From Deltaproteobacteria bacterium (GTDB lineage Bacteria > Desulfobacterota > DSM-4660 > Desulfatiglandales > HGW-15): a stretch of DNA of 61,806 bases. The position numbers and the translations under genes were made by a program. Where the stretch lies: NCBI GenBank assembly GCA_020060215.1, contig JAGVAP010000044.1, positions 1-61,806 on the forward strand, given 5' to 3'. Shown one piece after another: positions 1 through 61,806 of the stretch (position 1 is the first letter of the stretch; each line of letters opens with the position of its first letter). The notes beneath the pieces were generated by a model that saw nothing but the letters and a program-made list of their open reading frames with translations, was not told where the DNA came from and ran no database searches.

Positions 1-928
1 CGGGGGTCTTGGGCACGCCGTCGCCCTTCCCGAGGATGTAGTCTTTCCAGGGATCGAACCCGACGCTGTGGGTCTCGACGTACTCCTTGTCATAGAGGCC
101 TTCCGTGATCCAGACGAACGCGATGGCGCAGGCCATGGCGTTGCCGGTCTCCGGACGAGGGGCGAACCACTTGTCCGCGTACATGCCTGCGGTGTGGTTG
201 TAGTAGGGATCGATAAAGACCATCTTCACCCCGAGATCCTTCAGCCACTGCCGTCTCGGCGTGCTTTCGTAGGCGGAGTAGATCCCGTTGTTGACCTCCG
301 GGTCGGAGGACCAGAAGACGATCATCTCCGTGTGCTTCAGCGCATCTTCGAGGAGGTCGTACTGCTCCGGGATGCCGAGCCTGCCGCTGAACCCCCAGGT
401 GTGCATGCCGCCCCAGTGCCAGCCTTCCCAGCTGTCCGGGTTGTGGTCCGCATAGCAGAACCCCATGAGGTTGGCGAAACGGAAATAGGCGCTGTGCCGG
501 TAGCCGACGTTCCCCCAGAGGTGGTGGGAACCGGCGGTGCTGAGGATGGCGCCTGCGCCGTACTCCCTCTTGATCCTGATCACCTCGTTGGTCACGATCT
601 CCGCGGCCTCGTCCCAGCTGATCCGCTCGTAGCCCGAGATCCCTCGCTTGGCGGTGTTCCGATTGCCGTTCGGGTCAAAGTCCACCCTCTTCATGGGGTA
701 GAGATTCCTCTTCGGAGAATAGACCATGGAACGATAGGAAAGCGTGTAGGGCGCAGCCGTCGTCTTTCTCGGCGGTTTGAAGGTTTTCCCCCGGGCCTGG
801 ATCTCCCACGACGCACCGTCGGTCTCATCCAGCTCCATGGGTGTGACACGGACAATCCGGCCGTCCTGCACGTACACAAATACCGGGCCGCCGGTTGTCC
901 CGCTTGTCAGTCTCTCTACATTTCCCAT
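1..928 (-). CDS. athL: Pyrogallol/phloroglucinol transhydroxylase-like molybdoenzyme, large subunit (C-terminus beyond window)
   Basis: The first ~309 residues of a DMSO-reductase-family molybdopterin enzyme are visible. They follow closely, as I recall it, the Pelobacter acidigallici transhydroxylase large subunit, which moves hydroxyl groups between trihydroxybenzenes and couples to a small Fe-S subunit. The N-terminus lacks the usual Cys cluster, as in AthL. His135 (in GSHHLWGN) and Asp165-Ser166 (in HNPDSWEGW) fall where AthL has its catalytic His144, Asp174 and Mo-ligand Ser175. The ATG at 928 follows GGAGGAG. It lies 115 bp downstream of the iclR stop on the same strand, so it may belong to the TRAP operon. 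The small-subunit gene would have to lie outside the window. Family assignment is firm; the substrate is inferred. Confidence 0.87.
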   Translation of the reverse strand, partial: MGNVERLTSGTTGGPVFVYVQDGRIVRVTPMELDETDGASWEIQARGKTFKPPRKTTAAPYTLSYRSMVYSPKRNLYPMKRVDFDPNGNRNTAKRGISGYERISWDEAAEIVTNEVIRIKREYGAGAILSTAGSHHLWGNVGYRHSAYFRFANLMGFCYADHNPDSWEGWHWGGMHTWGFSGRLGIPEQYDLLEDALKHTEMIVFWSSDPEVNNGIYSAYESTPRRQWLKDLGVKMVFIDPYYNHTAGMYADKWFAPRPETGNAMACAIAFVWITEGLYDKEYVETHSVGFDPWKDYILGKGDGVPKTP

Positions 929-1043
929 TGGACTCTCCTCCTTCGTCCGATCGTTGACTCACTCAAAGACAGCTTGAACCAGGTGTACTGCTGTATACGA
1001 CGACTGAACGGGTACGGCCAACAAACAGCTGCACCCCGCCCAT

Positions 1044-1838
1044 CTAGGCCATTCCCCTTGTTCCCTTCGGGGGTTGCGGATAGTGGAGGCACACCGAGAT
1101 CTTCCGGGCGGTCTCTCTCAACGCCTCGGCCATCCTGGAATGTCCCCCCCGGGCGATTCTTTGCCTGGGCGCGGCCACGATGACCGCCGCCACGGGCTCG
1201 GCTTCATGATTGAACACCGGTGCGCCGATGGCGTAGGTCCCTTCGACCACCTCTTCGCGGTCGAACGCGATGCCCTCCTTCCTGATCTTTTCCACCTCCC
1301 TGGCGAACGTCTCATGATCCGTCAGCGTGTTCTTGGTGAAGCGCTTCAACTCCTCTCCCAGGAGTTCTCGCCTCAGCTGCGGCGAGCAGAAGGCCACAAT
1401 GGCCTTGGCCCCGGCGGCCGCATGGGCGGGGACCCGTTCGCCGATGTTCCCCGCCAGGGCGAGCAGCTGCGGCCCTTCGGCGACATAGCCCATGAAGATG
1501 CTCTTGCCGGAACGGACCTCCAGGGTGACGGTCTCCTTCAGCTCCTCCCGGAGTGCATCGATGAAGGGTTTGGCGATGGGGATGAGGTCGGCCTTCACGG
1601 ATTGATTGGCCGCCCGGGCGAGCTGCACCACCGTGTTCCCGAGGCCGAATTTTTTCGTCTCCCTGTTCTGGCTCAGAAAATCGTGTCTGGTCAGGGTCTG
1701 GAGGATCCTGGAGGCGGTCGCCTTGTTGAGTCCCAGCCTCTGGCTGATCTCCACCGTCCCCATCTCCTTGTTGTACGGCAGGAAGGAGGTCAGGATCAGG
1801 AGGGCCTTGTCGATGGCATTGGCTTTGGTCTGTTTCAT
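1044..1838 (-). CDS. IclR-family transcriptional regulator
   Basis: A 264-residue protein with an N-terminal winged helix (about residues 8-65, with the recognition segment LGLNKATASRILQTL) and a C-terminal IclR effector domain (about 80-255). The effector domain shows the typical GNIGERVPAHAAAGAKAI and EEVVEGTYAIGAPVF segments. It starts 11 bp after the dctM stop, so it is probably cotranscribed with the TRAP transporter. IclR proteins often control aromatic catabolism, so control of the TRAP/transhydroxylase genes by a phenolic ligand is a reasonable inference. The ATG at 1838 was chosen because an upstream in-frame extension would run into dctM. Confidence 0.9.
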   Translation of the reverse strand: MKQTKANAIDKALLILTSFLPYNKEMGTVEISQRLGLNKATASRILQTLTRHDFLSQNRETKKFGLGNTVVQLARAANQSVKADLIPIAKPFIDALREELKETVTLEVRSGKSIFMGYVAEGPQLLALAGNIGERVPAHAAAGAKAIVAFCSPQLRRELLGEELKRFTKNTLTDHETFAREVEKIRKEGIAFDREEVVEGTYAIGAPVFNHEAEPVAAVIVAAPRQRIARGGHSRMAEALRETARKISVCLHYPQPPKGTRGMA

Positions 1839-1849
1839 GGCCCCGAACT

Positions 1850-3148
1850 TTACATCAGACTCGGCAGGTAGGTGGCGAGCTGAGGAAAAACCATCAGAAG
1901 AACGGCCAGGATGAGCAGAGCCACCAGGAAAGGGAGAATGCCCTTGAAGATCTGGTGAAGCGGGATTTCCGGGGCGATCCCCTTGATGACGAACACGTTT
2001 ACTCCGACCGGCGGCGTAATGACCCCCATCTCCCCGATCAGCACGATGATGACCCCGAACCAGATCGGGTCGAACCCGAGCTGACTGACGATGGGAAAGA
2101 AAATGGGAACCGTGACCACGATCAGGGCCATCGAGTCCATGAAGAACCCGCCGACGAAGTAGATCAGGATGACGACGCCCATAATGGCCATCGGCGGGAT
2201 AGGGAGGCTCCCCACCCAGTCGGCGAGTTCGAAAGGAATGTTGGTGATCGCCATGAAGTGTCCGAATACCGTGGCGCCGGCGATGATGAAGAGAACCATG
2301 CAGGCGGTTCGGAGGCCGTCCCGGGTCGCATCGAGGGTGAGCCTGAAGTTGAATCTCTGGCGGAACAGTCCGATGACCAGGGCGCCGAAGGCACCGATGC
2401 CGCCGGCCTGCGTCGGGCTGAACCATCCGAGAAAGAGCCCCCCCACGGCAAGGGCGAAAAGAACAACGGCCTCTATGATGCCCGAGAATGCCACGAGCTT
2501 CTCCCTCCATGTGGTGGCGGGTCCTGCAGGACCCAGCTCCGGGTTGCGGAGACACAGCACGACCACCGTGGCGACGAAGAACAGTGTCAGAAGTGCGCCG
2601 GGCACGAGACCGGAAAGGAAGAGCTTCCCGATGGACTCTTCGGTAAGGATGCCGTAGACGATGAAGACCGTGCTGGGAGGGATGAGGATGCCGAGGGTCC
2701 CTGCGGATGCGACGGTGCCCGTGGCAAACGAGGGGTTGTACTTGTACTTCATCATCTCGGGCAGGGCGATTTTTCCCATGGTCGCCGCTGTCGCCGCCGT
2801 GGAGCCGCAGATCGCGGCAAATCCGGAGCAGGCAAGCACCGTGGCGATGGTCAGACCGCCCCGGAGATGACCGACCCACGTATAACTTGCAGCATACAGA
2901 CGCTGGCTGATCCCTGAGGCAAAGGCGAAGGAGCCCATCAGGATGAATGTGGGAATCACCGAAAGCGGATAGGAGCTGAACGTGTCGAAAAAGTCCTGGG
3001 GCAGGAGCAGCAGAGCCGATTCCAGGCCGTTCAGGTAGGTAAAACCGAGAAACCCGACGACGGTCATGGAAAAAGCCACAGGCATCCTGAGGAGAAAGAG
3101 TACGACGAGCAGGCCGATGCCGACAAGACCGGTGGTCTCTGGTGTCAT
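1850..3148 (-). CDS. dctM: TRAP transporter large permease, DctM family
   Basis: A 432-residue, highly hydrophobic protein with the 11-13 membrane spans expected of DctM/SiaM, the ion-coupled transport subunit. Hallmarks include SGFAAICGSTAATAATMG, GTLGILIPPSTVFIVYG and the C-terminal GEMGVITPPVGVNVFV. Its start codon overlaps the dctQ stop (ATGA), so the two are translationally coupled, which fixes the start at 3148. With DctQ and DctP it forms a complete tripartite importer for an organic acid. The neighbouring transhydroxylase and IclR regulator suggest an aromatic acid, which cannot be proved from sequence. Confidence 0.95.
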   Translation of the reverse strand: MTPETTGLVGIGLLVVLFLLRMPVAFSMTVVGFLGFTYLNGLESALLLLPQDFFDTFSSYPLSVIPTFILMGSFAFASGISQRLYAASYTWVGHLRGGLTIATVLACSGFAAICGSTAATAATMGKIALPEMMKYKYNPSFATGTVASAGTLGILIPPSTVFIVYGILTEESIGKLFLSGLVPGALLTLFFVATVVVLCLRNPELGPAGPATTWREKLVAFSGIIEAVVLFALAVGGLFLGWFSPTQAGGIGAFGALVIGLFRQRFNFRLTLDATRDGLRTACMVLFIIAGATVFGHFMAITNIPFELADWVGSLPIPPMAIMGVVILIYFVGGFFMDSMALIVVTVPIFFPIVSQLGFDPIWFGVIIVLIGEMGVITPPVGVNVFVIKGIAPEIPLHQIFKGILPFLVALLILAVLLMVFPQLATYLPSLM

Positions 3149-3642
3149 TTTCCGATGATCCTCATAAAGCATCTGATCACGATGGAGACATAGGCAAGGC
3201 AAACCGGGATGAAGGCGACGGCCGCGCCGTAGGCAAACGGGTAGAGCGGCACCCGCGCCGTCGGCGTTGTCTCCATTCTGATCTGAAGATGGTGGGCGTA
3301 CACAACCATGTACCAGAACAGGACCACGAACAGCGCAAGGCAGGCGAGTCTGACCAAGAAATCGATGACCGCCTGAACGCGCTCGGGAAAGAGCACGGCG
3401 AGGAACTCCACCTCGATATGTCTTCCCATGAGAAGCGTGATGGTCGCGGCAAAAGAGATTGCAACCAGCTGCAGGACCATGACCGCATCCAGTGCCCCGA
3501 AGATGGGCCGCAGGATGAGCTTGGCCCCCATCACGTCAAGGGTGGTGATGAACACCATGATGATCATGGCGGCCAGTCCCACGCCTTCGAGCGCCAATGC
3601 GATTTTCTTGTTCCAACGGTCGAATTTTTCCAGGGCGGACAT
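3145..3642 (-). CDS. dctQ: TRAP transporter small permease, DctQ family
   Basis: A 165-residue membrane protein with four predicted spans: about residues 15-35, 48-70, 88-110 and 130-152. The conserved DVMGAKLILRPI and MGRHIEVEF segments of DctQ are present. It lies between the substrate-binding protein gene and dctM and overlaps dctM by 4 bp. It is the usual length for the family. A GC-rich hairpin lies between dctP and this gene. Confidence 0.92.
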   Translation of the reverse strand: MSALEKFDRWNKKIALALEGVGLAAMIIMVFITTLDVMGAKLILRPIFGALDAVMVLQLVAISFAATITLLMGRHIEVEFLAVLFPERVQAVIDFLVRLACLALFVVLFWYMVVYAHHLQIRMETTPTARVPLYPFAYGAAVAFIPVCLAYVSIVIRCFMRIIGK

Positions 3643-3658
3643 CCGGACCTCTCTTCCG

Positions 3659-3691
3659 GGTCGCCCGGCCGCCGCCGGAGGGCGGGCGACC
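3659..3691 (-). promoter_or_regulatory. Intercistronic hairpin between dctP and dctQ
   Basis: Perfect 9-bp arms (GGTCGCCCG at 3659-3667 and CGGGCGACC at 3683-3691) with a 15-nt loop fill most of the 68-bp dctP-dctQ gap. There is no U-run, so it is not a classical terminator. In other transport operons such hairpins stabilise the binding-protein mRNA relative to the permease; that role here is inferred. Confidence 0.55.
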
Positions 3692-3710
3692 GGACGTAGA
3701 AAGGCTGCAG

Positions 3711-4802
3711 CTACGGTCTCATTTCAGGCGGACCGGTTACGGACGGGATGTGGAGATCCAACTGCTTCTGAGTCAGATAGGCGGTTCTTTCCCTGAGGTA
3801 TTTGATCCAGCCCTGAACCTCGGCCTCCTTGAACCCTCTGGAGACCATTCTCTTCGTATAGTCGTCAATGACCGGCTGCACCGCTTTTTCCCACTTCTGG
3901 GCTTCTTCCTTGGAAAGATCGATGTACTCGACCTTGTTCGCCTTCGCCGCCTCGATGCCCTCAAAATCAATGGCGTTCCACATCAGGGCAAACCGTTCCC
4001 TGTACTCCCCGCAGAGCTGATCAAAGATCGACCGGAGCTCCGGGGAAAACTTCTTGTAGGTATTCTTGTTGATGATCACGTACATGGGGTAGGACGGTCC
4101 CACGACCCATGAGTTTGTGAGGAACTTGCTCACCTCTGCGAGCCTGAAGTTCTTCTGCGCCTCGGTCGCCATGAAGGCGCCCTGAATGACACCCTTGGAC
4201 ATGGCGTCATAGGTTTCCGGTGCGGGCATGGGTGCGGGGGTGCCTCCGAGGGCCTTGATCACATCGCCGATGATCCCGGGGGCTCGGATGGTCAGCCCCT
4301 TCATATCCTCCAAGGTGCGGACGGGCTTGGTTGTATGCAGCGTGCTGGGCGAGTTGGCATGCCACCACATGACGTGCACCGTATCCATCTCCTTGGGTTT
4401 GAACTTCAGGTAGAAGTCCGTCATGATCTGGTTTGCGACCCAGCCGGTGGGATACGCGAGCGGCAGCTCGGCCGCTTCCATGACGGGCATTCTTCCCGGC
4501 GTGTACTCGATGTGGGAGACCCCGATGTCCGCGATCCCCTTCTCGATGCCGTCCATCATCGTGGTGGCCTTCAGGAGGGAGCCGCCGGCAAAATAACGCG
4601 CCTTGATCTTTCCTCCCGCCCTCTGCTCCAGGTCCGCGACGAAATCCTCCATGATCTTGGACTGCCTGGAAGGGGGGGGGAAGAAGTTGGCGACCTTGAG
4701 CTGGATCTCCTTTTCCTGGGCCTGTGCAGTATCGAAGGGGAGCGACAGGATGAACCCCAAGCAGACTATCCCGGCCAAAGCAACGCATCTTAACTTTCTC
4801 AT
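3711..4802 (-). CDS. dctP: TRAP transporter periplasmic substrate-binding protein, DctP family
   Basis: A 363-residue secreted protein: signal peptide about 1-28 (MRKLRC, hydrophobic core, AQA cleavage region), then a DctP fold. The family signature region SKGVIQGAFMATEAQKNF is clear, and the segment LTIRAPGIIGDVIKALGG has the Arg expected to bind the substrate carboxylate. The start at 4802 has a GGAGGTG ribosome site. It is first in the dctPQM-iclR operon. A run of eight or more G on the plus strand near 4672 encodes FPPPS and is a possible slippage site. Confidence 0.94.
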   Translation of the reverse strand: MRKLRCVALAGIVCLGFILSLPFDTAQAQEKEIQLKVANFFPPPSRQSKIMEDFVADLEQRAGGKIKARYFAGGSLLKATTMMDGIEKGIADIGVSHIEYTPGRMPVMEAAELPLAYPTGWVANQIMTDFYLKFKPKEMDTVHVMWWHANSPSTLHTTKPVRTLEDMKGLTIRAPGIIGDVIKALGGTPAPMPAPETYDAMSKGVIQGAFMATEAQKNFRLAEVSKFLTNSWVVGPSYPMYVIINKNTYKKFSPELRSIFDQLCGEYRERFALMWNAIDFEGIEAAKANKVEYIDLSKEEAQKWEKAVQPVIDDYTKRMVSRGFKEAEVQGWIKYLRERTAYLTQKQLDLHIPSVTGPPEMRP

Positions 4803-5364
4803 GCAAGCACCTCCTGGGTTTTAAAAGTTTACGTATGGACGCTCGAATTCGACGGAAGGTGAAGTCCCCGCCGGTTGAAGGCGGACCGACTTAGTTCGTG
4901 ATGCCTGGTTCAGGGCCTTGGGTCAAGTTTTTGCATTGGACAATGGCCACGGCAGCCGTCTTGAAGGTGAACTGGACTCTGCGGATTCCGATGGTGCGGA
5001 GCGTTTCGGGAGAAGGAAGGAATGTGGAGAGGGACGTCCTGTCCAAAGGGCACACCTCACGAATGGTTTCATAATGTGATACGTATTTTCATATGATGGT
5101 ACTAAAAGCGATACTATGCCAAATTCCTTCTTGTCAAGAGATTTCTGGGAACCGCCCTGAAGAACGATCTGGAATGGTTTGGAAGTGGCGGACCGCACGG
5201 CCAAGGTGACCGCCAGCCTCGTTTGACCCACCCCGTCCAGACCCGAACCGCTTCACATGCCTTTCTCCCATGCGGGCCGGTGCGAGGCAGTGCTTGACAT
5301 CGCTGCGTCCCATCGATAACAATTCAACCGCAAGATCGACGATTCCAAGCGCATGGAGTGAGCA
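4803..5364. other. Divergent intergenic region with a candidate dctP promoter
   Basis: No convincing gene lies in these 562 bp between dctP (minus) and the dehalogenase-like gene (plus). The stretch 5066-5145 is markedly AT-richer than its surroundings. On the minus strand a TTGACA lies at 5137-5132, with weak -10 options TAGTAT (15-nt spacer) or TATCGC (18-nt spacer). An ATACGTAT palindrome and nearby imperfect repeats just downstream could be an IclR site. No comparable plus-strand promoter was seen. Confidence 0.35.
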
Positions 5365-6555
5365 ATGGGCATGGTGAGCACCTATCTGCGGGCATTCGAC
5401 ACGAGCAGGCTGGATCCGTACCCGGTGGAGATCCTGAAGCGGGTGGATCGGCCGACCACGGTGGTCCGGGAGAGCGAGATCCCGAGGGTGGACGAGAGGG
5501 AGAGCGGCTTCAACCGTGCCCTCCGGGGAGACTTCGGTCCCCACCTCACGAAGGAGAGACACCGGTTTGTGGCCAAGCACCCCCTTTCCGGGGCCCTGGT
5601 CAACATGCAGTTCACCCTGGCCCAGATCGTCGACGGCATCATGGCCCAGGAGAAGGCGCCGCTCCCGGAAGACCCGTCGGTCATGGCCCGCCATATCAAG
5701 GAGACCGCCTACTTCCTGCGCTCCGACATCGTGGCCATCTCGGAACTGCCCCCCTATGCGGTCTACAGCCACAGCATGGCCACGGGGGAGCCGATCGAGC
5801 TGAACCACAAGTACGCGATCTCGATCGTCGTGGACCAGGACTGGAAGACGGCGCAGGCCACGGTCGGCAACGACTGGATCAGCAACTCGATGAGCTTCCT
5901 CGCCTATTCCACCTCCGGCTTCATCGCCTGCATCCTGGCGGACTACATCCGGCGGCTGGGCTATCCTGCCCGGGCCCACCACGCCAGGAACTACCAGGTG
6001 CTCCTCCCTCCCATCCTTCTGAAAGCCGGGATCGGGGAGATGTGCAGGATCGGCGACATCGTCCTCAGCCCCTTCCTCGGTCCTCGCTTCAAGGCGGCGG
6101 TGGTGACGACCGATCTCCCCCTTGCGGTGGACAAGCCCATCGACTTCGGCCTGCAGGATTTCTGCTCCAAGTGCGCGAAGTGCGCCCGGTACTGCCCCAC
6201 CGGATCGATCAGCTTCGGCGAGAAGGCGATCATCCACGGTTACGAGAAGTGGCCCAATGACGTGGAGAAGTGCACGAGAGGTCGCGTCGGGAACACCAAG
6301 GGATCGGGGTGCGGCGTATGCGTGGCGGTCTGCCCCTGGAACAAACCGTACACCCCGTTCCACCGCTTCGTGCAGTGGACGATGAGGAACATCCCTGCGG
6401 CGCGCAGATTCGCCGTCTGGGGGGACGACCTGCTGGGCTACGGCCAGCCGAAGCTCGAGAACAAGTGGTGGCTGGACCTGGAAGACGTGGACGGGAAAAT
6501 GACGATTCCCACCCAGGCCGGCCAGAGGGGGAACCACAAGCCTAAATCGAGCTGA
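5365..6555 (+). CDS. Cytosolic reductive-dehalogenase-like iron-sulfur protein
   Basis: A 396-residue protein whose C-terminal half has two [4Fe-4S] motifs: CSKCAKCARYCP (about 264-275) and a second C...CGVCVAVCP set (about 304-325). It is preceded by the alpha/beta region typical of RdhA/QueG corrinoid enzymes. Family members hold cobamide next to two cubane clusters and carry out reductive dehalogenation or similar reductions. There is no twin-arginine leader and no RdhB membrane anchor nearby, so it is likely cytoplasmic and non-respiratory. The ATG at 5365 has only a weak GGAGTGA ribosome site. The downstream decarboxylase-like gene is same-strand but separated by 185 bp. Substrate unknown. 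Confidence 0.75.
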   Translation: MGMVSTYLRAFDTSRLDPYPVEILKRVDRPTTVVRESEIPRVDERESGFNRALRGDFGPHLTKERHRFVAKHPLSGALVNMQFTLAQIVDGIMAQEKAPLPEDPSVMARHIKETAYFLRSDIVAISELPPYAVYSHSMATGEPIELNHKYAISIVVDQDWKTAQATVGNDWISNSMSFLAYSTSGFIACILADYIRRLGYPARAHHARNYQVLLPPILLKAGIGEMCRIGDIVLSPFLGPRFKAAVVTTDLPLAVDKPIDFGLQDFCSKCAKCARYCPTGSISFGEKAIIHGYEKWPNDVEKCTRGRVGNTKGSGCGVCVAVCPWNKPYTPFHRFVQWTMRNIPAARRFAVWGDDLLGYGQPKLENKWWLDLEDVDGKMTIPTQAGQRGNHKPKSS

Positions 6556-6568
6556 TTCACCTACACCT

Positions 6569-6598
6569 CGTTCATGCTTCATGACCTCAGCATGAACG
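6569..6598. repeat. REP-like hairpin, copy 1
   Basis: Perfect 10-bp arms CGTTCATGCT and AGCATGAACG around a 10-nt loop. A near-identical hairpin (one arm mismatch) lies at 35331-35361, so this is a dispersed repeat. There is no T-run on either side, so it is not a typical terminator. Confidence 0.7.
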
Positions 6599-6740
6599 GA
6601 TCCGGCCGGGAGAATGTGGGCTTGTTTTTGCGCAAGGGCATAAGTACAGGCCCCGGCAAAGAAGAATATGGTTCCTTCATGCCTTCCTTCGTGCCCTCGT
6701 GTCCTGGCGGCTGGAGTATGCCAAAAGGAGGATTGAACCC

Positions 6741-7733
6741 ATGAACCGATCTCTATCCTTTGCATGCCCGCCCTATGACCGCATCCTGCCCCTGGCGCGG
6801 GGGATCGTACAGCCGGAGGGGATTGACCTGACCTATCTCCCCCTGGAGGTGGAGGAGGTCTTCTGGCGCCAGCTCAGGAATCAGGAATTCGACCTCTCCG
6901 AATCCTCTCTTTCGTCTTACGTGCTGCTGCGCTCCAGGGGGGATCAGCGGTTTGTGGCCATACCGGTCTTCACTTCCAGATCTTTCAGGCACTCCTGCGT
7001 CTTCATCAACACGCATAAAGGGATATCCCGCCCTGAGGATCTGAAGGGAAAGACCGTGGGGGTCCCCGAATACCAGATCACGGCGACCGTTTGGCTGCGC
7101 GGCATCTTCCAGGACGAGTACGGGGTCCACGCAAAGGACATCTACTGGCGAAGCGGCGGTGAGGAGACCCCAGGGCGGGTGGAGAAGGTGAAGATCCGGC
7201 TGCCGCCCGAGATCCGGCTCGATCCCATCCCGGCCGACAAGACCCTTTCACAGATGCTGGATGACGGCGAGTTGGACGCCATGTTTACGGCCCGCATCCC
7301 CTCCTGCTACGAGAAGCGGTCCCCCAACGTGGCCAGGCTCTTCGAGGACTACCCGGAGACGGAGAAGAGCTATTTCCGGAAGACCTCCATTTTCCCCATT
7401 ATGCACACAGTCATCGTGAAGTCGGACGTGTACAGGCAAAACCCCTGGATCGCCGTGAGTCTTTACAAGGCATTCTGTAAGGCCAAGGAGATCGCGATGA
7501 AAAGCTACGCCGAGAGCGCCGCTCTGCACGTCACGCTTCCATGGATCCGTGCGGAGTACGAACGGACAAGAGAGATCATGGGGGAGGACTGGTGGCCCTA
7601 CGGAATCGAGAAGAACCGTAAGACCCTGGAGACCTTCCTTCGATATCATAAAGAGCAGGGACTCTCGGAGAAGAAGATGGAGATCAAGGACCTGTTTGCG
7701 CCGGAGACGCTGGATGCGGAGTACAAGATCTGA
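6741..7733 (+). CDS. 4,5-dihydroxyphthalate decarboxylase-like protein
   Basis: A 330-residue protein resembling the Pht5/PhtD family, which has a periplasmic-binding-protein-like fold but is cytoplasmic. The N-terminus (LSFACPPYDRILPLARGIV) and the segments FDLSESSLSSY and LKGKTVGVPEYQITATVW are typical. No signal peptide is present. The ATG at 6741 was chosen because AAAGGAGG lies at 6725-6732. The characterised members decarboxylate dihydroxyphthalate to protocatechuate; many relatives are uncharacterised. In this neighbourhood a role in decarboxylating a hydroxylated aromatic acid is plausible but unproven. Confidence 0.75.
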   Translation: MNRSLSFACPPYDRILPLARGIVQPEGIDLTYLPLEVEEVFWRQLRNQEFDLSESSLSSYVLLRSRGDQRFVAIPVFTSRSFRHSCVFINTHKGISRPEDLKGKTVGVPEYQITATVWLRGIFQDEYGVHAKDIYWRSGGEETPGRVEKVKIRLPPEIRLDPIPADKTLSQMLDDGELDAMFTARIPSCYEKRSPNVARLFEDYPETEKSYFRKTSIFPIMHTVIVKSDVYRQNPWIAVSLYKAFCKAKEIAMKSYAESAALHVTLPWIRAEYERTREIMGEDWWPYGIEKNRKTLETFLRYHKEQGLSEKKMEIKDLFAPETLDAEYKI

Positions 7734-7933
7734 ATTGAGGCGCATACGATGGAAATGTCCCCGAGAGTGAAGGCCCTCGGAGGATCGATCATGCGACCCC
7801 CGAGGTTTGCCTGGGAGAGGTCCTCTCTGATGACTCAGTCCCACTGCGAGACGGAGGGGGAGCCGGAGGTCACCCGAAGGGCGAAATCCCGGCAAGACGG
7901 GTATGTTGCGGCATCATTGTTCGGGGGATGTGC

Positions 7934-8890
7934 ATGAAGGTTCGATTCTGGGGTACGCGCGGCTCCCTCCCACGTCCAACGACCGGCAGCGAAGTCCGAA
8001 CGAAGATCGCCAAGGCCCTGGAAATGGCCCAGGGTCACGTTCTTCCGGATGCCCGGGCCAGGGACCGCTTCATCGATACCGCGCTCCCGTTTGCATCGCG
8101 CGCCGGGTTCGGGGGCAACACATCCTGCGTCCAGATCGAAGGCTCCGAGGAGCATATCCTCTGCGATGCGGGGACCGGCCTCCGGGACTTCGGGAAGGAT
8201 CTGATGAAAAGGGGGAAGATCGGCCCTTCCCGTTTTCACATATTTCTGTCACACCTCCACTGGGATCACATCCAGGGTTTCCCCTTTTTCGCACCCGCAT
8301 ACGTCCCCGGCACCAGCATCGACATCTACGGATGCCACCCGGGCATGGACGAGGCGTTCAGGCTCCAGCAGGCCCCCCCCTTTTTCCCTCTTCCCCTTTC
8401 AGAGCTCCGGTCCACCATCCGCTTCCACACGCTCTCGGCGGAAGGGGAGTACGACATCGCGGGCTTCCGCATCAAGGTCATCGAACAGGACCACCCGGGC
8501 AAATCCTTTGGTTACAGCTTTACGGGGTGCGGCAGGAAGATCGTCTATTCAACGGACTCGGAACACCGCGTCAATCCCGAAAGTTCCCCATTTGTCGAGT
8601 TTTTCAGGACCGCCGACCTCCTGATCTTTGACGCCCAATACTCCCTGGCCGAGGCCGAGCTCAACAAGAGGGACTGGGGCCATTCCTCCAACATGATGGG
8701 GGTCGAACTGGCGGCGCTTGCGGGGGTCAAGCATCTCGTGCTCTTCCATACGGAGCCCAACCTCGATGACTTCCGCCTGGAGGAGCTGAAGGAGAAGAGT
8801 GCGTCCTACAGCAGGATCTATGCCGGCGACCGACCGCTTGCGGTCAGCGTGGCTTACGACGGCATGGAGGTCGATCTCTCAAGCGTGTAA
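7934..8890 (+). CDS. Metallo-beta-lactamase-fold hydrolase
   Basis: A 318-residue protein that begins MKVRFWGTRGS and carries GFGGNTSCV, the metal motif HLHWDH (about residue 109), a distal VIEQDHPG, YSTDSEH, and a final histidine in LVLFHTEP. The layout resembles PhnP/RNase Z-like phosphodiesterases rather than beta-lactamases. ATG 7934 is preferred to ATG 7928 because GGGGG lies 7 nt upstream and the MKVRFWGTRGS start is conserved in the family. It stands alone between two unrelated plus-strand genes. The reaction is not predictable. Confidence 0.85.
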   Translation: MKVRFWGTRGSLPRPTTGSEVRTKIAKALEMAQGHVLPDARARDRFIDTALPFASRAGFGGNTSCVQIEGSEEHILCDAGTGLRDFGKDLMKRGKIGPSRFHIFLSHLHWDHIQGFPFFAPAYVPGTSIDIYGCHPGMDEAFRLQQAPPFFPLPLSELRSTIRFHTLSAEGEYDIAGFRIKVIEQDHPGKSFGYSFTGCGRKIVYSTDSEHRVNPESSPFVEFFRTADLLIFDAQYSLAEAELNKRDWGHSSNMMGVELAALAGVKHLVLFHTEPNLDDFRLEELKEKSASYSRIYAGDRPLAVSVAYDGMEVDLSSV

Positions 8891-8943
8891 TAGGGACATT
8901 CTCGACTTATTGACATTCTCGTGTCTTCCGCTACAGAGGGTAC

Positions 8944-9125
8944 ATGCCCCGTCGAGCTCGCATAGATGCCCCAGGGGCGTTCCACCATGTGATGATCCGG
9001 GGGATCGAAGGAAAGACGACAAGGATCGGGAGATATTCACCGTGGCACATATCTCAAAGGAGTTGGGGATCACCCCCTCCGCCGTAAGCAGGGCTGTTTC
9101 GCGCGCGCAAGAGGCGGATAGAAAC
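8944..9125 (+). pseudogene. RAYT (REP-associated tyrosine transposase) remnant with internal deletion
   Basis: From ATG 8944 the frame reads MPRRARIDAPGAFHHVMIRG, the diagnostic N-terminus of Y1/TnpA_REP transposases. It then loses similarity and stops at 9087. In the next frame, about 9045-9125, the typical C-terminal helix-turn-helix SKELGITPSAVSRAVSRAQE appears. So the catalytic centre, normally about 200 residues, is gone and the two ends are joined out of frame. Two direct copies of GACATTCTCG lie just upstream (8895-8904 and 8912-8921). The rest of the 8891-9350 gap shows no gene. Confidence 0.8.
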
Positions 9126-9350
9126 GGCAGTTTCGGTGTCCCCCCTTTTCAAATGAATTGCGCCATTCAGGAAAATTCTGTGGTATCATGGGAATCGTAC
9201 CGGACGACGCAGGCGCAGCACGATCCCGCGGGGAGATCATGAGAATCCGCTTTTCAAAGGCAGGCCAAGCGACGTATGAGACTGGATGATATTAGAGAGA
9301 GCGATGTCCAAGAGGTTCTTAAATCATCGGGATGACGGATGGAGTCGGGA

Positions 9351-10271
9351 ATGAAAAAGCGGAACGTCTTGCGTGATCCGAAGTCATGGATCGAAGGGGT
9401 GATCGGGGACTTCATCGACGGCTCCCCCTTGAACAGCATGCGGAACGAGGCAGGGGACAATGCCTGGGAGGATGCGCTGGTGGGTTTCGCGTCCGGCGCC
9501 GACCCCATCTGGCAGCAGTACAAGGAGTATGTCGGCCCGTTCCACTGGACGCCTTGGGAAGTCTACAGCCAGCACTTCCCCAAGGAGCCGGCCGTCCCCG
9601 GGGAGTTGACCGTCATCTCGTGGGTCCTGCCCCAGCGAGAGATGGTCCGAAAGGCCAACCGGCGGTCCAAGAGGTTCCCCTCCGAGGAATGGGCCCGGAT
9701 CAGGGTCTACGGGGAGGAGTTCAACGCCGCCTTGCGACGTCACGTGGCCCGGAGTCTGACCGACGCCGGACACGCGGCCATCGCCCCGATGCTGGCCCCC
9801 AACTGGACCATCGTCATGTCGCAGCGCTTCTCTTACGCCTCCTCGTGGTCTGAGCGCCATGCCGCCCATGCCGCCGGCCTCGGGACCTTCGGGCTGTGCG
9901 ACGGTCTCATCACCGCCAGAGGCAAAGCCATGCGCACGGGATCGGTCGTCGCCAGGATATCCCTCCAACCGACCCCGCGCCCCTACGCCGACCACCGGGC
10001 CTACTGTCTCTTCTTTGCCGAAGGCACCTGCGGGAAATGCATGGAGCGCTGCCCGGCCGGTGCGATCACGAAGGCCGGCCACAACAAACAGAAGTGTCGT
10101 GAGCATCTGGTCCGATCGCGGGAGTATGTGAAGAAGGCGCACCGGTTCGAGGGGTACGGCTGCGGGTTGTGCCAGGTGGGCGTCCCCTGCGAGGCGTCCA
10201 TACCCGTCAAGGCCGCCCGCGAGGCCCTGGAGCGCGGTATGTTGCCGCCCCCGCCGCCGCCCTTGGCCTGA
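9351..10271 (+). CDS. QueG-like double-cluster iron-sulfur protein
   Basis: A 306-residue protein related to the epoxyqueuosine reductase/reductive dehalogenase ferredoxin module. The segment HAAHAAGLGTFGLCDGLIT matches the QueG core, and ...CGKCMERCPAGAI plus an upstream YC give one [4Fe-4S] site. The second site is CGLCQVGVPCE, with five residues between its last two Cys where the standard is three and then Pro; I recall this variant in other anaerobes. ATG 9351 is favoured by a GGAG 6 nt upstream; ATG 9339 is the alternative. The C-terminus is a proline run (PPPPPPLA). Its stop abuts the convergent glyA stop with no gap. Probably not the housekeeping QueG. Confidence 0.72.
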   Translation: MKKRNVLRDPKSWIEGVIGDFIDGSPLNSMRNEAGDNAWEDALVGFASGADPIWQQYKEYVGPFHWTPWEVYSQHFPKEPAVPGELTVISWVLPQREMVRKANRRSKRFPSEEWARIRVYGEEFNAALRRHVARSLTDAGHAAIAPMLAPNWTIVMSQRFSYASSWSERHAAHAAGLGTFGLCDGLITARGKAMRTGSVVARISLQPTPRPYADHRAYCLFFAEGTCGKCMERCPAGAITKAGHNKQKCREHLVRSREYVKKAHRFEGYGCGLCQVGVPCEASIPVKAAREALERGMLPPPPPPLA

Positions 10272-11558
10272 TTACTCGGAGTGCATGTACCGAGGTTCCG
10301 TCTTGTTCGGGATGATGAAGTGGTCCGGGACGGGAAACTCCGAGCACAGCAACAGGGCCTTCTTGCTGATCTCCTCGATCACGGATTCGTTCTCGATGTT
10401 CTCCGCCACCCTGCTGATGAATCCCGCGATGATCGCCATCTCTGCCTCGCGCATGCCGCGTGTGGTGACCGAGGGCGTGCCGATCCTCAAGCCGCTCGGG
10501 TTGAAAGGGGGGGCGGTATCCCCGGGGATGGTGTTGTAGTTCGTCACGATGCCTGCCCGATCCAACGCCTTCGAAAGCCTCTTCCCCGGGATGTTCTTGT
10601 TGCGGAGGTCGATCAGGATCAGGTGATTGTCCGTCCCGCCCGAAACCAGGTTGAAACCGCGCTCCATGAGCCTTTCGGCCAATGCCTTGGCGTTGGCCAC
10701 GATCTGTCTGGCATAGGCCAGGAATTCGCGGGTGTTGGCCTCTGCCAGGGCCACCGCGATCCCCGTAATGGTGTGCATGTGCGGCCCGCCCTGGAGTCCG
10801 GGGAAAACGGCCCGGTCCACCTTCTCCGCATGTTCCGCCCTGCAGAGCAGCAGGCCGCCCCTGGGACCGCGAAGGGTCTTGTGCGTCGTGGTGGAGACGA
10901 TATCGGCAAAGGGTACCGGGCTCTTGTGACAGCCTGCCACGACCAGGCCGGAGACGTGGGCGATGTCGCTGATGTGGAATGCGCCGACCTCCCTGGCAAT
11001 CCGACCGAAGATCTCGAAGTCGATCTCCCGCGGATAGGCGGTCGCACCCGAGATGATGACCCTGGGCCGATGCTTCTTGGCGACCTCCTCGATCCGATGG
11101 TAATCGAATCGGCCCGTCACTGGATCGACGGAATACTGGACGCTCTTGAAAAACTTGCTTGTGGCGCTCACGTTCCAGCCGTGGGTCAGATGCCCCCCTT
11201 CGGTCAGCTTCAGGCCCATGATCGTTGCCCCCGGCTCCACCAGCGCGTTGTACGCGGCAAGGTTGGCCACCGATCCCGAATAGGGCTGCACATTGGCATG
11301 ATCGGCGCCGAACAGGGACTTGGCCCTCTCGATCGCCAGGGTCTCGATCAGGTCGGTCACCTGCTGCCCTTCATAATACCGCCTGTTCGGGTAGCCTTCC
11401 GAGTACTTGTTGGTCAGGCAGCTCCCGGTGGCCATCATGACCGCCATGGATACATAGTTCTCTGACGGTATCAGACGGATCTTCCCGCTCTGCCTCACTT
11501 CTTCCTGTCTCACCAGCTCACAGACCTGCGGGTCGTAGAGCTCCAGCGCCGTGGCCAT
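10272..11558 (-). CDS. glyA: Serine hydroxymethyltransferase
   Basis: A 428-residue PLP enzyme that interconverts serine and glycine with tetrahydrofolate. Visible marks are LIPSENYVS near the N-terminus, NKYSEGYPNRRYYEGQ, YSGSVANLAAYNAL, the PLP lysine in STTTHKTLRGPRGG (about residue 228) and GLRIGTPSVTTRGM. Start 11558 has GGGAGAGG upstream and matches the family; a longer upstream reading would run through the promoter region. It is monocistronic here. The C-terminal tail (VPDHFIIPNKTEPRY) differs from the common bacterial enzyme, so this may be a divergent or second copy. Confidence 0.96.
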   Translation of the reverse strand: MATALELYDPQVCELVRQEEVRQSGKIRLIPSENYVSMAVMMATGSCLTNKYSEGYPNRRYYEGQQVTDLIETLAIERAKSLFGADHANVQPYSGSVANLAAYNALVEPGATIMGLKLTEGGHLTHGWNVSATSKFFKSVQYSVDPVTGRFDYHRIEEVAKKHRPRVIISGATAYPREIDFEIFGRIAREVGAFHISDIAHVSGLVVAGCHKSPVPFADIVSTTTHKTLRGPRGGLLLCRAEHAEKVDRAVFPGLQGGPHMHTITGIAVALAEANTREFLAYARQIVANAKALAERLMERGFNLVSGGTDNHLILIDLRNKNIPGKRLSKALDRAGIVTNYNTIPGDTAPPFNPSGLRIGTPSVTTRGMREAEMAIIAGFISRVAENIENESVIEEISKKALLLCSEFPVPDHFIIPNKTEPRYMHSE

Positions 11559-11621
11559 GGTACCTCTCCCTTCATGCCTGGGGTATGTTCGAACAACGAT
11601 TCGGGTCTGCGGAAAAAAAGC

Positions 11622-11650
11622 AGTATAACACAAGTTCCCCCAATCGATAA
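11622..11650 (-). promoter_or_regulatory. Candidate glyA promoter
   Basis: On the minus strand TATACT lies at 11627-11622 with a weak -35, TTATCG, at 11650-11645 (17-nt spacer). A transcript would start about 55 nt upstream of the glyA ATG. Nothing else in the 236-bp glyA/RND gap looks like a gene. Confidence 0.4.
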
Positions 11651-11794
11651 GCAGCGGTTTAGAGCCGCGTGGGGCTGATCTCCTTCAGGGGCCGCCCCTC
11701 ACTGTCAGGCGTGAATGCAAGAGACGAGTTTAAAGGGGTCACAAAGATGGGACCCTCCCCCGCATCAACTCAATGGTTTCAAAGAGCTAAGGTG

Positions 11795-14700
11795 TTACGA
11801 AACTCCTGATGCGTCGGAAGGTTTCTCGTCTCTTTCTCCGCCGCCTTTCTTTCTTTTTCTCCACTCCGACAGCCGGACCGTCGTCACATAGAAGACCGGC
11901 ACAAAAAGGACGGCAAGCAGGGTGGAGGCGAGCATGCCGCCGACGACCGCCGTCCCGAGGGCCTGGCGGCTGGCGGCTCCGGCCCCTCTGGCGACAACCA
12001 GCGGAACCACGCCCAGAATAAATGCGAAAGAGGTCATCAGGATGGGGCGGAAGCGCCGGCGGGAAGCCTCCACCGCCGCTTCCAGAACCGGTTTCCCCTG
12101 GGCACGCAGCTCCCTGCCGTATTCCACGATCAAAATGGCGTTCTTGCTGGCAAGCGCAATGAGCAGCACGATGCCGATCTGCGTATAGATGTTGTTGTCG
12201 AATCCGCGGGCCGCGAGCGCGACCCAGGTTCCCAGGAGAGCGATGGGGACCACGAGGATGACGGCGGCCGGGTCGGTCCAGCTCTCGTATTGAGCTGCGA
12301 GAACCATGAAGACGAGCAGGGTCGAGAAGAAGAATACGAGCAGGGACTGATGACCGACCAGCTTCTCCTGGAAGGACATCCCCGTCCATTCGTATCCGAG
12401 GTCGGCGGATCGCTTCGGTTCGGCCATCTGTTCCATCAGTTTGAGGGCCTGGCCCGAGCTGAAGCCGGGCGAGGCCCTTCCGATGATGGGGGCCGAGGGG
12501 TAGAGGTTGTAGAGCGTGATCAGCGCGGGGCCTGTGGTGAGCTCCAGATTTGTCATGGTGCCGAGTGGAACCATCTTGCCTTCCCGGTTGCGGGCATGGA
12601 GCCTCAGGATATCGTCGGCTTCCAGCCGGTACCCGTGATCCGCCTGGACCCGCACCTGGTACGTTCGACCGAACTTGTTGAACTGGTTCACATAGACCGA
12701 CCCAAGGTAGGCCTGGAGGGTCCTGAAAACATCGCCCACAGGCACTCCAAGCGACTCCGCCTTGATGCGGTCCACGTCCGCCTTCAGCTGCGGCACTCCG
12801 GCCCTGAATGAACTGGAGAGCCCCGCGATTCCGGACTGGGTTGAACCGTCCTGGATCATCTCATGAACGGTCTGCCCCAACCTCTGGAAGTCAAACCCTC
12901 GACCCTTGACCTGTACCTGCATCTGGAAACCGCCCGACACCCCCAGACCCTGGATGGCGGGCGGGATGACGGCAAAGACCACGGCATCCTGTATGGAGGC
13001 GAGTCGCTTGCGAAGCCCTGCAAGGAGCGCGGCCTGGTTCAATCCGGCCTTGTGGCGCTTCTCGTAATCCTCGTAGATGACGAAGTTCATCGAGGCATTG
13101 GCCAGGGGGGCACGCCCGTCCAGCAGCGACAACCCGCCCAGCGTGACCCAGTGCGCGATCCCAGGCGTGTTCCCCAGGATGGCGTTCACCTTTCGCCCCA
13201 CCTCCTTGGTGCGCTCGAGCGAGGCGGCATCCGGCAGCTGAACGCCCACGATCGCATAGCCCTGGTCCTCATCGGGCAGGAGGCCCGTGGGCAGCGACAG
13301 AAACCCCCACCCGGTAAAGACCAGGAGGCAGACAAAGAACAACAGGACCGGCAGGGAGTGCCGGACCAGCCACCCCACGAGACCGGCATAGGCTCCCTCG
13401 CAGCGGTCATAGACGAAGTTGAACAATCTGTAAAAAGGATTGACCCTCCGGGATCGGGTGCGGAGATAGACGGCGCACTGGGCAGGTTTCAGGGTCAGGG
13501 CATTGAGGGCGCTGATGACCGCAGTGGAGGCGATGACCAGCGCGAACTGGCGGTAGATCTGCCCCGTGATCCCGGGCAAGAAGGCGGCCGGGATGAATAC
13601 GGCCATCAGCACGAGAGTGATCCCCAGGATCGGACCGAACAACTCGCCCATGGCCTTGACGGTGGCCTCCTTGGGAGTCAACCCCTGCTCGATCCCGTGG
13701 GCCGCCCCTTCCACGATGACGATGGCGTCGTCCACCACGATCCCTATGGCGAGCACAACGGCGAACAGGGTGACCATGTTCACCGTGAATCCCAGGGCGG
13801 CCATGGCGATGAATGCGCCGATGATGGTCACCGGAACCGTGGTGGCCGGGACCAGGGTGGCCCGCCAGTCCTGGAGAAAGATCATGATCACGAGCAGCAC
13901 GAGAACGGCGGCCTCGTAGAGGGTTCTGTACACCTCCCGGATGGACTCCTCGGTGAACTTGGTCGTGTCGACGGCGATGTGGTATTGCACCCCCTCCGGG
14001 AAGGTCTTGCTGAGCGCCGCCATCGTCTCGGCCACCTCTTTTGCAACCGTGAGGGCGTTGGCGCCCGGCAGCTGGTAGATGGCGATCCCCGCCGAGGGTT
14101 TCCCGTCATACTCACAATAATGGCCGTACGTCTGCGCGCCCATCTCCACGCGGGCGATATCTTTGATCCGGATGATGCGGCCGCCCTGACCGGGCTGGAT
14201 CTTGACCATGATCTCTTCAAACTGCGCCGCCTCCTCCAGCCGGCCGAGCACGTTCAGGGTATACTGGAACTCCTGCGTGGGCGGGGTCGGCGGCATGCCG
14301 AGCTGACCGGCAGGCACCTGGATGTTCTGCTGCTGGATCGCGCTGATCACCTCGGCGGTGGTGATATGGTGGGTCTTCAAGGCCTGCGGGTTCAGCCAGA
14401 CGCGCATGCTGTACTCACCGGCCCCGACGATGTTCACATTCCCCACGCCCGGCACACGGGCGAGGACATCCTGGATATGGATGGTCGCGAAGTTGCTGAG
14501 GTAGAGGTGGTCGTAGCGTCTGTCAGGAGAAGTGAGGGTGATCACCTGCAGGATGGCGGTGGACACCTTTTTGGTGACGACCCCCTGGCTCTGCACCTCC
14601 GGAGGCAACGATGGGAGGGCGATCGCCACGCGGTTCTGGACCAGCACCTGCGCAAGGTTCAGATCCGTGCCGACCTTGAAGGTGACGATGAGGCTGTAAG

Positions 14701-14962
14701 TGCCGTCACTGGCGCTGGAGGACTGCATGTAGAGCATGTCTTCCACGCCGTTCACCTGCTGCTCGATGGGAAGGGCGACCGTTTCGGCCACGGTCTTGGC
14801 GCTTGCACCGGGGTAGCTGGTCGTCACCTGAACGGTCGGCGGCGTGATGTCGGGGTACTGGGAAACCGGAAGCTTCAGCAGGGCGACGACGCCCAGGATG
14901 ATCGTGAGGATGGCGATGACATTGGCCAGGATGGGTCGTTCGATGAAAAACCGGGAGAACAT
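11795..14962 (-). CDS. RND efflux pump inner-membrane transporter (AcrB/MexB type, HAE1)
   Basis: A 1055-residue proton-driven pump that begins MFSRFFIERPILANVIAI, as AcrB-type pumps do. It has 12 membrane spans in two halves, with large periplasmic loops after TM1 and TM7. The proton-relay acids are in GIVVDDAIVIVE and the relay lysine is in ALASKNAILIVE. The start at 14962 is 13 bp after the adaptor stop. It is the third gene of an outer-membrane factor-adaptor-pump operon; adaptor-pump-channel is the commoner order. Typical substrates are hydrophobic or phenolic toxicants; specificity cannot be read here. Confidence 0.95.
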   Translation of the reverse strand: MFSRFFIERPILANVIAILTIILGVVALLKLPVSQYPDITPPTVQVTTSYPGASAKTVAETVALPIEQQVNGVEDMLYMQSSSASDGTYSLIVTFKVGTDLNLAQVLVQNRVAIALPSLPPEVQSQGVVTKKVSTAILQVITLTSPDRRYDHLYLSNFATIHIQDVLARVPGVGNVNIVGAGEYSMRVWLNPQALKTHHITTAEVISAIQQQNIQVPAGQLGMPPTPPTQEFQYTLNVLGRLEEAAQFEEIMVKIQPGQGGRIIRIKDIARVEMGAQTYGHYCEYDGKPSAGIAIYQLPGANALTVAKEVAETMAALSKTFPEGVQYHIAVDTTKFTEESIREVYRTLYEAAVLVLLVIMIFLQDWRATLVPATTVPVTIIGAFIAMAALGFTVNMVTLFAVVLAIGIVVDDAIVIVEGAAHGIEQGLTPKEATVKAMGELFGPILGITLVLMAVFIPAAFLPGITGQIYRQFALVIASTAVISALNALTLKPAQCAVYLRTRSRRVNPFYRLFNFVYDRCEGAYAGLVGWLVRHSLPVLLFFVCLLVFTGWGFLSLPTGLLPDEDQGYAIVGVQLPDAASLERTKEVGRKVNAILGNTPGIAHWVTLGGLSLLDGRAPLANASMNFVIYEDYEKRHKAGLNQAALLAGLRKRLASIQDAVVFAVIPPAIQGLGVSGGFQMQVQVKGRGFDFQRLGQTVHEMIQDGSTQSGIAGLSSSFRAGVPQLKADVDRIKAESLGVPVGDVFRTLQAYLGSVYVNQFNKFGRTYQVRVQADHGYRLEADDILRLHARNREGKMVPLGTMTNLELTTGPALITLYNLYPSAPIIGRASPGFSSGQALKLMEQMAEPKRSADLGYEWTGMSFQEKLVGHQSLLVFFFSTLLVFMVLAAQYESWTDPAAVILVVPIALLGTWVALAARGFDNNIYTQIGIVLLIALASKNAILIVEYGRELRAQGKPVLEAAVEASRRRFRPILMTSFAFILGVVPLVVARGAGAASRQALGTAVVGGMLASTLLAVLFVPVFYVTTVRLSEWRKRKKGGGERDEKPSDASGVS

Positions 14963-14975
14963 GGATTTCCCTTCT

Positions 14976-16172
14976 TTAAGGCCTGCCTGGGGAAGAGCGC
15001 CCGGCAGGGGCTGCAGCCCCCGGCTTGACAGGCGTGACCTTGGAGCCGGGTCTTGCACGCTGAATGCCGTTCAGGACGACCCATTCATCGCCCTTGAGCC
15101 CTTCCTCGATCACGCGCAGCCCGTCCACCAGCTCGCCCACTTTGACGGCTCGATGCTCGACCAGGTTCCGGTCGTTCACCACCAGCACGTAGCGGCCGCC
15201 TTGATCGGCCCCTAACGCGCGCTCCGACAGGACAACGGCATCCTCCCTGGACCGGACCGGTATGCGAAGCCGCACGAACATGCCGGGCATCAACCGGGGA
15301 ACACCACCCGAAACCGGATTGTCGAAAACCGCGCGGATCAGGAGGGTGCCTGTCCCCGCATCGAGAGCGGTCGCCGAGAAATCGAGCTGCCCCTCGACGG
15401 GATAGCCGTCCTCACCCTCCGTGCCGAGATGGATCGGGGCCTTGTAGGTCAATCCGGGGTTTCGACCTTGCTTCCGGCCGTTGATGCGGAACAAGTCACG
15501 CTCGCTCAGGGCGAAATAGGCATTGATCGGGCTCAGCCGGCTGATCGTGGCCAGCAACGTTTTCTCCCCGGCGCCTACGAGGTTCCCCGGGTCTTTCAGC
15601 CGCCGGTCGATGCGGCCGTCAAAGGGGGCCAGGATGCGCGTATAGCCGAGGTTGAGATCGGCCAGTTCCGCGTTGGCCCTGGCTTCCTCAAGGCTCGCCG
15701 CAGCACCATCCAGCTGCGCCCTCCATTTCTCCACCTCGGACTGTGCGGTTGCGTTTTCCCTGAGCAGCAGCAGCTGTCGCTGATGCTCCTGCCGGGCGCG
15801 AAGGAGCATCGCCTCTGCGGCGTTCACACCGGCCCTGGCCAGCTTGACCTTGGCCTCGTAAGGTTTGGGCTCGATGACGAAGAGCAGGTCCCCTTTCCTG
15901 ACCTGGTCCCCGTCATTGAAGTGAACACTGACCAGGAATCCTTCCACCCGGGCGCGGAGATCCGCGGTCTCGGCGGCCTGCGTGTTGCCGGTGACCAACA
16001 GGTAATCGGTCACCGCCCGTCTTTGGGGGTTCCCTACGGTCACCTCCGGCGGCGGCGGCGGGACGTACTTGTTCTTATTCTCTCCGCAGCCCCCGGCCAT
16101 GAAAAGAAGAACACACACGGGTGTGACTGCCCGCATGAGGATACCCGATGCGCTCTGGCCAAATCGAATCAT
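14976..16172 (-). CDS. RND efflux periplasmic adaptor (membrane fusion protein), lipoprotein
   Basis: A 398-residue AcrA/MexA-type adaptor. The N-terminal signal ends in a lipobox (FMAGGC, Cys about 29). Then come a lipoyl-like domain around residues 60-95 (RVEGFLVSVHFNDGDQVRKGDLLF), an alpha-helical hairpin (about 98-160), the second lipoyl half (LGYTRILAPFDGRID) and beta-barrel and membrane-proximal domains. It starts 12 bp after the outer-membrane-factor stop, so the three genes form one operon. Confidence 0.94.
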   Translation of the reverse strand: MIRFGQSASGILMRAVTPVCVLLFMAGGCGENKNKYVPPPPPEVTVGNPQRRAVTDYLLVTGNTQAAETADLRARVEGFLVSVHFNDGDQVRKGDLLFVIEPKPYEAKVKLARAGVNAAEAMLLRARQEHQRQLLLLRENATAQSEVEKWRAQLDGAAASLEEARANAELADLNLGYTRILAPFDGRIDRRLKDPGNLVGAGEKTLLATISRLSPINAYFALSERDLFRINGRKQGRNPGLTYKAPIHLGTEGEDGYPVEGQLDFSATALDAGTGTLLIRAVFDNPVSGGVPRLMPGMFVRLRIPVRSREDAVVLSERALGADQGGRYVLVVNDRNLVEHRAVKVGELVDGLRVIEEGLKGDEWVVLNGIQRARPGSKVTPVKPGAAAPAGRSSPGRP

Positions 16173-16184
16173 CCCAGACCTCTC

Positions 16185-17834
16185 CTACCAGTCCACCGCG
16201 GGGAGGAGACCATCCCGCGCTCCGGCCGTGGGCGGCTCCAAGCTCGCCGGGTTCAGAAGGTTGCCCCAATCGGTTCGCGTCCGCATCGCATCCCTGACTT
16301 CGGCCGGAACCATCTCGCGTGCCTCGCGGACTTCCCAGCCGCCCCCCAGTGCGCGGTATAGGGCCACCAGCCCCTGCGGGACCTCGGCCCGGCCAAGGGC
16401 GAGTGCATCCTGCTGGCTCAGCAGCGCCTGCTGCGCCGTGAGCACCGTCGTGTAGTCCGTGCCGCCTTCCCGGTACTGGACGAGCGCAAGCTCGGCCGAC
16501 CGGCCGGCGGCCTCAGCGGCATCGGAAAGGGCGACGAGCCTCTCCTGCGCCTTCAGGAAGGCGACGATCGCGTCCTCCACCTCCTGCTGCGCCTTGAGCA
16601 CGGCGTTCTGGTAGTCGACGACCAGGGCTTGAAAACGGGCATCCTGGACCCGCACCCGGTTGGTGATCTGTCCGTAGTTGAAGATATTCCACTGGAAAAA
16701 GGGTCCCAGAACGGCGGACCTGCCGCCCCAGGAGATCAGGTCGCCGAGCCTGAAGTCGCCCGCATCGCTGGCGAGCCACCCCAAGCTTCCGTTCAGGGAA
16801 AACATGGGGTAGAGATCGGCTTTGGCCACACCGATCCGGGCACTCTGCGCCGCAGCCTGCATCTGCGCGTGGCGGATATCGGGTCGCCTGCGAAGCAGAT
16901 CGGCGGGGATGCCCACCGCGACCCGGCGAGGGGCGATCGGAATTCCCGACCCGATCTCCAGCAGGGGGATCACTTGCCCGGGGGGCAGACCCAGCAGGAT
17001 ACTCATCGCGTTCCTGGCCTGCCGGATGCCTGCTTCCAGTTGGGGGATGGCCGCTTCCGTGCTGCGCATCTGGGCGGTGGCCTGTTGCACGTCCCGTTCA
17101 CTGGTCGCACCCCCACGATAGCGCGCACGGGCGATCCTCAGGCTTTCCTGCTGAATCGAAAGGTTGCCCCGTGCGATCCGGATTCGTTCTTCGTAGGCGC
17201 GGATGAGAACATAGGTCCCGGCCACATCGGCGGTCAGACTGACCAGCGCGTCATCGTAGGCCGCAATGGATCCCAGAAACTCCGCATCCGCGGATTCCAC
17301 GGCGCGCCGGAACCTGCCCCAGAAATCGGTCTCCCACCCGATCCGAAGACCAGTCTGCGCCTGCAGGGTTTCGTAATCGAACCCGCGACTCAGGTGGGGC
17401 TGAGGGGCGGTTGGCGCGAATTCACTCAAACGGTTGTAGGTCGCCGACCCGAAGAGCTGCTGCGCCTGCGGGTATTGCTCCCCCAGCGCGATTGCGAGCC
17501 GGGCTCGCGCCTCCAGAACCCGGAGGCCGGCGATGAGGAGGCGGGGGTTCTGTGACCTGGCCGTCGCGATGAGATCATGGAGGACCGGATCGTGAAAGGC
17601 CTTCCACCACTCCCCGTCATCAGCGCCGCCCGATCCGAGGCGCGGATCCGCGGCTTCGATCCATTGATCGGCGAGCTTGGCTTCGGGGGGCGCGAAGTCA
17701 GGGCCTACCTTGGTGCATCCGGCGGAGAGCACAAAAAGGGCGAGGAGGTACACCCAGCGAGGCGAGGATAAGACAAAAGAGGCGGTTTTGCGCAGGGCGA
17801 GCACGTGTTCGATCGTTACCAGAAGCTGTGACAT
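16185..17834 (-). CDS. Outer-membrane efflux channel lipoprotein (OprM/NodT family)
   Basis: A 549-residue TolC-superfamily channel. The leader ends in LSAGC, so it is lipidated, followed by KVGPDFAPPEA, the usual OprM start. Two repeats of long helices follow, with GWETDFWGRFRRAVESADAE and VPADLLRRRPDIRHAQ-like (IPADLLRRRPDIR) signatures. ATG 17834 was chosen because it precedes the basic stretch and hydrophobic leader; upstream in-frame ATGs would add an unlikely extension. It is first in the efflux operon, behind a candidate promoter at 17914-17943. Confidence 0.92.
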   Translation of the reverse strand: MSQLLVTIEHVLALRKTASFVLSSPRWVYLLALFVLSAGCTKVGPDFAPPEAKLADQWIEAADPRLGSGGADDGEWWKAFHDPVLHDLIATARSQNPRLLIAGLRVLEARARLAIALGEQYPQAQQLFGSATYNRLSEFAPTAPQPHLSRGFDYETLQAQTGLRIGWETDFWGRFRRAVESADAEFLGSIAAYDDALVSLTADVAGTYVLIRAYEERIRIARGNLSIQQESLRIARARYRGGATSERDVQQATAQMRSTEAAIPQLEAGIRQARNAMSILLGLPPGQVIPLLEIGSGIPIAPRRVAVGIPADLLRRRPDIRHAQMQAAAQSARIGVAKADLYPMFSLNGSLGWLASDAGDFRLGDLISWGGRSAVLGPFFQWNIFNYGQITNRVRVQDARFQALVVDYQNAVLKAQQEVEDAIVAFLKAQERLVALSDAAEAAGRSAELALVQYREGGTDYTTVLTAQQALLSQQDALALGRAEVPQGLVALYRALGGGWEVREAREMVPAEVRDAMRTRTDWGNLLNPASLEPPTAGARDGLLPAVDW

Positions 17835-17913
17835 GACCCGGTCGGCGGCCGACCGGTGAATTCTGCACGAAAGACCAAAGCGGAAGAACGGTCTCCCCCC
17901 CAAAGGGTGGGTT

Positions 17914-17943
17914 ATCATGCCCCCTTTTGCTTCATCTTGTCAA
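17914..17943 (-). promoter_or_regulatory. Candidate promoter of the RND efflux operon
   Basis: Minus-strand TTGACA (17943-17938), an 18-nt spacer and CATGAT (17919-17914). The predicted start is about 70 nt upstream of the outer-membrane-factor ATG. Confidence 0.5.
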
Positions 17944-18001
17944 GCAGGGGCTGCCGGTAAGGCGGACCGGTGGAACGCTCGAACCCGAGCTCGAACCGAG
18001 C

Positions 18002-18031
18002 TTGACACGAGAGAGACGAATCCTCTACACT
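18002..18031 (+). promoter_or_regulatory. Candidate promoter of the amidohydrolase-TTT operon
   Basis: TTGACA at 18002-18007, an 18-nt spacer and TACACT at 18026-18031 on the plus strand. The leader to the first gene would be about 415 nt. The rest of the 620-bp gap 17835-18454 contains no convincing gene; the in-frame reading upstream of 18455 has no ribosome site. Confidence 0.4.
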
Positions 18032-18454
18032 ACTCTCCGCCGAAAGACCTTGTCACCACCACAATCACCACTCACCTCAGGTCTTGGCAGGATCGGGACC
18101 TTCACGGCGCCGAGGGCGCGGGATGGGGGATGCGTATCCCTGGTTATGTTCCATATTCAATGACCCCCGCGATGGAGAGCTGGGGGGGTGACCCCGGCCG
18201 ATACCGACACGCTGTCCGAGGAATCGAACCTGATCAGGATACACACGCGTCTGGAACCGGAGATCCGGATTGATGTTCGGCGATGAACGGGCCATAACCC
18301 TTCTACCTGGGTTTACGGCGGACGTGGACCTGTACCGCAGGGGGGTGACCCGGTGATCCAGCCCGTCAGGAAGGGGTTCGCTGACTGCACGGCCGTACCA
18401 TGGAAACAGATGGCTGAACCGCTGGAGAAAGAAGGCATAAGGAGGGAAAAGGAA

Positions 18455-19468
18455 ATGGCCGATGACTACCCGCTGAAGATCGATGCATACTCACATATTG
18501 CGCCTCCCAAGTACAAAGAAGCCCTTGAAAAACTTGTCCCAGGCGAAACCGCCTACAAACTCGATCCCATTCCCCCTCTCTTCGACCTGGATCACCGCTT
18601 CCGGATCATGGACAGGTATGAAGGTCTGGTGCAGGTCATCGCCCCGGCGTGGCCGTCGGTGGAAGAGGTTGCGGCTCCGGACAAGGCGCTGGACCTGGCC
18701 AAACTGGCCAATGACGAGATGGCCGATCTGGTGCTCAAGTATCCGGAAAGGTTCGTGGCGGCCATCGCCTGCCTTCCCATGAACAATGTCGGGGCGGCCC
18801 TGAAGGAGGTGGACAGGGCAATCAATGACCTGAGATTCAGGGGCATCCTGATCTATACCCCCATCAACGACAAGCCGCTCGATTCGCCGGAGTTCATGCC
18901 CCTCTATGAGAGGATGTGCTCCTATGATCTCCCGATACTGATACACCCCATGCGCGCCCCGAGCTACCCGGATTATCGGACGGAAGACGCATCCAAGTAC
19001 AAGGTGTTCAGCACCTTCGGGTGGCCCTATGAGACCACGGTCGCCATGACGAGGATCGTCTTCAGCGGCATCCTGGACAAGTACCCCACCCTGAAGTTTG
19101 TGACTCACCACTGTGGCGGCATGGTCCCCTATTTCGCTGAGCGGATACGCCAGTTCTATGAGGTAGGCGAGATGCGGAGAGGCGAGAAGTACGTCCATCC
19201 TCTTCGCAAGCCCGTGCTCGAATACTACAAGATGTTCTACAACGATACGGCGATCTACGGGAACGGCTCCGCCCTCATGTGCGCACACCGGTTCTGCGGC
19301 GCAGACCGGCTCCTCTTCGGCGTGGATATGCCCCTGGGCGACGTCGAACTGGGGAACAGGAACTATCGACAAACCATCAACGCCATTTCGGAAATGAACA
19401 TCAGTGACGAAGACCGGAAGAAGATCTATGAAGACAACGCCAGGAAGATCTATCGTCTTCCGATCTGA
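18455..19468 (+). CDS. Amidohydrolase-family protein (ACMSD/gamma-resorcylate decarboxylase type)
   Basis: A 337-residue TIM-barrel protein of the Amidohydro_2 group, many members of which are metal-dependent, non-oxidative decarboxylases of aromatic acids. The N-terminal motif reads IDAYSH, so the first His of the usual HxH metal pair is Tyr. The second His, the barrel IHP (about 183-185), THHCGG and the Asp in LLFGVDMPLGD are all present. Start 18455 has a GGAGGGAAAAGG ribosome site and gives the family length. It opens an operon with an FAD reductase, a ferredoxin and TctCBA, which fits an imported aromatic or dicarboxylic substrate; the exact reaction is unknown. Confidence 0.82.
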   Translation: MADDYPLKIDAYSHIAPPKYKEALEKLVPGETAYKLDPIPPLFDLDHRFRIMDRYEGLVQVIAPAWPSVEEVAAPDKALDLAKLANDEMADLVLKYPERFVAAIACLPMNNVGAALKEVDRAINDLRFRGILIYTPINDKPLDSPEFMPLYERMCSYDLPILIHPMRAPSYPDYRTEDASKYKVFSTFGWPYETTVAMTRIVFSGILDKYPTLKFVTHHCGGMVPYFAERIRQFYEVGEMRRGEKYVHPLRKPVLEYYKMFYNDTAIYGNGSALMCAHRFCGADRLLFGVDMPLGDVELGNRNYRQTINAISEMNISDEDRKKIYEDNARKIYRLPI

Positions 19469-19501
19469 CTCCGTCTCCGTTTGCCAAGAAAGGGAGGGGC
19501 G

Positions 19502-21154
19502 ATGAAAGAAGAAAAGATCGAAACCGACGTCCTGTGCATCGGGGGAGGCATTGCCGGTCTCATGGCCGCCATTCGAGCGGCCGAGCTTGGGGCCCGGGTG
19601 GTGGTGGCCGAAAAGGGAAACGCCCTTTTCAGCGGCCGCGGCCGGGCAGGCAACGACCACTTCTGGTGTTACATCCCGGAGGTCCACGGATCCGACATCC
19701 ATGCATTCATGAAGGAATGCCTCAAAGGGCCCAAGCTGAAGGCCCTGCTGTCCGGTTCAGGCAACCGGGTGATCCGCACCTTTCTGGCTACCTCCTTCGA
19801 CATCGTGAAGTTGTGGGACAGCTGGGGCATCCCCATGAAACACGACGGGGAGTGGGAGTTCTCGGGGCACTCCTTCCCCGGGGACGTGATGACGCACCTG
19901 AAGTACAAAGGTCGATACCAGAAACGGGTTCTCACGGAAAAGGCCCTGGAAAAGGGTGCCCGGATCGTGAACAGGGTCATGATGACCGATCTCCTGCGCG
20001 ACGGGGAAAAGGTGGTCGGGGCGATCGGGATGCACACCAGGGAAGACAAGACCATCGTGTTTCAGGCCAAGTCCGTGGTCATGGCCACGGGAAACCTGGA
20101 GAGACTATACCCGGCGCCGGTCCCGGGCTGGATGGCCAGCACACCGGGGTGCCTTTCCATCACGGGCGACGGCAGGGCCATGACCTATCGGGCCGGGGGA
20201 ACCCTCGTGGGTCCGGAAATGCCCAAGCGGCACATGGGACCCCGATACTTTGCGCGTTTCGGCCAGGCCACCTGGGTGGGGGTCCTGAGAGACCCCTTCG
20301 GGAGGCCGATCGGCCCCTATGTGACCAAGCCCGACCGAAGGTACGGCGACATGACCATGGAGGTCAAAGGCACCCTGCTCGAGGAGTACCTGAGATCGGG
20401 AAGAGGGCCCGTGTACATGGACTGCCGGGGTATCACGGAAGAGGATTACGAATACATGATGAATGCCTTCGTGGACGAGGGGATGACCTCGGTCATCAAC
20501 TACCTCAGGGACGAGGGGATCGATCTCAGGAAGACCCCGGTCGAGTTCGGAACCTATCATATTCATCCTGAAGGCAAGATCTGGATCAACGAAAAGGCCG
20601 AGACCTCGCTCAAGGGACTCTATGCAGCCGGAGACGAATCGATCGTCAGCATCGGACCTTCCTCCACCTACGGATGGATCGCAGGGGAGAGCGCCGCGCT
20701 CTTCGCGAAGAGCATGCCCGCCCCCGATCTCACCAGGGTCGGACCGCAGATCGAGGAAAGCCGCGAGGTGGTGAAGGGGATCGCCGGCAGGAAGAAGGGG
20801 ATCCACTGGAGGGAGGCTAATGTCGCGCTCCAGCAGATCATGGTCGATTACGCCGGGCTCGTCCGATCGGAGACCCTGCTCGAAGCGGGACTGAGCTACC
20901 TCCGGCGCATGAAGGAGAAGGTGAACGGTGGGCTCATGGCCCGAAACCGGTGGGAGCTGACGCGATGCATGGAAACCAGAAATCTCATGGACATCGGCGA
21001 GCTCATCTTCCTGACGGCCGGCGAGCGAAAGGAATCGAGAGGCATGCACAACCGGCCCGATTACCCCCTTACCAACCCCATGCTGGATGGAAAGGCCATC
21101 TGCATCAGGCAGGTCGACGGAACGCCCCAGATGGAGTGGAGAAGGATAGAGTAG
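19502..21154 (+). CDS. FAD-dependent reductase, fumarate-reductase/AprA-like flavoprotein
   Basis: A 550-residue flavoprotein of the FAD_binding_2 family. The dinucleotide fold is at residues 8-40 (VLCIGGGIAGLMAAIRAAE), with AAGDES near residue 380 and a C-terminal helical region rich in Arg/Met as in succinate dehydrogenase and adenylylsulfate reductase flavoproteins. The start at 19502 follows AGGGAGG. The next gene, 31 bp on, is a 70-residue 2x[4Fe-4S] ferredoxin. Such a flavoprotein-plus-small-ferredoxin pair resembles AprAB, but the typical sulfate-reduction neighbours are absent. It likely reduces or oxidises an organic substrate. Confidence 0.85.
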   Translation: MKEEKIETDVLCIGGGIAGLMAAIRAAELGARVVVAEKGNALFSGRGRAGNDHFWCYIPEVHGSDIHAFMKECLKGPKLKALLSGSGNRVIRTFLATSFDIVKLWDSWGIPMKHDGEWEFSGHSFPGDVMTHLKYKGRYQKRVLTEKALEKGARIVNRVMMTDLLRDGEKVVGAIGMHTREDKTIVFQAKSVVMATGNLERLYPAPVPGWMASTPGCLSITGDGRAMTYRAGGTLVGPEMPKRHMGPRYFARFGQATWVGVLRDPFGRPIGPYVTKPDRRYGDMTMEVKGTLLEEYLRSGRGPVYMDCRGITEEDYEYMMNAFVDEGMTSVINYLRDEGIDLRKTPVEFGTYHIHPEGKIWINEKAETSLKGLYAAGDESIVSIGPSSTYGWIAGESAALFAKSMPAPDLTRVGPQIEESREVVKGIAGRKKGIHWREANVALQQIMVDYAGLVRSETLLEAGLSYLRRMKEKVNGGLMARNRWELTRCMETRNLMDIGELIFLTAGERKESRGMHNRPDYPLTNPMLDGKAICIRQVDGTPQMEWRRIE

Positions 21155-21185
21155 GAACGAAAGGCAACAATATAGGAGGATCGAT

Positions 21186-21398
21186 ATGCCGCCTGTGATC
21201 GATGAGACCAAGTGCAGCCGGTGCGGGAACTGCGTGGAGGTGTGCGCAGAGGACGTCTACTTCGCATCCGAAGCGGGAGAGGTGCCTGAGGTGACCTATC
21301 CGGATTTCTGCTTCCATTGCAACTGCTGTGTGGAGGAGTGTCCGGAGGAGGCCATAGGGCTCCGCATCCCTCTTCCGCAGATGCTTCTCTACAAGTGA
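21186..21398 (+). CDS. 2x[4Fe-4S] ferredoxin subunit
   Basis: A 70-residue protein with two cluster motifs: CSRCGNCVEVC (about 10-20) and CFHCNCCVEECP (about 42-53). All eight ligands are present and no extra domain is seen. A ribosome site (AGGAGG) lies 7 nt upstream. Its position directly after the FAD reductase suggests it passes electrons to that flavoprotein, as AprB does for AprA. Confidence 0.93.
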   Translation: MPPVIDETKCSRCGNCVEVCAEDVYFASEAGEVPEVTYPDFCFHCNCCVEECPEEAIGLRIPLPQMLLYK

Positions 21399-21474
21399 TC
21401 CGAAGGATTTCCCGGCCGCTTCGCCTGGGCGCTGCGGCCGTATTCAATCCACTCATTCACAGGGAGGTAGTCCG

Positions 21475-22449
21475 ATGAGAAGGAAAGCTTGGGTGTGGGC
21501 GTTCATCGCAGTCACAGTAGCCTATGTTTCGGCACAATCCGCGGCAGCTCAATCCTATCCGAGCAAACCTTTTGAGATCATTTGCGCTTATACCCCGGGA
21601 AGCTCCCAGGATATTGCCGCCAGGCTGATCGCCGACGTCGGCGGGAAGTACTACGGTCAGCCCATGGTGGTGGTCAACAAGCCCGGTGCAGCGGGAAGTG
21701 TAGCCGCCGCGGATGTGATCAGCTCCAAGCCCGAGGGCTACAAGGCCTTCCAGATCGCCCACGTATTCTTTGCAACCACCATCAGGACCCAGAAACTCCC
21801 CTTCGATCCGAATGACCTCGTCCCCTTGGCCAATCTCTGGGAGATGAGGCTGGGAATGCTCGTGAAGCAGGACTCCCCCTTCAAGACCCTGAAGGACCTC
21901 ATCGAGCATGCCAGGAAGAACCCCGGACAACTGAAGTGGTCCACCGTGGGCCGCGCCACCACCATCCATATGAGCGGCTTGAGCATCTTCAGGAAGGCCG
22001 GAGTGCAGACCATTGAAGTGCCCTACAAGGGAACCCCCGAAGCGCTCTCCGCACTCCTCGGCGGCCATGTGGATGCAGGGAGCCTCGTCTACGGCGCCAC
22101 CTCGGAGCAGGTGAGGGCCGGCAAGGCCAGGTTCCTGCTGTTTTACACGGACAAGCGATACGAGGATCATCCCGACGTTCCCACGGCGGAGGAGCTGGGC
22201 TATCCCGAGGCGGTGCTGCCTACGTATGTGGGTCTGTACGTCCACAAGAACACCCCGCCCGATGTCCTGAAACGGCTCAGGGAGGTCTTCAAAAAGATCT
22301 ATGACGATCCGGAATTCAAGAAGGGGATCGAAAGGATGGGTGAGGTGCCCAAATGGGGCGGGCCCGAGTTCATCCAGGCCGGGATCAAGCACCAGGAAAA
22401 GGTCGGAATCCCGATCCTCAAGGAACTGGGACTTTACGTAGACAAATGA
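21475..22449 (+). CDS. tctC: Tripartite tricarboxylate transporter substrate-binding protein (Bug/TctC family)
   Basis: A 324-residue protein: signal peptide about 1-25 (VSAQSAAAQS), then the family start YPSKPFEIICAYTPGSSQDIAAR and the body motif VVVNKPGAAGSVAAADV. It is periplasmic. The start at 21475 follows GGGAGG. TctC proteins bind carboxylates by two water-bridged loops; the ligand here is unknown, but the operon also encodes a decarboxylase-like amidohydrolase and an FAD reductase. Its stop overlaps the tctB start. Confidence 0.94.
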   Translation: MRRKAWVWAFIAVTVAYVSAQSAAAQSYPSKPFEIICAYTPGSSQDIAARLIADVGGKYYGQPMVVVNKPGAAGSVAAADVISSKPEGYKAFQIAHVFFATTIRTQKLPFDPNDLVPLANLWEMRLGMLVKQDSPFKTLKDLIEHARKNPGQLKWSTVGRATTIHMSGLSIFRKAGVQTIEVPYKGTPEALSALLGGHVDAGSLVYGATSEQVRAGKARFLLFYTDKRYEDHPDVPTAEELGYPEAVLPTYVGLYVHKNTPPDVLKRLREVFKKIYDDPEFKKGIERMGEVPKWGGPEFIQAGIKHQEKVGIPILKELGLYVDK

Positions 22450-22928
22450 GCCGTGCCGGGCAGAACCTCCGGGACCTGATCAGCGGATTCTTCTGGCTGA
22501 TCATCTCGATCCTGTTCTGTGTTGAGGCGTCGAACCTGGGGATCGGCAAGCTTCAGGTGCCCGGTCCAGGTTTTGCCGTACTCCTCGGCGGGGTCGTTCT
22601 GGGCGCATTTTCCCTGCTCCTGATCTCTTCCGCCATCTTGCGCCCGAAGAGAGCCTTGCCGGGTCCAAAGGCGACCGGGCAGGAAAAAGGGAGCGGTTTG
22701 GCCCGCATCCTTCTGGTGCTTTGCGCGGTTTTGGCCTACATCGCCCTCTTGCCGAAGGTCGGGTTCTTTATCCTCACCTTCGCGCTGATGACCTTCATGT
22801 ACCGTCTCTTGGGACGCGCCAATGTGTGGCTGGACGGGGCCTTGGGATTGGCCACTGCAGTCGTTGTCTACCTGCTCTTCTCCACCTGGCTGCAAATCCC
22901 TTTGCCCAAGGGGCCGTTCGGTTTCTAG
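22446..22928 (+). CDS. tctB: Tripartite tricarboxylate transporter small membrane subunit
   Basis: A 160-residue protein with four membrane spans, the second pair split by a short hydrophilic KRALPGPKATGQEKG linker. Size and position are those of TctB. The ATG overlaps the tctC stop (ATGA), indicating translational coupling, and fixes the start. Confidence 0.9.
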   Translation: MSRAGQNLRDLISGFFWLIISILFCVEASNLGIGKLQVPGPGFAVLLGGVVLGAFSLLLISSAILRPKRALPGPKATGQEKGSGLARILLVLCAVLAYIALLPKVGFFILTFALMTFMYRLLGRANVWLDGALGLATAVVVYLLFSTWLQIPLPKGPFGF

Positions 22929-22953
22929 CCGCAGATACGGGAGTGGAAACCTT

Positions 22954-24459
22954 TTGGATACGCTTCAGAGCCTTGCCTACGGCTTTTCCATTGGGCTTCA
23001 GCCTGAGAACCTCTTCTTCTGCTTCACCGGGGTGTTGCTGGGCACCCTGGTGGGCGTGCTTCCGGGGTTGGGCCCCATCGGCGCCATTTCCCTCCTCCTC
23101 CCTGCGTCGTTTCATATGAGCCCGGTTGCGGCCGTCATCATGCTGTCCGGGATCTATTATGGATCGATGTACGGGGGTTCGACCACATCGATCCTGATGA
23201 GCATACCTGGAGAGGCCGCGGCGGTGGTCACATGCCTTGACGGCTACCAGATGGCCCAGAAGGGGCGGGCCGGCGTGGCCCTGGGCATCGCCGCCTTTGG
23301 TTCCTTTGTTGCCGGCACCCTCGGTCTTGTAGGCCTGACGCTCTTTGCCGATCCGTTGGCGCAGTTTGCATTGCGTTTCGGGCCTCCCGAGTATTTCGGC
23401 GTCCTTCTCCTCGGCTTGACCCTGGTGGTGTATCTTTCCGGGGATTCCATGATCAAGGGGATCATGACGGCCGCCTTTGGGTTCACCCTCAGCTGCGTAG
23501 GGCTGGATTCGATCCAGGGCCTGCCCAGGATGACCTTTGATCTCATCTACCTCTGGGACGGTATCGATCTGGTTCCTCTGGCGGTGGGTCTCTTCGGCAT
23601 CTCCGAGGTCCTGATCAACATCGAGGCCACGGTCAAGCCCGAGATTCTCGAATTCAAGATGAGACTCAGCCGGATGTTCCCGACGGCACAGGATTGGTTG
23701 AAGGCCAAGGGGGCGATGTTAAGGGGCAGCGTCCTCGGCTTTTTTCTCGGCGTGCTGCCCGGAGGGGGCGCCGTGGTCTCCTCGTTTGTTTCCTACGGGA
23801 TCGAGAAACGGCTATCCAAGAATCCGGAGCAGTTCGGCCATGGCGCCATCGAGGGGCTTGCAGGCCCGGAATCGGCCAACAATTCGGCGACGGCCGGGGC
23901 CTTTGTCCCGCTTTTCACCCTCGGAATCCCTGCCAATGCTGTGATGGCGCTCCTTTTCGGGGCACTGGTGCTCCATGGGATACGCCCGGGCCCGTTTCTC
24001 CTTTCACAGCACCCCGACGTCTTCTGGGGCGTCATCAGCAGCATGTACATCGGGAACATGATGCTCCTGGTGCTCAATCTCCCCCTCATCCCCCTCTGGG
24101 TCCAGGTCCTGAAGGTTCCCCAGCGCATCCTGTTCCCTCTGATTCTCCTCCTCTGCCTTATCGGAGCCTACAGCGTCAACAACCGGATCTTCGACCTGCT
24201 CCTCATGATGTTCTTCGGCATCGTCGGATTCCTGTTCAGGAAGTTCCGATACGAGAGCGCGCCCCTGATCCTCGCTTTTGTACTGGGGCCCATGATAGAG
24301 ACGAATCTCCGTCAAACCCTTTTGATTTCGAAGGGAAGTTTTGCCATCTTTCTCTCCCGCCCCATTGCGGCGGCCGCCCTGGCGCTGGCTCTGATTCTCC
24401 TGATCGCTTCCCTAGCGCCTCTGTGGAAAAGGCGGTTGGAAATAGAGGCGGAAGCGTAG
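22954..24459 (+). CDS. tctA: Tripartite tricarboxylate transporter large membrane subunit
   Basis: A 501-residue, about 12-span transporter. From TTG 22954 it reads LDTLQSLAYGFSIGLQPEN, the family N-terminus, with GGGAG upstream. An in-frame ATG further up lies inside tctB and gives non-family sequence, so TTG is preferred. Signatures include GVLPGLGPIGAISLLLP, YYGSMYGGSTTSIL and ESANNSATAGAFVPLFTLGIP. With TctB and TctC it completes a TTT importer. No terminator was found between its end and the convergent VOC gene 66 bp away. Confidence 0.94.
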   Translation: MDTLQSLAYGFSIGLQPENLFFCFTGVLLGTLVGVLPGLGPIGAISLLLPASFHMSPVAAVIMLSGIYYGSMYGGSTTSILMSIPGEAAAVVTCLDGYQMAQKGRAGVALGIAAFGSFVAGTLGLVGLTLFADPLAQFALRFGPPEYFGVLLLGLTLVVYLSGDSMIKGIMTAAFGFTLSCVGLDSIQGLPRMTFDLIYLWDGIDLVPLAVGLFGISEVLINIEATVKPEILEFKMRLSRMFPTAQDWLKAKGAMLRGSVLGFFLGVLPGGGAVVSSFVSYGIEKRLSKNPEQFGHGAIEGLAGPESANNSATAGAFVPLFTLGIPANAVMALLFGALVLHGIRPGPFLLSQHPDVFWGVISSMYIGNMMLLVLNLPLIPLWVQVLKVPQRILFPLILLLCLIGAYSVNNRIFDLLLMMFFGIVGFLFRKFRYESAPLILAFVLGPMIETNLRQTLLISKGSFAIFLSRPIAAAALALALILLIASLAPLWKRRLEIEAEA

Positions 24460-24525
24460 TCATCCATGAAGGGTCTCCCGTTTCCGTCAGGTCTTTCGTC
24501 CCACGGGTCAGGATGACTTACGACG

Positions 24526-24960
24526 TCATTCTTTCCACTCCTTCCACTTGTAATCGATCAGCTCCAGGAGCACGCCGTTGACCTTCTTGGGGTGGATAAA
24601 GGCAAATTCGCAGTCCCGGAAAGGCCTGGCGACCTCCCCCTTCTTGTCAGGGATGAAGGGGTAGCCTTTCCCTTTCAGTTCGTCGACGGACCTGCGGGTG
24701 TTGTCCACGTTGAAGCTGATGATCATGACCCCTTCGCCGTTCTTTTCGATGAACCTGGCCACGTCCCCATCGGGGGCGGTCGATTCTATCAGTTCAAAAC
24801 CGATCTCCCCCAGCCAGTAGCGGGCCACTCTTATCTTCTCGGGCTCGTCGATGTATTCGTCGTCGGGCTGGGTCTTCCCCAGGATGGGCTCCCAGACCTT
24901 GCACGCCTGGTCCAGGTCTTTCACGGCAATACAGATGTGGTCTACCTTGTTGACCTTCAT
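24526..24960 (-). CDS. VOC-superfamily protein, methylmalonyl-CoA-epimerase-like with an altered metal site
   Basis: A 144-residue glyoxalase-fold protein with two beta-alpha-beta-beta-beta modules. VDHICIAV keeps the first metal His and GVLLELID keeps the last Glu. The GxHHI motif, which supplies the second His in epimerases, reads GEGVMIISFNV, so that ligand is lost. The paralogue at 34895 retains it. It is the last gene of the TetR/HBCR-like operon, 94 bp after the aminotransferase, so it probably serves that pathway rather than propionate metabolism. Confidence 0.82.
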   Translation of the reverse strand: MKVNKVDHICIAVKDLDQACKVWEPILGKTQPDDEYIDEPEKIRVARYWLGEIGFELIESTAPDGDVARFIEKNGEGVMIISFNVDNTRRSVDELKGKGYPFIPDKKGEVARPFRDCEFAFIHPKKVNGVLLELIDYKWKEWKE

Positions 24961-25054
24961 GGACGCCTCCGCACCAAGGCCTCTTGCAGCTCGAAGAGCG
25001 GGGGAGCGGCAAGAGGCAGGCTACGACTTACTCAATGGATTTCATGGCAAACGC

Positions 25055-26311
25055 CTATCCCGGATGCTTATCGCTGACCACGGCCATGGCTTCGTCCATG
25101 GCCCTGGCCGCGGCCTCCAGGTCCTGTTCCGTGTGTCTGTAGCAGATGTAACCGTGGTGGTGTGGGGTGAAGAAGATCCCCCTTCGGATGAGCTGGGTGT
25201 AGAACTCGTCGCGCCTGGCCTTGTGGATCCCGGATTTCTCCTTCTTAAAGGTGATGAAGAACATGGGTGCGACCCCGCTCAGCTCGGCACCGACGGGATA
25301 CCGGTCGATGACGGACTGGATTCTCTTCAGGAAACGGCCGCCCTTTTCCCAGATCGCGTCGATGATGTGGTCGCGCTCCAGGATCTCGATGGTCTTCAGG
25401 GCGGCGATGTAACCGTCGCTGTTGGGGAAGAATGTGGAAGAGATGAAGAGCTTTTGTGCGGCGGCCATCATGACGTCGGCCTTTCCGGTCACCACACTGA
25501 TGGCATAACCGTTGGCCATCCCTTTTCCGAGGACCGCCAGGTCGGGGGTGACGCCGTAACGCTCCTGCGCCCCGCCCATGGCCAGCCGGAAACAGGTGCG
25601 GACTTCGTCAAAGACCAGGACCGCGCCGTACTGGTTCGCAATCTCCCTGACGCCCTCCAGGAATCCCGGGGCAGGTTCCTCCATCTTCTGATGGAGGTGA
25701 TGACCAAAGGGGGTCATGATGATGGCGGCCGTCTCCTTGCCGTGCCTGGCCATCAGCTCCTCCAGCTCCGGGAGGTTGTTGTAGCGGTATTCGTAGACAT
25801 CTTCGTAGAACTTCTGCGGGATGCCGCCTTTCATCTCGACGCACCAGTCGTGCCACCCATGGTAGCCGCAGCGCATCACCTTGATCCGGTTGGTGTAGGC
25901 CCTTGCGATCCGGATGCTCGCCGTGGTGGCATCGGAGCCGGTCTTGAGGAAGATACTCATCTCCGAGCAGGGGACGAGTTCGGCCAGTTTCTTGGCGAGC
26001 TGGTTCTGATACTTCTGCGTGAGCGTGAAACAGAAGCCCTTGTCCCGGATCTGGCGGATCACGGCCTCGTCCACCTCTTCCTCCCGGTAGCCCAGGATGA
26101 TCGGCCCATAGCCGCAGAGGAAGTCGATATACTCGTTTCCATCGACGTCGATCAGTCGACCGCCTTTCCCCGATTCGAGAAAGATCGGATATTCCCCTTC
26201 GATGAAGTCACTGGGTTTTCTGGCCCCGAGGACGCCCCCGGGGACCAGTCCTTTGGCCTCCTCGAAATGCTGCAGGCTCTTTGCAATGGTCAGTTTTCCG
26301 ACGTTCTTCAT
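25055..26311 (-). CDS. Class III PLP aminotransferase (glutamate-1-semialdehyde-aminomutase-like)
   Basis: A 418-residue fold-type I enzyme. DVDGNEYIDFLCGYGPIILG, FLKTGSDATTASIRIARAYT, VFDEVRT (the PLP-binding Asp) and the PLP lysine in LGKGMANGYAIS are visible. It resembles HemL, but the context is not tetrapyrrole synthesis, so the amino substrate is unknown. ATG 26311 has GAGGAGA upstream; a longer reading begins in the gap after the saccharopine-dehydrogenase-like gene and lacks family similarity. It is fifth in a six-gene minus-strand operon. Confidence 0.88.
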   Translation of the reverse strand: MKNVGKLTIAKSLQHFEEAKGLVPGGVLGARKPSDFIEGEYPIFLESGKGGRLIDVDGNEYIDFLCGYGPIILGYREEEVDEAVIRQIRDKGFCFTLTQKYQNQLAKKLAELVPCSEMSIFLKTGSDATTASIRIARAYTNRIKVMRCGYHGWHDWCVEMKGGIPQKFYEDVYEYRYNNLPELEELMARHGKETAAIIMTPFGHHLHQKMEEPAPGFLEGVREIANQYGAVLVFDEVRTCFRLAMGGAQERYGVTPDLAVLGKGMANGYAISVVTGKADVMMAAAQKLFISSTFFPNSDGYIAALKTIEILERDHIIDAIWEKGGRFLKRIQSVIDRYPVGAELSGVAPMFFITFKKEKSGIHKARRDEFYTQLIRRGIFFTPHHHGYICYRHTEQDLEAAARAMDEAMAVVSDKHPG

Positions 26312-26438
26312 GGCGATTTTCTCCTCTTGAACTGAGACCCTGGGCCCCGGTTGCCGGCTTTCGCCGGGACAGGTTTCATTCAACCGGGGTGGCGGGGAAA
26401 GGGCGAATCCTTTCCATTCTCCCGGCAGGAACACCTGC

Positions 26439-27581
26439 CTAGACTACGAGCATCGATTTGATCGTTTCCGTCTGATGAATCCTGGCGCCCCTCCTGACCA
26501 GTTCGGCGATGAACTTCTCCGGGTCGATGCACCCTTCCGGGGCGACCACTCCCCTGGCCTTGATCTCTCCGGCATCCAGCATGAGGGCCGCAATCGAGGC
26601 GGGAAGCCCCGTACCCGGGGCCATCCTGCCCGCGATGTCTGCCGTGTAGGTCACCTGCTTCCCGTTCCTCTCTCCCTTGACGATCACCTTCAGGCCGGAG
26701 GACTGCGGTCCGTTATCCCGGTTCTTCGGTATGGTGTCCCAGAGCTTCAGGGTGAGATCGTACGGGGTCACCCTGCTCCCCTTGACATCGATCGGTTCCC
26801 TGCCCAGAAAGCCGGTTTCTTTCTGCTCCTTGATGAGCTCATCCACCCAGGCCGGGATGAGCGCGCCCTTGATGACCACCGTCTTCACTCCCGGGATGTA
26901 GCGGGGGATGGTGAGCGGCTGCGGATGCCCCACATAGCGGACCGTGCAGGTGCCGAGGGGTTCGAGGAACCGGGCGACCTCCTCCCCGGTCCCCCCCTCC
27001 ACGTGGACCAGCTTCCCGTCCAGGTACTGGGGGATCTTCCCGATCGTCATGTGGAGGCTGTGGTCCCAGGCCGCGCCCGAGAGCTCGGCGATGCTCACCA
27101 CCCAGAACAAGGCAATCTCGTCCACACGATCCAACTGATTCGCGTACCACTTGACGATCACGTTGTTGGTGCCCGGATCCGACCCCATTCCGGTCAGGAC
27201 CGTGATCCCCGCTTCTCTTGCGGCCGGGTCGATGTCGGAGGCAAAGAGGATCTCGGTGGCCTCGTAGTCGTCGCAGATATCGATGTAGTGGACCTTCGCT
27301 TCGACGGCCGCCCGGGCGACCGCCACGGCCGTCTTGTAGAAAGGCCCTGCGCAGTTGACCACGACATCGGCATCCCGGATCGCTTCGACCAGCCCCTTAT
27401 GATCGTTCACATCGATCTTCTTCAGCGACACCTTCCCGCTGGCGCGCAGCTTCTCCTGCACCCTGCCCGGGTCGGTGTTGATGTCCCCCAGAATGACCTT
27501 CCCGATCCGCTCCTGCTTGATGAGGTCACGGGCGACTCCCTGACCCATTCCTCCCGTTCCTCCCAGTACCAGTACCTGCAT
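26439..27581 (-). CDS. Saccharopine-dehydrogenase-like NAD(P)-dependent oxidoreductase
   Basis: A 380-residue protein with an N-terminal Rossmann fold (VLVLGGTGGMGQGVARDL), DADVVVNCAGPFYK and a lysine-pathway-type C-terminal domain (GMGSDPGTNNVIVKWYA). The family catalyses C-N bond oxidoreduction on amino-acid-like substrates, but many bacterial members are uncharacterised. Sitting between an HBCR-like enzyme and an aminotransferase, it may form or cleave a secondary amine. ATG 27581 follows AAGGAGGGG. Confidence 0.85.
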   Translation of the reverse strand: MQVLVLGGTGGMGQGVARDLIKQERIGKVILGDINTDPGRVQEKLRASGKVSLKKIDVNDHKGLVEAIRDADVVVNCAGPFYKTAVAVARAAVEAKVHYIDICDDYEATEILFASDIDPAAREAGITVLTGMGSDPGTNNVIVKWYANQLDRVDEIALFWVVSIAELSGAAWDHSLHMTIGKIPQYLDGKLVHVEGGTGEEVARFLEPLGTCTVRYVGHPQPLTIPRYIPGVKTVVIKGALIPAWVDELIKEQKETGFLGREPIDVKGSRVTPYDLTLKLWDTIPKNRDNGPQSSGLKVIVKGERNGKQVTYTADIAGRMAPGTGLPASIAALMLDAGEIKARGVVAPEGCIDPEKFIAELVRRGARIHQTETIKSMLVV

Positions 27582-27677
27582 TCGAATCCCCTCCTTCTCG
27601 GAATAATGGAAAAATGGAATGGTGGTTGGGTTTCAAGCGTCCACGCTCAACCATTGTTCCACTATGCCACTATTCCA

Positions 27678-30449
27678 TCATTCCGTTGCTTTCTTCTCCT
27701 TCAGCATCTGCAGGACCACCTCGGGCGTGACCGGAAGCTCTTTGGGCATGACGCCCACCGCATCCTGCACGGCGTTGGCCACGGCTCCGGTCATGGCCAC
27801 GGAAATGGCCAGGCCCCCTTCCTTGGCGCCGAACGGTCCGAAGGGATCCCCGGAGCTCACGATGATGGGCTCGATGTTCGGCACATCCGTGGAGAGCGGG
27901 AACCAGTAATCGGCGAAGTTGGCGTTCAGGTTCTGCCCCTTCCCGGTCCACGAATGCTTCTCCAGGAGGACGCCTTCCGGCCCGCCGTCGACTGCGGAGC
28001 GCTGGATCTGCTGCTCCACGGCCAGAGGATTGATGGGCTGCCCGCAGTCGTGGGCCGCCACCATGTTGAGGAGCTTTACTCGGCCGGTCCCGGGATCCAC
28101 CTCCACCTCGGCCACGGCCGTGCCGAAGGTGTATGCGGAGGCGACCTGGCCGCGGGGGTTCTTGATCCACTCCCGCTTGGGATCCGCATCGGGCCAGCGA
28201 TCGCCGCGGCCCAGGATGGCTCGATTCTGCGCCAGGGCCGTTCTGGCTACCTTGGCGATCTCCACGGTCTTCTCGGGGTCCCCCTTCAGGCTGATGCGGC
28301 CGTCCCGCGCCACCAGGCGGTCTTTGTCCGCCTTCAGCATCTGGGCCGCGACCTCCAGGAGCTGCTCCTTGGCGTCGGCGGCCGCGGCCTTCACCGCCCC
28401 GCCGGAAATGAGGGTGGACGCCTGGGAGTAGGCCCCCGGATCGGACGGGGTCACGCTGGTGTCCCCGGTGATGACCTTGATCTTCTCGAACGGGAGCCCC
28501 AGCTCCTCGGCGGCAATCTGGGCGACCATGCTGTCGTTCCCCTGCCCGTTGTCCATCACCCCCGAGATCACGATGGCGTCGCCGTCCTCGTTGAATCGCA
28601 CGAAGGCTGCGGAGCCCCCGCGGATACCCATCGGGAACCCGCTGATCATCGCGCCGACGCCCATGCCGATGCCCCGGTAGGGCGGCAGTTTGCCGCGCTT
28701 CTCCTTCCATCCGGCCTTCTCCGCGGCCAACCTCATGGTTTCGACTTCACCGCAGGAAGAGATCACGGTCTTGGTCGGTGTCACGTACCCCTCGTGGACC
28801 GCGTTTTTCAGCCTGAACTCGAGCGGGTCCATCCCCAGTTTCCGGGCAAGGGCATCGAGCTGGAGCTCCAGTGCCGCATAGGTCGTCCGTGGGTGGCGCG
28901 GGTACATCCCGCGGGGAGGCTTGTTGGTGTAGGCCCGAATGGCCTCATAGCGGAGGTGGGAAAACCTGTATGCCTCTTCGATCATGATGTAGGCGACCGA
29001 CCCCGCGATCGGGCCGGTGCTGGCATAGGCCCCGCCGTCCATGATGACCTTGATGTCCACTGCGGTGATCCTGCCCTCCCGGTCGACCCCCACCCTGGAG
29101 GTCGTGATGTGACCATGCACCTGCCGCACGCAGTTCGTGTTCTCCTCGCGGGTGTAAACCAGCTTCACCGGGCGCCTGGCCTTCCTGGAAAGCAGTGCGG
29201 TCATGAAGTCCGCAGGGGAGATCTCGGAGCGGCCGCCGAAGTGCCCTCCCACCGCAATCTTGCGGACGCGCACGTCCGAGGTCTGGATGCCCAGGGCGGT
29301 GCTGAGGGGGCGCGCCTTCATGTGGGGGCCTGCGTTCGGACACCAGATGTCGAGGCCGGTGCTGTCGAAGTTGGCCACGACGGCATAGTTCTCCATCTGG
29401 CAGTAGCTTTCATCCGGGGAGAGGAAGCGGCCCTCCGCCACCAGAAAGGAGTCGGCCAGGGCGCGGTCCACTTCCCCTTCGTCGACGAAGATGCGGACGC
29501 TCACGTTCCCGGGTTTGTCGTCATGGACGAGAGGCGCGCCTTCCAGCAAGGCCTCCTCCGGCTCCAGCACATGCGGGAGGACCTCCCAATCCACCTTGAT
29601 CAGATCCACGGCCTCCCGGGCGGTTTCTTCGTTCACCGCAGCGACCGCGGCAACCTCCTGCCCGAAGAAGCGGGCCTTGTCCGAAGGCAGGAGCTGCATG
29701 TCCCGGGTGTAGGCAAAGACGCCCCACTTGTAGGGGATGGCGTCCTTGCCGGTGATGACGGCCCTCACGCCGGGGAGTCTCTCTGCCCGACTCGTGTCGA
29801 TGTTCAGGATCCTGGCATGGGCGTAAGGACTGCGGAGCACTTTCGCGTGAAGCATGCCCGGCAGGTAGAGATCGGCGGTGAACTTGGTCTCCCCCCTGGC
29901 CTTGGGTACGGCGTCGGGGCGGGGGGTTCGCTTGCCTACGACCGAGAAGCGGCAGGGGGCCTCCTCCTTCGGCGGGGGCTGGTCCTGCCGGTCGGCGACG
30001 GATATGACCGATTCGACCACCTTCGTATAACCCGTGCATCGGCAGAGATTGCCCGAGATGGCCTGCCGAACCTCCGCCTCTGTGGGCGCGGGATTCTGAT
30101 CCAACAATGCCTTGGCCGTGAGGATCATGCCGGGGCTGCAGTAGCCGCACTGGCTGCCGCCGTGCATGACGAAAGCCTCCTGGACCGGGTGCATCTTCTC
30201 TCCATCGGACAGACCCTCGATGGTGACGATCTCTTTTCCCTGGACCTCCGCTGCAAGCAGCAGGCAGGCGCGCACCGGCGCCCCGTCCAGCAAGACCGTA
30301 CACGACCCGCAGGTGCCGTCCTCGCAACCGCTCTTCGTGCCGGTCAGCTGCAGGTCCTCCCGGAGGACTTCCAAGAGGGTGCTCTGAGGAGCGACTTCAA
30401 GGCTCTCCGCCTTTCCGTTGATATTCAGCAATACCGGAATCTTTCCCAT
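27678..30449 (-). CDS. Fused [2Fe-2S]-molybdopterin hydroxylase/reductase (xanthine-dehydrogenase family)
   Basis: A 923-residue protein in two parts. Residues 1-155 form the small Fe-S subunit: plant-type cluster CEDGTCGSC and a second cluster from CGYCSPG and CRCTGY. Residues about 165-920 are the molybdopterin subunit, with MGVGAMISG, DNGQGNDSMV and a C-terminal GAKEGGLA, which supplies the Glu expected next to Mo. In most relatives these are separate proteins. The adjacent flavin subunit has the extra four-Cys loop of 4-hydroxybenzoyl-CoA reductase, so reduction of an aromatic thioester or related substrate is likely. The start at 30449 follows GGGAGAACC. Confidence 0.88.
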   Translation of the reverse strand: MGKIPVLLNINGKAESLEVAPQSTLLEVLREDLQLTGTKSGCEDGTCGSCTVLLDGAPVRACLLLAAEVQGKEIVTIEGLSDGEKMHPVQEAFVMHGGSQCGYCSPGMILTAKALLDQNPAPTEAEVRQAISGNLCRCTGYTKVVESVISVADRQDQPPPKEEAPCRFSVVGKRTPRPDAVPKARGETKFTADLYLPGMLHAKVLRSPYAHARILNIDTSRAERLPGVRAVITGKDAIPYKWGVFAYTRDMQLLPSDKARFFGQEVAAVAAVNEETAREAVDLIKVDWEVLPHVLEPEEALLEGAPLVHDDKPGNVSVRIFVDEGEVDRALADSFLVAEGRFLSPDESYCQMENYAVVANFDSTGLDIWCPNAGPHMKARPLSTALGIQTSDVRVRKIAVGGHFGGRSEISPADFMTALLSRKARRPVKLVYTREENTNCVRQVHGHITTSRVGVDREGRITAVDIKVIMDGGAYASTGPIAGSVAYIMIEEAYRFSHLRYEAIRAYTNKPPRGMYPRHPRTTYAALELQLDALARKLGMDPLEFRLKNAVHEGYVTPTKTVISSCGEVETMRLAAEKAGWKEKRGKLPPYRGIGMGVGAMISGFPMGIRGGSAAFVRFNEDGDAIVISGVMDNGQGNDSMVAQIAAEELGLPFEKIKVITGDTSVTPSDPGAYSQASTLISGGAVKAAAADAKEQLLEVAAQMLKADKDRLVARDGRISLKGDPEKTVEIAKVARTALAQNRAILGRGDRWPDADPKREWIKNPRGQVASAYTFGTAVAEVEVDPGTGRVKLLNMVAAHDCGQPINPLAVEQQIQRSAVDGGPEGVLLEKHSWTGKGQNLNANFADYWFPLSTDVPNIEPIIVSSGDPFGPFGAKEGGLAISVAMTGAVANAVQDAVGVMPKELPVTPEVVLQMLKEKKATE

Positions 30450-30595
30450 GGTTCTCCCTCACGTGGATATTCGTAGGGTTCAGCGTTCAGGGTCCGTAGG
30501 TTCAGGTCCGGAGATCGAGGAGTCGACCCTGGAGCGGTGAACCCGGAACGAGCAACTTCTGTATGGACTCCATTGTTCGCAGACCCGACAAGACC

Positions 30596-31591
30596 TCACC
30601 TCGGCACCATGGCCATGGCCCGGCGAAGGGCCCGCTTGGCAAGCTCTCCCACCATCATCTTGCGGTAATCCGTGCTCATGACGAGGTTCCCCGCCGGCGC
30701 GGCCTTCTTGATCGCCTCTTCAGACGCGGCCTGAAGCAGCGCATCCGTAAGCCTTTCTCCCTTCAGGAGCGCCGGGATCCTGCCCACCTCGATTGGGGAA
30801 GACCCCACCGCTCCCAAAACCATTTTGACCGTTTCGACGGCGCCGCCGCCGTTCGCTTTCAACATGACCGCTGCTGCGGCCATGGGGAAATCCATGCCCT
30901 CGCGCACGCGGAGTTTCTCATAAGCTCCGCCGGTTCCGGGGCCGGAGGCAGGGACCAGGACCTCGACCAGTATGTCTCCCGGCTTGAGGACGTTGGGTCT
31001 CTCTCCTCTCCCGGTGAAGAACTCCGCAAGGGGTATGATCTTCTCCCCTTCGGCCGAAGCGATCTTCACCTCCGCCCCCATCGCCATCAGGACCGGCCCC
31101 AGGTCGCCCTGGTAGACCGCCTGACAGCGGCGCCCCTTCTCGACCGCGTTGCAGACGCTCCCTCCCTGCTTGAAACAGGGTCTGAGTCCGCTTCTCCAAA
31201 ACTCGGACTGGTTGTAGTAGATGCATCGGGTGTCCTGGGAGAGGTTCCCTCCGATGGTGGCCATGTGACGGATGGGCGGGACGGCCACGAGCCCGGCAGC
31301 CTCGGCCAGGGGGGCGAACCCGTCCAGGACCAGGGGGGACTTCGCCAGCGCCTCCAACGTGACCATCGACCCGATCGAAAGCCCTCCGCGCTCGTTTCGG
31401 CGAACGGATTCAAGCGCAGAGAGTCCCTTGAGATTGATCACCACGGCGGGCTTGCTGAGCCTGAAACGAAGGGCGACCATGAGGGCGGTGCCTCCGGCCA
31501 GGAGGGCTGCCTTCTCGCGGTGCTCTCCGAAGGTGGAGCAGGCCTCTTTCACAGAGTGGGGTTGAATCAACTCGAAGTCAGGCAGTTTCAT
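30596..31591 (-). CDS. FAD and [4Fe-4S] subunit, 4-hydroxybenzoyl-CoA-reductase beta-like
   Basis: A 331-residue CoxM/HcrB-type flavin subunit. LLAGGTALMVALR and TIGGNLSQDTRC are the FAD loops. Inside the protein four Cys occur with spacings 16, 8 and 9 (Cys in DTRC, RPC, SVC and RRC), the same spacing I recall for the [4Fe-4S] loop unique to HcrB of Thauera aromatica. Its CIYYNQSEFWRSG is also close to HcrB. Ordinary xanthine dehydrogenases lack this loop. The start (ATG 31591 with GGGAGGA) is 26 bp after tetR. It is the strongest evidence that this operon runs a low-potential reductive reaction. Confidence 0.9.
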   Translation of the reverse strand: MKLPDFELIQPHSVKEACSTFGEHREKAALLAGGTALMVALRFRLSKPAVVINLKGLSALESVRRNERGGLSIGSMVTLEALAKSPLVLDGFAPLAEAAGLVAVPPIRHMATIGGNLSQDTRCIYYNQSEFWRSGLRPCFKQGGSVCNAVEKGRRCQAVYQGDLGPVLMAMGAEVKIASAEGEKIIPLAEFFTGRGERPNVLKPGDILVEVLVPASGPGTGGAYEKLRVREGMDFPMAAAAVMLKANGGGAVETVKMVLGAVGSSPIEVGRIPALLKGERLTDALLQAASEEAIKKAAPAGNLVMSTDYRKMMVGELAKRALRRAMAMVPR

Positions 31592-31617
31592 TTCATTCCT
31601 CCCGCTCTAGTTCTCCT

Positions 31618-32310
31618 CTAGGATCTATACATCTCTTCGACCTCATGCCTGGGCCCGTCCGCGCCGTCTTCCGGGGACGGTCTCTCCTTGTCCTGGACGA
31701 TGACGGCGGCCTGTGGCTGACCCGCCCTGAAGCCGTCCACCATGATGCTGAATGTCTCCTCGAGGTGGTCGAAGAGGGAATAGGTCATGCCCTTGAGAAG
31801 CCAGCGCGTCACGATATGGTCCATGGTTCCAATGAAGATATCCCTTGCCAGATGCGGATTGAGGTCCGGCCTCATCTCGCCGCCGGCCTTGCCTTCCTCA
31901 AAAATGTCGATCAGGTAGGCATAAAGTCTCTTCACGTTCGCGTAGACCTCGGTGTTCATGAAGTTCGCGTTGGTCTTCAGGAAGAGGTAGACGATCTTGG
32001 CATCCAGCGGGGCCTGCTCGATTCGAAGGAGATTCCACCACAGGAACTTCCGCAGCTTGTTGATGCTCCCCTTGATGCCGAAGAGCTGCCCGTTCAGGTC
32101 TGCAATCAGGTCCGATACCCAGAGCTGAGGGATGGTCAGCAGGAGGTCTTCCTTGCCCTGGAAGTATTCATAGAGGGCGGCCTCGGACAGGCCCGCCTGC
32201 CTGGATATGTCCATGACCGTGGTCTTCACGAAGCCCTGTTCGGCAAAGAGCCTCTTCGCCGAATCGATGATCCGCGTCCGTGTGTCTTCTCGATTACCTC
32301 TTGTGGCCAT
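31618..32310 (-). CDS. TetR-family repressor of the HBCR-like operon
   Basis: A 230-residue protein with an N-terminal TetR helix-turn-helix (RIIDSAKRLFAEQGFVKTTV, recognition helix SEAALYEYFQGKEDLL) and a C-terminal ligand domain resembling acyl-CoA-sensing members. It is first in the operon and 26 bp before the flavin subunit, so autoregulation is expected. A palindrome 160 bp upstream (32470-32485) may be its operator. ATG 32310 lacks a strong ribosome site but matches the family start. Confidence 0.9.
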   Translation of the reverse strand: MATRGNREDTRTRIIDSAKRLFAEQGFVKTTVMDISRQAGLSEAALYEYFQGKEDLLLTIPQLWVSDLIADLNGQLFGIKGSINKLRKFLWWNLLRIEQAPLDAKIVYLFLKTNANFMNTEVYANVKRLYAYLIDIFEEGKAGGEMRPDLNPHLARDIFIGTMDHIVTRWLLKGMTYSLFDHLEETFSIMVDGFRAGQPQAAVIVQDKERPSPEDGADGPRHEVEEMYRS

Positions 32311-32469
32311 AGGGTTTGCTTAATGCCATTCAGAAGAGACAGGAGACGATAAAAAGAGCCATGTGGAAGAGATCGAGTCCTTCGAGAACATTCCTAGGAA
32401 GCTGTGGAAAAGTGTGTAGAAGTCCCTCTAGAGATGTCTCCTTGGCACCCTCCCATGATATGTATTAGG

Positions 32470-32547
32470 GCACTTAAGTAAGTGCGGTTCCTACAGAACT
32501 CATCCCGATTCTATGATTGCATCGACGATTTCCTAATCTAATTAGGA
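32470..32547. promoter_or_regulatory. Two palindromes in the tetR/toxin-antitoxin divergent region
   Basis: GCACTTA-AG-TAAGTGC (32470-32485) is a perfect 7+2+7 palindrome of TetR-operator size. TCCTAAT-CTA-ATTAGGA (32531-32547) is a perfect 7+3+7 palindrome, 33 bp upstream of the antitoxin -35. Between 32311 and 32579 no gene is seen and the DNA is AT-richer than its flanks. The assignment to TetR or antitoxin is inferred. Confidence 0.5.
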
Positions 32548-32579
32548 GAGGCATGGAGGGTCAAGGAAAAAATCCCGGG

Positions 32580-32607
32580 TTGACTTGCCCTTCATAGGGC
32601 GTAAAAT
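32580..32607 (+). promoter_or_regulatory. Toxin-antitoxin promoter with operator inside the spacer
   Basis: TTGACT (32580-32585), a 16-nt spacer and TAAAAT (32602-32607). The spacer holds GCCCT-TCAT-AGGGC (32587-32600), a perfect inverted repeat, so a bound antitoxin would block RNA polymerase. Transcription would start near 32614, which rules out ATG 32585 and supports GTG 32642 as the antitoxin start. Confidence 0.65.
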
Positions 32608-32641
32608 GGTTATGTCAAATGACTATGTGGGAGGTCATCTA

Positions 32642-32905
32642 GTGAATACGGTGAACATTGCGGAAGGAAAGAGGGACTTCAGCCGCCTGATCCAGGAAAG
32701 CCACGAAAAACAAGAGGACATCCTGGTGACCAAACGGGGTAAGCCCATCGCGGTGATCGTTCCTTATGCCAAGTATGAGCGCGCCCGCGCCCTGGAAGGA
32801 TATAGGAAGATCATGGAGGCCAGGGGAGTGTTCAAGAAGGCCGGAGTTACCGCTGAAAAGGTCTTCAGGGAATCGAGAGAACAACTGGAGAAACGGTCTT
32901 CGTGA
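32642..32905 (+). CDS. Phd/YefM-family antitoxin
   Basis: An 87-residue protein. The N-terminal DNA-binding part (VNIAEGKRDFSRLIQES, ILVTKRGKPIAVIVPY, residues 3-45) is the Phd/YefM fold and the charged C-terminal half would wrap the toxin. The GTG start is chosen because GGGAGGT lies 7-8 nt upstream and the promoter lies just before it. The stop overlaps the GTG of the PIN toxin. It should neutralise the toxin and repress the operon. Confidence 0.85.
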   Translation: MNTVNIAEGKRDFSRLIQESHEKQEDILVTKRGKPIAVIVPYAKYERARALEGYRKIMEARGVFKKAGVTAEKVFRESREQLEKRSS

Positions 32906-33327
32906 AGGAAGCCGTAATCGACGCAAGCGTTGTGCTCAAGTGGTATCTTCCGGAAGAGCAGGGAGAGCGGGCCCTGTCTTTGCTGGAAGGGTTCGTCTCG
33001 AATCATCTTCATCTTGTCGCGCCCTATCTTCTGGAGTATGAGGTGATCAACGGACTTGTCGTTGCAGCGCGGCGCGGGCGGATAACGGAAGAAGACCTCA
33101 CTGAGGCGGTCGATGGATTTCTAAGTTTGGGTATACCGCTTGAAAGCGTCGATCGGGATTTCACGCGCGTGATTCACTTCTGCAGCACCTACGGGGTTTC
33201 GGCCTATGATGCGGGTTATCTGGCCCTGGCCGAACGGCGGGGAATACCCCTTGTTACGGCTGATGAAAGATTATGCCGGGCTGTGAGGGATGAACTCCAT
33301 TGGTTGAAACGAATAGGAGATCTATGA
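32902..33327 (+). CDS. vapC: VapC-like PIN-domain toxin ribonuclease
   Basis: A 141-residue PIN protein. The acidic metal residues are visible: Asp7 (VIDAS), Glu in LLEYEV, Asp in SAYDAGY and Asp in VTADERL. Family members cleave RNA, often tRNA. The GTG start at 32902 overlaps the antitoxin stop, giving coupled translation. Its own stop overlaps the ATG of the next gene, so all three are likely one transcript. Confidence 0.9.
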   Translation: MKEAVIDASVVLKWYLPEEQGERALSLLEGFVSNHLHLVAPYLLEYEVINGLVVAARRGRITEEDLTEAVDGFLSLGIPLESVDRDFTRVIHFCSTYGVSAYDAGYLALAERRGIPLVTADERLCRAVRDELHWLKRIGDL

Positions 33328-33776
33328 TCGCACGATTCACAGGGGTCGTCCTTTTCCTGATCGTCATGGGGGCGGTCCCTGCGGATGGACTCCAGAAGAT
33401 AGAGCTGCGGGATGGAACCGTTCTTCTGGGAGAGGTCCTCTCTTTTGACGGATCGACCTACTCCATCCGCACGGAAACGCTTGGGACCGTAAGGATTGAA
33501 AGATCGAAGGTGCGCGGCATCAAGATGGAAGGATCCGGTGCGGGGGCTCAGGAGCAGGTTCGGGAAATTCAAAACCGCCTGCTGGCGGACCCCCAAGCGC
33601 TGCAGGCGATCATGGCTTTGCAGAGCGACCCGGATGTCCAGGCCGTGCTCAACGATCCTGAGATCACGAAAGCGGCGGAGGCCGGTGATCTCGACACCCT
33701 GCTCTCCAACCCCAAGGTCATCAAGCTGCTTCAGAACCCCGTCGTCCAGGAGTTCGGGAAGGGTCTGCTGAAATAG
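33324..33776 (+). CDS. Exported STI1-like small protein
   Basis: A 150-residue protein with a signal peptide (about 1-22), a short beta domain (IELRDGTVLLGEVLSFDG, with IERSKVRGIKM) of the kind seen in periplasmic Sm-like modules, then a helical C-terminus. That C-terminus (LQAIMALQSDPDVQAVLND...NPVVQEFGKG) has the DP-rich pattern of STI1/Hop domains. The ATG overlaps the vapC stop (ATGA) and has AGGAGA upstream. I recognise no characterised homologue. The STI1 similarity is by eye; the function is unknown. Confidence 0.7.
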   Translation: MIARFTGVVLFLIVMGAVPADGLQKIELRDGTVLLGEVLSFDGSTYSIRTETLGTVRIERSKVRGIKMEGSGAGAQEQVREIQNRLLADPQALQAIMALQSDPDVQAVLNDPEITKAAEAGDLDTLLSNPKVIKLLQNPVVQEFGKGLLK

Positions 33777-33905
33777 CGGCGACTGAAACGTGGTCTCCTG
33801 ATCCGCTGCGTGCAGCGGGATGCTGGGGTCGAGGACGAACGAAGGCCCATGAATGATTCGAAGAAGATGAAGATCCGGAAAAGAGCCCGCGAAGGAGGAT
33901 AGGGT

Positions 33906-34772
33906 ATGGTCAAGAACGTGTTTGTCATCGGAAGCGGCACCATGGGAAACGGGATTGCCCAGGTCTGTGCCCAGTCGGGAGTCTTCGTGACACTCTGCGA
34001 TCTCTCTGTCGACATCCTGAACAGGGCGGTGAAAAATATCCGGTGGTCCGTCTCGAAGTTCGTCGAAAAGGGATCGGTGAAGGAGGACCTCGAAACGGTC
34101 ATGGGGAGGATCCGCACCTCCACCGCGTACGAGCGGGTGTCGGAGGCGGACCTGATCATCGAAGCGGTATTCGAGAAGATCGAGATCAAGCACGCGGTCT
34201 TCAAGGCGATCGAACCCCTCGTGAGCGGCGACGCCATCCTGGCCTCCAACACCTCGGCCATCCCGATCTCCCGGATCGGATCCGTCACCCGGAACCCCGA
34301 GAACTTCGTGGGCATCCATTTCTTCAACCCGGTGCCGATGATGGGCGCCGTGGAGGTGATCCGGTCCATATCCACGAGCAGGAAGACGTTTGAGCGGGCC
34401 GCGGATTTTGTCCGCCGGCTCGGCAAGGAGCCGATCATGGTCCAGCGGGACATCGCCGGGTTCATCCTGAACCGGATCAACATGCTTTCCAACATGGAGG
34501 CGATGAGACTGGTGGAACAGGGTGTCGCCACGCCGGAAGACATCGACAAGGGCATGCGGCTGGCGTTCGGCCGCAAGATGGGGCCCCTGGAAACATCGGA
34601 CATGGTCGGCCTGGACGTACAGCTCATGGCGTACACGAACACCTACGAAGAGGAAAAGGATCCGCGCTTCTACCCACCCTCGATCCTCAGGCAGAAGGTC
34701 CTGGCCGGACATCTGGGCCGCAAGACGGGCAAGGGGTGGTATGATTACAACCCGGACGGGAGCAGGAAGTAG
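33906..34772 (+). CDS. 3-hydroxyacyl-CoA dehydrogenase (3-hydroxybutyryl-CoA type)
   Basis: A 288-residue enzyme with an N-terminal NAD fold (VFVIGSGTMGNGIAQVCAQSG), the catalytic His in GIHFFNPVPMMG, NRI after the linker and a helical C-terminal dimerisation domain ending GKGWYDYNP. It oxidises 3-hydroxyacyl-CoA to 3-ketoacyl-CoA in beta-oxidation or butyrate routes. ATG 33906 has GAAGGAGG. It is followed by a methylmalonyl-CoA epimerase gene 122 bp on, suggesting fatty-acid or propionate metabolism. Confidence 0.95.
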   Translation: MVKNVFVIGSGTMGNGIAQVCAQSGVFVTLCDLSVDILNRAVKNIRWSVSKFVEKGSVKEDLETVMGRIRTSTAYERVSEADLIIEAVFEKIEIKHAVFKAIEPLVSGDAILASNTSAIPISRIGSVTRNPENFVGIHFFNPVPMMGAVEVIRSISTSRKTFERAADFVRRLGKEPIMVQRDIAGFILNRINMLSNMEAMRLVEQGVATPEDIDKGMRLAFGRKMGPLETSDMVGLDVQLMAYTNTYEEEKDPRFYPPSILRQKVLAGHLGRKTGKGWYDYNPDGSRK

Positions 34773-34792
34773 ACAAGCGTGTGCCACCAGGG

Positions 34793-34840
34793 CACCAAGA
34801 CACGAGGGTACACAAAGGTACGGATCTTCGTGTCTTGGTG
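34793..34840. repeat. Perfect 13-bp inverted repeat
   Basis: CACCAAGACACGA (34793-34805) and TCGTGTCTTGGTG (34828-34840) flank a 22-nt loop between two genes. A degenerate relative (CTTCGTGCCCTCGTGTCC) lies near 6690. It is probably a dispersed REP-like element. Confidence 0.65.
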
Positions 34841-34894
34841 TCTTCGAGGCGGTCTCTTCTGAGGAGTGCAACCACAGTGAGAGAGGAGATGAAT

Positions 34895-35299
34895 ATGAAG
34901 ATCACGAAGGTCGATCACATCGGGGTGGCGGTGAAGAGTATTTCAGAGGCGGCCCGCTTCTATACCGAGATCCTGGGCATCAAGATGACCGGCTCGGAGA
35001 CGGTTGCGGACCAGAAGGCCAGGGTGGCCTTTCTTCCCGTGGACGATACGAACATCGAGCTGCTCGAACCCACCGAACCCGACGGGCCGGTGGCCAAGTT
35101 CATCGAGGCGCGGGGGGAGGGGATCCACCATATCGCCCTTCATGTGGAGGACATCCATGAGGCCCTCGAGTTCATGAAGGCCAGGGGGGTTCGGCTCATC
35201 GACCAGAAGCCCCGGATCGGCGCGCGGGGAATACGGATCGCCTTTGTCCACCCCAAGGAGACCAGGGGAGTGCTGCTGGAGTTGTGCCAGGAAGATTGA
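34895..35299 (+). CDS. Methylmalonyl-CoA epimerase
   Basis: A 134-residue VOC protein with all expected metal ligands: His in VDHIGVAV, Glu in NIELLEP, His in GEGIHHIALHV and Glu in GVLLELCQ. It interconverts (S)- and (R)-methylmalonyl-CoA. ATG 34895 is chosen over 34889 because GAGAGGAG lies at a proper distance only for the later ATG. Compare the paralogue at 24526-24960, which has lost a ligand. Confidence 0.93.
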   Translation: MKITKVDHIGVAVKSISEAARFYTEILGIKMTGSETVADQKARVAFLPVDDTNIELLEPTEPDGPVAKFIEARGEGIHHIALHVEDIHEALEFMKARGVRLIDQKPRIGARGIRIAFVHPKETRGVLLELCQED

Positions 35300-35330
35300 T
35301 GTTCCCGCAAGAAGTCGCGAGCCGCCGGTG

Positions 35331-35408
35331 CGTTCATGCTTCGGCAAGCTCAGCACGAACGGAAACATCAATGAGTCACGCCGCTCACCCTGAGCCTGTC
35401 TGAGGGTG
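35331..35408. repeat. Pair of REP-like hairpins (copy 2)
   Basis: The first hairpin, 35331-35361, has arms GTTCATGCT and AGCACGAAC (one mismatch) and matches the hairpin at 6569. The second, 35386-35408, pairs CACCCTGAG with CTGAGGGTG (one mismatch). They lie in the 335-bp gap between the epimerase and pckG; no gene is seen there. Confidence 0.65.
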
Positions 35409-35506
35409 AAAGCGACTTTCTACGAGACTGCCGGCGGCATCGAGGACGTGCCGTTCCACGTCCGCGGAAGTCGCCGTCAGTCGAAAGTGCTCGGGTCAAA
35501 AAAATA

Positions 35507-35535
35507 TTGACAGACCCAACCCTGGGGCGGAGAAT
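35507..35535 (+). promoter_or_regulatory. Candidate pckG promoter and leader hairpin
   Basis: TTGACA (35507-35512), a 17-nt spacer and GAGAAT (35530-35535). The transcript would start near 35542. A hairpin with arms CCCTGCTATC and GATAGCCAGGG (one bulged base) lies at 35558-35583 in the leader, about 50 nt before the ATG. Confidence 0.5.
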
Positions 35536-35634
35536 CTTTAACTGGAAAGGAGATGCTCCCTGCTATCTGAAGGATAGCCAGGGATCATTGTTTTCAGGAA
35601 CCCGTGCACAAACCAAAGGAGAGGGGCTTGTCCT

Positions 35635-37440
35635 ATGACTTCAAACATGAAACTGAAGCAGTGGGTGGACGAAGTTGCGAAGGTGTGTCAACCGGATAAC
35701 GTCGAATGGTGCAATGGGTCTAAGGAAGAGTACGATCGGATGATCAAGCTCACGGTCGATGAAGGTGTTTCGACCGCCCTGAACCCAAAGAAGCTACCGA
35801 ACTGCGTTCTGTTCAGATCCGACCCCTCCGACGTGGCTCGACTTGAAAACCGTACGTATATTGCATCGAGGACCCAGGACGAGGCCGGACCCACGAACAA
35901 CTGGATCGACCCTGTCGAGCTGAAGTCCGCGATGACGGCGCTCTACAAGGGCTGCATGCGGGGCCGCACCCTGTATGTGATCCCTTTCAGCATGGGCCCG
36001 ATCGGCTCACCCATATCGAAGATCGGCATAGAGATTACGGATTCCCCTTACGTCGTCGCCAACATGCATGTCATGACCCGCGTAGGGAGCAGGGTGCTGG
36101 AGGTGCTTGGAAAGGACGGGGAATTCATCCCCTGTCTTCACTCGGTCGGCAAACCCCTGGCCAAAGGCGAGTCGGACCACGGGAAGTGGCCCTGCGCTCC
36201 GATCGAGCAGAAATATATCTCCCATTTTCCGGAAGAGCGGACCATCTGGTCCTATGGCTCCGGATACGGCGGGAATGCGCTGCTCGGCAAGAAGTGCCTG
36301 GCGCTCCGCATCGCCTCGGTCATGGCCCGGGACGAAGGGTGGCTCGCCGAGCACATGCTCATCCTCGGCATTACCAGCCCTCAAGGGAAAAAGAGGTACA
36401 TTGCGGGGGCATTCCCGAGCGCCTGCGGCAAGACGAACCTGGCCATGCTGATCCCGACCGTGCCCGGATGGAAGGTCGAGACGATCGGGGACGATATCGC
36501 CTGGATGAAGTTCGGGAAGGACGGCCGCCTCTACGCCATCAATCCCGAGGCCGGCTTCTTCGGAGTCGCGCCGGGGACCTCCATGCACTCCAACCCCAAC
36601 GCCATGAAGTCGATCTCCCGGAACACGATCTACACCAATGTGGCGCTGACGGCAGACGGCGACGTGTGGTGGGAAGGGATCGGCTACGATCCTCCGGGGA
36701 AGCTGATCGACTGGAACGGCAACGAGTGGGACCCGGCCACGGCGAAAACCCCCGCGGCCCATCCCAATTCCCGTTTTACCGCGCCCGCCTCTCAGTGCCC
36801 CTCGATCGCACCGGAATGGGAAGACCCGGCCGGCGTCCCGATCAGCGCATTCCTGTTCGGAGGCCGCAGGCCCGGAACCGTACCACTGGTCCACCAGGCC
36901 TTCAACTGGGATCACGGCGTGTTCCTCGGCTCCATCGTCGGCTCCGAGGTGACGGCAGCCGCCCTGGACCTCAAGGTGGGCACCGTCCGTCGCGACCCCT
37001 TTGCCATGCTGCCCTTCTGCGGGTACCACATGGGAGACTATTTCAGCCATTGGTTCGACATCGGGACCATGACGGGCGCCGACAAGCTGCCGAAGATCTT
37101 CTATGTGAACTGGTTCCGGAAGTCCCGGGACGGGAAGTGGCTGTGGCCGGGATATGGGGAGAACAGCCGTGTCCTGAAATGGGTCTTTGAGCGCTGCGAA
37201 GGCACAGGTGCCGCCGTCGAGACCCCGATCGGCTACCTGCCTCCGGTCGATGGACTGGACCTCAGGGGGTTGGATGTACCCCGGTCCGATGTGGAGGAGC
37301 TGCTGAGGGTGGAGCCTGAAAAGTGGTTGAAAGAGGTGGAGATGATCAGGGAGCATTATGCGAAGTTCGGGAAGAAGCTTCCCCGCAAGCTCCTGGACGA
37401 GTTGTCGGCCCTTGAAAAAAGACTTAGAGCGGCATCATAG
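35635..37440 (+). CDS. pckG: Phosphoenolpyruvate carboxykinase (GTP)
   Basis: A 601-residue enzyme that interconverts oxaloacetate and PEP with [12 protein letters not shown], the P-loop [14 protein letters not shown] with its reactive Cys (about residue 263), the metal-binding region GDDIAWM and [13 protein letters not shown] are all present. Length is normal for the GTP type; ATP-type enzymes are shorter and unrelated in these motifs. The start at 35635 lies a short distance after AAAGGAGAGG. It is monocistronic, ended by a strong bidirectional terminator. Confidence 0.97.
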
Positions 37441-37562
37441 GGATCCGCAGTGTCCGGAGATCCAGCATTCCAATCATCGTTACTCCGACACCCCGGATCG
37501 TTTTCTTCCGGCAAAGCCCCTTGGCCTTGACCAGTCCGCCGACCAGACCTTCCGCGATTCAA

Positions 37563-37604
37563 TAAAAAAGCCCGCGGATTTCGAAAACCGCGGGCCTTTC
37601 TTTG
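37563..37604. terminator. Bidirectional intrinsic terminator
   Basis: GCCCGCGG (37570-37577) and CCGCGGGC (37588-37595) form an 8-bp GC stem with a 10-nt loop. It is preceded by AAAAAA and followed by CTTTCTTTG, so it can end pckG transcripts on the plus strand and the 38-aa gene on the minus strand. Confidence 0.88.
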
Positions 37605-37617
37605 CTGCAGATCTCTC

Positions 37618-37734
37618 TTACTTCTCTTCTTCGCTCTGGAAATCCGGAACGAGGATCCGGTAGAGATCCCTGATCTCCCTGACCAGTTCCTCCTTTTCCT
37701 CGGCATTCATTTCAAAATCTTCGTTTTCCTTCAT
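37618..37734 (-). CDS. 38-aa acidic hypothetical protein
   Basis: A short gene, normally overlooked. ATG 37734 has AGGAG 5 nt upstream and reads MKENEDFEMNAEEKEELVRE followed by an amphipathic IRDLYRILVPDF and a Glu-rich end. The stop at 37618 is 14 bp before the bidirectional terminator. It is very acidic (about 15 Asp/Glu) and mostly helical by composition, with no Cys or membrane segment. Signal, size and terminator placement argue that it is real. No family is recognised. Confidence 0.6.
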   Translation of the reverse strand: MKENEDFEMNAEEKEELVREIRDLYRILVPDFQSEEEK

Positions 37735-37915
37735 GTTTACTCCTGAAAAATGATCCGCGCTCTCATGGATGACCGTGACCACAAGTGTCCCAAAAGTTAA
37801 TCATGATCGCTTCATCCGGAGAGTTGGCCACTGCGCATTTGGGCTGCGAAATGTATCAAAATAGTCCGTTGGGAAAGGTATTTCAAGACAAAAGTAGTGC
37901 ATTTTCTCTGCAGTT

Positions 37916-37985
37916 CCGGGGCCCCGTTTCTGCGGGACCCCGGCTCCTTTGCCCCTTTGCAGGGGACGGGAGGGTGGGTTATAAT
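37916..37985 (+). promoter_or_regulatory. Hairpin and strong promoter upstream of the universal stress gene
   Basis: A hairpin with 11-bp arms and one mismatch (37916-37926 and 37933-37943) is followed by TTGCAG (37957-37962), a 17-nt spacer and TATAAT (37980-37985). The transcript would start near 37992, leaving a leader of about 165 nt. No gene is seen in the rest of 37735-38158. Confidence 0.65.
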
Positions 37986-38158
37986 ACGGGGTAGCGGCGC
38001 CCCAGGAAAACTTCCTTCTGTGACGCGTCTTCTCTTCCGGGGCATCCTCCCGCCTCCGGCGCCGGCATGGTCGCTTTGCCTTTCCCGGGTTTCCGGGATT
38101 CTCGGACGGTCCATGGGCAAAGATCTTCCTCTTCACCCCCTGAAAGGAGGGCAAGGCC

Positions 38159-39055
38159 ATGAGAGTACAATTGAAAAAAATCATTGTCGCGACCGACTTT
38201 TCAGAGACCTCAAATCTGGCCGTATCCTACGGGCAGCGATTGGCCAGGGAGTTCTCTGCAAAGCTCTTCCTTTGCCATGTCCTCTCGGTGACGACCGGAT
38301 ACGGCGAGGCTCTCCCCGACCCCGTCATTCAACGTACACGGCTGATGGACCAGGCAACCGAACGCTTTTCCCGTTGGATGGAGGGCCAGTCGGTCGATTG
38401 GGAGCCGTGCGTGTGCATCGGCAGCGCCTCAGAGGAGATCACCCGGCTCGCCGAAGAAAAGAAGGTGGATCTCGCCATATGCGCCACCCATGGCAGGTCA
38501 GGGCTTCGAAGACTGCTCCTCGGCTCGGTAACAGAGCGGCTGATGCGCACCCTTCCCTGTCCTGTGCTGGTGGTTCGCCCGCCGTCAGCCCCTCCACCCT
38601 CTGGTGAGACCAAGTTCCGGCGAATCCTTGCGGGATGTGATTTCTCACCCGACTCGGACCTCGCCTTTCAGTACGCGCTGGGGCTGGCCCAGGAGCACCT
38701 CTCCGAACTGCATGTGGTCCACGTGATCGAGCCCCCCGTCTACAAGCACATGCAGGGGGCCACGGACGCATCGAGGCAGCAACTCCGGGCCCCCCTGAAA
38801 GAAAAGCTCTCGGGGATGATCCCACAGGATGCGAAGAACTGGTGCAAGCCTGTCACGGTCCTCTTGGCCGGTCAGCCCTTTGAGGAGCTGACGAAGTACG
38901 CTGTGGTCAATGAGATCGATCTGATCGTGCTGGGGTTGAGGGGGCACGGCCTCAAGGAAACTCTGTTCATGGGATCGACCACGGACAGGGTCATCCGGCA
39001 GGCCCCTTGCCCCGTATTGTCCGTGCGGCCGGTCACGTGGAACAGGGAAGGTTAA
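38159..39055 (+). CDS. Tandem universal stress protein
   Basis: A 298-residue protein with two UspA domains (about 4-142 and 151-295). Each begins with the family strand and Asp (IVATDFS, ILAGCDFS) and ends with a nucleotide-binding loop: THGRSGLRRLLLGSVTE in the first, GLRGHGLKETLFMGSTTD in the second. The loop pattern G-x2-G...G-S/T suggests ATP binding. ATG 38159 follows AAAGGAGGG. It is cytoplasmic, with a strong upstream promoter; stress-responsive expression is expected from the family. Confidence 0.93.
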   Translation: MRVQLKKIIVATDFSETSNLAVSYGQRLAREFSAKLFLCHVLSVTTGYGEALPDPVIQRTRLMDQATERFSRWMEGQSVDWEPCVCIGSASEEITRLAEEKKVDLAICATHGRSGLRRLLLGSVTERLMRTLPCPVLVVRPPSAPPPSGETKFRRILAGCDFSPDSDLAFQYALGLAQEHLSELHVVHVIEPPVYKHMQGATDASRQQLRAPLKEKLSGMIPQDAKNWCKPVTVLLAGQPFEELTKYAVVNEIDLIVLGLRGHGLKETLFMGSTTDRVIRQAPCPVLSVRPVTWNREG

Positions 39056-39205
39056 AGCGCTTCAGGGCAAAGAAAAGAATCTGCTTGCGCTTGGCAGGAG
39101 ATCCTTCACTGCGTTCAGGACAATGATATGGCCCTCTCTCCGGAGCTCCTTCGGGGACCGAAGGAGGACAGGCGTTACGCAATTCATGAGCTGATCTCTC
39201 GTTCA

Positions 39206-39262
39206 AGCAAGTTCCTGCTTGCGATTCATTCAACTCAGAAAAGATCGCAAGCAGAGCTTGCT
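39206..39262. repeat. Palindromic repeat, copy A of the 53390 element
   Basis: Arms AGCAAGTTCCTGCTTGCGAT and GATCGCAAGCAGAGCTTGCT pair with a few mismatches around ATTCAACTCAGAA. The same loop and arms recur at 53390-53460. The remaining gap 39056-39373 has no gene; a further GTTCAGGACAATGATATGGC stretch near 39114 looks like degenerate repeat. Confidence 0.65.
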
Positions 39263-39373
39263 CCCACAGAAGAGACGGTGGCGCGCCGGTCTGAGCTCCG
39301 GTCTCGGACCTCCGGCTCACCCTCTGATCCCATGCCATTGACATTCCCACGCCGCGAAAATATCATCCTCAGC

Positions 39374-39976
39374 ATGAAACGAGCTCTGCGATTGTATCTG
39401 ATTCGACATGGACAGGTTCAGGGGTACCACGGATTTCCGGTGTACGGACATACGGATGTGGACCTGACCGAGGTCGGCATCCTGCAGATGGAGCACCTGT
39501 GTGAGAGGCTCCGGCATGCCGACATCCATGAGATCTACTCGAGCGATCTGAAAAGGAGCGTTATCGGGGCCAGGATCATCGCCCGGTACCATGACGTTCC
39601 CCTCTATTCCAGACCTGAACTCCGTGAGGTCTATTTCGGGGAATGGGAGGGCATGAGCCTGACGGAGATCCGCGAGCGGTATCCGGAAGAGCTCTCCAGG
39701 CGGGAGGCGGATGTCTTGAACTTCGCGCCTCCGAACAAGGGGGAAAGCATTGCGAGTCTTGTGCAGAGGGTGATGGGTTTCTTCAAATCCGTCGTGGGCG
39801 GGGTGGAAGAAAAATGTATCCTGCTTCTCGGGCACGGCGCCGTGAACCGGGTGATCCTCTGCAGCGCACTCGGTCTGGACTACAGCCGCATGTTCAACCT
39901 TCAGCAGGACTACGGCTGCCTGAACATCGTCGACTACTACCCGGACCGAACCGTAGTGCGGCTGGTGAACGGGTGA
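39374..39976 (+). CDS. Histidine phosphatase (phosphoglycerate-mutase family)
   Basis: A 200-residue protein with the phospho-accepting motif LYLIRHGQ (about 7-14), DLTEVGILQM, YSSDLKRSVIGARII, the acid Glu in REVYFGEWEGMS and the second His in LLLGHGAVNRVI. It resembles alpha-ribazole phosphatase (CobC) and broad phosphatases; sequence alone does not separate them. The ATG at 39374 gives the family start although the ribosome site is poor (CATCCTCAGC). Confidence 0.88.
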   Translation: MKRALRLYLIRHGQVQGYHGFPVYGHTDVDLTEVGILQMEHLCERLRHADIHEIYSSDLKRSVIGARIIARYHDVPLYSRPELREVYFGEWEGMSLTEIRERYPEELSRREADVLNFAPPNKGESIASLVQRVMGFFKSVVGGVEEKCILLLGHGAVNRVILCSALGLDYSRMFNLQQDYGCLNIVDYYPDRTVVRLVNG

Positions 39977-40220
39977 GAACGAAGTAGGCAGTAAGAAGTA
40001 AGCGGTAAGGAGAGAAGCGAACAAATCCCCACCGAGTCTTAGCGCCGGAGCCGGAGGTGCCAGGGCGCCGCATGCCAAGGCCCCTTTCTTGCTTTCCTGG
40101 GTGCGATGAAACCCTTGACTTGTCGCTCCCTCGCATGCGGGGAATAGAGGGATGCGTGGTTCTTCCTGACTGCATGCTGCCTGCTGCATACTGCCAACTG
40201 TATTTACCTACGGGCCTCCC

Positions 40221-40904
40221 ATGATCACCAAAGAACTTATCAGCATCATCCCTCTTTTCGAAGGCCTTCCGCCGGAGGAGATACGGGACCTCGCCGCCAT
40301 CGCGAGAGAGCAGTCCTTTCGGAAAAGGGATGCCATTTTTCACGAAGGGCAAAAGGGGACCGGTTTTTACGTCTTGATCTCCGGGCGGGTAAAGATCTTC
40401 AAGATATCGGCGGAAGGCAAGGAGCAGATCCTTCACATCTTCGGCGCCGGCGAGCCGTTCGGGGAGGTTCCGGTCTTTGCGGGGCAGAACTTCCCGGCCA
40501 ATGCAGAGAGCATGGAAGAGTGCAGGATCCTCTTCTTCCCCAGAGAATCCTTTGTGGGGCTGATCAGGAAAAACCCATCGATCGCCCTGAACATGCTTGC
40601 CGTGCTTTCACGGCGCCTCAGGGTCTTTGCCTCTCTGATAGAAGACCTGTCCCTCAAGGAGGTTCCGGGCCGGCTTGCGGCCTATCTTCTATACCTGAGC
40701 GGGAAAGAAGGAGAATCGCAGGAACTGGAGCTCGCGATCACCAAGGCTCAACTTGCGAGCCTGCTGGGGACCATTCCGGAGACCCTCTCGCGAATCCTCG
40801 GGAAAATGACGGCCCAGGGTTATATCGAGACCGACGGCCGCAGGATCCGCATCCTTGACCGTAAAGGGCTCAGGGGGCTGTCGGAGTCAGGGCGGGGACT
40901 CTAG
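40221..40904 (+). CDS. Crp/Fnr-family transcriptional regulator
   Basis: A 227-residue protein: cyclic-nucleotide-binding barrel (about 12-125, with HEGQKGTGFYVLISGRVKIF and GAGEPFGEVPVF) and a C-terminal winged helix (recognition helix TIPETLSRILGKM). It has no N-terminal Cys set, so it is not an O2-sensing FNR; the barrel loop (FPANAE) is not the classical cAMP phosphate cassette (RSA), so the ligand is uncertain. It converges on and overlaps by 18 bp a cyclase gene, which makes a cyclic-nucleotide link attractive but unproven. Confidence 0.92.
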   Translation: MITKELISIIPLFEGLPPEEIRDLAAIAREQSFRKRDAIFHEGQKGTGFYVLISGRVKIFKISAEGKEQILHIFGAGEPFGEVPVFAGQNFPANAESMEECRILFFPRESFVGLIRKNPSIALNMLAVLSRRLRVFASLIEDLSLKEVPGRLAAYLLYLSGKEGESQELELAITKAQLASLLGTIPETLSRILGKMTAQGYIETDGRRIRILDRKGLRGLSESGRGL

Positions 40905-42101
40905 CGCACCCCCCCGTCCGGCATTCGCGGAGGAGGGTTCCGGCAAGAGGCTGAACACCTTCACCTTGTCCCTGACGTTCTTGAATTTCTTGAGCCCCTT
41001 CTCGTAGACGGGGAGGATTCCATCCACCCTCCTTGCGGTCTCAGGTCCGATGAGGATGTCTCCTCGCTTCGCGGCGGCGGCGATCCGGGCTGCCAGATTG
41101 GTGACGGGTCCGGTTGCCGTAAAGGTCATCCTGGTCCCCGTCTCTCCCTGGAACCGCGTCATCCCGAGGAACGCCACCCCCGAGTTGATGCCCATGTTCA
41201 CGTGGACCGTCTGAAATCTCCCCGCCAGCTCCCGGTTGATGTCGAGGGTCCGATCGCGGATGTGCAGTGCGGCCTTGCAGGCATTCAGCGCATTTTCCGA
41301 CTCCCCCCCCTGAAAAATGGCCATGAGGCCGTCTCCCGCGGTCTCGTTGATATCCCCGCTGTGGTGATTGATCTCGTCCAGGAAACTGGAGAAGTATTTC
41401 TCGAGGATGAAGTTCACCTTCTCACGGCTGAGCCTCTCGCTGATCCTGGTATAGCTCGCGACATCGAGGAACAGGATGGAGACGTCCGATTCCCGCTTGT
41501 CGAGGACGGGCGCGAACGGGTCCCTTTCCACGATCCTGTGGACGGTCTCCGGCACGAAAGGGCGGATGTGCTTCAGGATGTTGTCCAGGGTGAGCCTCTC
41601 CTGGGAAATCTTCCAGTGGCTGCGCGCATTGAGGATGGCGTTTGTGGCCAGATCCGCAAGGTCACGAAGGAGCACGAAGTCCCTTGGAGCAAACCCTTTT
41701 TCCTCCCCCGTGATCACGTCCAGAACCGCGAGCGGCTTTCCGCCACCGTCCGAGATGGGAAAGGCCACCTCGCAGATCGCCTGCCCCTGTGCACCGGGAT
41801 CGCTTTCGGGGGAGGGACATTCAAACATGACGGGGTCCTTCAATGTCTTCTGGATACTCTCCCTTCCCCGTTTGCAGAGCTGGCAATTGATCTTTTCCTT
41901 GTTCAGGGAACAATGCAAAGGTCTCGCGTAGTGCTGCGCCTCGGAGTCCAAGACCAGCAGACATGCCTCCTTCGCATGGGGGACGGTCACCTTCGCCTCG
42001 TCCCGGATCACCTCGAGGATGTCCCCGGGGTCCAGCGAGGAGGTCACTTTCTTGACCACCCGCAGGAGGTTTTCAAAACGTTCTCTATAGGTCGGGTCCA
42101 T
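40887..42101 (-). CDS. GAF-domain class III nucleotide cyclase
   Basis: A 404-residue soluble protein: N-terminal GAF domain (about 10-165) with a cluster of Cys (HCS, NCQLC, FEC, AICEVAF) that could bind metal or heme, a linker, then a cyclase domain (about 205-375). Metal Asp residues are in FLDVASYTRI and AGDGLMAI. The base-recognition Lys of adenylyl cyclases is replaced by Glu (NETAGDG), as in guanylyl cyclases, while the partner position is Thr (FTATG). Substrate is therefore uncertain. The 3' end overlaps the convergent Crp gene by 18 bp. Confidence 0.88.
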   Translation of the reverse strand: MDPTYRERFENLLRVVKKVTSSLDPGDILEVIRDEAKVTVPHAKEACLLVLDSEAQHYARPLHCSLNKEKINCQLCKRGRESIQKTLKDPVMFECPSPESDPGAQGQAICEVAFPISDGGGKPLAVLDVITGEEKGFAPRDFVLLRDLADLATNAILNARSHWKISQERLTLDNILKHIRPFVPETVHRIVERDPFAPVLDKRESDVSILFLDVASYTRISERLSREKVNFILEKYFSSFLDEINHHSGDINETAGDGLMAIFQGGESENALNACKAALHIRDRTLDINRELAGRFQTVHVNMGINSGVAFLGMTRFQGETGTRMTFTATGPVTNLAARIAAAAKRGDILIGPETARRVDGILPVYEKGLKKFKNVRDKVKVFSLLPEPSSANAGRGGALESPP

Positions 42102-42168
42102 GAAGCCAGAGTGGTCGGGGCCGCTTGCCGCCGGGGTGTCAAGATTGAACGAGTAGGAAACTTTCCAG

Positions 42169-42248
42169 GGTGTCAGGTGTCAGGTGTCAGGTTTCTGGTG
42201 TCGGCCCGGTAATCCATCCATTTCCTGACACCTGGACACTGAAACCTG
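42169..42248. repeat. GTGTCAG tandem repeat and inverted copy
   Basis: GTGTCAG occurs three times head-to-tail (42170, 42177, 42184), followed by a fourth degenerate unit, and its reverse CTGACAC occurs at 42225-42231. The longer stretches 42188-42202 and 42234-42248 are also partly inverted. It lies in the 243-bp gap between the cyclase and the VWA gene. Confidence 0.6.
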
Positions 42249-42344
42249 AAAACTTGAACTTGACGATTCGTCCCTCGATTCGAATTTAAGATGTTCCTCA
42301 GCAATAGTGGTCAGCAGGATGCGGTCTTCTTGATTCGACATTCG

Positions 42345-43538
42345 TCAGTTCTTGCTGATCAGGTGTCTGACCGCCTTCTCCAGCCCGTCGAGGGTCAGCT
42401 CGAACATGGGGAAGATCTCTCTGATCATACCAATGGTGCGGGTATAATTCCACTCCTCCGCCATCCTGGGATTCAACCAGGCGGAATAACGGAAGTTCTT
42501 TGCGATAAATTTGAGACGCTCATAGCTGGGTTTGCCCGACCGTTCCTCCAGATGGATGGATCCGTCCGTGGCCATCAGTTCATACGGCGCCATGCTGGCA
42601 TCCCCCACAATGATGAACCGTGTTTCGGGATCCAGCCTGACCAGCTCATCCACCTCGAACGGCCTGCTCCGCCTCGGCGGATCCTCCCAGAGCTTGTCGT
42701 AAATGGTGTTGTGGAAGAAGAAGGTCTTGAGGTCCTTGAACTGCGCCCGTGCATAGTTGAAGAGGGTCTGGACCATTTCGATGTAGGGGTCCATGGACCA
42801 CCCGCCGTTGTCGATGGCCAGGATCACCTTCAGCCGGTCCTTCAGGCTGCGGTCGAACACGATCTCGATCTCCCCGGCGTTCTTCATGGTCTGATAGATG
42901 GATTCATCGACATTCACGGTGTCCTTGGGTCCGACGGGCACGAGGTTTCTGAGGCGCTTCAGGGCCTCCCCCATCTGGGCCTCGGTCAGGGGGCCATCCT
43001 GGGAGTAATCCTTGTAGCGCCGATCAAGGGCGACCTTCACGGCGGACTTGTTTCGCGAAATGCCGCCCACCCGCATGCCCCCGGGGTGATAACCGGAGTG
43101 GCCCACGGGCGATGTGCCTCCGGTGCCGATCCATTTGCTCCCCCCGTGATGGGCCTCGGTCTGCTCCTTCAACCGATCCATGAAGTACTTGATGAGCTCC
43201 TCCGGGGTCAGCTTGGACAACTCCTTTTCGTCCACCCCGAGGGCCCTGGCCAATTCCACTGGGTCCTTCAACCACTCCTGGAGCAGGGCCCTGGCCACCT
43301 CCGAGATCTCCGCCTCGGTCGGGTCTTTCAGCTCCACTCCCTTGAAACAGTGGGCAAAGACCTGATCGTAGAGGTCGAAATACCGCTCGCTCTTGACCAG
43401 GACGGCCCTTGCAGAGGTATAGAAATCGTCCAGGGAGTTGATGACCCCCATGCTCAGGGCCTTCTGGAGGCGGAGAAAGGAGGTGGGTGAGACAGGGACC
43501 CCCACTCTTTTCAGGGTATAAAAGAACTCAATGAACAT
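42345..43538 (-). CDS. VWA-domain protein, CoxE-like
   Basis: A 397-residue protein with an N-terminal helical part and a C-terminal von Willebrand A domain (about 245-390). The metal-binding motif, normally DxSxS, reads AIDNGGWSM (Asp-x-Gly-x-x-Ser), so metal binding may be altered. It is directly downstream (10 bp) of a MoxR ATPase. Such MoxR-VWA pairs act as chaperones that insert metals or assemble enzymes such as CO dehydrogenase. The client here is unknown. Confidence 0.87.
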   Translation of the reverse strand: MFIEFFYTLKRVGVPVSPTSFLRLQKALSMGVINSLDDFYTSARAVLVKSERYFDLYDQVFAHCFKGVELKDPTEAEISEVARALLQEWLKDPVELARALGVDEKELSKLTPEELIKYFMDRLKEQTEAHHGGSKWIGTGGTSPVGHSGYHPGGMRVGGISRNKSAVKVALDRRYKDYSQDGPLTEAQMGEALKRLRNLVPVGPKDTVNVDESIYQTMKNAGEIEIVFDRSLKDRLKVILAIDNGGWSMDPYIEMVQTLFNYARAQFKDLKTFFFHNTIYDKLWEDPPRRSRPFEVDELVRLDPETRFIIVGDASMAPYELMATDGSIHLEERSGKPSYERLKFIAKNFRYSAWLNPRMAEEWNYTRTIGMIREIFPMFELTLDGLEKAVRHLISKN

Positions 43539-43548
43539 CTGGAATCCC

Positions 43549-44400
43549 TCAGATCCTGAACCGGGTCACCGCGCTCTGGGCCACGACGTAATCAGGGCTC
43601 TTCTTGAAGAGAACGCCGAGGTAAGGCACTTCTCCCTTCACCAGCTCTTTCACCTTGAAGTCCGGGTCCGCCCTGAGCGCCCTGATCCAGTTGATCAACT
43701 CCCGGGTGGCGGGTTTCTTCTCGACCCCCCGGATTTCCCGAAGGCGGTAAAAGGTCTTTACCGCGCTCTCCAGCAGATCCTTGCTGATCTCGGGGAAATG
43801 GACCGTGATGATGTCTCTCATGATGTCCGGTTCGGGAAAGGCAATGTGGTGGAAGTTGCATCGCCCCAGGAAGGGGTCCGACAGGTCCTTCTTCGCGTTG
43901 GAGGTGATGATGATCACGGGCCGGCAGACGGCCTTGACGGTCTTGTCGATTTCGATGATGTCGAACTGCATCTGATCCAGAACGTCCAGCATGTCGTCCT
44001 GAAAGTCCGTATCCGCTTTGTCGATCTCATCGATCAGCAGGACCACCCTCTCGGGAGAGACGAAGGCCTGCCCGATCTTTCCCATCTTGATGTATTCCTC
44101 GATGTTGCTAACGTCTCGATTGGAGTCGCCGAAACGGCTGTCGTTCAGGCGGGTGAGCGTGTCGTACTGGTAGAGCGCGTCGATCAGCTTCATGCTGGAC
44201 TTCACATTCAGGACGATCAGCCTCATCTGGAGGGCTTCGGCGATAGCGTAAGCCAACATGGTCTTGCCTGTTCCCGGTTCGCCCTTCAGCAGGAGCGGCA
44301 TTTCCAAGGCCATGGAGATGTTGACGATCTTGGCAAGCTCCTCGTCCAGCACATACTTGGAGCCGCCGGTGAATTTTTGGAGGGAACTTTCAGCATGCAT
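43549..44400 (-). CDS. MoxR-family AAA+ ATPase
   Basis: A 283-residue AAA+ protein: Walker A GEPGTGKT (about 41-48), Walker B VVLLIDEIDKAD, sensor 1 ITSNAKKDL and an arginine finger region DPFLGRCNF. No membrane segment. It starts at ATG 44400 with AGGAG and has a strong predicted promoter 115 bp upstream. It is the first gene of a two-gene operon with the CoxE-like VWA protein, which it probably remodels. Confidence 0.94.
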   Translation of the reverse strand: MHAESSLQKFTGGSKYVLDEELAKIVNISMALEMPLLLKGEPGTGKTMLAYAIAEALQMRLIVLNVKSSMKLIDALYQYDTLTRLNDSRFGDSNRDVSNIEEYIKMGKIGQAFVSPERVVLLIDEIDKADTDFQDDMLDVLDQMQFDIIEIDKTVKAVCRPVIIITSNAKKDLSDPFLGRCNFHHIAFPEPDIMRDIITVHFPEISKDLLESAVKTFYRLREIRGVEKKPATRELINWIRALRADPDFKVKELVKGEVPYLGVLFKKSPDYVVAQSAVTRFRI

Positions 44401-44515
44401 TTTAGGACTCCTCGGTTTAGAATGCTTTCTCTCTTTTTCGGAAGAGTGGCCTTCCGCGAATTTGTCCCAGAATGGGCCGGTCAGAGACCGGTCAGGAATT
44501 CAGGCAAAAAACGTT

Positions 44516-44544
44516 ATTTTATACCTGAGGATCATTTCTGTCAA
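44516..44544 (-). promoter_or_regulatory. moxR operon promoter
   Basis: Minus-strand TTGACA (44544-44539), a 17-nt spacer and TAAAAT (44521-44516). In the leader, CCGGTC-AGA-GACCGG (44477-44491) is a perfect 6+3+6 palindrome that may be an operator. Confidence 0.65.
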
Positions 44545-44641
44545 AAAATCGTTTTCCCCGTGCCGTGTAGACCGTCGGGCATGGGGCTCTTTCCGGCAGT
44601 CGGATGACCCTGTCCGCGGACCCTGCAGGGAGTGACAGTTC

Positions 44642-45229
44642 ATGCCGCTGGGCTTTCCATCCTTGAGTCACGGCACCATCGCCTTCGGCTTCTTCAATAT
44701 CGAAACGGACCTGCTTCTCCTGGAGCACTACTTCTTTTTTGCCGATCTTTTCTGCAGCCGTGTTTCCCGCCTGGCACAGATCCCGGGCAGCGACCCGGTG
44801 GTAGAGCCTTGGGATGTGCACACGATCGAGGACAGGACCCGTATCGGAGATCTTATGGGGGCAATCCACGGCATCCGCCACACGGGCTTCATCGGCGAGA
44901 TCTACAGGCGGTTTCCATTTCCCACGGCCGAGGCCGGATTCAAGCAGAAACCCGACGGTTTCCGCAACCGGAGTGTGGTGGAAGGGATCATGGACGGATT
45001 CACGGAGACGTCTCGGATCCGTTTCAGGGCTGAACCCGGAAAAGGTGAGGTCACCATAGGGGAGTACGTCTTCACGGTACGTGCTTTTCAGGACCTGGTG
45101 CAATATGTCTGGTTGGGAGGATACCCACGGTGGAAAGACGGGATCAGGCCGGACTATGTCGTCGATATGAAGAGGGCCATCGAGAACAGTCAAGCCTGGC
45201 TCTTTGCCGGCCTGGTTCTTTTACCGTGA
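44642..45229 (+). CDS. Conserved-looking hypothetical protein
   Basis: A 195-residue soluble protein with no signal peptide. It starts MPLGFPSLSHGTIAFGFFNI and contains HTIEDRTRIGDLMGAIHG and GGYPRWKDGIRPDYVVDMKR. The composition is normal for a coding gene and the reverse-strand reading lacks family sense. ATG 44642 has AGGGAG about 8 nt upstream. It lies between the divergent moxR operon and the convergent htpX, and may form a single-gene unit. I recognise no family. Confidence 0.7.
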   Translation: MPLGFPSLSHGTIAFGFFNIETDLLLLEHYFFFADLFCSRVSRLAQIPGSDPVVEPWDVHTIEDRTRIGDLMGAIHGIRHTGFIGEIYRRFPFPTAEAGFKQKPDGFRNRSVVEGIMDGFTETSRIRFRAEPGKGEVTIGEYVFTVRAFQDLVQYVWLGGYPRWKDGIRPDYVVDMKRAIENSQAWLFAGLVLLP

Positions 45230-45248
45230 GGACGGTTGAAATCTTCCC

Positions 45249-46193
45249 CTAGCGCGAAAGATGCCGCCAGGCATCCTCCGCCTCCCTTCTCCCCCTTTCT
45301 TGATCATGCGTGGTTTGGCCGAATCGGTGTCCCTGGTCCATTCCGGACCCTGGACCCTGCCCGCCCATCAACCTCGCGATCCTCTCCTCCAGGGGCGGAT
45401 GGGTGGAGAAAAGGTTGGCCAGGCTGCCTGCGCTGAGCGGGTTTACGATGAACATGTGAGCCGTGTTCGGTTGGGCCTGGAGGGGAATCCGCTTGGAGTA
45501 CGCCCCAAGCTTCCGGAGTGCGCTGGCCAGCCCTACCGGGTGCCCTGCAAGATCGGCCCCGGTTTCATCCGCGTGGTACTCCCTCGACCTGGAGACGGCC
45601 ATCTGGATCAGCAGGGCGGCAATAGGGGCCACAACAGCGGCGACAAGGATGCCGATCGCACCTCCTCGATCGTCCCTGGAAGACCCTCCGCCGAAGAACG
45701 CGGCGAACCGGGCCATGTTCGCAAGGATCATGATGGCGCCGGCCATGGTTGCGGCGATCGAACCGATCAGGATATCGCGATTGCGCACGTGGGCCATTTC
45801 GTGCGCGAGGACTCCCATGAGCTCATCCCTGTTCATGAGCTCGAGGAGACCCTGCGTGACCGCCACGACGGCATGCTCGGGGTTCCGCCCCGTTGCAAAG
45901 GCATTCGGAGAACTCTCCGGGATCACGTAGATCCTGGGCATGGGCATGTTGGCCTTGAATGCAATGGTCCGGACGATATCGTAGAGCTCCGGGCTCTCGG
46001 CCTGGGTCACCTCGGAGGCCCGATACATGCGTAGCACGATCTTGTCCGAAAACCAGTAGCTGAAAAGATTCATGCCCACGGCCAGCACGAAGGCGATGAT
46101 CATGCCCTGCTGTCCGCCGATCAGGTTTCCGACCCAGACGATAAGCGCCGTCAGGGCTCCTAGAAGCAGGGCAGTTTTAAACCAATTTCCCAT
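45249..46193 (-). CDS. htpX: Membrane zinc metalloprotease HtpX
   Basis: A 314-residue protein with two N-terminal membrane spans, the zinc motif HEMAH (about residue 133), two more hydrophobic segments (about 145-165 and 180-200), and the Glu ligand in [11 protein letters not shown]. It degrades misfolded membrane proteins together with FtsH. ATG 46193 is chosen because AGGAGG lies 8 nt upstream; TTG 46199 would be too close. Ends with a Gly/Gln/Arg-rich hydrophilic tail. Confidence 0.96.
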
Positions 46194-46219
46194 TGTCAAG
46201 TCCTCCTATGTACGCAGAA

Positions 46220-46258
46220 ATGATAATGATTGAACTGCGACTGTCAAGCGAATATAAT
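46220..46258. promoter_or_regulatory. Overlapping divergent promoters for htpX and the GT9-tilS operon
   Basis: Minus strand: TTGACA (46247-46242), 16-nt spacer, TATCAT (46225-46220), giving an htpX leader of about 20 nt. Plus strand: TTGAAC (46230-46235), 17-nt spacer, TATAAT (46253-46258), for the glycosyltransferase. The two sites interleave, so only one polymerase could bind at a time. Confidence 0.65.
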
Positions 46259-46372
46259 CACTTGGAAATAGAAGGGTTTTACAGTTGAATCGCACGCGTT
46301 TCCCTCTTCCGGCCGGAATGGTTTCGTCCTTTCGCGCCAGGTGTGCGAGGTCTCCTCGGGAGGTCGTCGAAG

Positions 46373-47320
46373 TTGAACATCCTGATCATCCGCCCTGCCG
46401 CCTTTGGCGATACCCTGATGCTCCTGCCTTCGCTGGAGAGGATCGCCCGTTCCCATTCGGTCTCACTCGTCGGGCGGAGGCCGGCGATGCACTATACCGA
46501 GCGGTTCGTGCGCCGTTGTATGGATTTCGAGGGGATGGGGTGGCATACGATCTTCACGGATACACCAAAGGTGCGGAGCCTTCCCCCGGTCGACCTTGCA
46601 GCGGCCTTCCTCAGGGATGCGGACGGCAGGGTCGGCGGGAATCTCAGGACGCTCTTCCCGAATGCACAGGTACATCTCTTCCCCGGTCTGCCCAGGGAAG
46701 AGGAGGGGATCCATGCGGCCCTCCATCTGGCAAGGTGCCTCCGGTCGGCGGGCTGCATGGAGCAGGACCCGGGGGAATGTATCGAAACCGCTCTTCGCCG
46801 ACCGGTGATTGGAGACGGCGGCCCCGGCACCCGGATGGGAGAGAAGATCATCTTTCATCCCGGATCGGGCGGCAGCGCCAAAAACCACCGCCCGGAGTCC
46901 TGGGCGGATCTGATCAGGGCGATCGGAAGCCGTGAGGCCTTCCGTGGGCTTCTCCCCACCCTCCTCCTCGGACCAGCAGAGGAGCGGCTCGGCGCTCTGT
47001 TCGAACCGCTGCTGCGCGAGGTGAAACACGAGGTGCTTTTCTCCCCGGGACCGGATGAACTCCCGTCCTTTCTCAAGGAAGGGGCGCTCTTCCTGGGTCA
47101 GGACAGCGGCGTGACCCATCTTGCCGCCATGTCGGGGTTGCCGACCGTTGCCCTCTTCAGGAGCTCCTCGGTCAAGATGTGGAGGCCCCTGGGACCCCGC
47201 GTGAAAGTGGTTGAGGAAAGAAGAGAAAGGTTGGATGTCGCCGCGGTGATAAAGGAGGCGGAGTCTTGCCTGAGGATGGATGATGGGGTGATTATAGCGC
47301 GGCCTCAAGAACGTCAATGA
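46373..47320 (+). CDS. Glycosyltransferase family 9 (heptosyltransferase-like)
   Basis: A 315-residue GT-B protein. N-terminal ILIIRPAAFGDTLMLLPSLE and the C-terminal nucleotide-sugar motif FLGQDSGVTHLAAMSGLPTVALF are those of WaaF/WaaC. The TTG start at 46373 is chosen because GGGAGGT lies 8 nt upstream and NILIIRP is the family start; GTG 46343 is the alternative. Probably adds a heptose or similar sugar to the lipopolysaccharide core. Its stop overlaps the tilS start. Confidence 0.85.
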   Translation: MNILIIRPAAFGDTLMLLPSLERIARSHSVSLVGRRPAMHYTERFVRRCMDFEGMGWHTIFTDTPKVRSLPPVDLAAAFLRDADGRVGGNLRTLFPNAQVHLFPGLPREEEGIHAALHLARCLRSAGCMEQDPGECIETALRRPVIGDGGPGTRMGEKIIFHPGSGGSAKNHRPESWADLIRAIGSREAFRGLLPTLLLGPAEERLGALFEPLLREVKHEVLFSPGPDELPSFLKEGALFLGQDSGVTHLAAMSGLPTVALFRSSSVKMWRPLGPRVKVVEERRERLDVAAVIKEAESCLRMDDGVIIARPQERQ

Positions 47321-48753
47321 ACCGGGACACGAACCCGACGATCATGAAGGTACCGGCTGCCATGAGGTTTCAAACCACTGGATTCGTGGGCAAGGTCAAG
47401 AAGACGATCCTCCGCTACGGCATGATCCACAGTGGTGAGAAGGTGGTCGTGGCGGTCTCCGGGGGCCCTGATTCGGTCTGCCTCCTTCACGTGCTTCACC
47501 GTATTTCCGATCAAATGGGGCTGGAGCTGGTGGTCGCCCACTTCGATCACGGGTGGAGGCCCGGTGAGGACCCCCGGGAGACCGAGCTCGTCCGTCGCCA
47601 CGCGGTTACGCTGGGACTTCCCTTCGAGGTGGAGCAATGGGCTTCGACCGCGAAGAAGGGGTCGGTCTCCCGCGAGGAAGCGGCCAGGGACGCGAGGTAT
47701 GCGTTCCTCAAACGTGTGATGGAAAAGCACCGTGCGGCGAAGATCGCCGTGGGCCATCACCTCAACGACCAGGCCGAGACGTTCCTGATGAGGCTGTTGA
47801 GGGGGAGCGGGGGTTCGGGCCTGGCGGGGATCCCCCCGGTGCGGGAACAGGTGATCATCAGGCCCCTGATCGAGGTGAGCAGGCAGGAGATCGAAGCTTA
47901 TCTCCATGAGACGAACCTCTCCTATGCCGTCGACAGCTCCAACCGCAGCGAAGACCTCCTCCGGAACAGGATCCGGCTGGAGCTCGTCCCCGGGCTCCTC
48001 CAGTATCAACCGAGATTGATCGAGCGGTTGGGAGAAACCGCGTCCATCCTCAGGGAAGAATCGGAGCTTCTGGATTCCCTCTCCGCCGAATGGATAGGGG
48101 GAGAAGCACTTCCCCTACCGGGAGGGAGGATCTCGATTCCGCTTCGCCCGTACCTCGCCCTTCCGGCGGCGCTACGGAAAAGGGTCATCCGGAGGCTCCT
48201 TCTCATGGTGAAGGGCGAACTCAGGAGGATCGGCCTCAAGCACATCCAGGCCGTGGATGACCTGGCGATTTCCGACAGACCTCAAGCGGCCTTGCATCTG
48301 CCGGACCGGGTTTCCGTCAGGAGGGCTTACGATCTCCTCCATTTCAGCTCCAGGGACGTGCCGGGAAAAGAGGGATTCTGCTACCTGGTGGAAGGGCCGG
48401 GGACCGTCTTTATCGGGGAGGCCGGCAGGTCTCTGAGGCTTCTCATCAGGGAGAAGGGGCGATGGGATCCCCCCTTGTCTCCCTTGACCGCACACCTGGA
48501 TGCGGAAAAGGCATCCTTTCCCATGTCGGTCAGGAGTATCCGGCCCGGAGACCGCTTCATCCCCCTGGGCATGAAGGGGCACAAAAAGCTCAAGGACTTC
48601 TTCGTGGATCTGAAAGTACCTTTGGAAGTCAGGCGCTCCACCCCTATTCTCGTCCGGGAGGGAACCCCCGTGTGGGTTGCCGGGTACAGGATCGACGAGC
48701 GCTTCAAGGTCACCCCGGCCACCCGCATGGTCCTGGAGGCCAGCCTGGTCTGA
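47317..48753 (+). CDS. tilS: tRNA(Ile)-lysidine synthase
   Basis: A 478-residue protein with the PP-loop SGGPDS (about residue 50), HLNDQAETFLMRLLRGSG, a middle helical domain and a C-terminal TilS domain (GDRFIPLGMKGHKKLKDFFVD). It converts C34 of tRNA-Ile(CAU) to lysidine, an essential step. ATG 47317 overlaps the previous stop (ATGA); ATG 47362 (MRFQTTG) is another possible start. Confidence 0.95.
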   Translation: MNRDTNPTIMKVPAAMRFQTTGFVGKVKKTILRYGMIHSGEKVVVAVSGGPDSVCLLHVLHRISDQMGLELVVAHFDHGWRPGEDPRETELVRRHAVTLGLPFEVEQWASTAKKGSVSREEAARDARYAFLKRVMEKHRAAKIAVGHHLNDQAETFLMRLLRGSGGSGLAGIPPVREQVIIRPLIEVSRQEIEAYLHETNLSYAVDSSNRSEDLLRNRIRLELVPGLLQYQPRLIERLGETASILREESELLDSLSAEWIGGEALPLPGGRISIPLRPYLALPAALRKRVIRRLLLMVKGELRRIGLKHIQAVDDLAISDRPQAALHLPDRVSVRRAYDLLHFSSRDVPGKEGFCYLVEGPGTVFIGEAGRSLRLLIREKGRWDPPLSPLTAHLDAEKASFPMSVRSIRPGDRFIPLGMKGHKKLKDFFVDLKVPLEVRRSTPILVREGTPVWVAGYRIDERFKVTPATRMVLEASLV

Positions 48754-48911
48754 AGACGCCTCCCTGGAGTACTTCCAGGCGTTTGCAGACCACCTGCATC
48801 CCGGTTTTCACCGGCACGACGACGGTCTGCGAGACCGCCAACATTCATTATCGATATTCACTTCCCCCGGGGTTGTGCCGTGAAAAAGCATGTTTAGCTT
48901 GTGGGCATCCC

Positions 48912-48933
48912 TCCAGAAATCGCGATTTCTGGA
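48912..48933. promoter_or_regulatory. Perfect 22-bp palindrome upstream of a Cys-rich gene
   Basis: The bases 48912-48933 read identically on both strands; the core is AGAAATCGCGATTTCT. It ends 22 bp before the ATG at 48956. It could be a dimeric-regulator operator or a hairpin in the leader. No other perfect palindrome of this length was noticed in the window. Confidence 0.65.
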
Positions 48934-48955
48934 AATGAAAAGTGGGGGTGACAAT

Positions 48956-49090
48956 ATGAATGTCATGGATGTCGAAACTTGCCTGGAAAGGTGTGTATGC
49001 AGTTCCCAAACCTGCGAACAGCATGAGGACGGCACCTGGGACTGCTCCACCAGTGAAGAGATATGCCCGGAGATCTGTGGCATCCGCTGA
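48956..49090 (+). CDS. 44-aa cysteine-rich protein
   Basis: The product starts MNVMDVETCLERCVCSSQTC and contains seven Cys in 44 residues (CLERCVC, TC, DC, IC, IC), with many acids. No signal peptide. ATG 48956 has GGGGGTG about 7 nt upstream. It may bind a metal, or be a precursor peptide, but no radical-SAM or other maturase is nearby. It stands alone between tilS and the convergent ligase gene. No family is recognised. Confidence 0.55.
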   Translation: MNVMDVETCLERCVCSSQTCEQHEDGTWDCSTSEEICPEICGIR

Positions 49091-49168
49091 GATCTTAATC
49101 AAGGCAGGCGGCCCCGCGACCTCAAGCGTTCAGGACCCTTGGAACTTGAGAGCTTCGAGAGGGGCCGC

Positions 49169-50728
49169 CTACATCCCGGCCTTCTGCTGCCGCCCCGTAC
49201 CCGCCTCGAATGCAGACCACACGGTCTGGATCGTGTCCGCCTCGCTCGCCTTCTTGTCTTCCCGGAACCGCTTGACCCTGGCAAATCTAAGGGCCAGTCC
49301 TCCGGGATAGCGCGGGCTCTCCTGGAGGTCGCTGTAGGCGATCTCCGCCACCAGTTCGGGGCGCACGTAGACCGTGTTGCTGTCGCGGTCAATCTCGAGC
49401 GTAAGGAGCTTTTCGGTCATCCACTGGAGCATCCGATCGGTGAGACCCTTGAAGGTCTTCCCGAGCATGACGAACCGGCCGCTTTCCGGGTCCCGTGCCC
49501 CCAGGTGGATGTTGCTCAGCCACGCCTGCCTCCTTCCATGTCCCCACTCTGCGGCCAGGATCACCAGGTCCAGGGTGCGCGCCCGCTTGACCTTGAGCCA
49601 GTGGAAGCCCCTCTGGCCGGCCGCATAGGCCGAGTCGAGATCCTTGGCCATCAATCCTTCGTGTCCCGCCTCCAGGCTCTTCCGGAGAAAGACGCGAGCC
49701 TCGCTTTCGTCACCGGTTACAATCCGGGGGATCACCTGATCGGGCGGGAAAAGGGAGGCCAGGAGCCGGATACGCTCCCGGTAAGGGCGACCGAACAGGG
49801 GATCGCCCTCCAGGAATAGCAGGTCAAAGAAAAAGGAGGACAGGGGGATCTCCTCCATGGTCTCCTCCACGCGCCGGGTCCTCCCGAACCGCCGCATGGT
49901 GGCCTGAAAGGGAAGGGGCCTCCCGTCCGGTTGGAGTGCGATGACCTCGCCCTCGAAAATGGCCTTTTTCATCGGTAGGGATCTTGTGAGGGCTGCGACT
50001 TCCGGGAGCCTCTCCGTCACATCCTTGAGGTTCCTCGTGAAGATCCGCACCTCCCCATCGGACTTGTGGACCTGGATCCTTGCCCCGTCTATCTTGTACT
50101 CCCATGCCGCCTCGTCCATCCTTCCAAGGACCTCCCCAGGGTCTTCGGCAGGGCTTGCGAGCATAGGGTAAATGGGTTGAAAGAGCCGGGGGCCGAACTG
50201 CTCGAGCCCCTCCGCTCCCCGGTGCACGGCGGCTTCGGCGACAAGGCCGATGTCGCCGGAGAACATATAGGATTGCTGGATGCGTTGGGCCGGGAGGGAA
50301 GATGCTTCGGCGATGGCGTCGATCACCAGCCCTTCGAGCGCCCCCTGTCTGAGCTCTCCAAGGAGGAGGCCCACGAGGAAGGACCTTTCTTCTTCTTTCA
50401 TCCTGCCGAAGAGCTCCCTCAGCAGTCGGGTCTTCCGTTGTGTGGAACCCGCGCCCTTTGTCGCGGAAAGATCCGTCAGGTATCTCTGCACCTCTACCAT
50501 GGGTGCAGACCGGTTCGGCGGGCCAAGCCCCTCGATGGCGTTCTGGATGGTCTTCCACCCTATCCCGAGTTTCCCCGATGGTGCGCTCCCGACCAGATAA
50601 TGGGCAAGCAGGTAGGTCTCCCGCTCTCGAGACCGGCCGAGGAGATCGGAGATAATAGCCACCTTTTCCTTTTTGCTCGCGGTGGATCGCAGCCTTTCAG
50701 AGGCGTGTACCAGTGTTTCGAAGTTCAT
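49169..50728 (-). CDS. ATP-dependent DNA ligase (archaeal/eukaryal type)
   Basis: A 519-residue ligase: N-terminal helical domain (1-170), adenylation domain with the nucleophile Lys in EYKIDGARI (about 214) and motifs FTRNLKDVT, FEGEV, EGLMAKDL and WLKVKR, then an OB-fold. The order and length match archaeal-type ligases rather than LigD or the NAD+-dependent LigA. ATG 50728 gives the family N-terminus; the ribosome site is weak. No Ku gene is nearby, so the role (repair or a second replication ligase) is open. Confidence 0.93.
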   Translation of the reverse strand: MNFETLVHASERLRSTASKKEKVAIISDLLGRSRERETYLLAHYLVGSAPSGKLGIGWKTIQNAIEGLGPPNRSAPMVEVQRYLTDLSATKGAGSTQRKTRLLRELFGRMKEEERSFLVGLLLGELRQGALEGLVIDAIAEASSLPAQRIQQSYMFSGDIGLVAEAAVHRGAEGLEQFGPRLFQPIYPMLASPAEDPGEVLGRMDEAAWEYKIDGARIQVHKSDGEVRIFTRNLKDVTERLPEVAALTRSLPMKKAIFEGEVIALQPDGRPLPFQATMRRFGRTRRVEETMEEIPLSSFFFDLLFLEGDPLFGRPYRERIRLLASLFPPDQVIPRIVTGDESEARVFLRKSLEAGHEGLMAKDLDSAYAAGQRGFHWLKVKRARTLDLVILAAEWGHGRRQAWLSNIHLGARDPESGRFVMLGKTFKGLTDRMLQWMTEKLLTLEIDRDSNTVYVRPELVAEIAYSDLQESPRYPGGLALRFARVKRFREDKKASEADTIQTVWSAFEAGTGRQQKAGM

Positions 50729-50858
50729 ATGGGTCTGTCCATCTCTAGACAATAGGTCCCGGCCGATCGATAGTAAATACCAGGAACTTTTCCCTTCCAG
50801 ATCATCCAGATAAAATCTAAGATTCAGGCAGACGGTGCAGAATCCATTGGAGATGAAG

Positions 50859-52232
50859 ATGGGATTGGAAGCGCGCGACGTGGTGGTCATCGGAGGGGGA
50901 GCAGGGGGAGTACCCGCTGCAATCAGGGCGGCACAGCTCGGGGCCCGCGTATCGCTTGTCGAGGCCAGGGACCTGGGCGGGCAGTGCATGAACAGGGGAT
51001 GCATCCCGCTTGGCCAGATGATGGAGGCCTCCGGGATCCTGGGCGGTCTGAAGCTCGGAAGGGAGATGGGCATCTCGGCCCCCGAGGTGACCAGGGATTA
51101 CTCTGCTCTTATGGCTCGGCAGGGGGAGTTGATCGACTTCATGAGACAGGGCGTTGAAAGCACCCTCAAGAAGAACCGAATAGAGATCCTCCGGGGAAAA
51201 GGGGCCATCGCCGGGGTGGGAAGGGTAATCGTCAACGGCACGGCCGTCACCTGCAAGTCCATCCTCCTGGCCACGGGCGCGAGTTGGCGCCCATCCTCGT
51301 TCCCGGGCGCCGACCTGGAAGACGTGGTGAACACCGATTCCCTCCTTGGGGAAAAGAGGCTGCCCGCCAGGGTCCTCTTGTACGGCCGCAGCCCCTGGCT
51401 CGTGGAGATCGCTCAGTTCCTCCATCGGTTTGGAGTCCATGCCGTCCTGGCAACGCCGGAGAAGAGGATCCTCCATGCCGAGAACAAGACCATTTCGACC
51501 CGGCTGGCAAGATCCCTGAAGAATGAGGGGGTGGAGGTCAGGAGTGGGTTCGATCTCGTGTCCGCGGCCAGGATGAGGGATGGGGTCCATGTGGAATCCA
51601 ACGCCGGCAAGATGGTGGTGGACAAGGTGCTGACCCTCGAGAGGAGGGCATCCGTGGAAGGGCTTGGACTCGAGGCCGTCGGGCTGGGCGGAGACAGGGG
51701 ATACCTCCCCGTGAATGAAAGGATGGAAACCGGTGTGGCGGGATTCTATGCGATCGGCGACTTGACCGGCCCTCCGGAGAGACACTATTCACACCGGGCT
51801 TCCCAGGAAGGCATCGTAGCCGCCGAGAATGCGATGGGGCGCAGTTCCGCCGTAAACCCTCGGACATGGACAAGGGTCCTCTTTACGAAGCCCGAGGTCG
51901 CCTGCGTGGGACTGACGGAAAGAGAGGCAAAGGAGGCGGGCTTCGACATCCTCGTAGGGTCCGCCCCGCTGGGCATGAATCCTCTGGGCATGGTGATCGG
52001 GGAGGACGAGGGATTGGTGGAAGTCGTCGCGGAGAAGCGATACGGGGAGGTTCTCGGCGTGCACTACATCGGAAGGGCGGCTGGCGAGATGGCGGGGCAG
52101 GGGATCCTGGCCATCCAGATGGAGGCGACCCTCGAGGATCTTGCCAGGGCCCCCTTTCCTCACCCCACCTTGAGCGAATCGCTTGCGGAGGCCGCGAGGA
52201 ACGCACTGGGGAGGCATATCTATCTGCCTTGA
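50859..52232 (+). CDS. Dihydrolipoamide-dehydrogenase-like flavoprotein disulfide reductase
   Basis: A 457-residue FAD protein. The FAD fold is at the N-terminus (DVVVIGGGAGGVPAAIRAAQ), the redox pair is GGQCMNRGC (CxxxxC retained) and the C-terminal HP...SE dyad is in FPHPTLSESL. After the second Cys the usual IPSK reads IPLG, so the flavin-interacting Lys is missing. It therefore may not be the housekeeping Lpd. ATG 50859 is favoured by GGAG 6 nt upstream. The next gene overlaps its stop. Confidence 0.87.
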   Translation: MGLEARDVVVIGGGAGGVPAAIRAAQLGARVSLVEARDLGGQCMNRGCIPLGQMMEASGILGGLKLGREMGISAPEVTRDYSALMARQGELIDFMRQGVESTLKKNRIEILRGKGAIAGVGRVIVNGTAVTCKSILLATGASWRPSSFPGADLEDVVNTDSLLGEKRLPARVLLYGRSPWLVEIAQFLHRFGVHAVLATPEKRILHAENKTISTRLARSLKNEGVEVRSGFDLVSAARMRDGVHVESNAGKMVVDKVLTLERRASVEGLGLEAVGLGGDRGYLPVNERMETGVAGFYAIGDLTGPPERHYSHRASQEGIVAAENAMGRSSAVNPRTWTRVLFTKPEVACVGLTEREAKEAGFDILVGSAPLGMNPLGMVIGEDEGLVEVVAEKRYGEVLGVHYIGRAAGEMAGQGILAIQMEATLEDLARAPFPHPTLSESLAEAARNALGRHIYLP

Positions 52233-53038
52233 AGCTGAACCATGAAGAATACGGATCGGGAAGGCCGCTGATCATCCTCCACGGTCTTTTCGGTTCGCTG
52301 GACAACTGGCATTCCGTCTCGAAGGGGCTGCGCAAGCGCTTCAGGGTCTTCGCCCTGGACCAGCGGAATCACGGGAGGTCCCCCCACTCGAGCGGGCAGG
52401 AGTACAGGCTGATGGCGGAGGACCTCCGCGAGTTCATGTCGGATCACCGCATCGAATCGGCCGTCCTCCTGGGTCATTCAATGGGGGGCAAGACCGCCAT
52501 GCAGTTTGCCCTCCTGCATCCAGGGATGGTGGATAAGCTGATCATCGTAGACATCCTGCCCGGGAGGTACCGCTCCCCGGATCCGGGGCTGATCCATTCT
52601 CTGGAAAGACTCCTCTCGCTCGGGAAACCATCGACCCTCAAGGAAGCCGACGCCAAAATGAGGCCTTACATTCAGGACCCGGCCCTTCGAAATCTGCTCC
52701 TCAAAAACCTGAGCCGAAATGAAAACGGCTGCTATGAGTGGCGCATAAACCTGCGGACCATACTGGACAACTTCGGCAGGATGTCGGATGGGGTCTCCGG
52801 AGAGCCTTACACGAAGCCCTGCCTCTTCATCCGAGGGGGACTTTCCGACCACGTCCCCGGCGATCGATGGGGCGAGGCCTGCGATCTCTTCCCCTCTGCA
52901 AAGCTCATCACCATTCCCGGCGCAGGCCACTGGGTCCATGCCGAGCGTCCCCAAGAATTCCTGGATGCGGTACTGGGGTTCCTGCAGCCCGCCTCTCTGC
53001 AGGAGGGGGCAGCAGGGAATTTTGAGAAAACAAAATGA
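52229..53038 (+). CDS. Alpha/beta-hydrolase (YbfF-like esterase)
   Basis: A 269-residue hydrolase: oxyanion region ILHGLFGSLDNW, LDQRNHGRSPHS, the nucleophile in LLGHSMGGKTA (Ser about 92), the acid in GGLSDHVPG and the catalytic His in GAGHWVHAERP. The proposed TTG start at 52229 overlaps the upstream stop (TTGA); a GGGGAGG lies about 14 nt away. A longer frame through the flavoprotein gene is unlikely. Substrate unknown. Confidence 0.88.
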   Translation: MKLNHEEYGSGRPLIILHGLFGSLDNWHSVSKGLRKRFRVFALDQRNHGRSPHSSGQEYRLMAEDLREFMSDHRIESAVLLGHSMGGKTAMQFALLHPGMVDKLIIVDILPGRYRSPDPGLIHSLERLLSLGKPSTLKEADAKMRPYIQDPALRNLLLKNLSRNENGCYEWRINLRTILDNFGRMSDGVSGEPYTKPCLFIRGGLSDHVPGDRWGEACDLFPSAKLITIPGAGHWVHAERPQEFLDAVLGFLQPASLQEGAAGNFEKTK

Positions 53039-53134
53039 GAACACCCGGGAGGACCGCAAGAATCTCATCGCTGCGTCTTCGTTCGCTCGCATCAAACTTC
53101 ATTACACTCTGCACTCCTTCAAGGCAATAAACTC

Positions 53135-53225
53135 TTGTAGGATGGGTGGAGCAAAGCGCAACCCATCTTATTGCGTCTGCGGCTTTCAGCATCAATGGCT
53201 TTCGCTCGCTAAAATCATCCTACAA
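53135..53225. repeat. 91-bp MITE-like palindromic element
   Basis: Terminal inverted repeats TTGTAGGATG and CATCCTACAA enclose a palindrome GATGGGT (53141-53147) / ACCCATC (53161-53167). I recognise the TAGGATGGGT...ACCCATC pattern from dispersed elements in other bacteria. The whole gap 53039-53741 lacks a supported gene. Confidence 0.75.
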
Positions 53226-53389
53226 AGCTAATGGAGCACGTTCATAATGGGCGATGCTCTCCATTTCCTTCTCCATCTTCTCCTCACGGTCTCTCCCGCC
53301 TTTCCTCATTACGTCATCCCATAAGGCGTCCCACTACCTTTGTTGTGTCTTATAACATTTCCTTCGTTGGCCTCTTATGTGATCTTCCT

Positions 53390-53460
53390 CTTCTGGAGCA
53401 AGCTCCCGCTTGCGATTCATTCAACCCCAGAAGATCGCGAGCAGGAGCTTGCTCCAGAAG
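53390..53460. repeat. 28-bp-arm hairpin repeat, copy B
   Basis: The arms 53390-53417 and 53433-53460 are complementary over 28 bp with three mismatches. The loop, CATTCAACCCCAGAA, is similar to that of the element at 39206-39262. The long stem and dispersed copies suggest a REP element mobilised by a RAYT transposase. Confidence 0.8.
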
Positions 53461-53560
53461 AGAAACCCGCAGGAAATTTCCTACCCGATCCATCTTGCCC
53501 TCCTCAGCCGCAAGCGCCCGTCCGACCTCTGGCCTGACCCTCAGGAAAATCGAAGCGCAA

Positions 53561-53614
53561 AACCAGGGAAAACGAAGCAATAAACCAGGGAAAATTCCCC
53601 CAAGAACCAGGGAA
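53561..53614 (+). repeat. Three 22-bp-phased direct repeats upstream of the RHS gene
   Basis: AACCAGGGAA begins exactly at 53561, 53583 and 53605, so the units lie on one face of the helix, two turns apart. The last unit ends about 128 bp before the RHS ATG. They may be activator-binding sites; no clear -35/-10 pair was found next to them. Confidence 0.75.
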
Positions 53615-53741
53615 CCCCCGATTGATTGTGAGCACTTGTTCTCATAACATGTCGGCCCTGCACGATCCCTATTTGATCAGAACGAGAATTCGTGTGACCG
53701 CGGCGATTCATCATCCGTTTGAAATCAAGAAGGGGGCTGCC

Positions 53742-56700
53742 ATGAGAAAAGCACTCGAACGGATCTTGTTCTTGGCAGTAATCCTGACTGCCACCACCGC
53801 TATGGCATGGGCTCCAAGTGAAGGGACCTATGTCTCGGTCGGATATTGGAGAAGTCCTGATAGCTGGAGATGGTGGGAATGCGGCGGGGATGCTGGTTGT
53901 GACAGATCGTACGCTGGCCCGTTTGAGTATCTGGGAGGTGGTTTTTGGGGTTATTGCAGTGATTTTAGCTGTTACTTATCAGACACGGTATATGCCAGCG
54001 ATTATTGGACCAGGCCAAAATATGACCCGCCCATGCCTCCGTTTCCCCCTTCCGCCTATTCGACAGGGCAGTGCTACAATCAAAGCTGTATCTGTTTAGG
54101 AAACACCTATCGTGTTTACAAGTGGATACCTCATGTAAACGACCAGGAAAACTTGGGGCCTTCTTTTGGCAGTTGCAAGGTTCGCCCCTTTGCCGGCAAT
54201 CCAATTAATTTCACCAGGGGTAACAAGTACCAGAAGGAAACAGATTTTGAGCTGGGGGGCCCTGGCTTGCCCATGGCTTTCTCGAGATATTATAACAGCC
54301 AGAGCAATCTTAATACCACATGTGGTAATGGTTGGACCACTACTTACACTGACTTCCTGACTTTTCAAACCGGAAAGGCCATTCTCCGCCAAGCGGACGG
54401 GGCCGAGGTCCACTTCATCGACAACGGCCAGGGGAAGTTCATCTCTGAGACGGACAAGGTGAGGGTGATTGAGCCGGTCGCAGGAGGGTACGGCCTTCAA
54501 GAACTGGATGGCGGAATGCTAAGTTTCGGGACGGATGGGAAGCTCCTCCGGATCTCTGACCGAAACGGGAACACTCAGACCCTCACCTATTCCTCAGGCA
54601 GGCTCGCATCGGTAGAGGACACCTTCGGGAGACGGCTAGAGTTTACGTACGGCCCGAGTGGGAAGCTCGCGACCCTGAACACACCAATTGGGCCTTTCGT
54701 CTATTCTTATGACAGTAGTGAAAATCTTACTATCGTTTCACTGCCGGACCAAACCACAAAGACCTATCTCTACCAGGATCGCTTTGACTCCCACAACCTC
54801 ACCGGCATCATCAACGAAAAGGGCATCCGTTCTCTCACCGTCCAATATGATGAACAAGACAGGGCGGTTCTTTCGGAGGGCCCCGGGGGAATAAAGAGGG
54901 TCAGTATTGTATATGCCGATGAGTTTGTACGACACGTGACCGATTCCCTCGGAAGAACCACCACTTTCAAGCTTCACGTTGACAGGGGAATTGGCAGAAT
55001 CAAGGAAGTCTCCGGCGAAGGCTGCGGCAGCTGTCTCGGGTCCATCGGGGAGAAGTACGAATTCGATGACAGGCTCTATGTGACCCAGGAGACCGATGCG
55101 CTAGGCGTCGTGACCACCTATACCTACGACGAGCGCGGGAACGTGCTCACCAAGACCGAGGCGGTAGGGTTCCCGGAGGAGAGGACCACCGCCTACACCT
55201 ACCACCCCACCTTCGATCTCGTGACCTCCATCACCAGGAGCAGCGTCGCCAATCCCGGTCAGAGCACGACCACGGTTTTCACTTATGACGAAAGGGGGAA
55301 CCTCCTGATCCGGACAGAATCCGGCTTCGACAGATCGGGCGCAGTCACGAGGAGCACCACCTACACCTACAACAGCCACGGCCAGCTCACGAGCGTCGAC
55401 GGGCCCAGGACCGATCTCAGCGACGTCACCACCCTCGAGTACTACCCCAACACTCCCGACCAGGGTCTCAACAGGGGCAGACTCAGGAAGGTCACCGACC
55501 CGATGGGATTCGAGACCACGTTCGGGCAGTACAACGCTTTTGGAAAACCCGGGACCGGGACCGACCAGAACAACGTGACCACGACGTACACATACGATAG
55601 CATGGGGCGGCTGAAGACGAGGATCGTGGACGGCCTCACCACCACCTTCTCCTACGATGAAGCGGGAGGACTCGTGTTCTCGAGATACCCCGATGGGAGG
55701 GAGTTCACCTATGATTATACGGACAGCGGGTGGCTGGAGAAGATCATGGCCCTGCCCGGCGCCATCAACTACCTCTACGACACCGAAGGGAACAGGACCG
55801 GGGAGGAGATCAGGGACGGCGAGGGGACGGTCCTCCGGTACACCCGGTTCGAGTATGACGACAAGAACAGGCTCCATAAGACCGTTTTTCCCGACAGCCA
55901 TTTTGAAGAGCGGGCCTACGACCTCAAGGGCAGCCTGGTGGAGATCAAGGACCAGAAGGGGCAAAGTACAACCTATGGCTATGATGTCCTGAGCCGTCTC
56001 ACCTCCGTCACCCAGCCCGGGAGCGTGATCACCGGATACGCCTATGACAACCTGGACAACCTCATCCGCGTGACCGATGCGGAGAACCACGCAACCATCT
56101 ACACCTATGACGACCTGGGCAGGCTTTTGAGCACCCTCAGTCCTGATACGAGTCTGACCGCCTACACCTATGACCCCGCAGGGAACCTCCTGAGCAAGGC
56201 CGACGCGAACTCCGTCACCGCCTCTTACACCTACGATACCCTGAACCGGCTCACCCGGATCTCCTATCCCGACAGCTCCCAGGATGTCGTTTTCTCCTAT
56301 GACCAGGGCGTAAACGGCAAGGGCAGGCTCACGGGCATGATTGACCCGAGCGGGACCTACACTTACGCCTATGATGCCTTTGGGAACCTCGTGACCGAGA
56401 CGAGGGCCACGGGCGGAATCACCTTTACGACGAAGTACTCCTACAGCCAGGGCGGCCCGCTTCAGAGTATCACCTACCCATCAGGAAGGGTGGTGAGCTA
56501 TGAAAGGGACAGTGCAGGCAGGGTCATACGGGTAAAGGATACGGTGGGAGGGACGACCCGCACCCTCGGAGAGAATATCTCTTACCTCCCTTTCGGCCCG
56601 CTGAAGGAGCTCACTTATGGAAACGGAGTGGGGGAGACCAGGGGGTTCGACGAGATGTTCCGACTCACCGGTCTGAGCGCCGGGAGCGTGATGAACCTCT

Positions 56701-59700
56701 CCTACACCCACGACCCTGTGGGGAATATCCTCACGATTACCAATCTCCTCGATCCGACCAGGAGCCAGTCTTTCACTTATGACAGCCTGGAGAGGCTTGT
56801 CGGCGCGCAGGGCGTATACGGCACCGAAGGTTACACCTACGACAGGGTCGGGAAAAGGCTGCAGAAGGCCCGGAACGAAGAGGTGGAGGATTACAGCTAT
56901 ATTTCCGGCACCAACAAGATCCAGGCGATCACAGGAGCCAGTCCCCTCTCCTTCTCCTATGACCAGAACGGGAACACCACGCAGATGGGGGAGCAGGGGT
57001 TCGCCTACAACCAGGACAACCGGCTCGTCCAGGCGTCCCTGAGGGACGCGACGGTCGGGAGCTACACCTACAACGGCAAGGGGGAAAGGACAAGGAAGAT
57101 AGCGGACGGGAAGACGACCCTCTACATCTGGGACAAGGATGGAAACCTGATCGGAGAAGCGGACGAGAGCGGCGCGACCCTACGCGAGTACGTGTACCTG
57201 GAGGGAAAGCTCCTCTCCCTGATATCGAGCGAGCCTCCAAAGGACATCGAGGTGAGGGTCACGACCAGCAAGGGGAGAAGGCTCACGAACATCAATGTGT
57301 ACGCGTTCACTCAGGCAGGGGCTTACACTGGAAAGACGGCCCGGACCGACGCTCAGGGGTTGGCGGTCTTCCAGAACGGGCTCCTTGCAGATGGTAACTA
57401 TAAATTCAGGGCGGATTACCTCTCCTACCAGTTCTGGTCCCCGGTCATCGGTGTGCCGGGAGGGAACACGGCCGAGGTGGCGATCGAGGAGGAGACGGCT
57501 GCGCTCACCGTCACGGTGGCAGGGGAGTCAAAGCCCGGAGTGAAGGTATATCTCTTCAACGGCTCAGGTTCCTATTTGGGCCTCTACCAGACGAGCGACG
57601 CACAAGGCAAGGTGTTCTTCGACCTTCCGGTGGGGAAGACATTCAAGTTCAGGGCCGATTACCTGGGGAGCCAGTACTGGAGCTCTATAGTGACCATCCA
57701 GGGAGGGGTGCAGAACACGATCTCCCTGGCAACCGGAGGAGGGAGTCTCACCGTCACCCTGAAAAAAGACGCGGATAACGCGATCCCCGAGGCCAGGCTC
57801 TATCTCTTTTCCCTGGCGGGGAGCTACCTGGGGCTCTTTGGGACCGGGGATGAGAACGGCGTGGTCAGCTACACGGTCTCCGGAGGGAGCTACAAGGTAA
57901 GGGCCGACTACCTCGGGTACCAGTTCTGGAGCGATGTGATCGGGGTCTCGGGCAGTTCACAGCTCGCCTTTACCATCCCCCACGAGGATGTGGAGATCAC
58001 GGTAGAAGGGGAAAGCGCAGGCCTGAGAGAGCCCAAAACGGATGTGCCCGGGTATCTCTTCACCTCCTCCGGGATGTACGTGAATGTGAATGCCAGGACA
58101 AATGCAGAGGGCAAGTTGGTCTTCTCCCTGCCCCAGAAGGAGTACAAGGTCCGGGCGGATTATCTCGGCGCCCAGTTCTGGTCCGAGGTGTTCAACTGGG
58201 AGGACAAGACGCTTTCCATCAACGAGGGCATGGCGGATGTGACGGTGACGAACATGGGACTGCCGCTCCAGGGGGTCCCCGTTTACGCCTTCACGGCCAC
58301 CGGCTCATATCTCAGCCTCAACCGGGTGACGGATGTGATGGGCAGGGTCTCCTTCCGGCTGCCTGAGGGGAGGTACAAGTTCCGGGCAGATTACCTGGGG
58401 AGCCAGTACTGGAGCGGGGACACCGTCCTCATCCCGCATGTGGCAAACCCGATCCCGATATCCACCGGAGGAGGGGTGTTCACACTCCGGGTGGAAAAGA
58501 CACCCGGTGTGCCGCTGGTCGGCGCGAGCTGCTATCTCTTCAGCGGCTCCGGGGCGTATCTCAGTCAGCAGGTATTGACCAACGGCCAGGGTGAGGCGGG
58601 GTTCAACCTGGCGGACGGGAGCTACAAGATCAGGGCCGACTATCTCGGGTACCAGTACTGGACATCCGTTTTCACCGTACCGGGCGCCGCCTCTCTTACC
58701 CACTCGATCCCCCACCAGGATGTGACGGTTACGGTCAGAGGCGATTACAACGGCGATGTCCAGCCGAAATCGGAGATCAATCTTTATCTCTTTACCTCTT
58801 CAGGAGCCTACGTAAACGTCTCACGCCTTACCGACCACGAAGGTCACGTTGTCTTCAGTGTACCTCCCGGAGACTACAAGGTCAGGGCCGATTACCTCGG
58901 GGCTCAATACTGGTCCGAGGTCTTCAACCAGGCCGGCAGACAGGTTGTGATCAACGATGGTTTGGCGGACGTCTTCGTGAACCAGAATGGGAGCGCCGTC
59001 GGTAACGTGAATGTCTATGTCTTCAGCGCTTCCGGCAGCTACCTGAACCTCCATGGAACCACAGGGTCCAATGGTGTCGCGAGCTTCCGCCTCCCGGAGG
59101 GCACCTACCGCTTCAGGGCCGATTACCAGGGTAGCCAGTTCTGGGTGACGGAGGCGGTCCCGGCACACCAGGTGAAGAGCGTGAACCTCGATACCGGGGG
59201 CGGTCTCTTCACCTTGCGTGTGGAAAAAGCCCCCGCGGTGGCCCTTGCCGATAAGCCGGTCTACGTATTCACCCCATCGGGCAGCTACCTCAACATGACA
59301 GCCGAGACCAACGAACAGGGTGAAGTCAGTTTTGCCCTGGCATCGGGATGGTACCGCTTCAGGGTGGATTACCTGGGGTATCACTTCTGGTGCGACTCCC
59401 TGGAGGTCCCGAGCACGCTCTCCCACACCATGAGCATCCCTCACCGGGAGACCACGATCAGCGTGAACACCTTCTACACAGGCGCAATGGCGCCGCTCGA
59501 AAACGCGAACGTCTACCTCTTCACCGATACCGGCTCTTACCTGAACTTGAACGCATCGACCAATGCGGCAGGCCAGGTGAAATTCAATGTGCCGGACCAG
59601 GAGTACAGGGTCCGGGTGGATTACCTTGGGGGCCATTACTGGTCCGAGGTGCTCCGGTGGCAGGACAAAGAAGTGGTCATCGACGAAGGCATGGTGGATC

Positions 59701-60797
59701 TCCACGTCACCTGGAACGGCGCAGATGTGACAGGCGCCCCTGTCTACCTCTTCACCGACACAGGCTCCTACCTGAACCGGACCATAGCCACGGACGCCCA
59801 GGGCCACGCCCGGTTCACCGTCCCGGTGAACCCCTTCAGGTTCCGGATCGACTACAACGGCCGGCAATACTGGACCCCGGCGATCACCCCGATCGCCCAC
59901 CAGCCTCTTTCGATCGAAGTCCCGCTGGAGCAGCTAGCCCTGGCGCCCACCAACAATCCCCGGCCTTCAAGATACGACGGCGAAGCGCCGATATTTGTAG
60001 GTGAGCCGGTGAAGGTAGCGAGTATCGGCAGCCTGATGGGTCTCCTGTCCCAGTCGGTGGTTGCCCTGACGGCTCAACCCAAAGTATACTACTACCTGAC
60101 CGACCACCTGGGCACCCCCCAGAAGCTGATAGATGCCACCGGTGCCGTTGTCTGGAGCGGCGATTACAAACCCTTCGGAGAGGTCCTAAGCACCGTGAGC
60201 ACCATCCAAAACCCCTTCCGCTTTTCTGGCCAATATTTTGATCAAGAGACTGCGCTGCACTACAACTACCATAGGTATTACCACCCAAGATATGGAAGTT
60301 ACATTACACCTGATCCAATTGGGTTAGATGCGGGGATTAATCTGTTTCAATACGTGCAAAACAACCCCGTGCGTTTTATTGACCTCGACGGGTTGAGGCA
60401 TTTGGAATGGATGGATCTTGATCCAATTGCATGGCCATTTGAGGCGAATAGCATGCGACGCCATATGCGGTGGCATTCCCTTGATAGATACAAAGAAGGA
60501 ATGAAAGTGTGTGATGATCTCTATGCTCTTGCAGTCAGACAATGTTCACAAAAACGTGAAACCGGTGATTGCTCTGCCTTTGCGAAATGCAGCGAGAACT
60601 CGAAACGGTTTTATGAAAGCTGCCAAAAGAGTCAAGGACAATGGAAGAAGCTTAGCGACGAGTACGGCTACCTTAAGGGTTGGTTGGACTTTAAAAGGTT
60701 CACTGAACAGGAGGCGGAACAACACTATGAAAAGCAGTTCCAGACAAGCCGAGAGGAAATGGAAGCGCTCCTATTCCGCTATTTGAATCAGAACTGA
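53742..60797 (+). CDS. Large exported RHS/YD-repeat protein with an internal 11-unit repeat insert
   Basis: A 2351-residue protein. Residues 1-24 are a signal peptide, 25-145 a Trp/Cys-rich region, about 150-200 an RHS entry domain (NPINFTRGNKYQKETDFEL), about 270-1150 YD repeats (TYTYDERGN types) that form the toxin-enclosing shell in known RHS proteins. About 1165-2066 is the tandem-repeat insert. The RHS core follows (YYLTDHLGTPQKLID near 2119, RYYHPRYGSYITPDPIGL, then IDLDGL near 2217). The last ~135 residues are a tip with five Cys and helical, charged sequence, a probable effector. The 5' and 3' ends are visibly AT-richer than the middle. ATG 53742 has AAGGGGG. The insert makes it longer than usual. 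Confidence 0.93.
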   Translation: MRKALERILFLAVILTATTAMAWAPSEGTYVSVGYWRSPDSWRWWECGGDAGCDRSYAGPFEYLGGGFWGYCSDFSCYLSDTVYASDYWTRPKYDPPMPPFPPSAYSTGQCYNQSCICLGNTYRVYKWIPHVNDQENLGPSFGSCKVRPFAGNPINFTRGNKYQKETDFELGGPGLPMAFSRYYNSQSNLNTTCGNGWTTTYTDFLTFQTGKAILRQADGAEVHFIDNGQGKFISETDKVRVIEPVAGGYGLQELDGGMLSFGTDGKLLRISDRNGNTQTLTYSSGRLASVEDTFGRRLEFTYGPSGKLATLNTPIGPFVYSYDSSENLTIVSLPDQTTKTYLYQDRFDSHNLTGIINEKGIRSLTVQYDEQDRAVLSEGPGGIKRVSIVYADEFVRHVTDSLGRTTTFKLHVDRGIGRIKEVSGEGCGSCLGSIGEKYEFDDRLYVTQETDALGVVTTYTYDERGNVLTKTEAVGFPEERTTAYTYHPTFDLVTSITRSSVANPGQSTTTVFTYDERGNLLIRTESGFDRSGAVTRSTTYTYNSHGQLTSVDGPRTDLSDVTTLEYYPNTPDQGLNRGRLRKVTDPMGFETTFGQYNAFGKPGTGTDQNNVTTTYTYDSMGRLKTRIVDGLTTTFSYDEAGGLVFSRYPDGREFTYDYTDSGWLEKIMALPGAINYLYDTEGNRTGEEIRDGEGTVLRYTRFEYDDKNRLHKTVFPDSHFEERAYDLKGSLVEIKDQKGQSTTYGYDVLSRLTSVTQPGSVITGYAYDNLDNLIRVTDAENHATIYTYDDLGRLLSTLSPDTSLTAYTYDPAGNLLSKADANSVTASYTYDTLNRLTRISYPDSSQDVVFSYDQGVNGKGRLTGMIDPSGTYTYAYDAFGNLVTETRATGGITFTTKYSYSQGGPLQSITYPSGRVVSYERDSAGRVIRVKDTVGGTTRTLGENISYLPFGPLKELTYGNGVGETRGFDEMFRLTGLSAGSVMNLSYTHDPVGNILTITNLLDPTRSQSFTYDSLERLVGAQGVYGTEGYTYDRVGKRLQKARNEEVEDYSYISGTNKIQAITGASPLSFSYDQNGNTTQMGEQGFAYNQDNRLVQASLRDATVGSYTYNGKGERTRKIADGKTTLYIWDKDGNLIGEADESGATLREYVYLEGKLLSLISSEPPKDIEVRVTTSKGRRLTNINVYAFTQAGAYTGKTARTDAQGLAVFQNGLLADGNYKFRADYLSYQFWSPVIGVPGGNTAEVAIEEETAALTVTVAGESKPGVKVYLFNGSGSYLGLYQTSDAQGKVFFDLPVGKTFKFRADYLGSQYWSSIVTIQGGVQNTISLATGGGSLTVTLKKDADNAIPEARLYLFSLAGSYLGLFGTGDENGVVSYTVSGGSYKVRADYLGYQFWSDVIGVSGSSQLAFTIPHEDVEITVEGESAGLREPKTDVPGYLFTSSGMYVNVNARTNAEGKLVFSLPQKEYKVRADYLGAQFWSEVFNWEDKTLSINEGMADVTVTNMGLPLQGVPVYAFTATGSYLSLNRVTDVMGRVSFRLPEGRYKFRADYLGSQYWSGDTVLIPHVANPIPISTGGGVFTLRVEKTPGVPLVGASCYLFSGSGAYLSQQVLTNGQGEAGFNLADGSYKIRADYLGYQYWTSVFTVPGAASLTHSIPHQDVTVTVRGDYNGDVQPKSEINLYLFTSSGAYVNVSRLTDHEGHVVFSVPPGDYKVRADYLGAQYWSEVFNQAGRQVVINDGLADVFVNQNGSAVGNVNVYVFSASGSYLNLHGTTGSNGVASFRLPEGTYRFRADYQGSQFWVTEAVPAHQVKSVNLDTGGGLFTLRVEKAPAVALADKPVYVFTPSGSYLNMTAETNEQGEVSFALASGWYRFRVDYLGYHFWCDSLEVPSTLSHTMSIPHRETTISVNTFYTGAMAPLENANVYLFTDTGSYLNLNASTNAAGQVKFNVPDQEYRVRVDYLGGHYWSEVLRWQDKEVVIDEGMVDLHVTWNGADVTGAPVYLFTDTGSYLNRTIATDAQGHARFTVPVNPFRFRIDYNGRQYWTPAITPIAHQPLSIEVPLEQLALAPTNNPRPSRYDGEAPIFVGEPVKVASIGSLMGLLSQSVVALTAQPKVYYYLTDHLGTPQKLIDATGAVVWSGDYKPFGEVLSTVSTIQNPFRFSGQYFDQETALHYNYHRYYHPRYGSYITPDPIGLDAGINLFQYVQNNPVRFIDLDGLRHLEWMDLDPIAWPFEANSMRRHMRWHSLDRYKEGMKVCDDLYALAVRQCSQKRETGDCSAFAKCSENSKRFYESCQKSQGQWKKLSDEYGYLKGWLDFKRFTEQEAEQHYEKQFQTSREEMEALLFRYLNQN
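57237..59940 (+). repeat. Eleven ~80-residue beta-repeats with a 3-unit super-period
   Basis: Each unit has VxVYLF...GSYL...G.....F.LP.G.YKFRADYLGxQYW. The FRADY-type codons start at 57405, 57648, 57897, 58149, 58380, 58629, 58881, 59112, 59358, 59610 and 59841. Spacings after the first are 249, 252, 231, then 249, 252, 231, then 246, 252, 231 bp. Three unit types alternate, marked by GSQYW, GYQYW and GAQYWSEV with TGGG and IPH leaders. The units resemble carboxypeptidase-regulatory or Cna-B-like beta-sandwiches. Confidence 0.9.
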
Positions 60798-60895
60798 ACC
60801 TCAATGACGGCGGCTGGCGATCACTAGCAGATATATCTCTCGATCTTTGAATTGCCTTGCCCCGGATAGGGAAGTGGTCAGAATGGAGGCATTTC

Positions 60896-61267
60896 GTGAA
60901 GACATGGGAAACACTCGCAAACAGGCGTAACATCTTAGGCCTTTTCTTGCTCTATCAAGTAACTTTGGCTGTCTATCCAGTCATTTCCACGGTGAACGCA
61001 ATTGGATATTTGCCAGCGCTGCTATTTAAGGTAATCGCTCTACCCGTCTTGTTCTTCTATTCTTATAAAGGCAGTAAGGTAGCAAACATATTGTTATCTG
61101 TTATTGTCACCTGCTATGGGATTGGAGCTTTGATAATAGGGGCATTTATCATGGGTGCCGCTCAATGGCCTCTCAAATTTCTTGCAGTTCTTGTTGGAAT
61201 ATACTTTACAGGTGGAGGTTTGTGGCTTATTCGCGAATCTATTGGACAACAAAGAAGAACTAGTTGA
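60896..61267 (+). CDS. Four-TM membrane protein, candidate RHS immunity protein
   Basis: A 123-residue protein with hydrophobic spans about 14-36, 40-55, 61-84 and 90-110 and a basic C-terminal tail (RESIGQQRRTS). GTG 60896 is preferred because GGAGG lies 6 nt upstream; TTG 60857 lacks a site. It lies 98 bp after the RHS stop and ends just before a strong terminator, so it is probably in the RHS transcription unit. Small proteins encoded directly after RHS tips are typically immunity factors; a membrane one would fit a membrane-acting toxin, but this is inferred from position only. Confidence 0.68.
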   Translation: MKTWETLANRRNILGLFLLYQVTLAVYPVISTVNAIGYLPALLFKVIALPVLFFYSYKGSKVANILLSVIVTCYGIGALIIGAFIMGAAQWPLKFLAVLVGIYFTGGGLWLIRESIGQQRRTS

Positions 61268-61336
61268 TTCTGGAGACGATCTGAAAAATTGCTTGAAGAG
61301 ATCATATTCCCCCTATCGTGAAACAACATTTAGAAA

Positions 61337-61375
61337 AGAAGATCTGTGCGGGCGGGTGGCCTGCACGGATCTTTT
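61337..61375. terminator. Bidirectional intrinsic terminator
   Basis: A stem of about 17 pairs (61337-61353 with 61359-61375; GU pairs included) around GGGTG. T-rich sequence follows on both strands (CTTTTG; TTCTTTTC on the reverse). It separates the RHS unit from the convergent XRE fragment. Confidence 0.75.
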
Positions 61376-61388
61376 GCTGTTGATGTGC

Positions 61389-61625
61389 TTAGGCCTGTAT
61401 TTTTCTGAGCCTTTCGGTTTCTAGGAAGGCATCGAGGATCTGGACGATCTGCTTTTTCTTCTGAGGGGGTAGCTTTTCGACGAGTGAGAAACGCCTCCAC
61501 AGCCTGCTGTCTCTACGCTTCACCGTCTCCTTCACCTTCTCTATCCCCAGAAGCTGATCCCCTGTAGCGCCTAAGTCTTTTGCCAGCTGAGGCAGTGAGA
61601 GTGGGGGACGTTTCATCGTTGACAT
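61389..61625 (-). pseudogene. Truncated XRE-family regulator (C-terminal part)
   Basis: The 78-residue reading begins MSTMKRPPLSLPQLAKDLGA and has TGDQLLGIEKVKE and DSRLWRRFSLVEKLPPQKKKQIVQILDAFLE, the usual C-terminal dimerisation helix of small XRE regulators. The first three helices of the HTH are missing. ATG 61625 has AGGAGAG upstream, so a short protein may still be made. The break lies next to the divergent RAYT remnant, which suggests insertion-linked truncation. Confidence 0.6.
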
Positions 61626-61653
61626 GTTGTGCTCTCCTGCTGTCTGAAGCCCC

Positions 61654-61806
61654 TTGCCTCGCCAATCTCGCATCGACGCCCCCGGCGCCCTGTAAATCAT
61701 CATCCAAGGAATCGAACGGAAGCGGATCTTTGTCGATGACAGCCACCGTGACGATTACATTGAGCGGCTCTCTGGTCTTTTGCTGGACACGAAGACCCTG
61801 TGTTAC
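61654..61806 (+). pseudogene. RAYT transposase remnant, running off the window
   Basis: From TTG 61654 the frame reads LPRQSRIDAPGAL, then a TAA at 61693, then IIIQGIERKRIFVDDSHRDD and continues to the window end. The normal sequence at the break is HHI.RG, so about one codon is lost and an in-frame stop is present. This is a second decayed copy of the family seen at 8944. Confidence 0.75.

What the first reader, a model, noticed from the sequence alone, without database searches (positions are those of the whole stretch)
53742..60797. RHS protein whose core is split by an 11-unit repeat array with an exact 3-unit super-period
The canonical RHS order runs from YD repeats directly into the YYLTDHLG core. 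Here about 900 residues of ~80-residue beta-repeats are inserted exactly at that point. The spacing pattern 249/252/231 bp recurs three times (last round 246/252/231), so the array grew by duplicating a three-repeat block of about 244 residues. In known RHS structures the YD shell closes around the toxin; an external or internal arm of this size is not part of the standard model. It may serve as a stalk, an adhesin or a receptor-binding arm, or an adjustable spacer.
Basis: partly seen in the sequence, partly recalled or inferred. Interest (0 to 1): 0.82.

Follow-up and report, generated by a model that had tools for sequence, protein, structure and literature searches.

The report
Toxin shell with eleven-domain exchangeable arm
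A secreted bacterial RHS toxin carries, in one loop of its protective shell, a chain of eleven small transthyretin-like domains that in related proteins is nearly always either present whole or absent, so it looks like a ready-made arm of fixed length rather than a random repeat expansion.

Summary
One 2351-residue ORF (53742-60797, +) holds DUF6531, YD repeats, eleven CarboxypepD_reg (transthyretin-like) units at residues 1163-2060, a 54-residue linker, the RHS core and an orphan C-terminal tip. Motif spacing is 243 | 249/252/231 | 249/252/231 | 246/252/231 bp; units three apart are most alike. The duplications are old.

It is not an adjustable spacer. Among 111 listed relatives found by the shell alone and having both flanks, 37 carry the array, all with exactly 11 units; 74 lack it, 48 of them with almost nothing at that loop. 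Some relatives hold other modules there (e.g. Golvesin_C). On a shell tree array presence needs 16 changes (13 forced), and P0008 shares 78-89% of its array with four proteins whose shells match it at 45-47%: a cassette exchanged whole. A four-unit stretch is predicted as one rigid body (pLDDT 95, pTM 0.80).

Best reading: a polymorphic RHS toxin whose shell bears a rigid exchangeable arm, probably for target contact; anchor and belt remain open. Insertions into RHS shells are known; my seven paper searches found no report of this fixed 11-domain cassette. The arm's function is inferred.

The parts
53742..60797 (+). RHS/YD-repeat protein, 2351 aa, with an 11-unit array between shell and core
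53742..53810 (+). signal-peptide-like N-terminus (about residues 1-23)
   Evidence: read by eye; no prediction program run
54195..54416 (+). DUF6531 (residues 152-225)
54192..57227 (+). YD-repeat shell region (about residues 151-1162)
57228..59921 (+). array of 11 CarboxypepD_reg units (residues 1163-2060)
57237..57479 (+). unit 1 (residues 1166-1246)
57480..58211 (+). three-unit block 1 (units 2-4, residues 1247-1490)
58212..58943 (+). three-unit block 2 (units 5-7, residues 1491-1734); units 4-7 predicted as one rigid body
58944..59672 (+). three-unit block 3 (units 8-10, residues 1735-1977)
59673..59918 (+). unit 11 (residues 1978-2059)
59922..60083 (+). linker of 54 residues (2061-2114) with a hydrophobic stretch, conserved among array-bearing RHS relatives, predicted with low confidence
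60084..60395 (+). RHS core (residues 2115-2218) with R2178, D2191 and D2214 at autoprotease spacing
60396..60794 (+). C-terminal tip (residues 2219-2351), putative toxin domain, 45.5% GC, no known family
60857..61267 (+). ORF of 136 aa (TTG start), hydrophobic by eye, candidate immunity gene, 42.8% GC

Best explanation
This is a secreted polymorphic RHS toxin. Shown by sequence: a YD-repeat shell, a core with the autoprotease residues in place, and an orphan tip in a low-GC stretch that runs on into the next ORF. At the loop where the shell passes into the core, relatives carry a few residues, one of several other modules, or one whole cassette of eleven transthyretin-like domains plus a conserved linker. 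The cassette is built of A-B-C triplets, predicted to be rigid, and has moved between shells as a unit at least once. Inferred: the shell holds the tip, the core cuts it free, and the array stands outside as a rigid arm of fixed length that makes contact with a target. Exchange of arm and tip apart from each other would let aim and warhead evolve separately. The 136-aa ORF downstream is a likely immunity gene.
For: 11 units in 37 of 37 array carriers with both flanks from the shell search, with 940-972 extra residues, against 48 of the 74 non-carriers with -2 to 6. Other modules at the same loop in some relatives. 16 changes of array presence on the shell tree, 13 forced. P0008 and P0012 share 40% of the shell front, 60% of its back, 88-90% of the array, 57% of the core (5.4 sd from the trend of 1326 pairs). 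Units 4-7 fold with pLDDT 95.1 and pTM 0.80. Nearest folds include pilins, CnaB-type adhesins and the GhpA neck. The array also forms the C-terminal end of 73 of 77 non-RHS relatives. Window and P0003 share 78-82% of the shell but 20% of the tip; GC falls from about 61-64% to 45-47% in the core and stays low through the next ORF.
Against: No binding partner or activity is known, and fold matches show no function. pTM of the whole stretch is only 0.34. Many carriers have no signal peptide that I checked. The clear exchange is one case; other changes on the tree may be losses, and FastTree flagged long branches. Three carriers have 10 units, and four records with 3-6 units end inside the array. 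GC is also low, about 50%, at the gene's 5' end and upstream, so low GC does not single out the tip. No immunity family matches the next ORF.
Confidence: 0.5

Rival explanations
1. Stalk or anchor: the array holds the toxin on the producing cell's own surface or matrix and sets its distance from the envelope, without recognising the target.
For: The same array ends 73 of 77 non-RHS relatives, which look like large surface proteins; fold kinship to pilins, an S-layer protein and surface adhesins; fixed length suits a ruler.
Against: In RHS proteins the array lies inside a loop rather than at an end, and no anchor or sorting signal was found by Pfam or NCBIfam in the window's protein (the Por_Secre_tail match at 18.1 bits is below its cut-off of 23).
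Confidence: 0.25
2. Belt or scaffold: the array wraps the shell or closes on itself, which is why the number is fixed, and it stabilises or gates the capsule.
For: Fixed unit number, rigid triplets, and both ends tied to the same connector.
Against: Shells lacking the array are common among close relatives (74 of 111), and the same array occurs in proteins without a shell.
Confidence: 0.18
3. Adjustable spacer that grows and shrinks by unit duplication.
For: Clear internal block duplication; different counts (13, 14, 16) in non-RHS relatives; three RHS carriers with 10 units.
Against: 37 of 37 shell-search carriers with both flanks have 11 units, although arrays differ down to about 32% identity in a sample of 200 pairs.
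Confidence: 0.02
4. Assembly join or fusion artefact of two genes.
For: None beyond the unusual order.
Against: 55 proteins (window included) share the order with conserved flanks; GC of shell, array and linker is 57.8, 59.9 and 61.7%.
Confidence: 0.01

Closest known systems
RHS/YD-repeat toxins of solved structure (RhsA, RhsP; PMC8765631, passages)
   Same: YD shell, RHS core with aspartyl autoprotease residues, variable C-terminal tip
   Different: Short connector where the window has 898 array residues plus a 54-residue linker; no PAAR found in the window's protein
Mosquito SGS1 (PMC9935623, passages)
   Same: Ig-like CBM and lectin domains inserted into an Rhs/YD shell, proposed there as receptor domains
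   Different: Single domains within the shell, not an array of eleven; insect salivary protein; transthyretin-like array absent from the passages read
Teneurins and bacterial teneurin-like proteins (PMC5851990, PMC13018210, passages)
   Different: One TTR domain, before the shell, with FN-plug and NHL domains; no NHL was found here by Pfam
RHS polymorphic toxins with embedded lectin domains (PMC3482391, passages)
   Different: Other domain families; no fixed-number array in the passages read
CnaB-type pilins and adhesins, and the GhpA neck of Aureispira (PDB 9flp)
   Same: Tandem sandwich domains in surface proteins; best Foldseek matches of the models
   Different: Not part of an RHS shell; similarity is of fold, at about 8-16% identity in the Foldseek rows shown

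Membership tests
RHS/YD-repeat protein | YD repeats and RHS core domain above curated cut-offs | tested here: met
   RHS_repeat 224.7 bits (cut-off 22), RHS 55.8 (27.9); Rhs_assc_core 89.9 (32.5)
RHS polymorphic toxin | variable C-terminal tip after a conserved body | tested here: met
   window and P0003: 78-82% shell, 20% tip; tips of relatives mostly unlike by eye
RHS polymorphic toxin | aspartyl autoprotease residues in the core | tested here: met
   R2178, D2191, D2214 by sequence; Asp pair known from RhsA D1324/D1346, one residue closer there; cleavage itself not testable
RHS polymorphic toxin | toxin activity of the tip and a cognate immunity gene | tested here: inconclusive
   tip and next ORF match no family above a cut-off; PADLOC '4TM' effector at E 0.081 for the ORF is not significant
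T6SS Rhs effector | N-terminal PAAR or fused VgrG | tested here: not met
   no such domain among the six Pfam families listed
Tc toxin BC component | SpvB/TcdB-type regions and a beta-propeller | tested here: not met
   none among the Pfam families listed
Teneurin-like protein | TTR, FN-plug and NHL domains before the YD shell | tested here: not met
   no NHL or FN-plug among the Pfam families listed; the TTR-like units lie after the shell
CarboxypepD_reg domain (PF13620) | profile match above the gathering score and transthyretin-like fold | tested here: met

The most novel reading that the evidence does not exclude
The shell-core connector of RHS proteins is a general docking loop for exchangeable external modules, and the 11-domain cassette is a closed, fixed-geometry arm made of rigid A-B-C triplets whose two ends must both return to that connector. 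Such toxins would have two separately exchanged cassettes: an internal aiming arm and a terminal warhead.
Probability: 0.3. Interest if true: 0.75.

Novelty: new variant of a known kind. Interest (0 to 1): 0.56.

Why it matters
RHS shells are mostly described as capsules for a variable tip. If one loop of the shell is a site for whole exchangeable modules, then what the capsule touches can evolve apart from what it carries, as tail fibres do in phages (recalled comparison). The fixed unit number poses a direct structural question: why eleven, and why triplets. The same array at the end of many large non-RHS proteins, in genome records mostly of Desulfobacterota, gives an entry to their surface biology.

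Tried and rejected
Adjustable spacer: set aside because of the fixed copy number. Assembly join: rejected by relatives. Recent triplication in this lineage: rejected by third positions at 39-46% and by the shared phase in relatives. Array as recent foreign DNA: its GC of 59.9% is that of the window, 59.7%; low GC lies in the core, tip and next ORF, but also (about 50%) at the gene's 5' end and upstream.

A link between the frequent near-terminal cysteine and a GCxxC motif of the shell was tested and not found (Fisher p 0.21). The tip alone found only the window's own record (7 candidates, proteins of RHS length only). PADLOC gave nothing for the RHS gene. A sequence search of the array against the PDB gave only weak matches. 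A search of 395 genomes of one phylum with the end of the array plus core matched 124, most listed rows covering the core alone, so it says little about the array. No whole genome is held for the window, so its organism is unknown and paralogs could not be counted. Promoter- and terminator-like sites were near chance level. Model coordinates are not given by the tools, so I could not measure the path of the arm or the direction of the loop.

Biases: the first protein search ranks by array score, so copy-number claims rest on the shell search. Each search lists 120 hits (of 357 and 5736) and scored about 8000 candidates. RHS versus non-RHS was decided by simple patterns. The unit profile was built from the window's own units. 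In one search, 8 of 119 proteins lacked a flank and were not counted: four records with 3, 4, 6 and 6 units that end inside the array (one, P0122, is labelled partial; another, P0151, lies on a 301-kb contig and may be truly short), one (P0039) with 11 units and a broken core, and three with no units. In some searches, P0075 has 12 units at its N-terminus and counts as a non-carrier at the loop. The tree left out 3 of 130 rows as too short. Homologs were picked by hand for alignments A1 (35 of those then known) and A2 (45).

Papers: seven searches; two searches returned no paper, and none of the other listings showed CarboxypepD_reg arrays in RHS proteins. Passages only were seen of PMC8765631, PMC9935623, PMC13018210, PMC3482391 and PMC5851990. 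On GhpA nothing was seen beyond PDB titles.

Full report
1. What is there. The gene at 53742-60797 (+) encodes 2351 residues in one open frame. From the N-terminus: a signal-peptide-like start (by eye), a Trp/Cys-rich stretch, DUF6531, YD repeats, eleven CarboxypepD_reg units (1163-2060), a 54-residue linker, the RHS core and a 133-residue tip. The stated spacings are exact, and the three blocks are 244, 244 and 243 residues long. Same-phase units share 44.4% of residues against 35-36% out of phase (0.025% of 20,000 permutations as high); third codon positions of the blocks agree in only 39-46%. So the block duplication is real and old.

2. Relatives. A search with the array found 357 proteins, 120 listed. 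By simple patterns 44 of 121 rows (the 120 plus the window, which is also present as P0001) are RHS proteins: 39 with 11 units, 3 with 10, and 2 (P0075, P0080) with 12 and 9 units near the N-terminus. The other 77 are not RHS: 47 have 13 units, 20 have 14, 5 have 16, 3 have 11, one 15 and one 19. In 73 of the 77 the array ends within 10 residues of the C-terminus. Four of the 77 were scanned with Pfam; between them they carry Fn3-type, Ig-like, PKD, LamG and TSP3 domains besides the array. Of 36 genome loci with array-like sequence most are titled as Desulfobacterota or Deltaproteobacteria; others are a Thiotrichaceae bin, Thiomargarita, a Nitrospirae bin, a Chitinispirillaceae bin and an archaeal bin; bins can be contaminated. 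In four of the 36 (L001, L002, L003, L011) my pattern found an RHS core after the array. Source names of carriers, where given, are general, such as 'RHS repeat-associated core domain-containing protein'.

3. Copy number without ranking bias. A second search used only the shell (residues 151-1165; 5736 hits, 120 listed). Of its 119 listed hits other than the window's own record, 111 have both flanks of the split. 37 carry the array, every one with 11 units and 940-972 extra residues; 74 carry none, 48 of these with -2 to 6 residues relative to the flanks used. Eight lacked a flank, among them four records that end inside the array. Over both searches 130 proteins (window counted once) have both flanks: 52 with 11 units, 3 with 10, 49 with 6 residues or fewer, 12 with 19-60, 4 with 61-100 and 10 with more than 100 residues of something else. 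Eleven units persist although arrays differ down to about 32% identity in a sample of 200 pairs.

4. Other modules at the loop. Pfam places Golvesin_C inside the insert of P0216; the precomputed lists also give Golvesin_C for P0182, P0189 and P0191, and dockerin and TSP3 for P0188. By eye, the inserts of P0161 and P0217 look FN3-like and LamG-like, that of P0190 dockerin-like, that of P0170 like two carboxypeptidase-type sandwiches, and P0121 and P0125 share an unnamed domain of about 115 residues; Pfam named none of the inserts of P0121, P0125, P0161, P0170 and P0217. In the solved RHS sequences whose alignments I could read (RhsP, RhsA) the connector is short, and so it is in most array-less loci I looked at.

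5. Exchange. On a FastTree tree of 127 shells array presence needs 16 changes, 13 forced by starred branches. Trees of array and shell disagree: P0008 groups with P0011, P0012, P0014 and P0015 by its array (99%) but with the window's group and P0061 by its shell (97%); P0094 and P0110 also move, with weaker support in the shell tree. P0008 and P0012 share 40% of the shell front, 60% of the shell back, 88-90% of the array, 84% of the linker, 57% of the core and 37% of the tip. Over 1326 pairs array identity follows shell identity (r 0.74); P0008 with P0011, P0012, P0014 and P0015 (array 78-89%, shell 45-47%) stands 4.0-5.4 sd above the trend, the next pair 2.6. This is one clear exchange; the other changes on the tree may be gains or losses.

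7. Core and tip. R2178, D2191 and D2214 lie at the spacing of the RHS aspartyl autoprotease (the Arg spacing is recalled). RhsA's Asp pair is D1324 and D1346, one residue closer (PMC8765631, passages); PMC9935623 names one Arg and two Asp. The exact spacing occurs in 39 of 55 array carriers and 54 of 75 others, a looser one in 50 and 63. Tips of relatives are mostly unlike one another by eye, with a few shared ones (P0078 and P0110). Of nine tips scanned, one matches DUF4329 and one DUF5675; the array-less P0125 ends in a peptidase M15-like domain. The window's tip matches nothing. GC drops from about 61-64% at the end of the array to 45-47% inside the core and tip, is 42.8% in the next ORF and 53.6% after 61389. 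This fits an exchanged tip with an immunity gene, though no immunity family matched and the gene's 5' end is also low in GC (50.2%).

8. How it most likely works. Shown by sequence: shell, core residues, variable tip, whole-cassette array. Predicted: rigid triplets. Inferred: export by Sec, a tip held inside the shell and cut free, an external arm, contact with a target. I put the arm as target contact at 0.5, an anchor at 0.25, a belt at 0.18.

9. Novelty. Domains inserted into YD shells are known: CBM and lectin domains in SGS1 (PMC9935623), an NHL-type propeller in YenB/YenC2 (PMC5851990), lectins among RHS repeats (PMC3482391); all seen as passages. My searches showed no paper on a CarboxypepD_reg array in an RHS protein; the library lacks most subscription journals. 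I call it a new variant of a known kind. The most interesting points are the nearly all-or-none cassette of eleven, the rigid triplet and the loop that takes various modules.

Noticed in passing
C-termini of RHS relatives among P0002-P0217: A cysteine lies in the last four residues of 53 of 130 RHS proteins against 9.8% of four-residue windows elsewhere in their last 150 residues, although the tips are mostly unlike. The window's own tip lacks it. Unexplained.
   Followed up: partly
window 60100-61380: A low-GC stretch (about 39-47%) runs from inside the RHS core through the tip and the 136-aa downstream ORF, as expected of an exchanged tip-immunity cassette.
   Followed up: partly
window 59922-60083 (residues 2061-2114): The linker after the array holds a hydrophobic stretch (VASIGSLMGLLSQSVVA) whose like is seen in most listed array-bearing RHS relatives; its role is unknown.
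   Followed up: no
non-RHS relatives such as P0004, P0007, P0017: The same repeat family forms the C-terminal end of large proteins with 13, 14 or 16 units (73 of 77 non-RHS rows end with the array).
   Followed up: partly
window 53742-54272: The protein record of this contig (P0001, 2174 aa) starts 177 residues later than the ATG used here and so cuts into DUF6531.
   Followed up: no
window 53544-53595: A short tandem repeat of 22 bp, 2.3 copies, lies upstream of the gene.
   Followed up: no
window 11795-17918 (minus strand): An AcrB-type efflux pump gene and an outer-membrane efflux protein gene lie close together.
   Followed up: no
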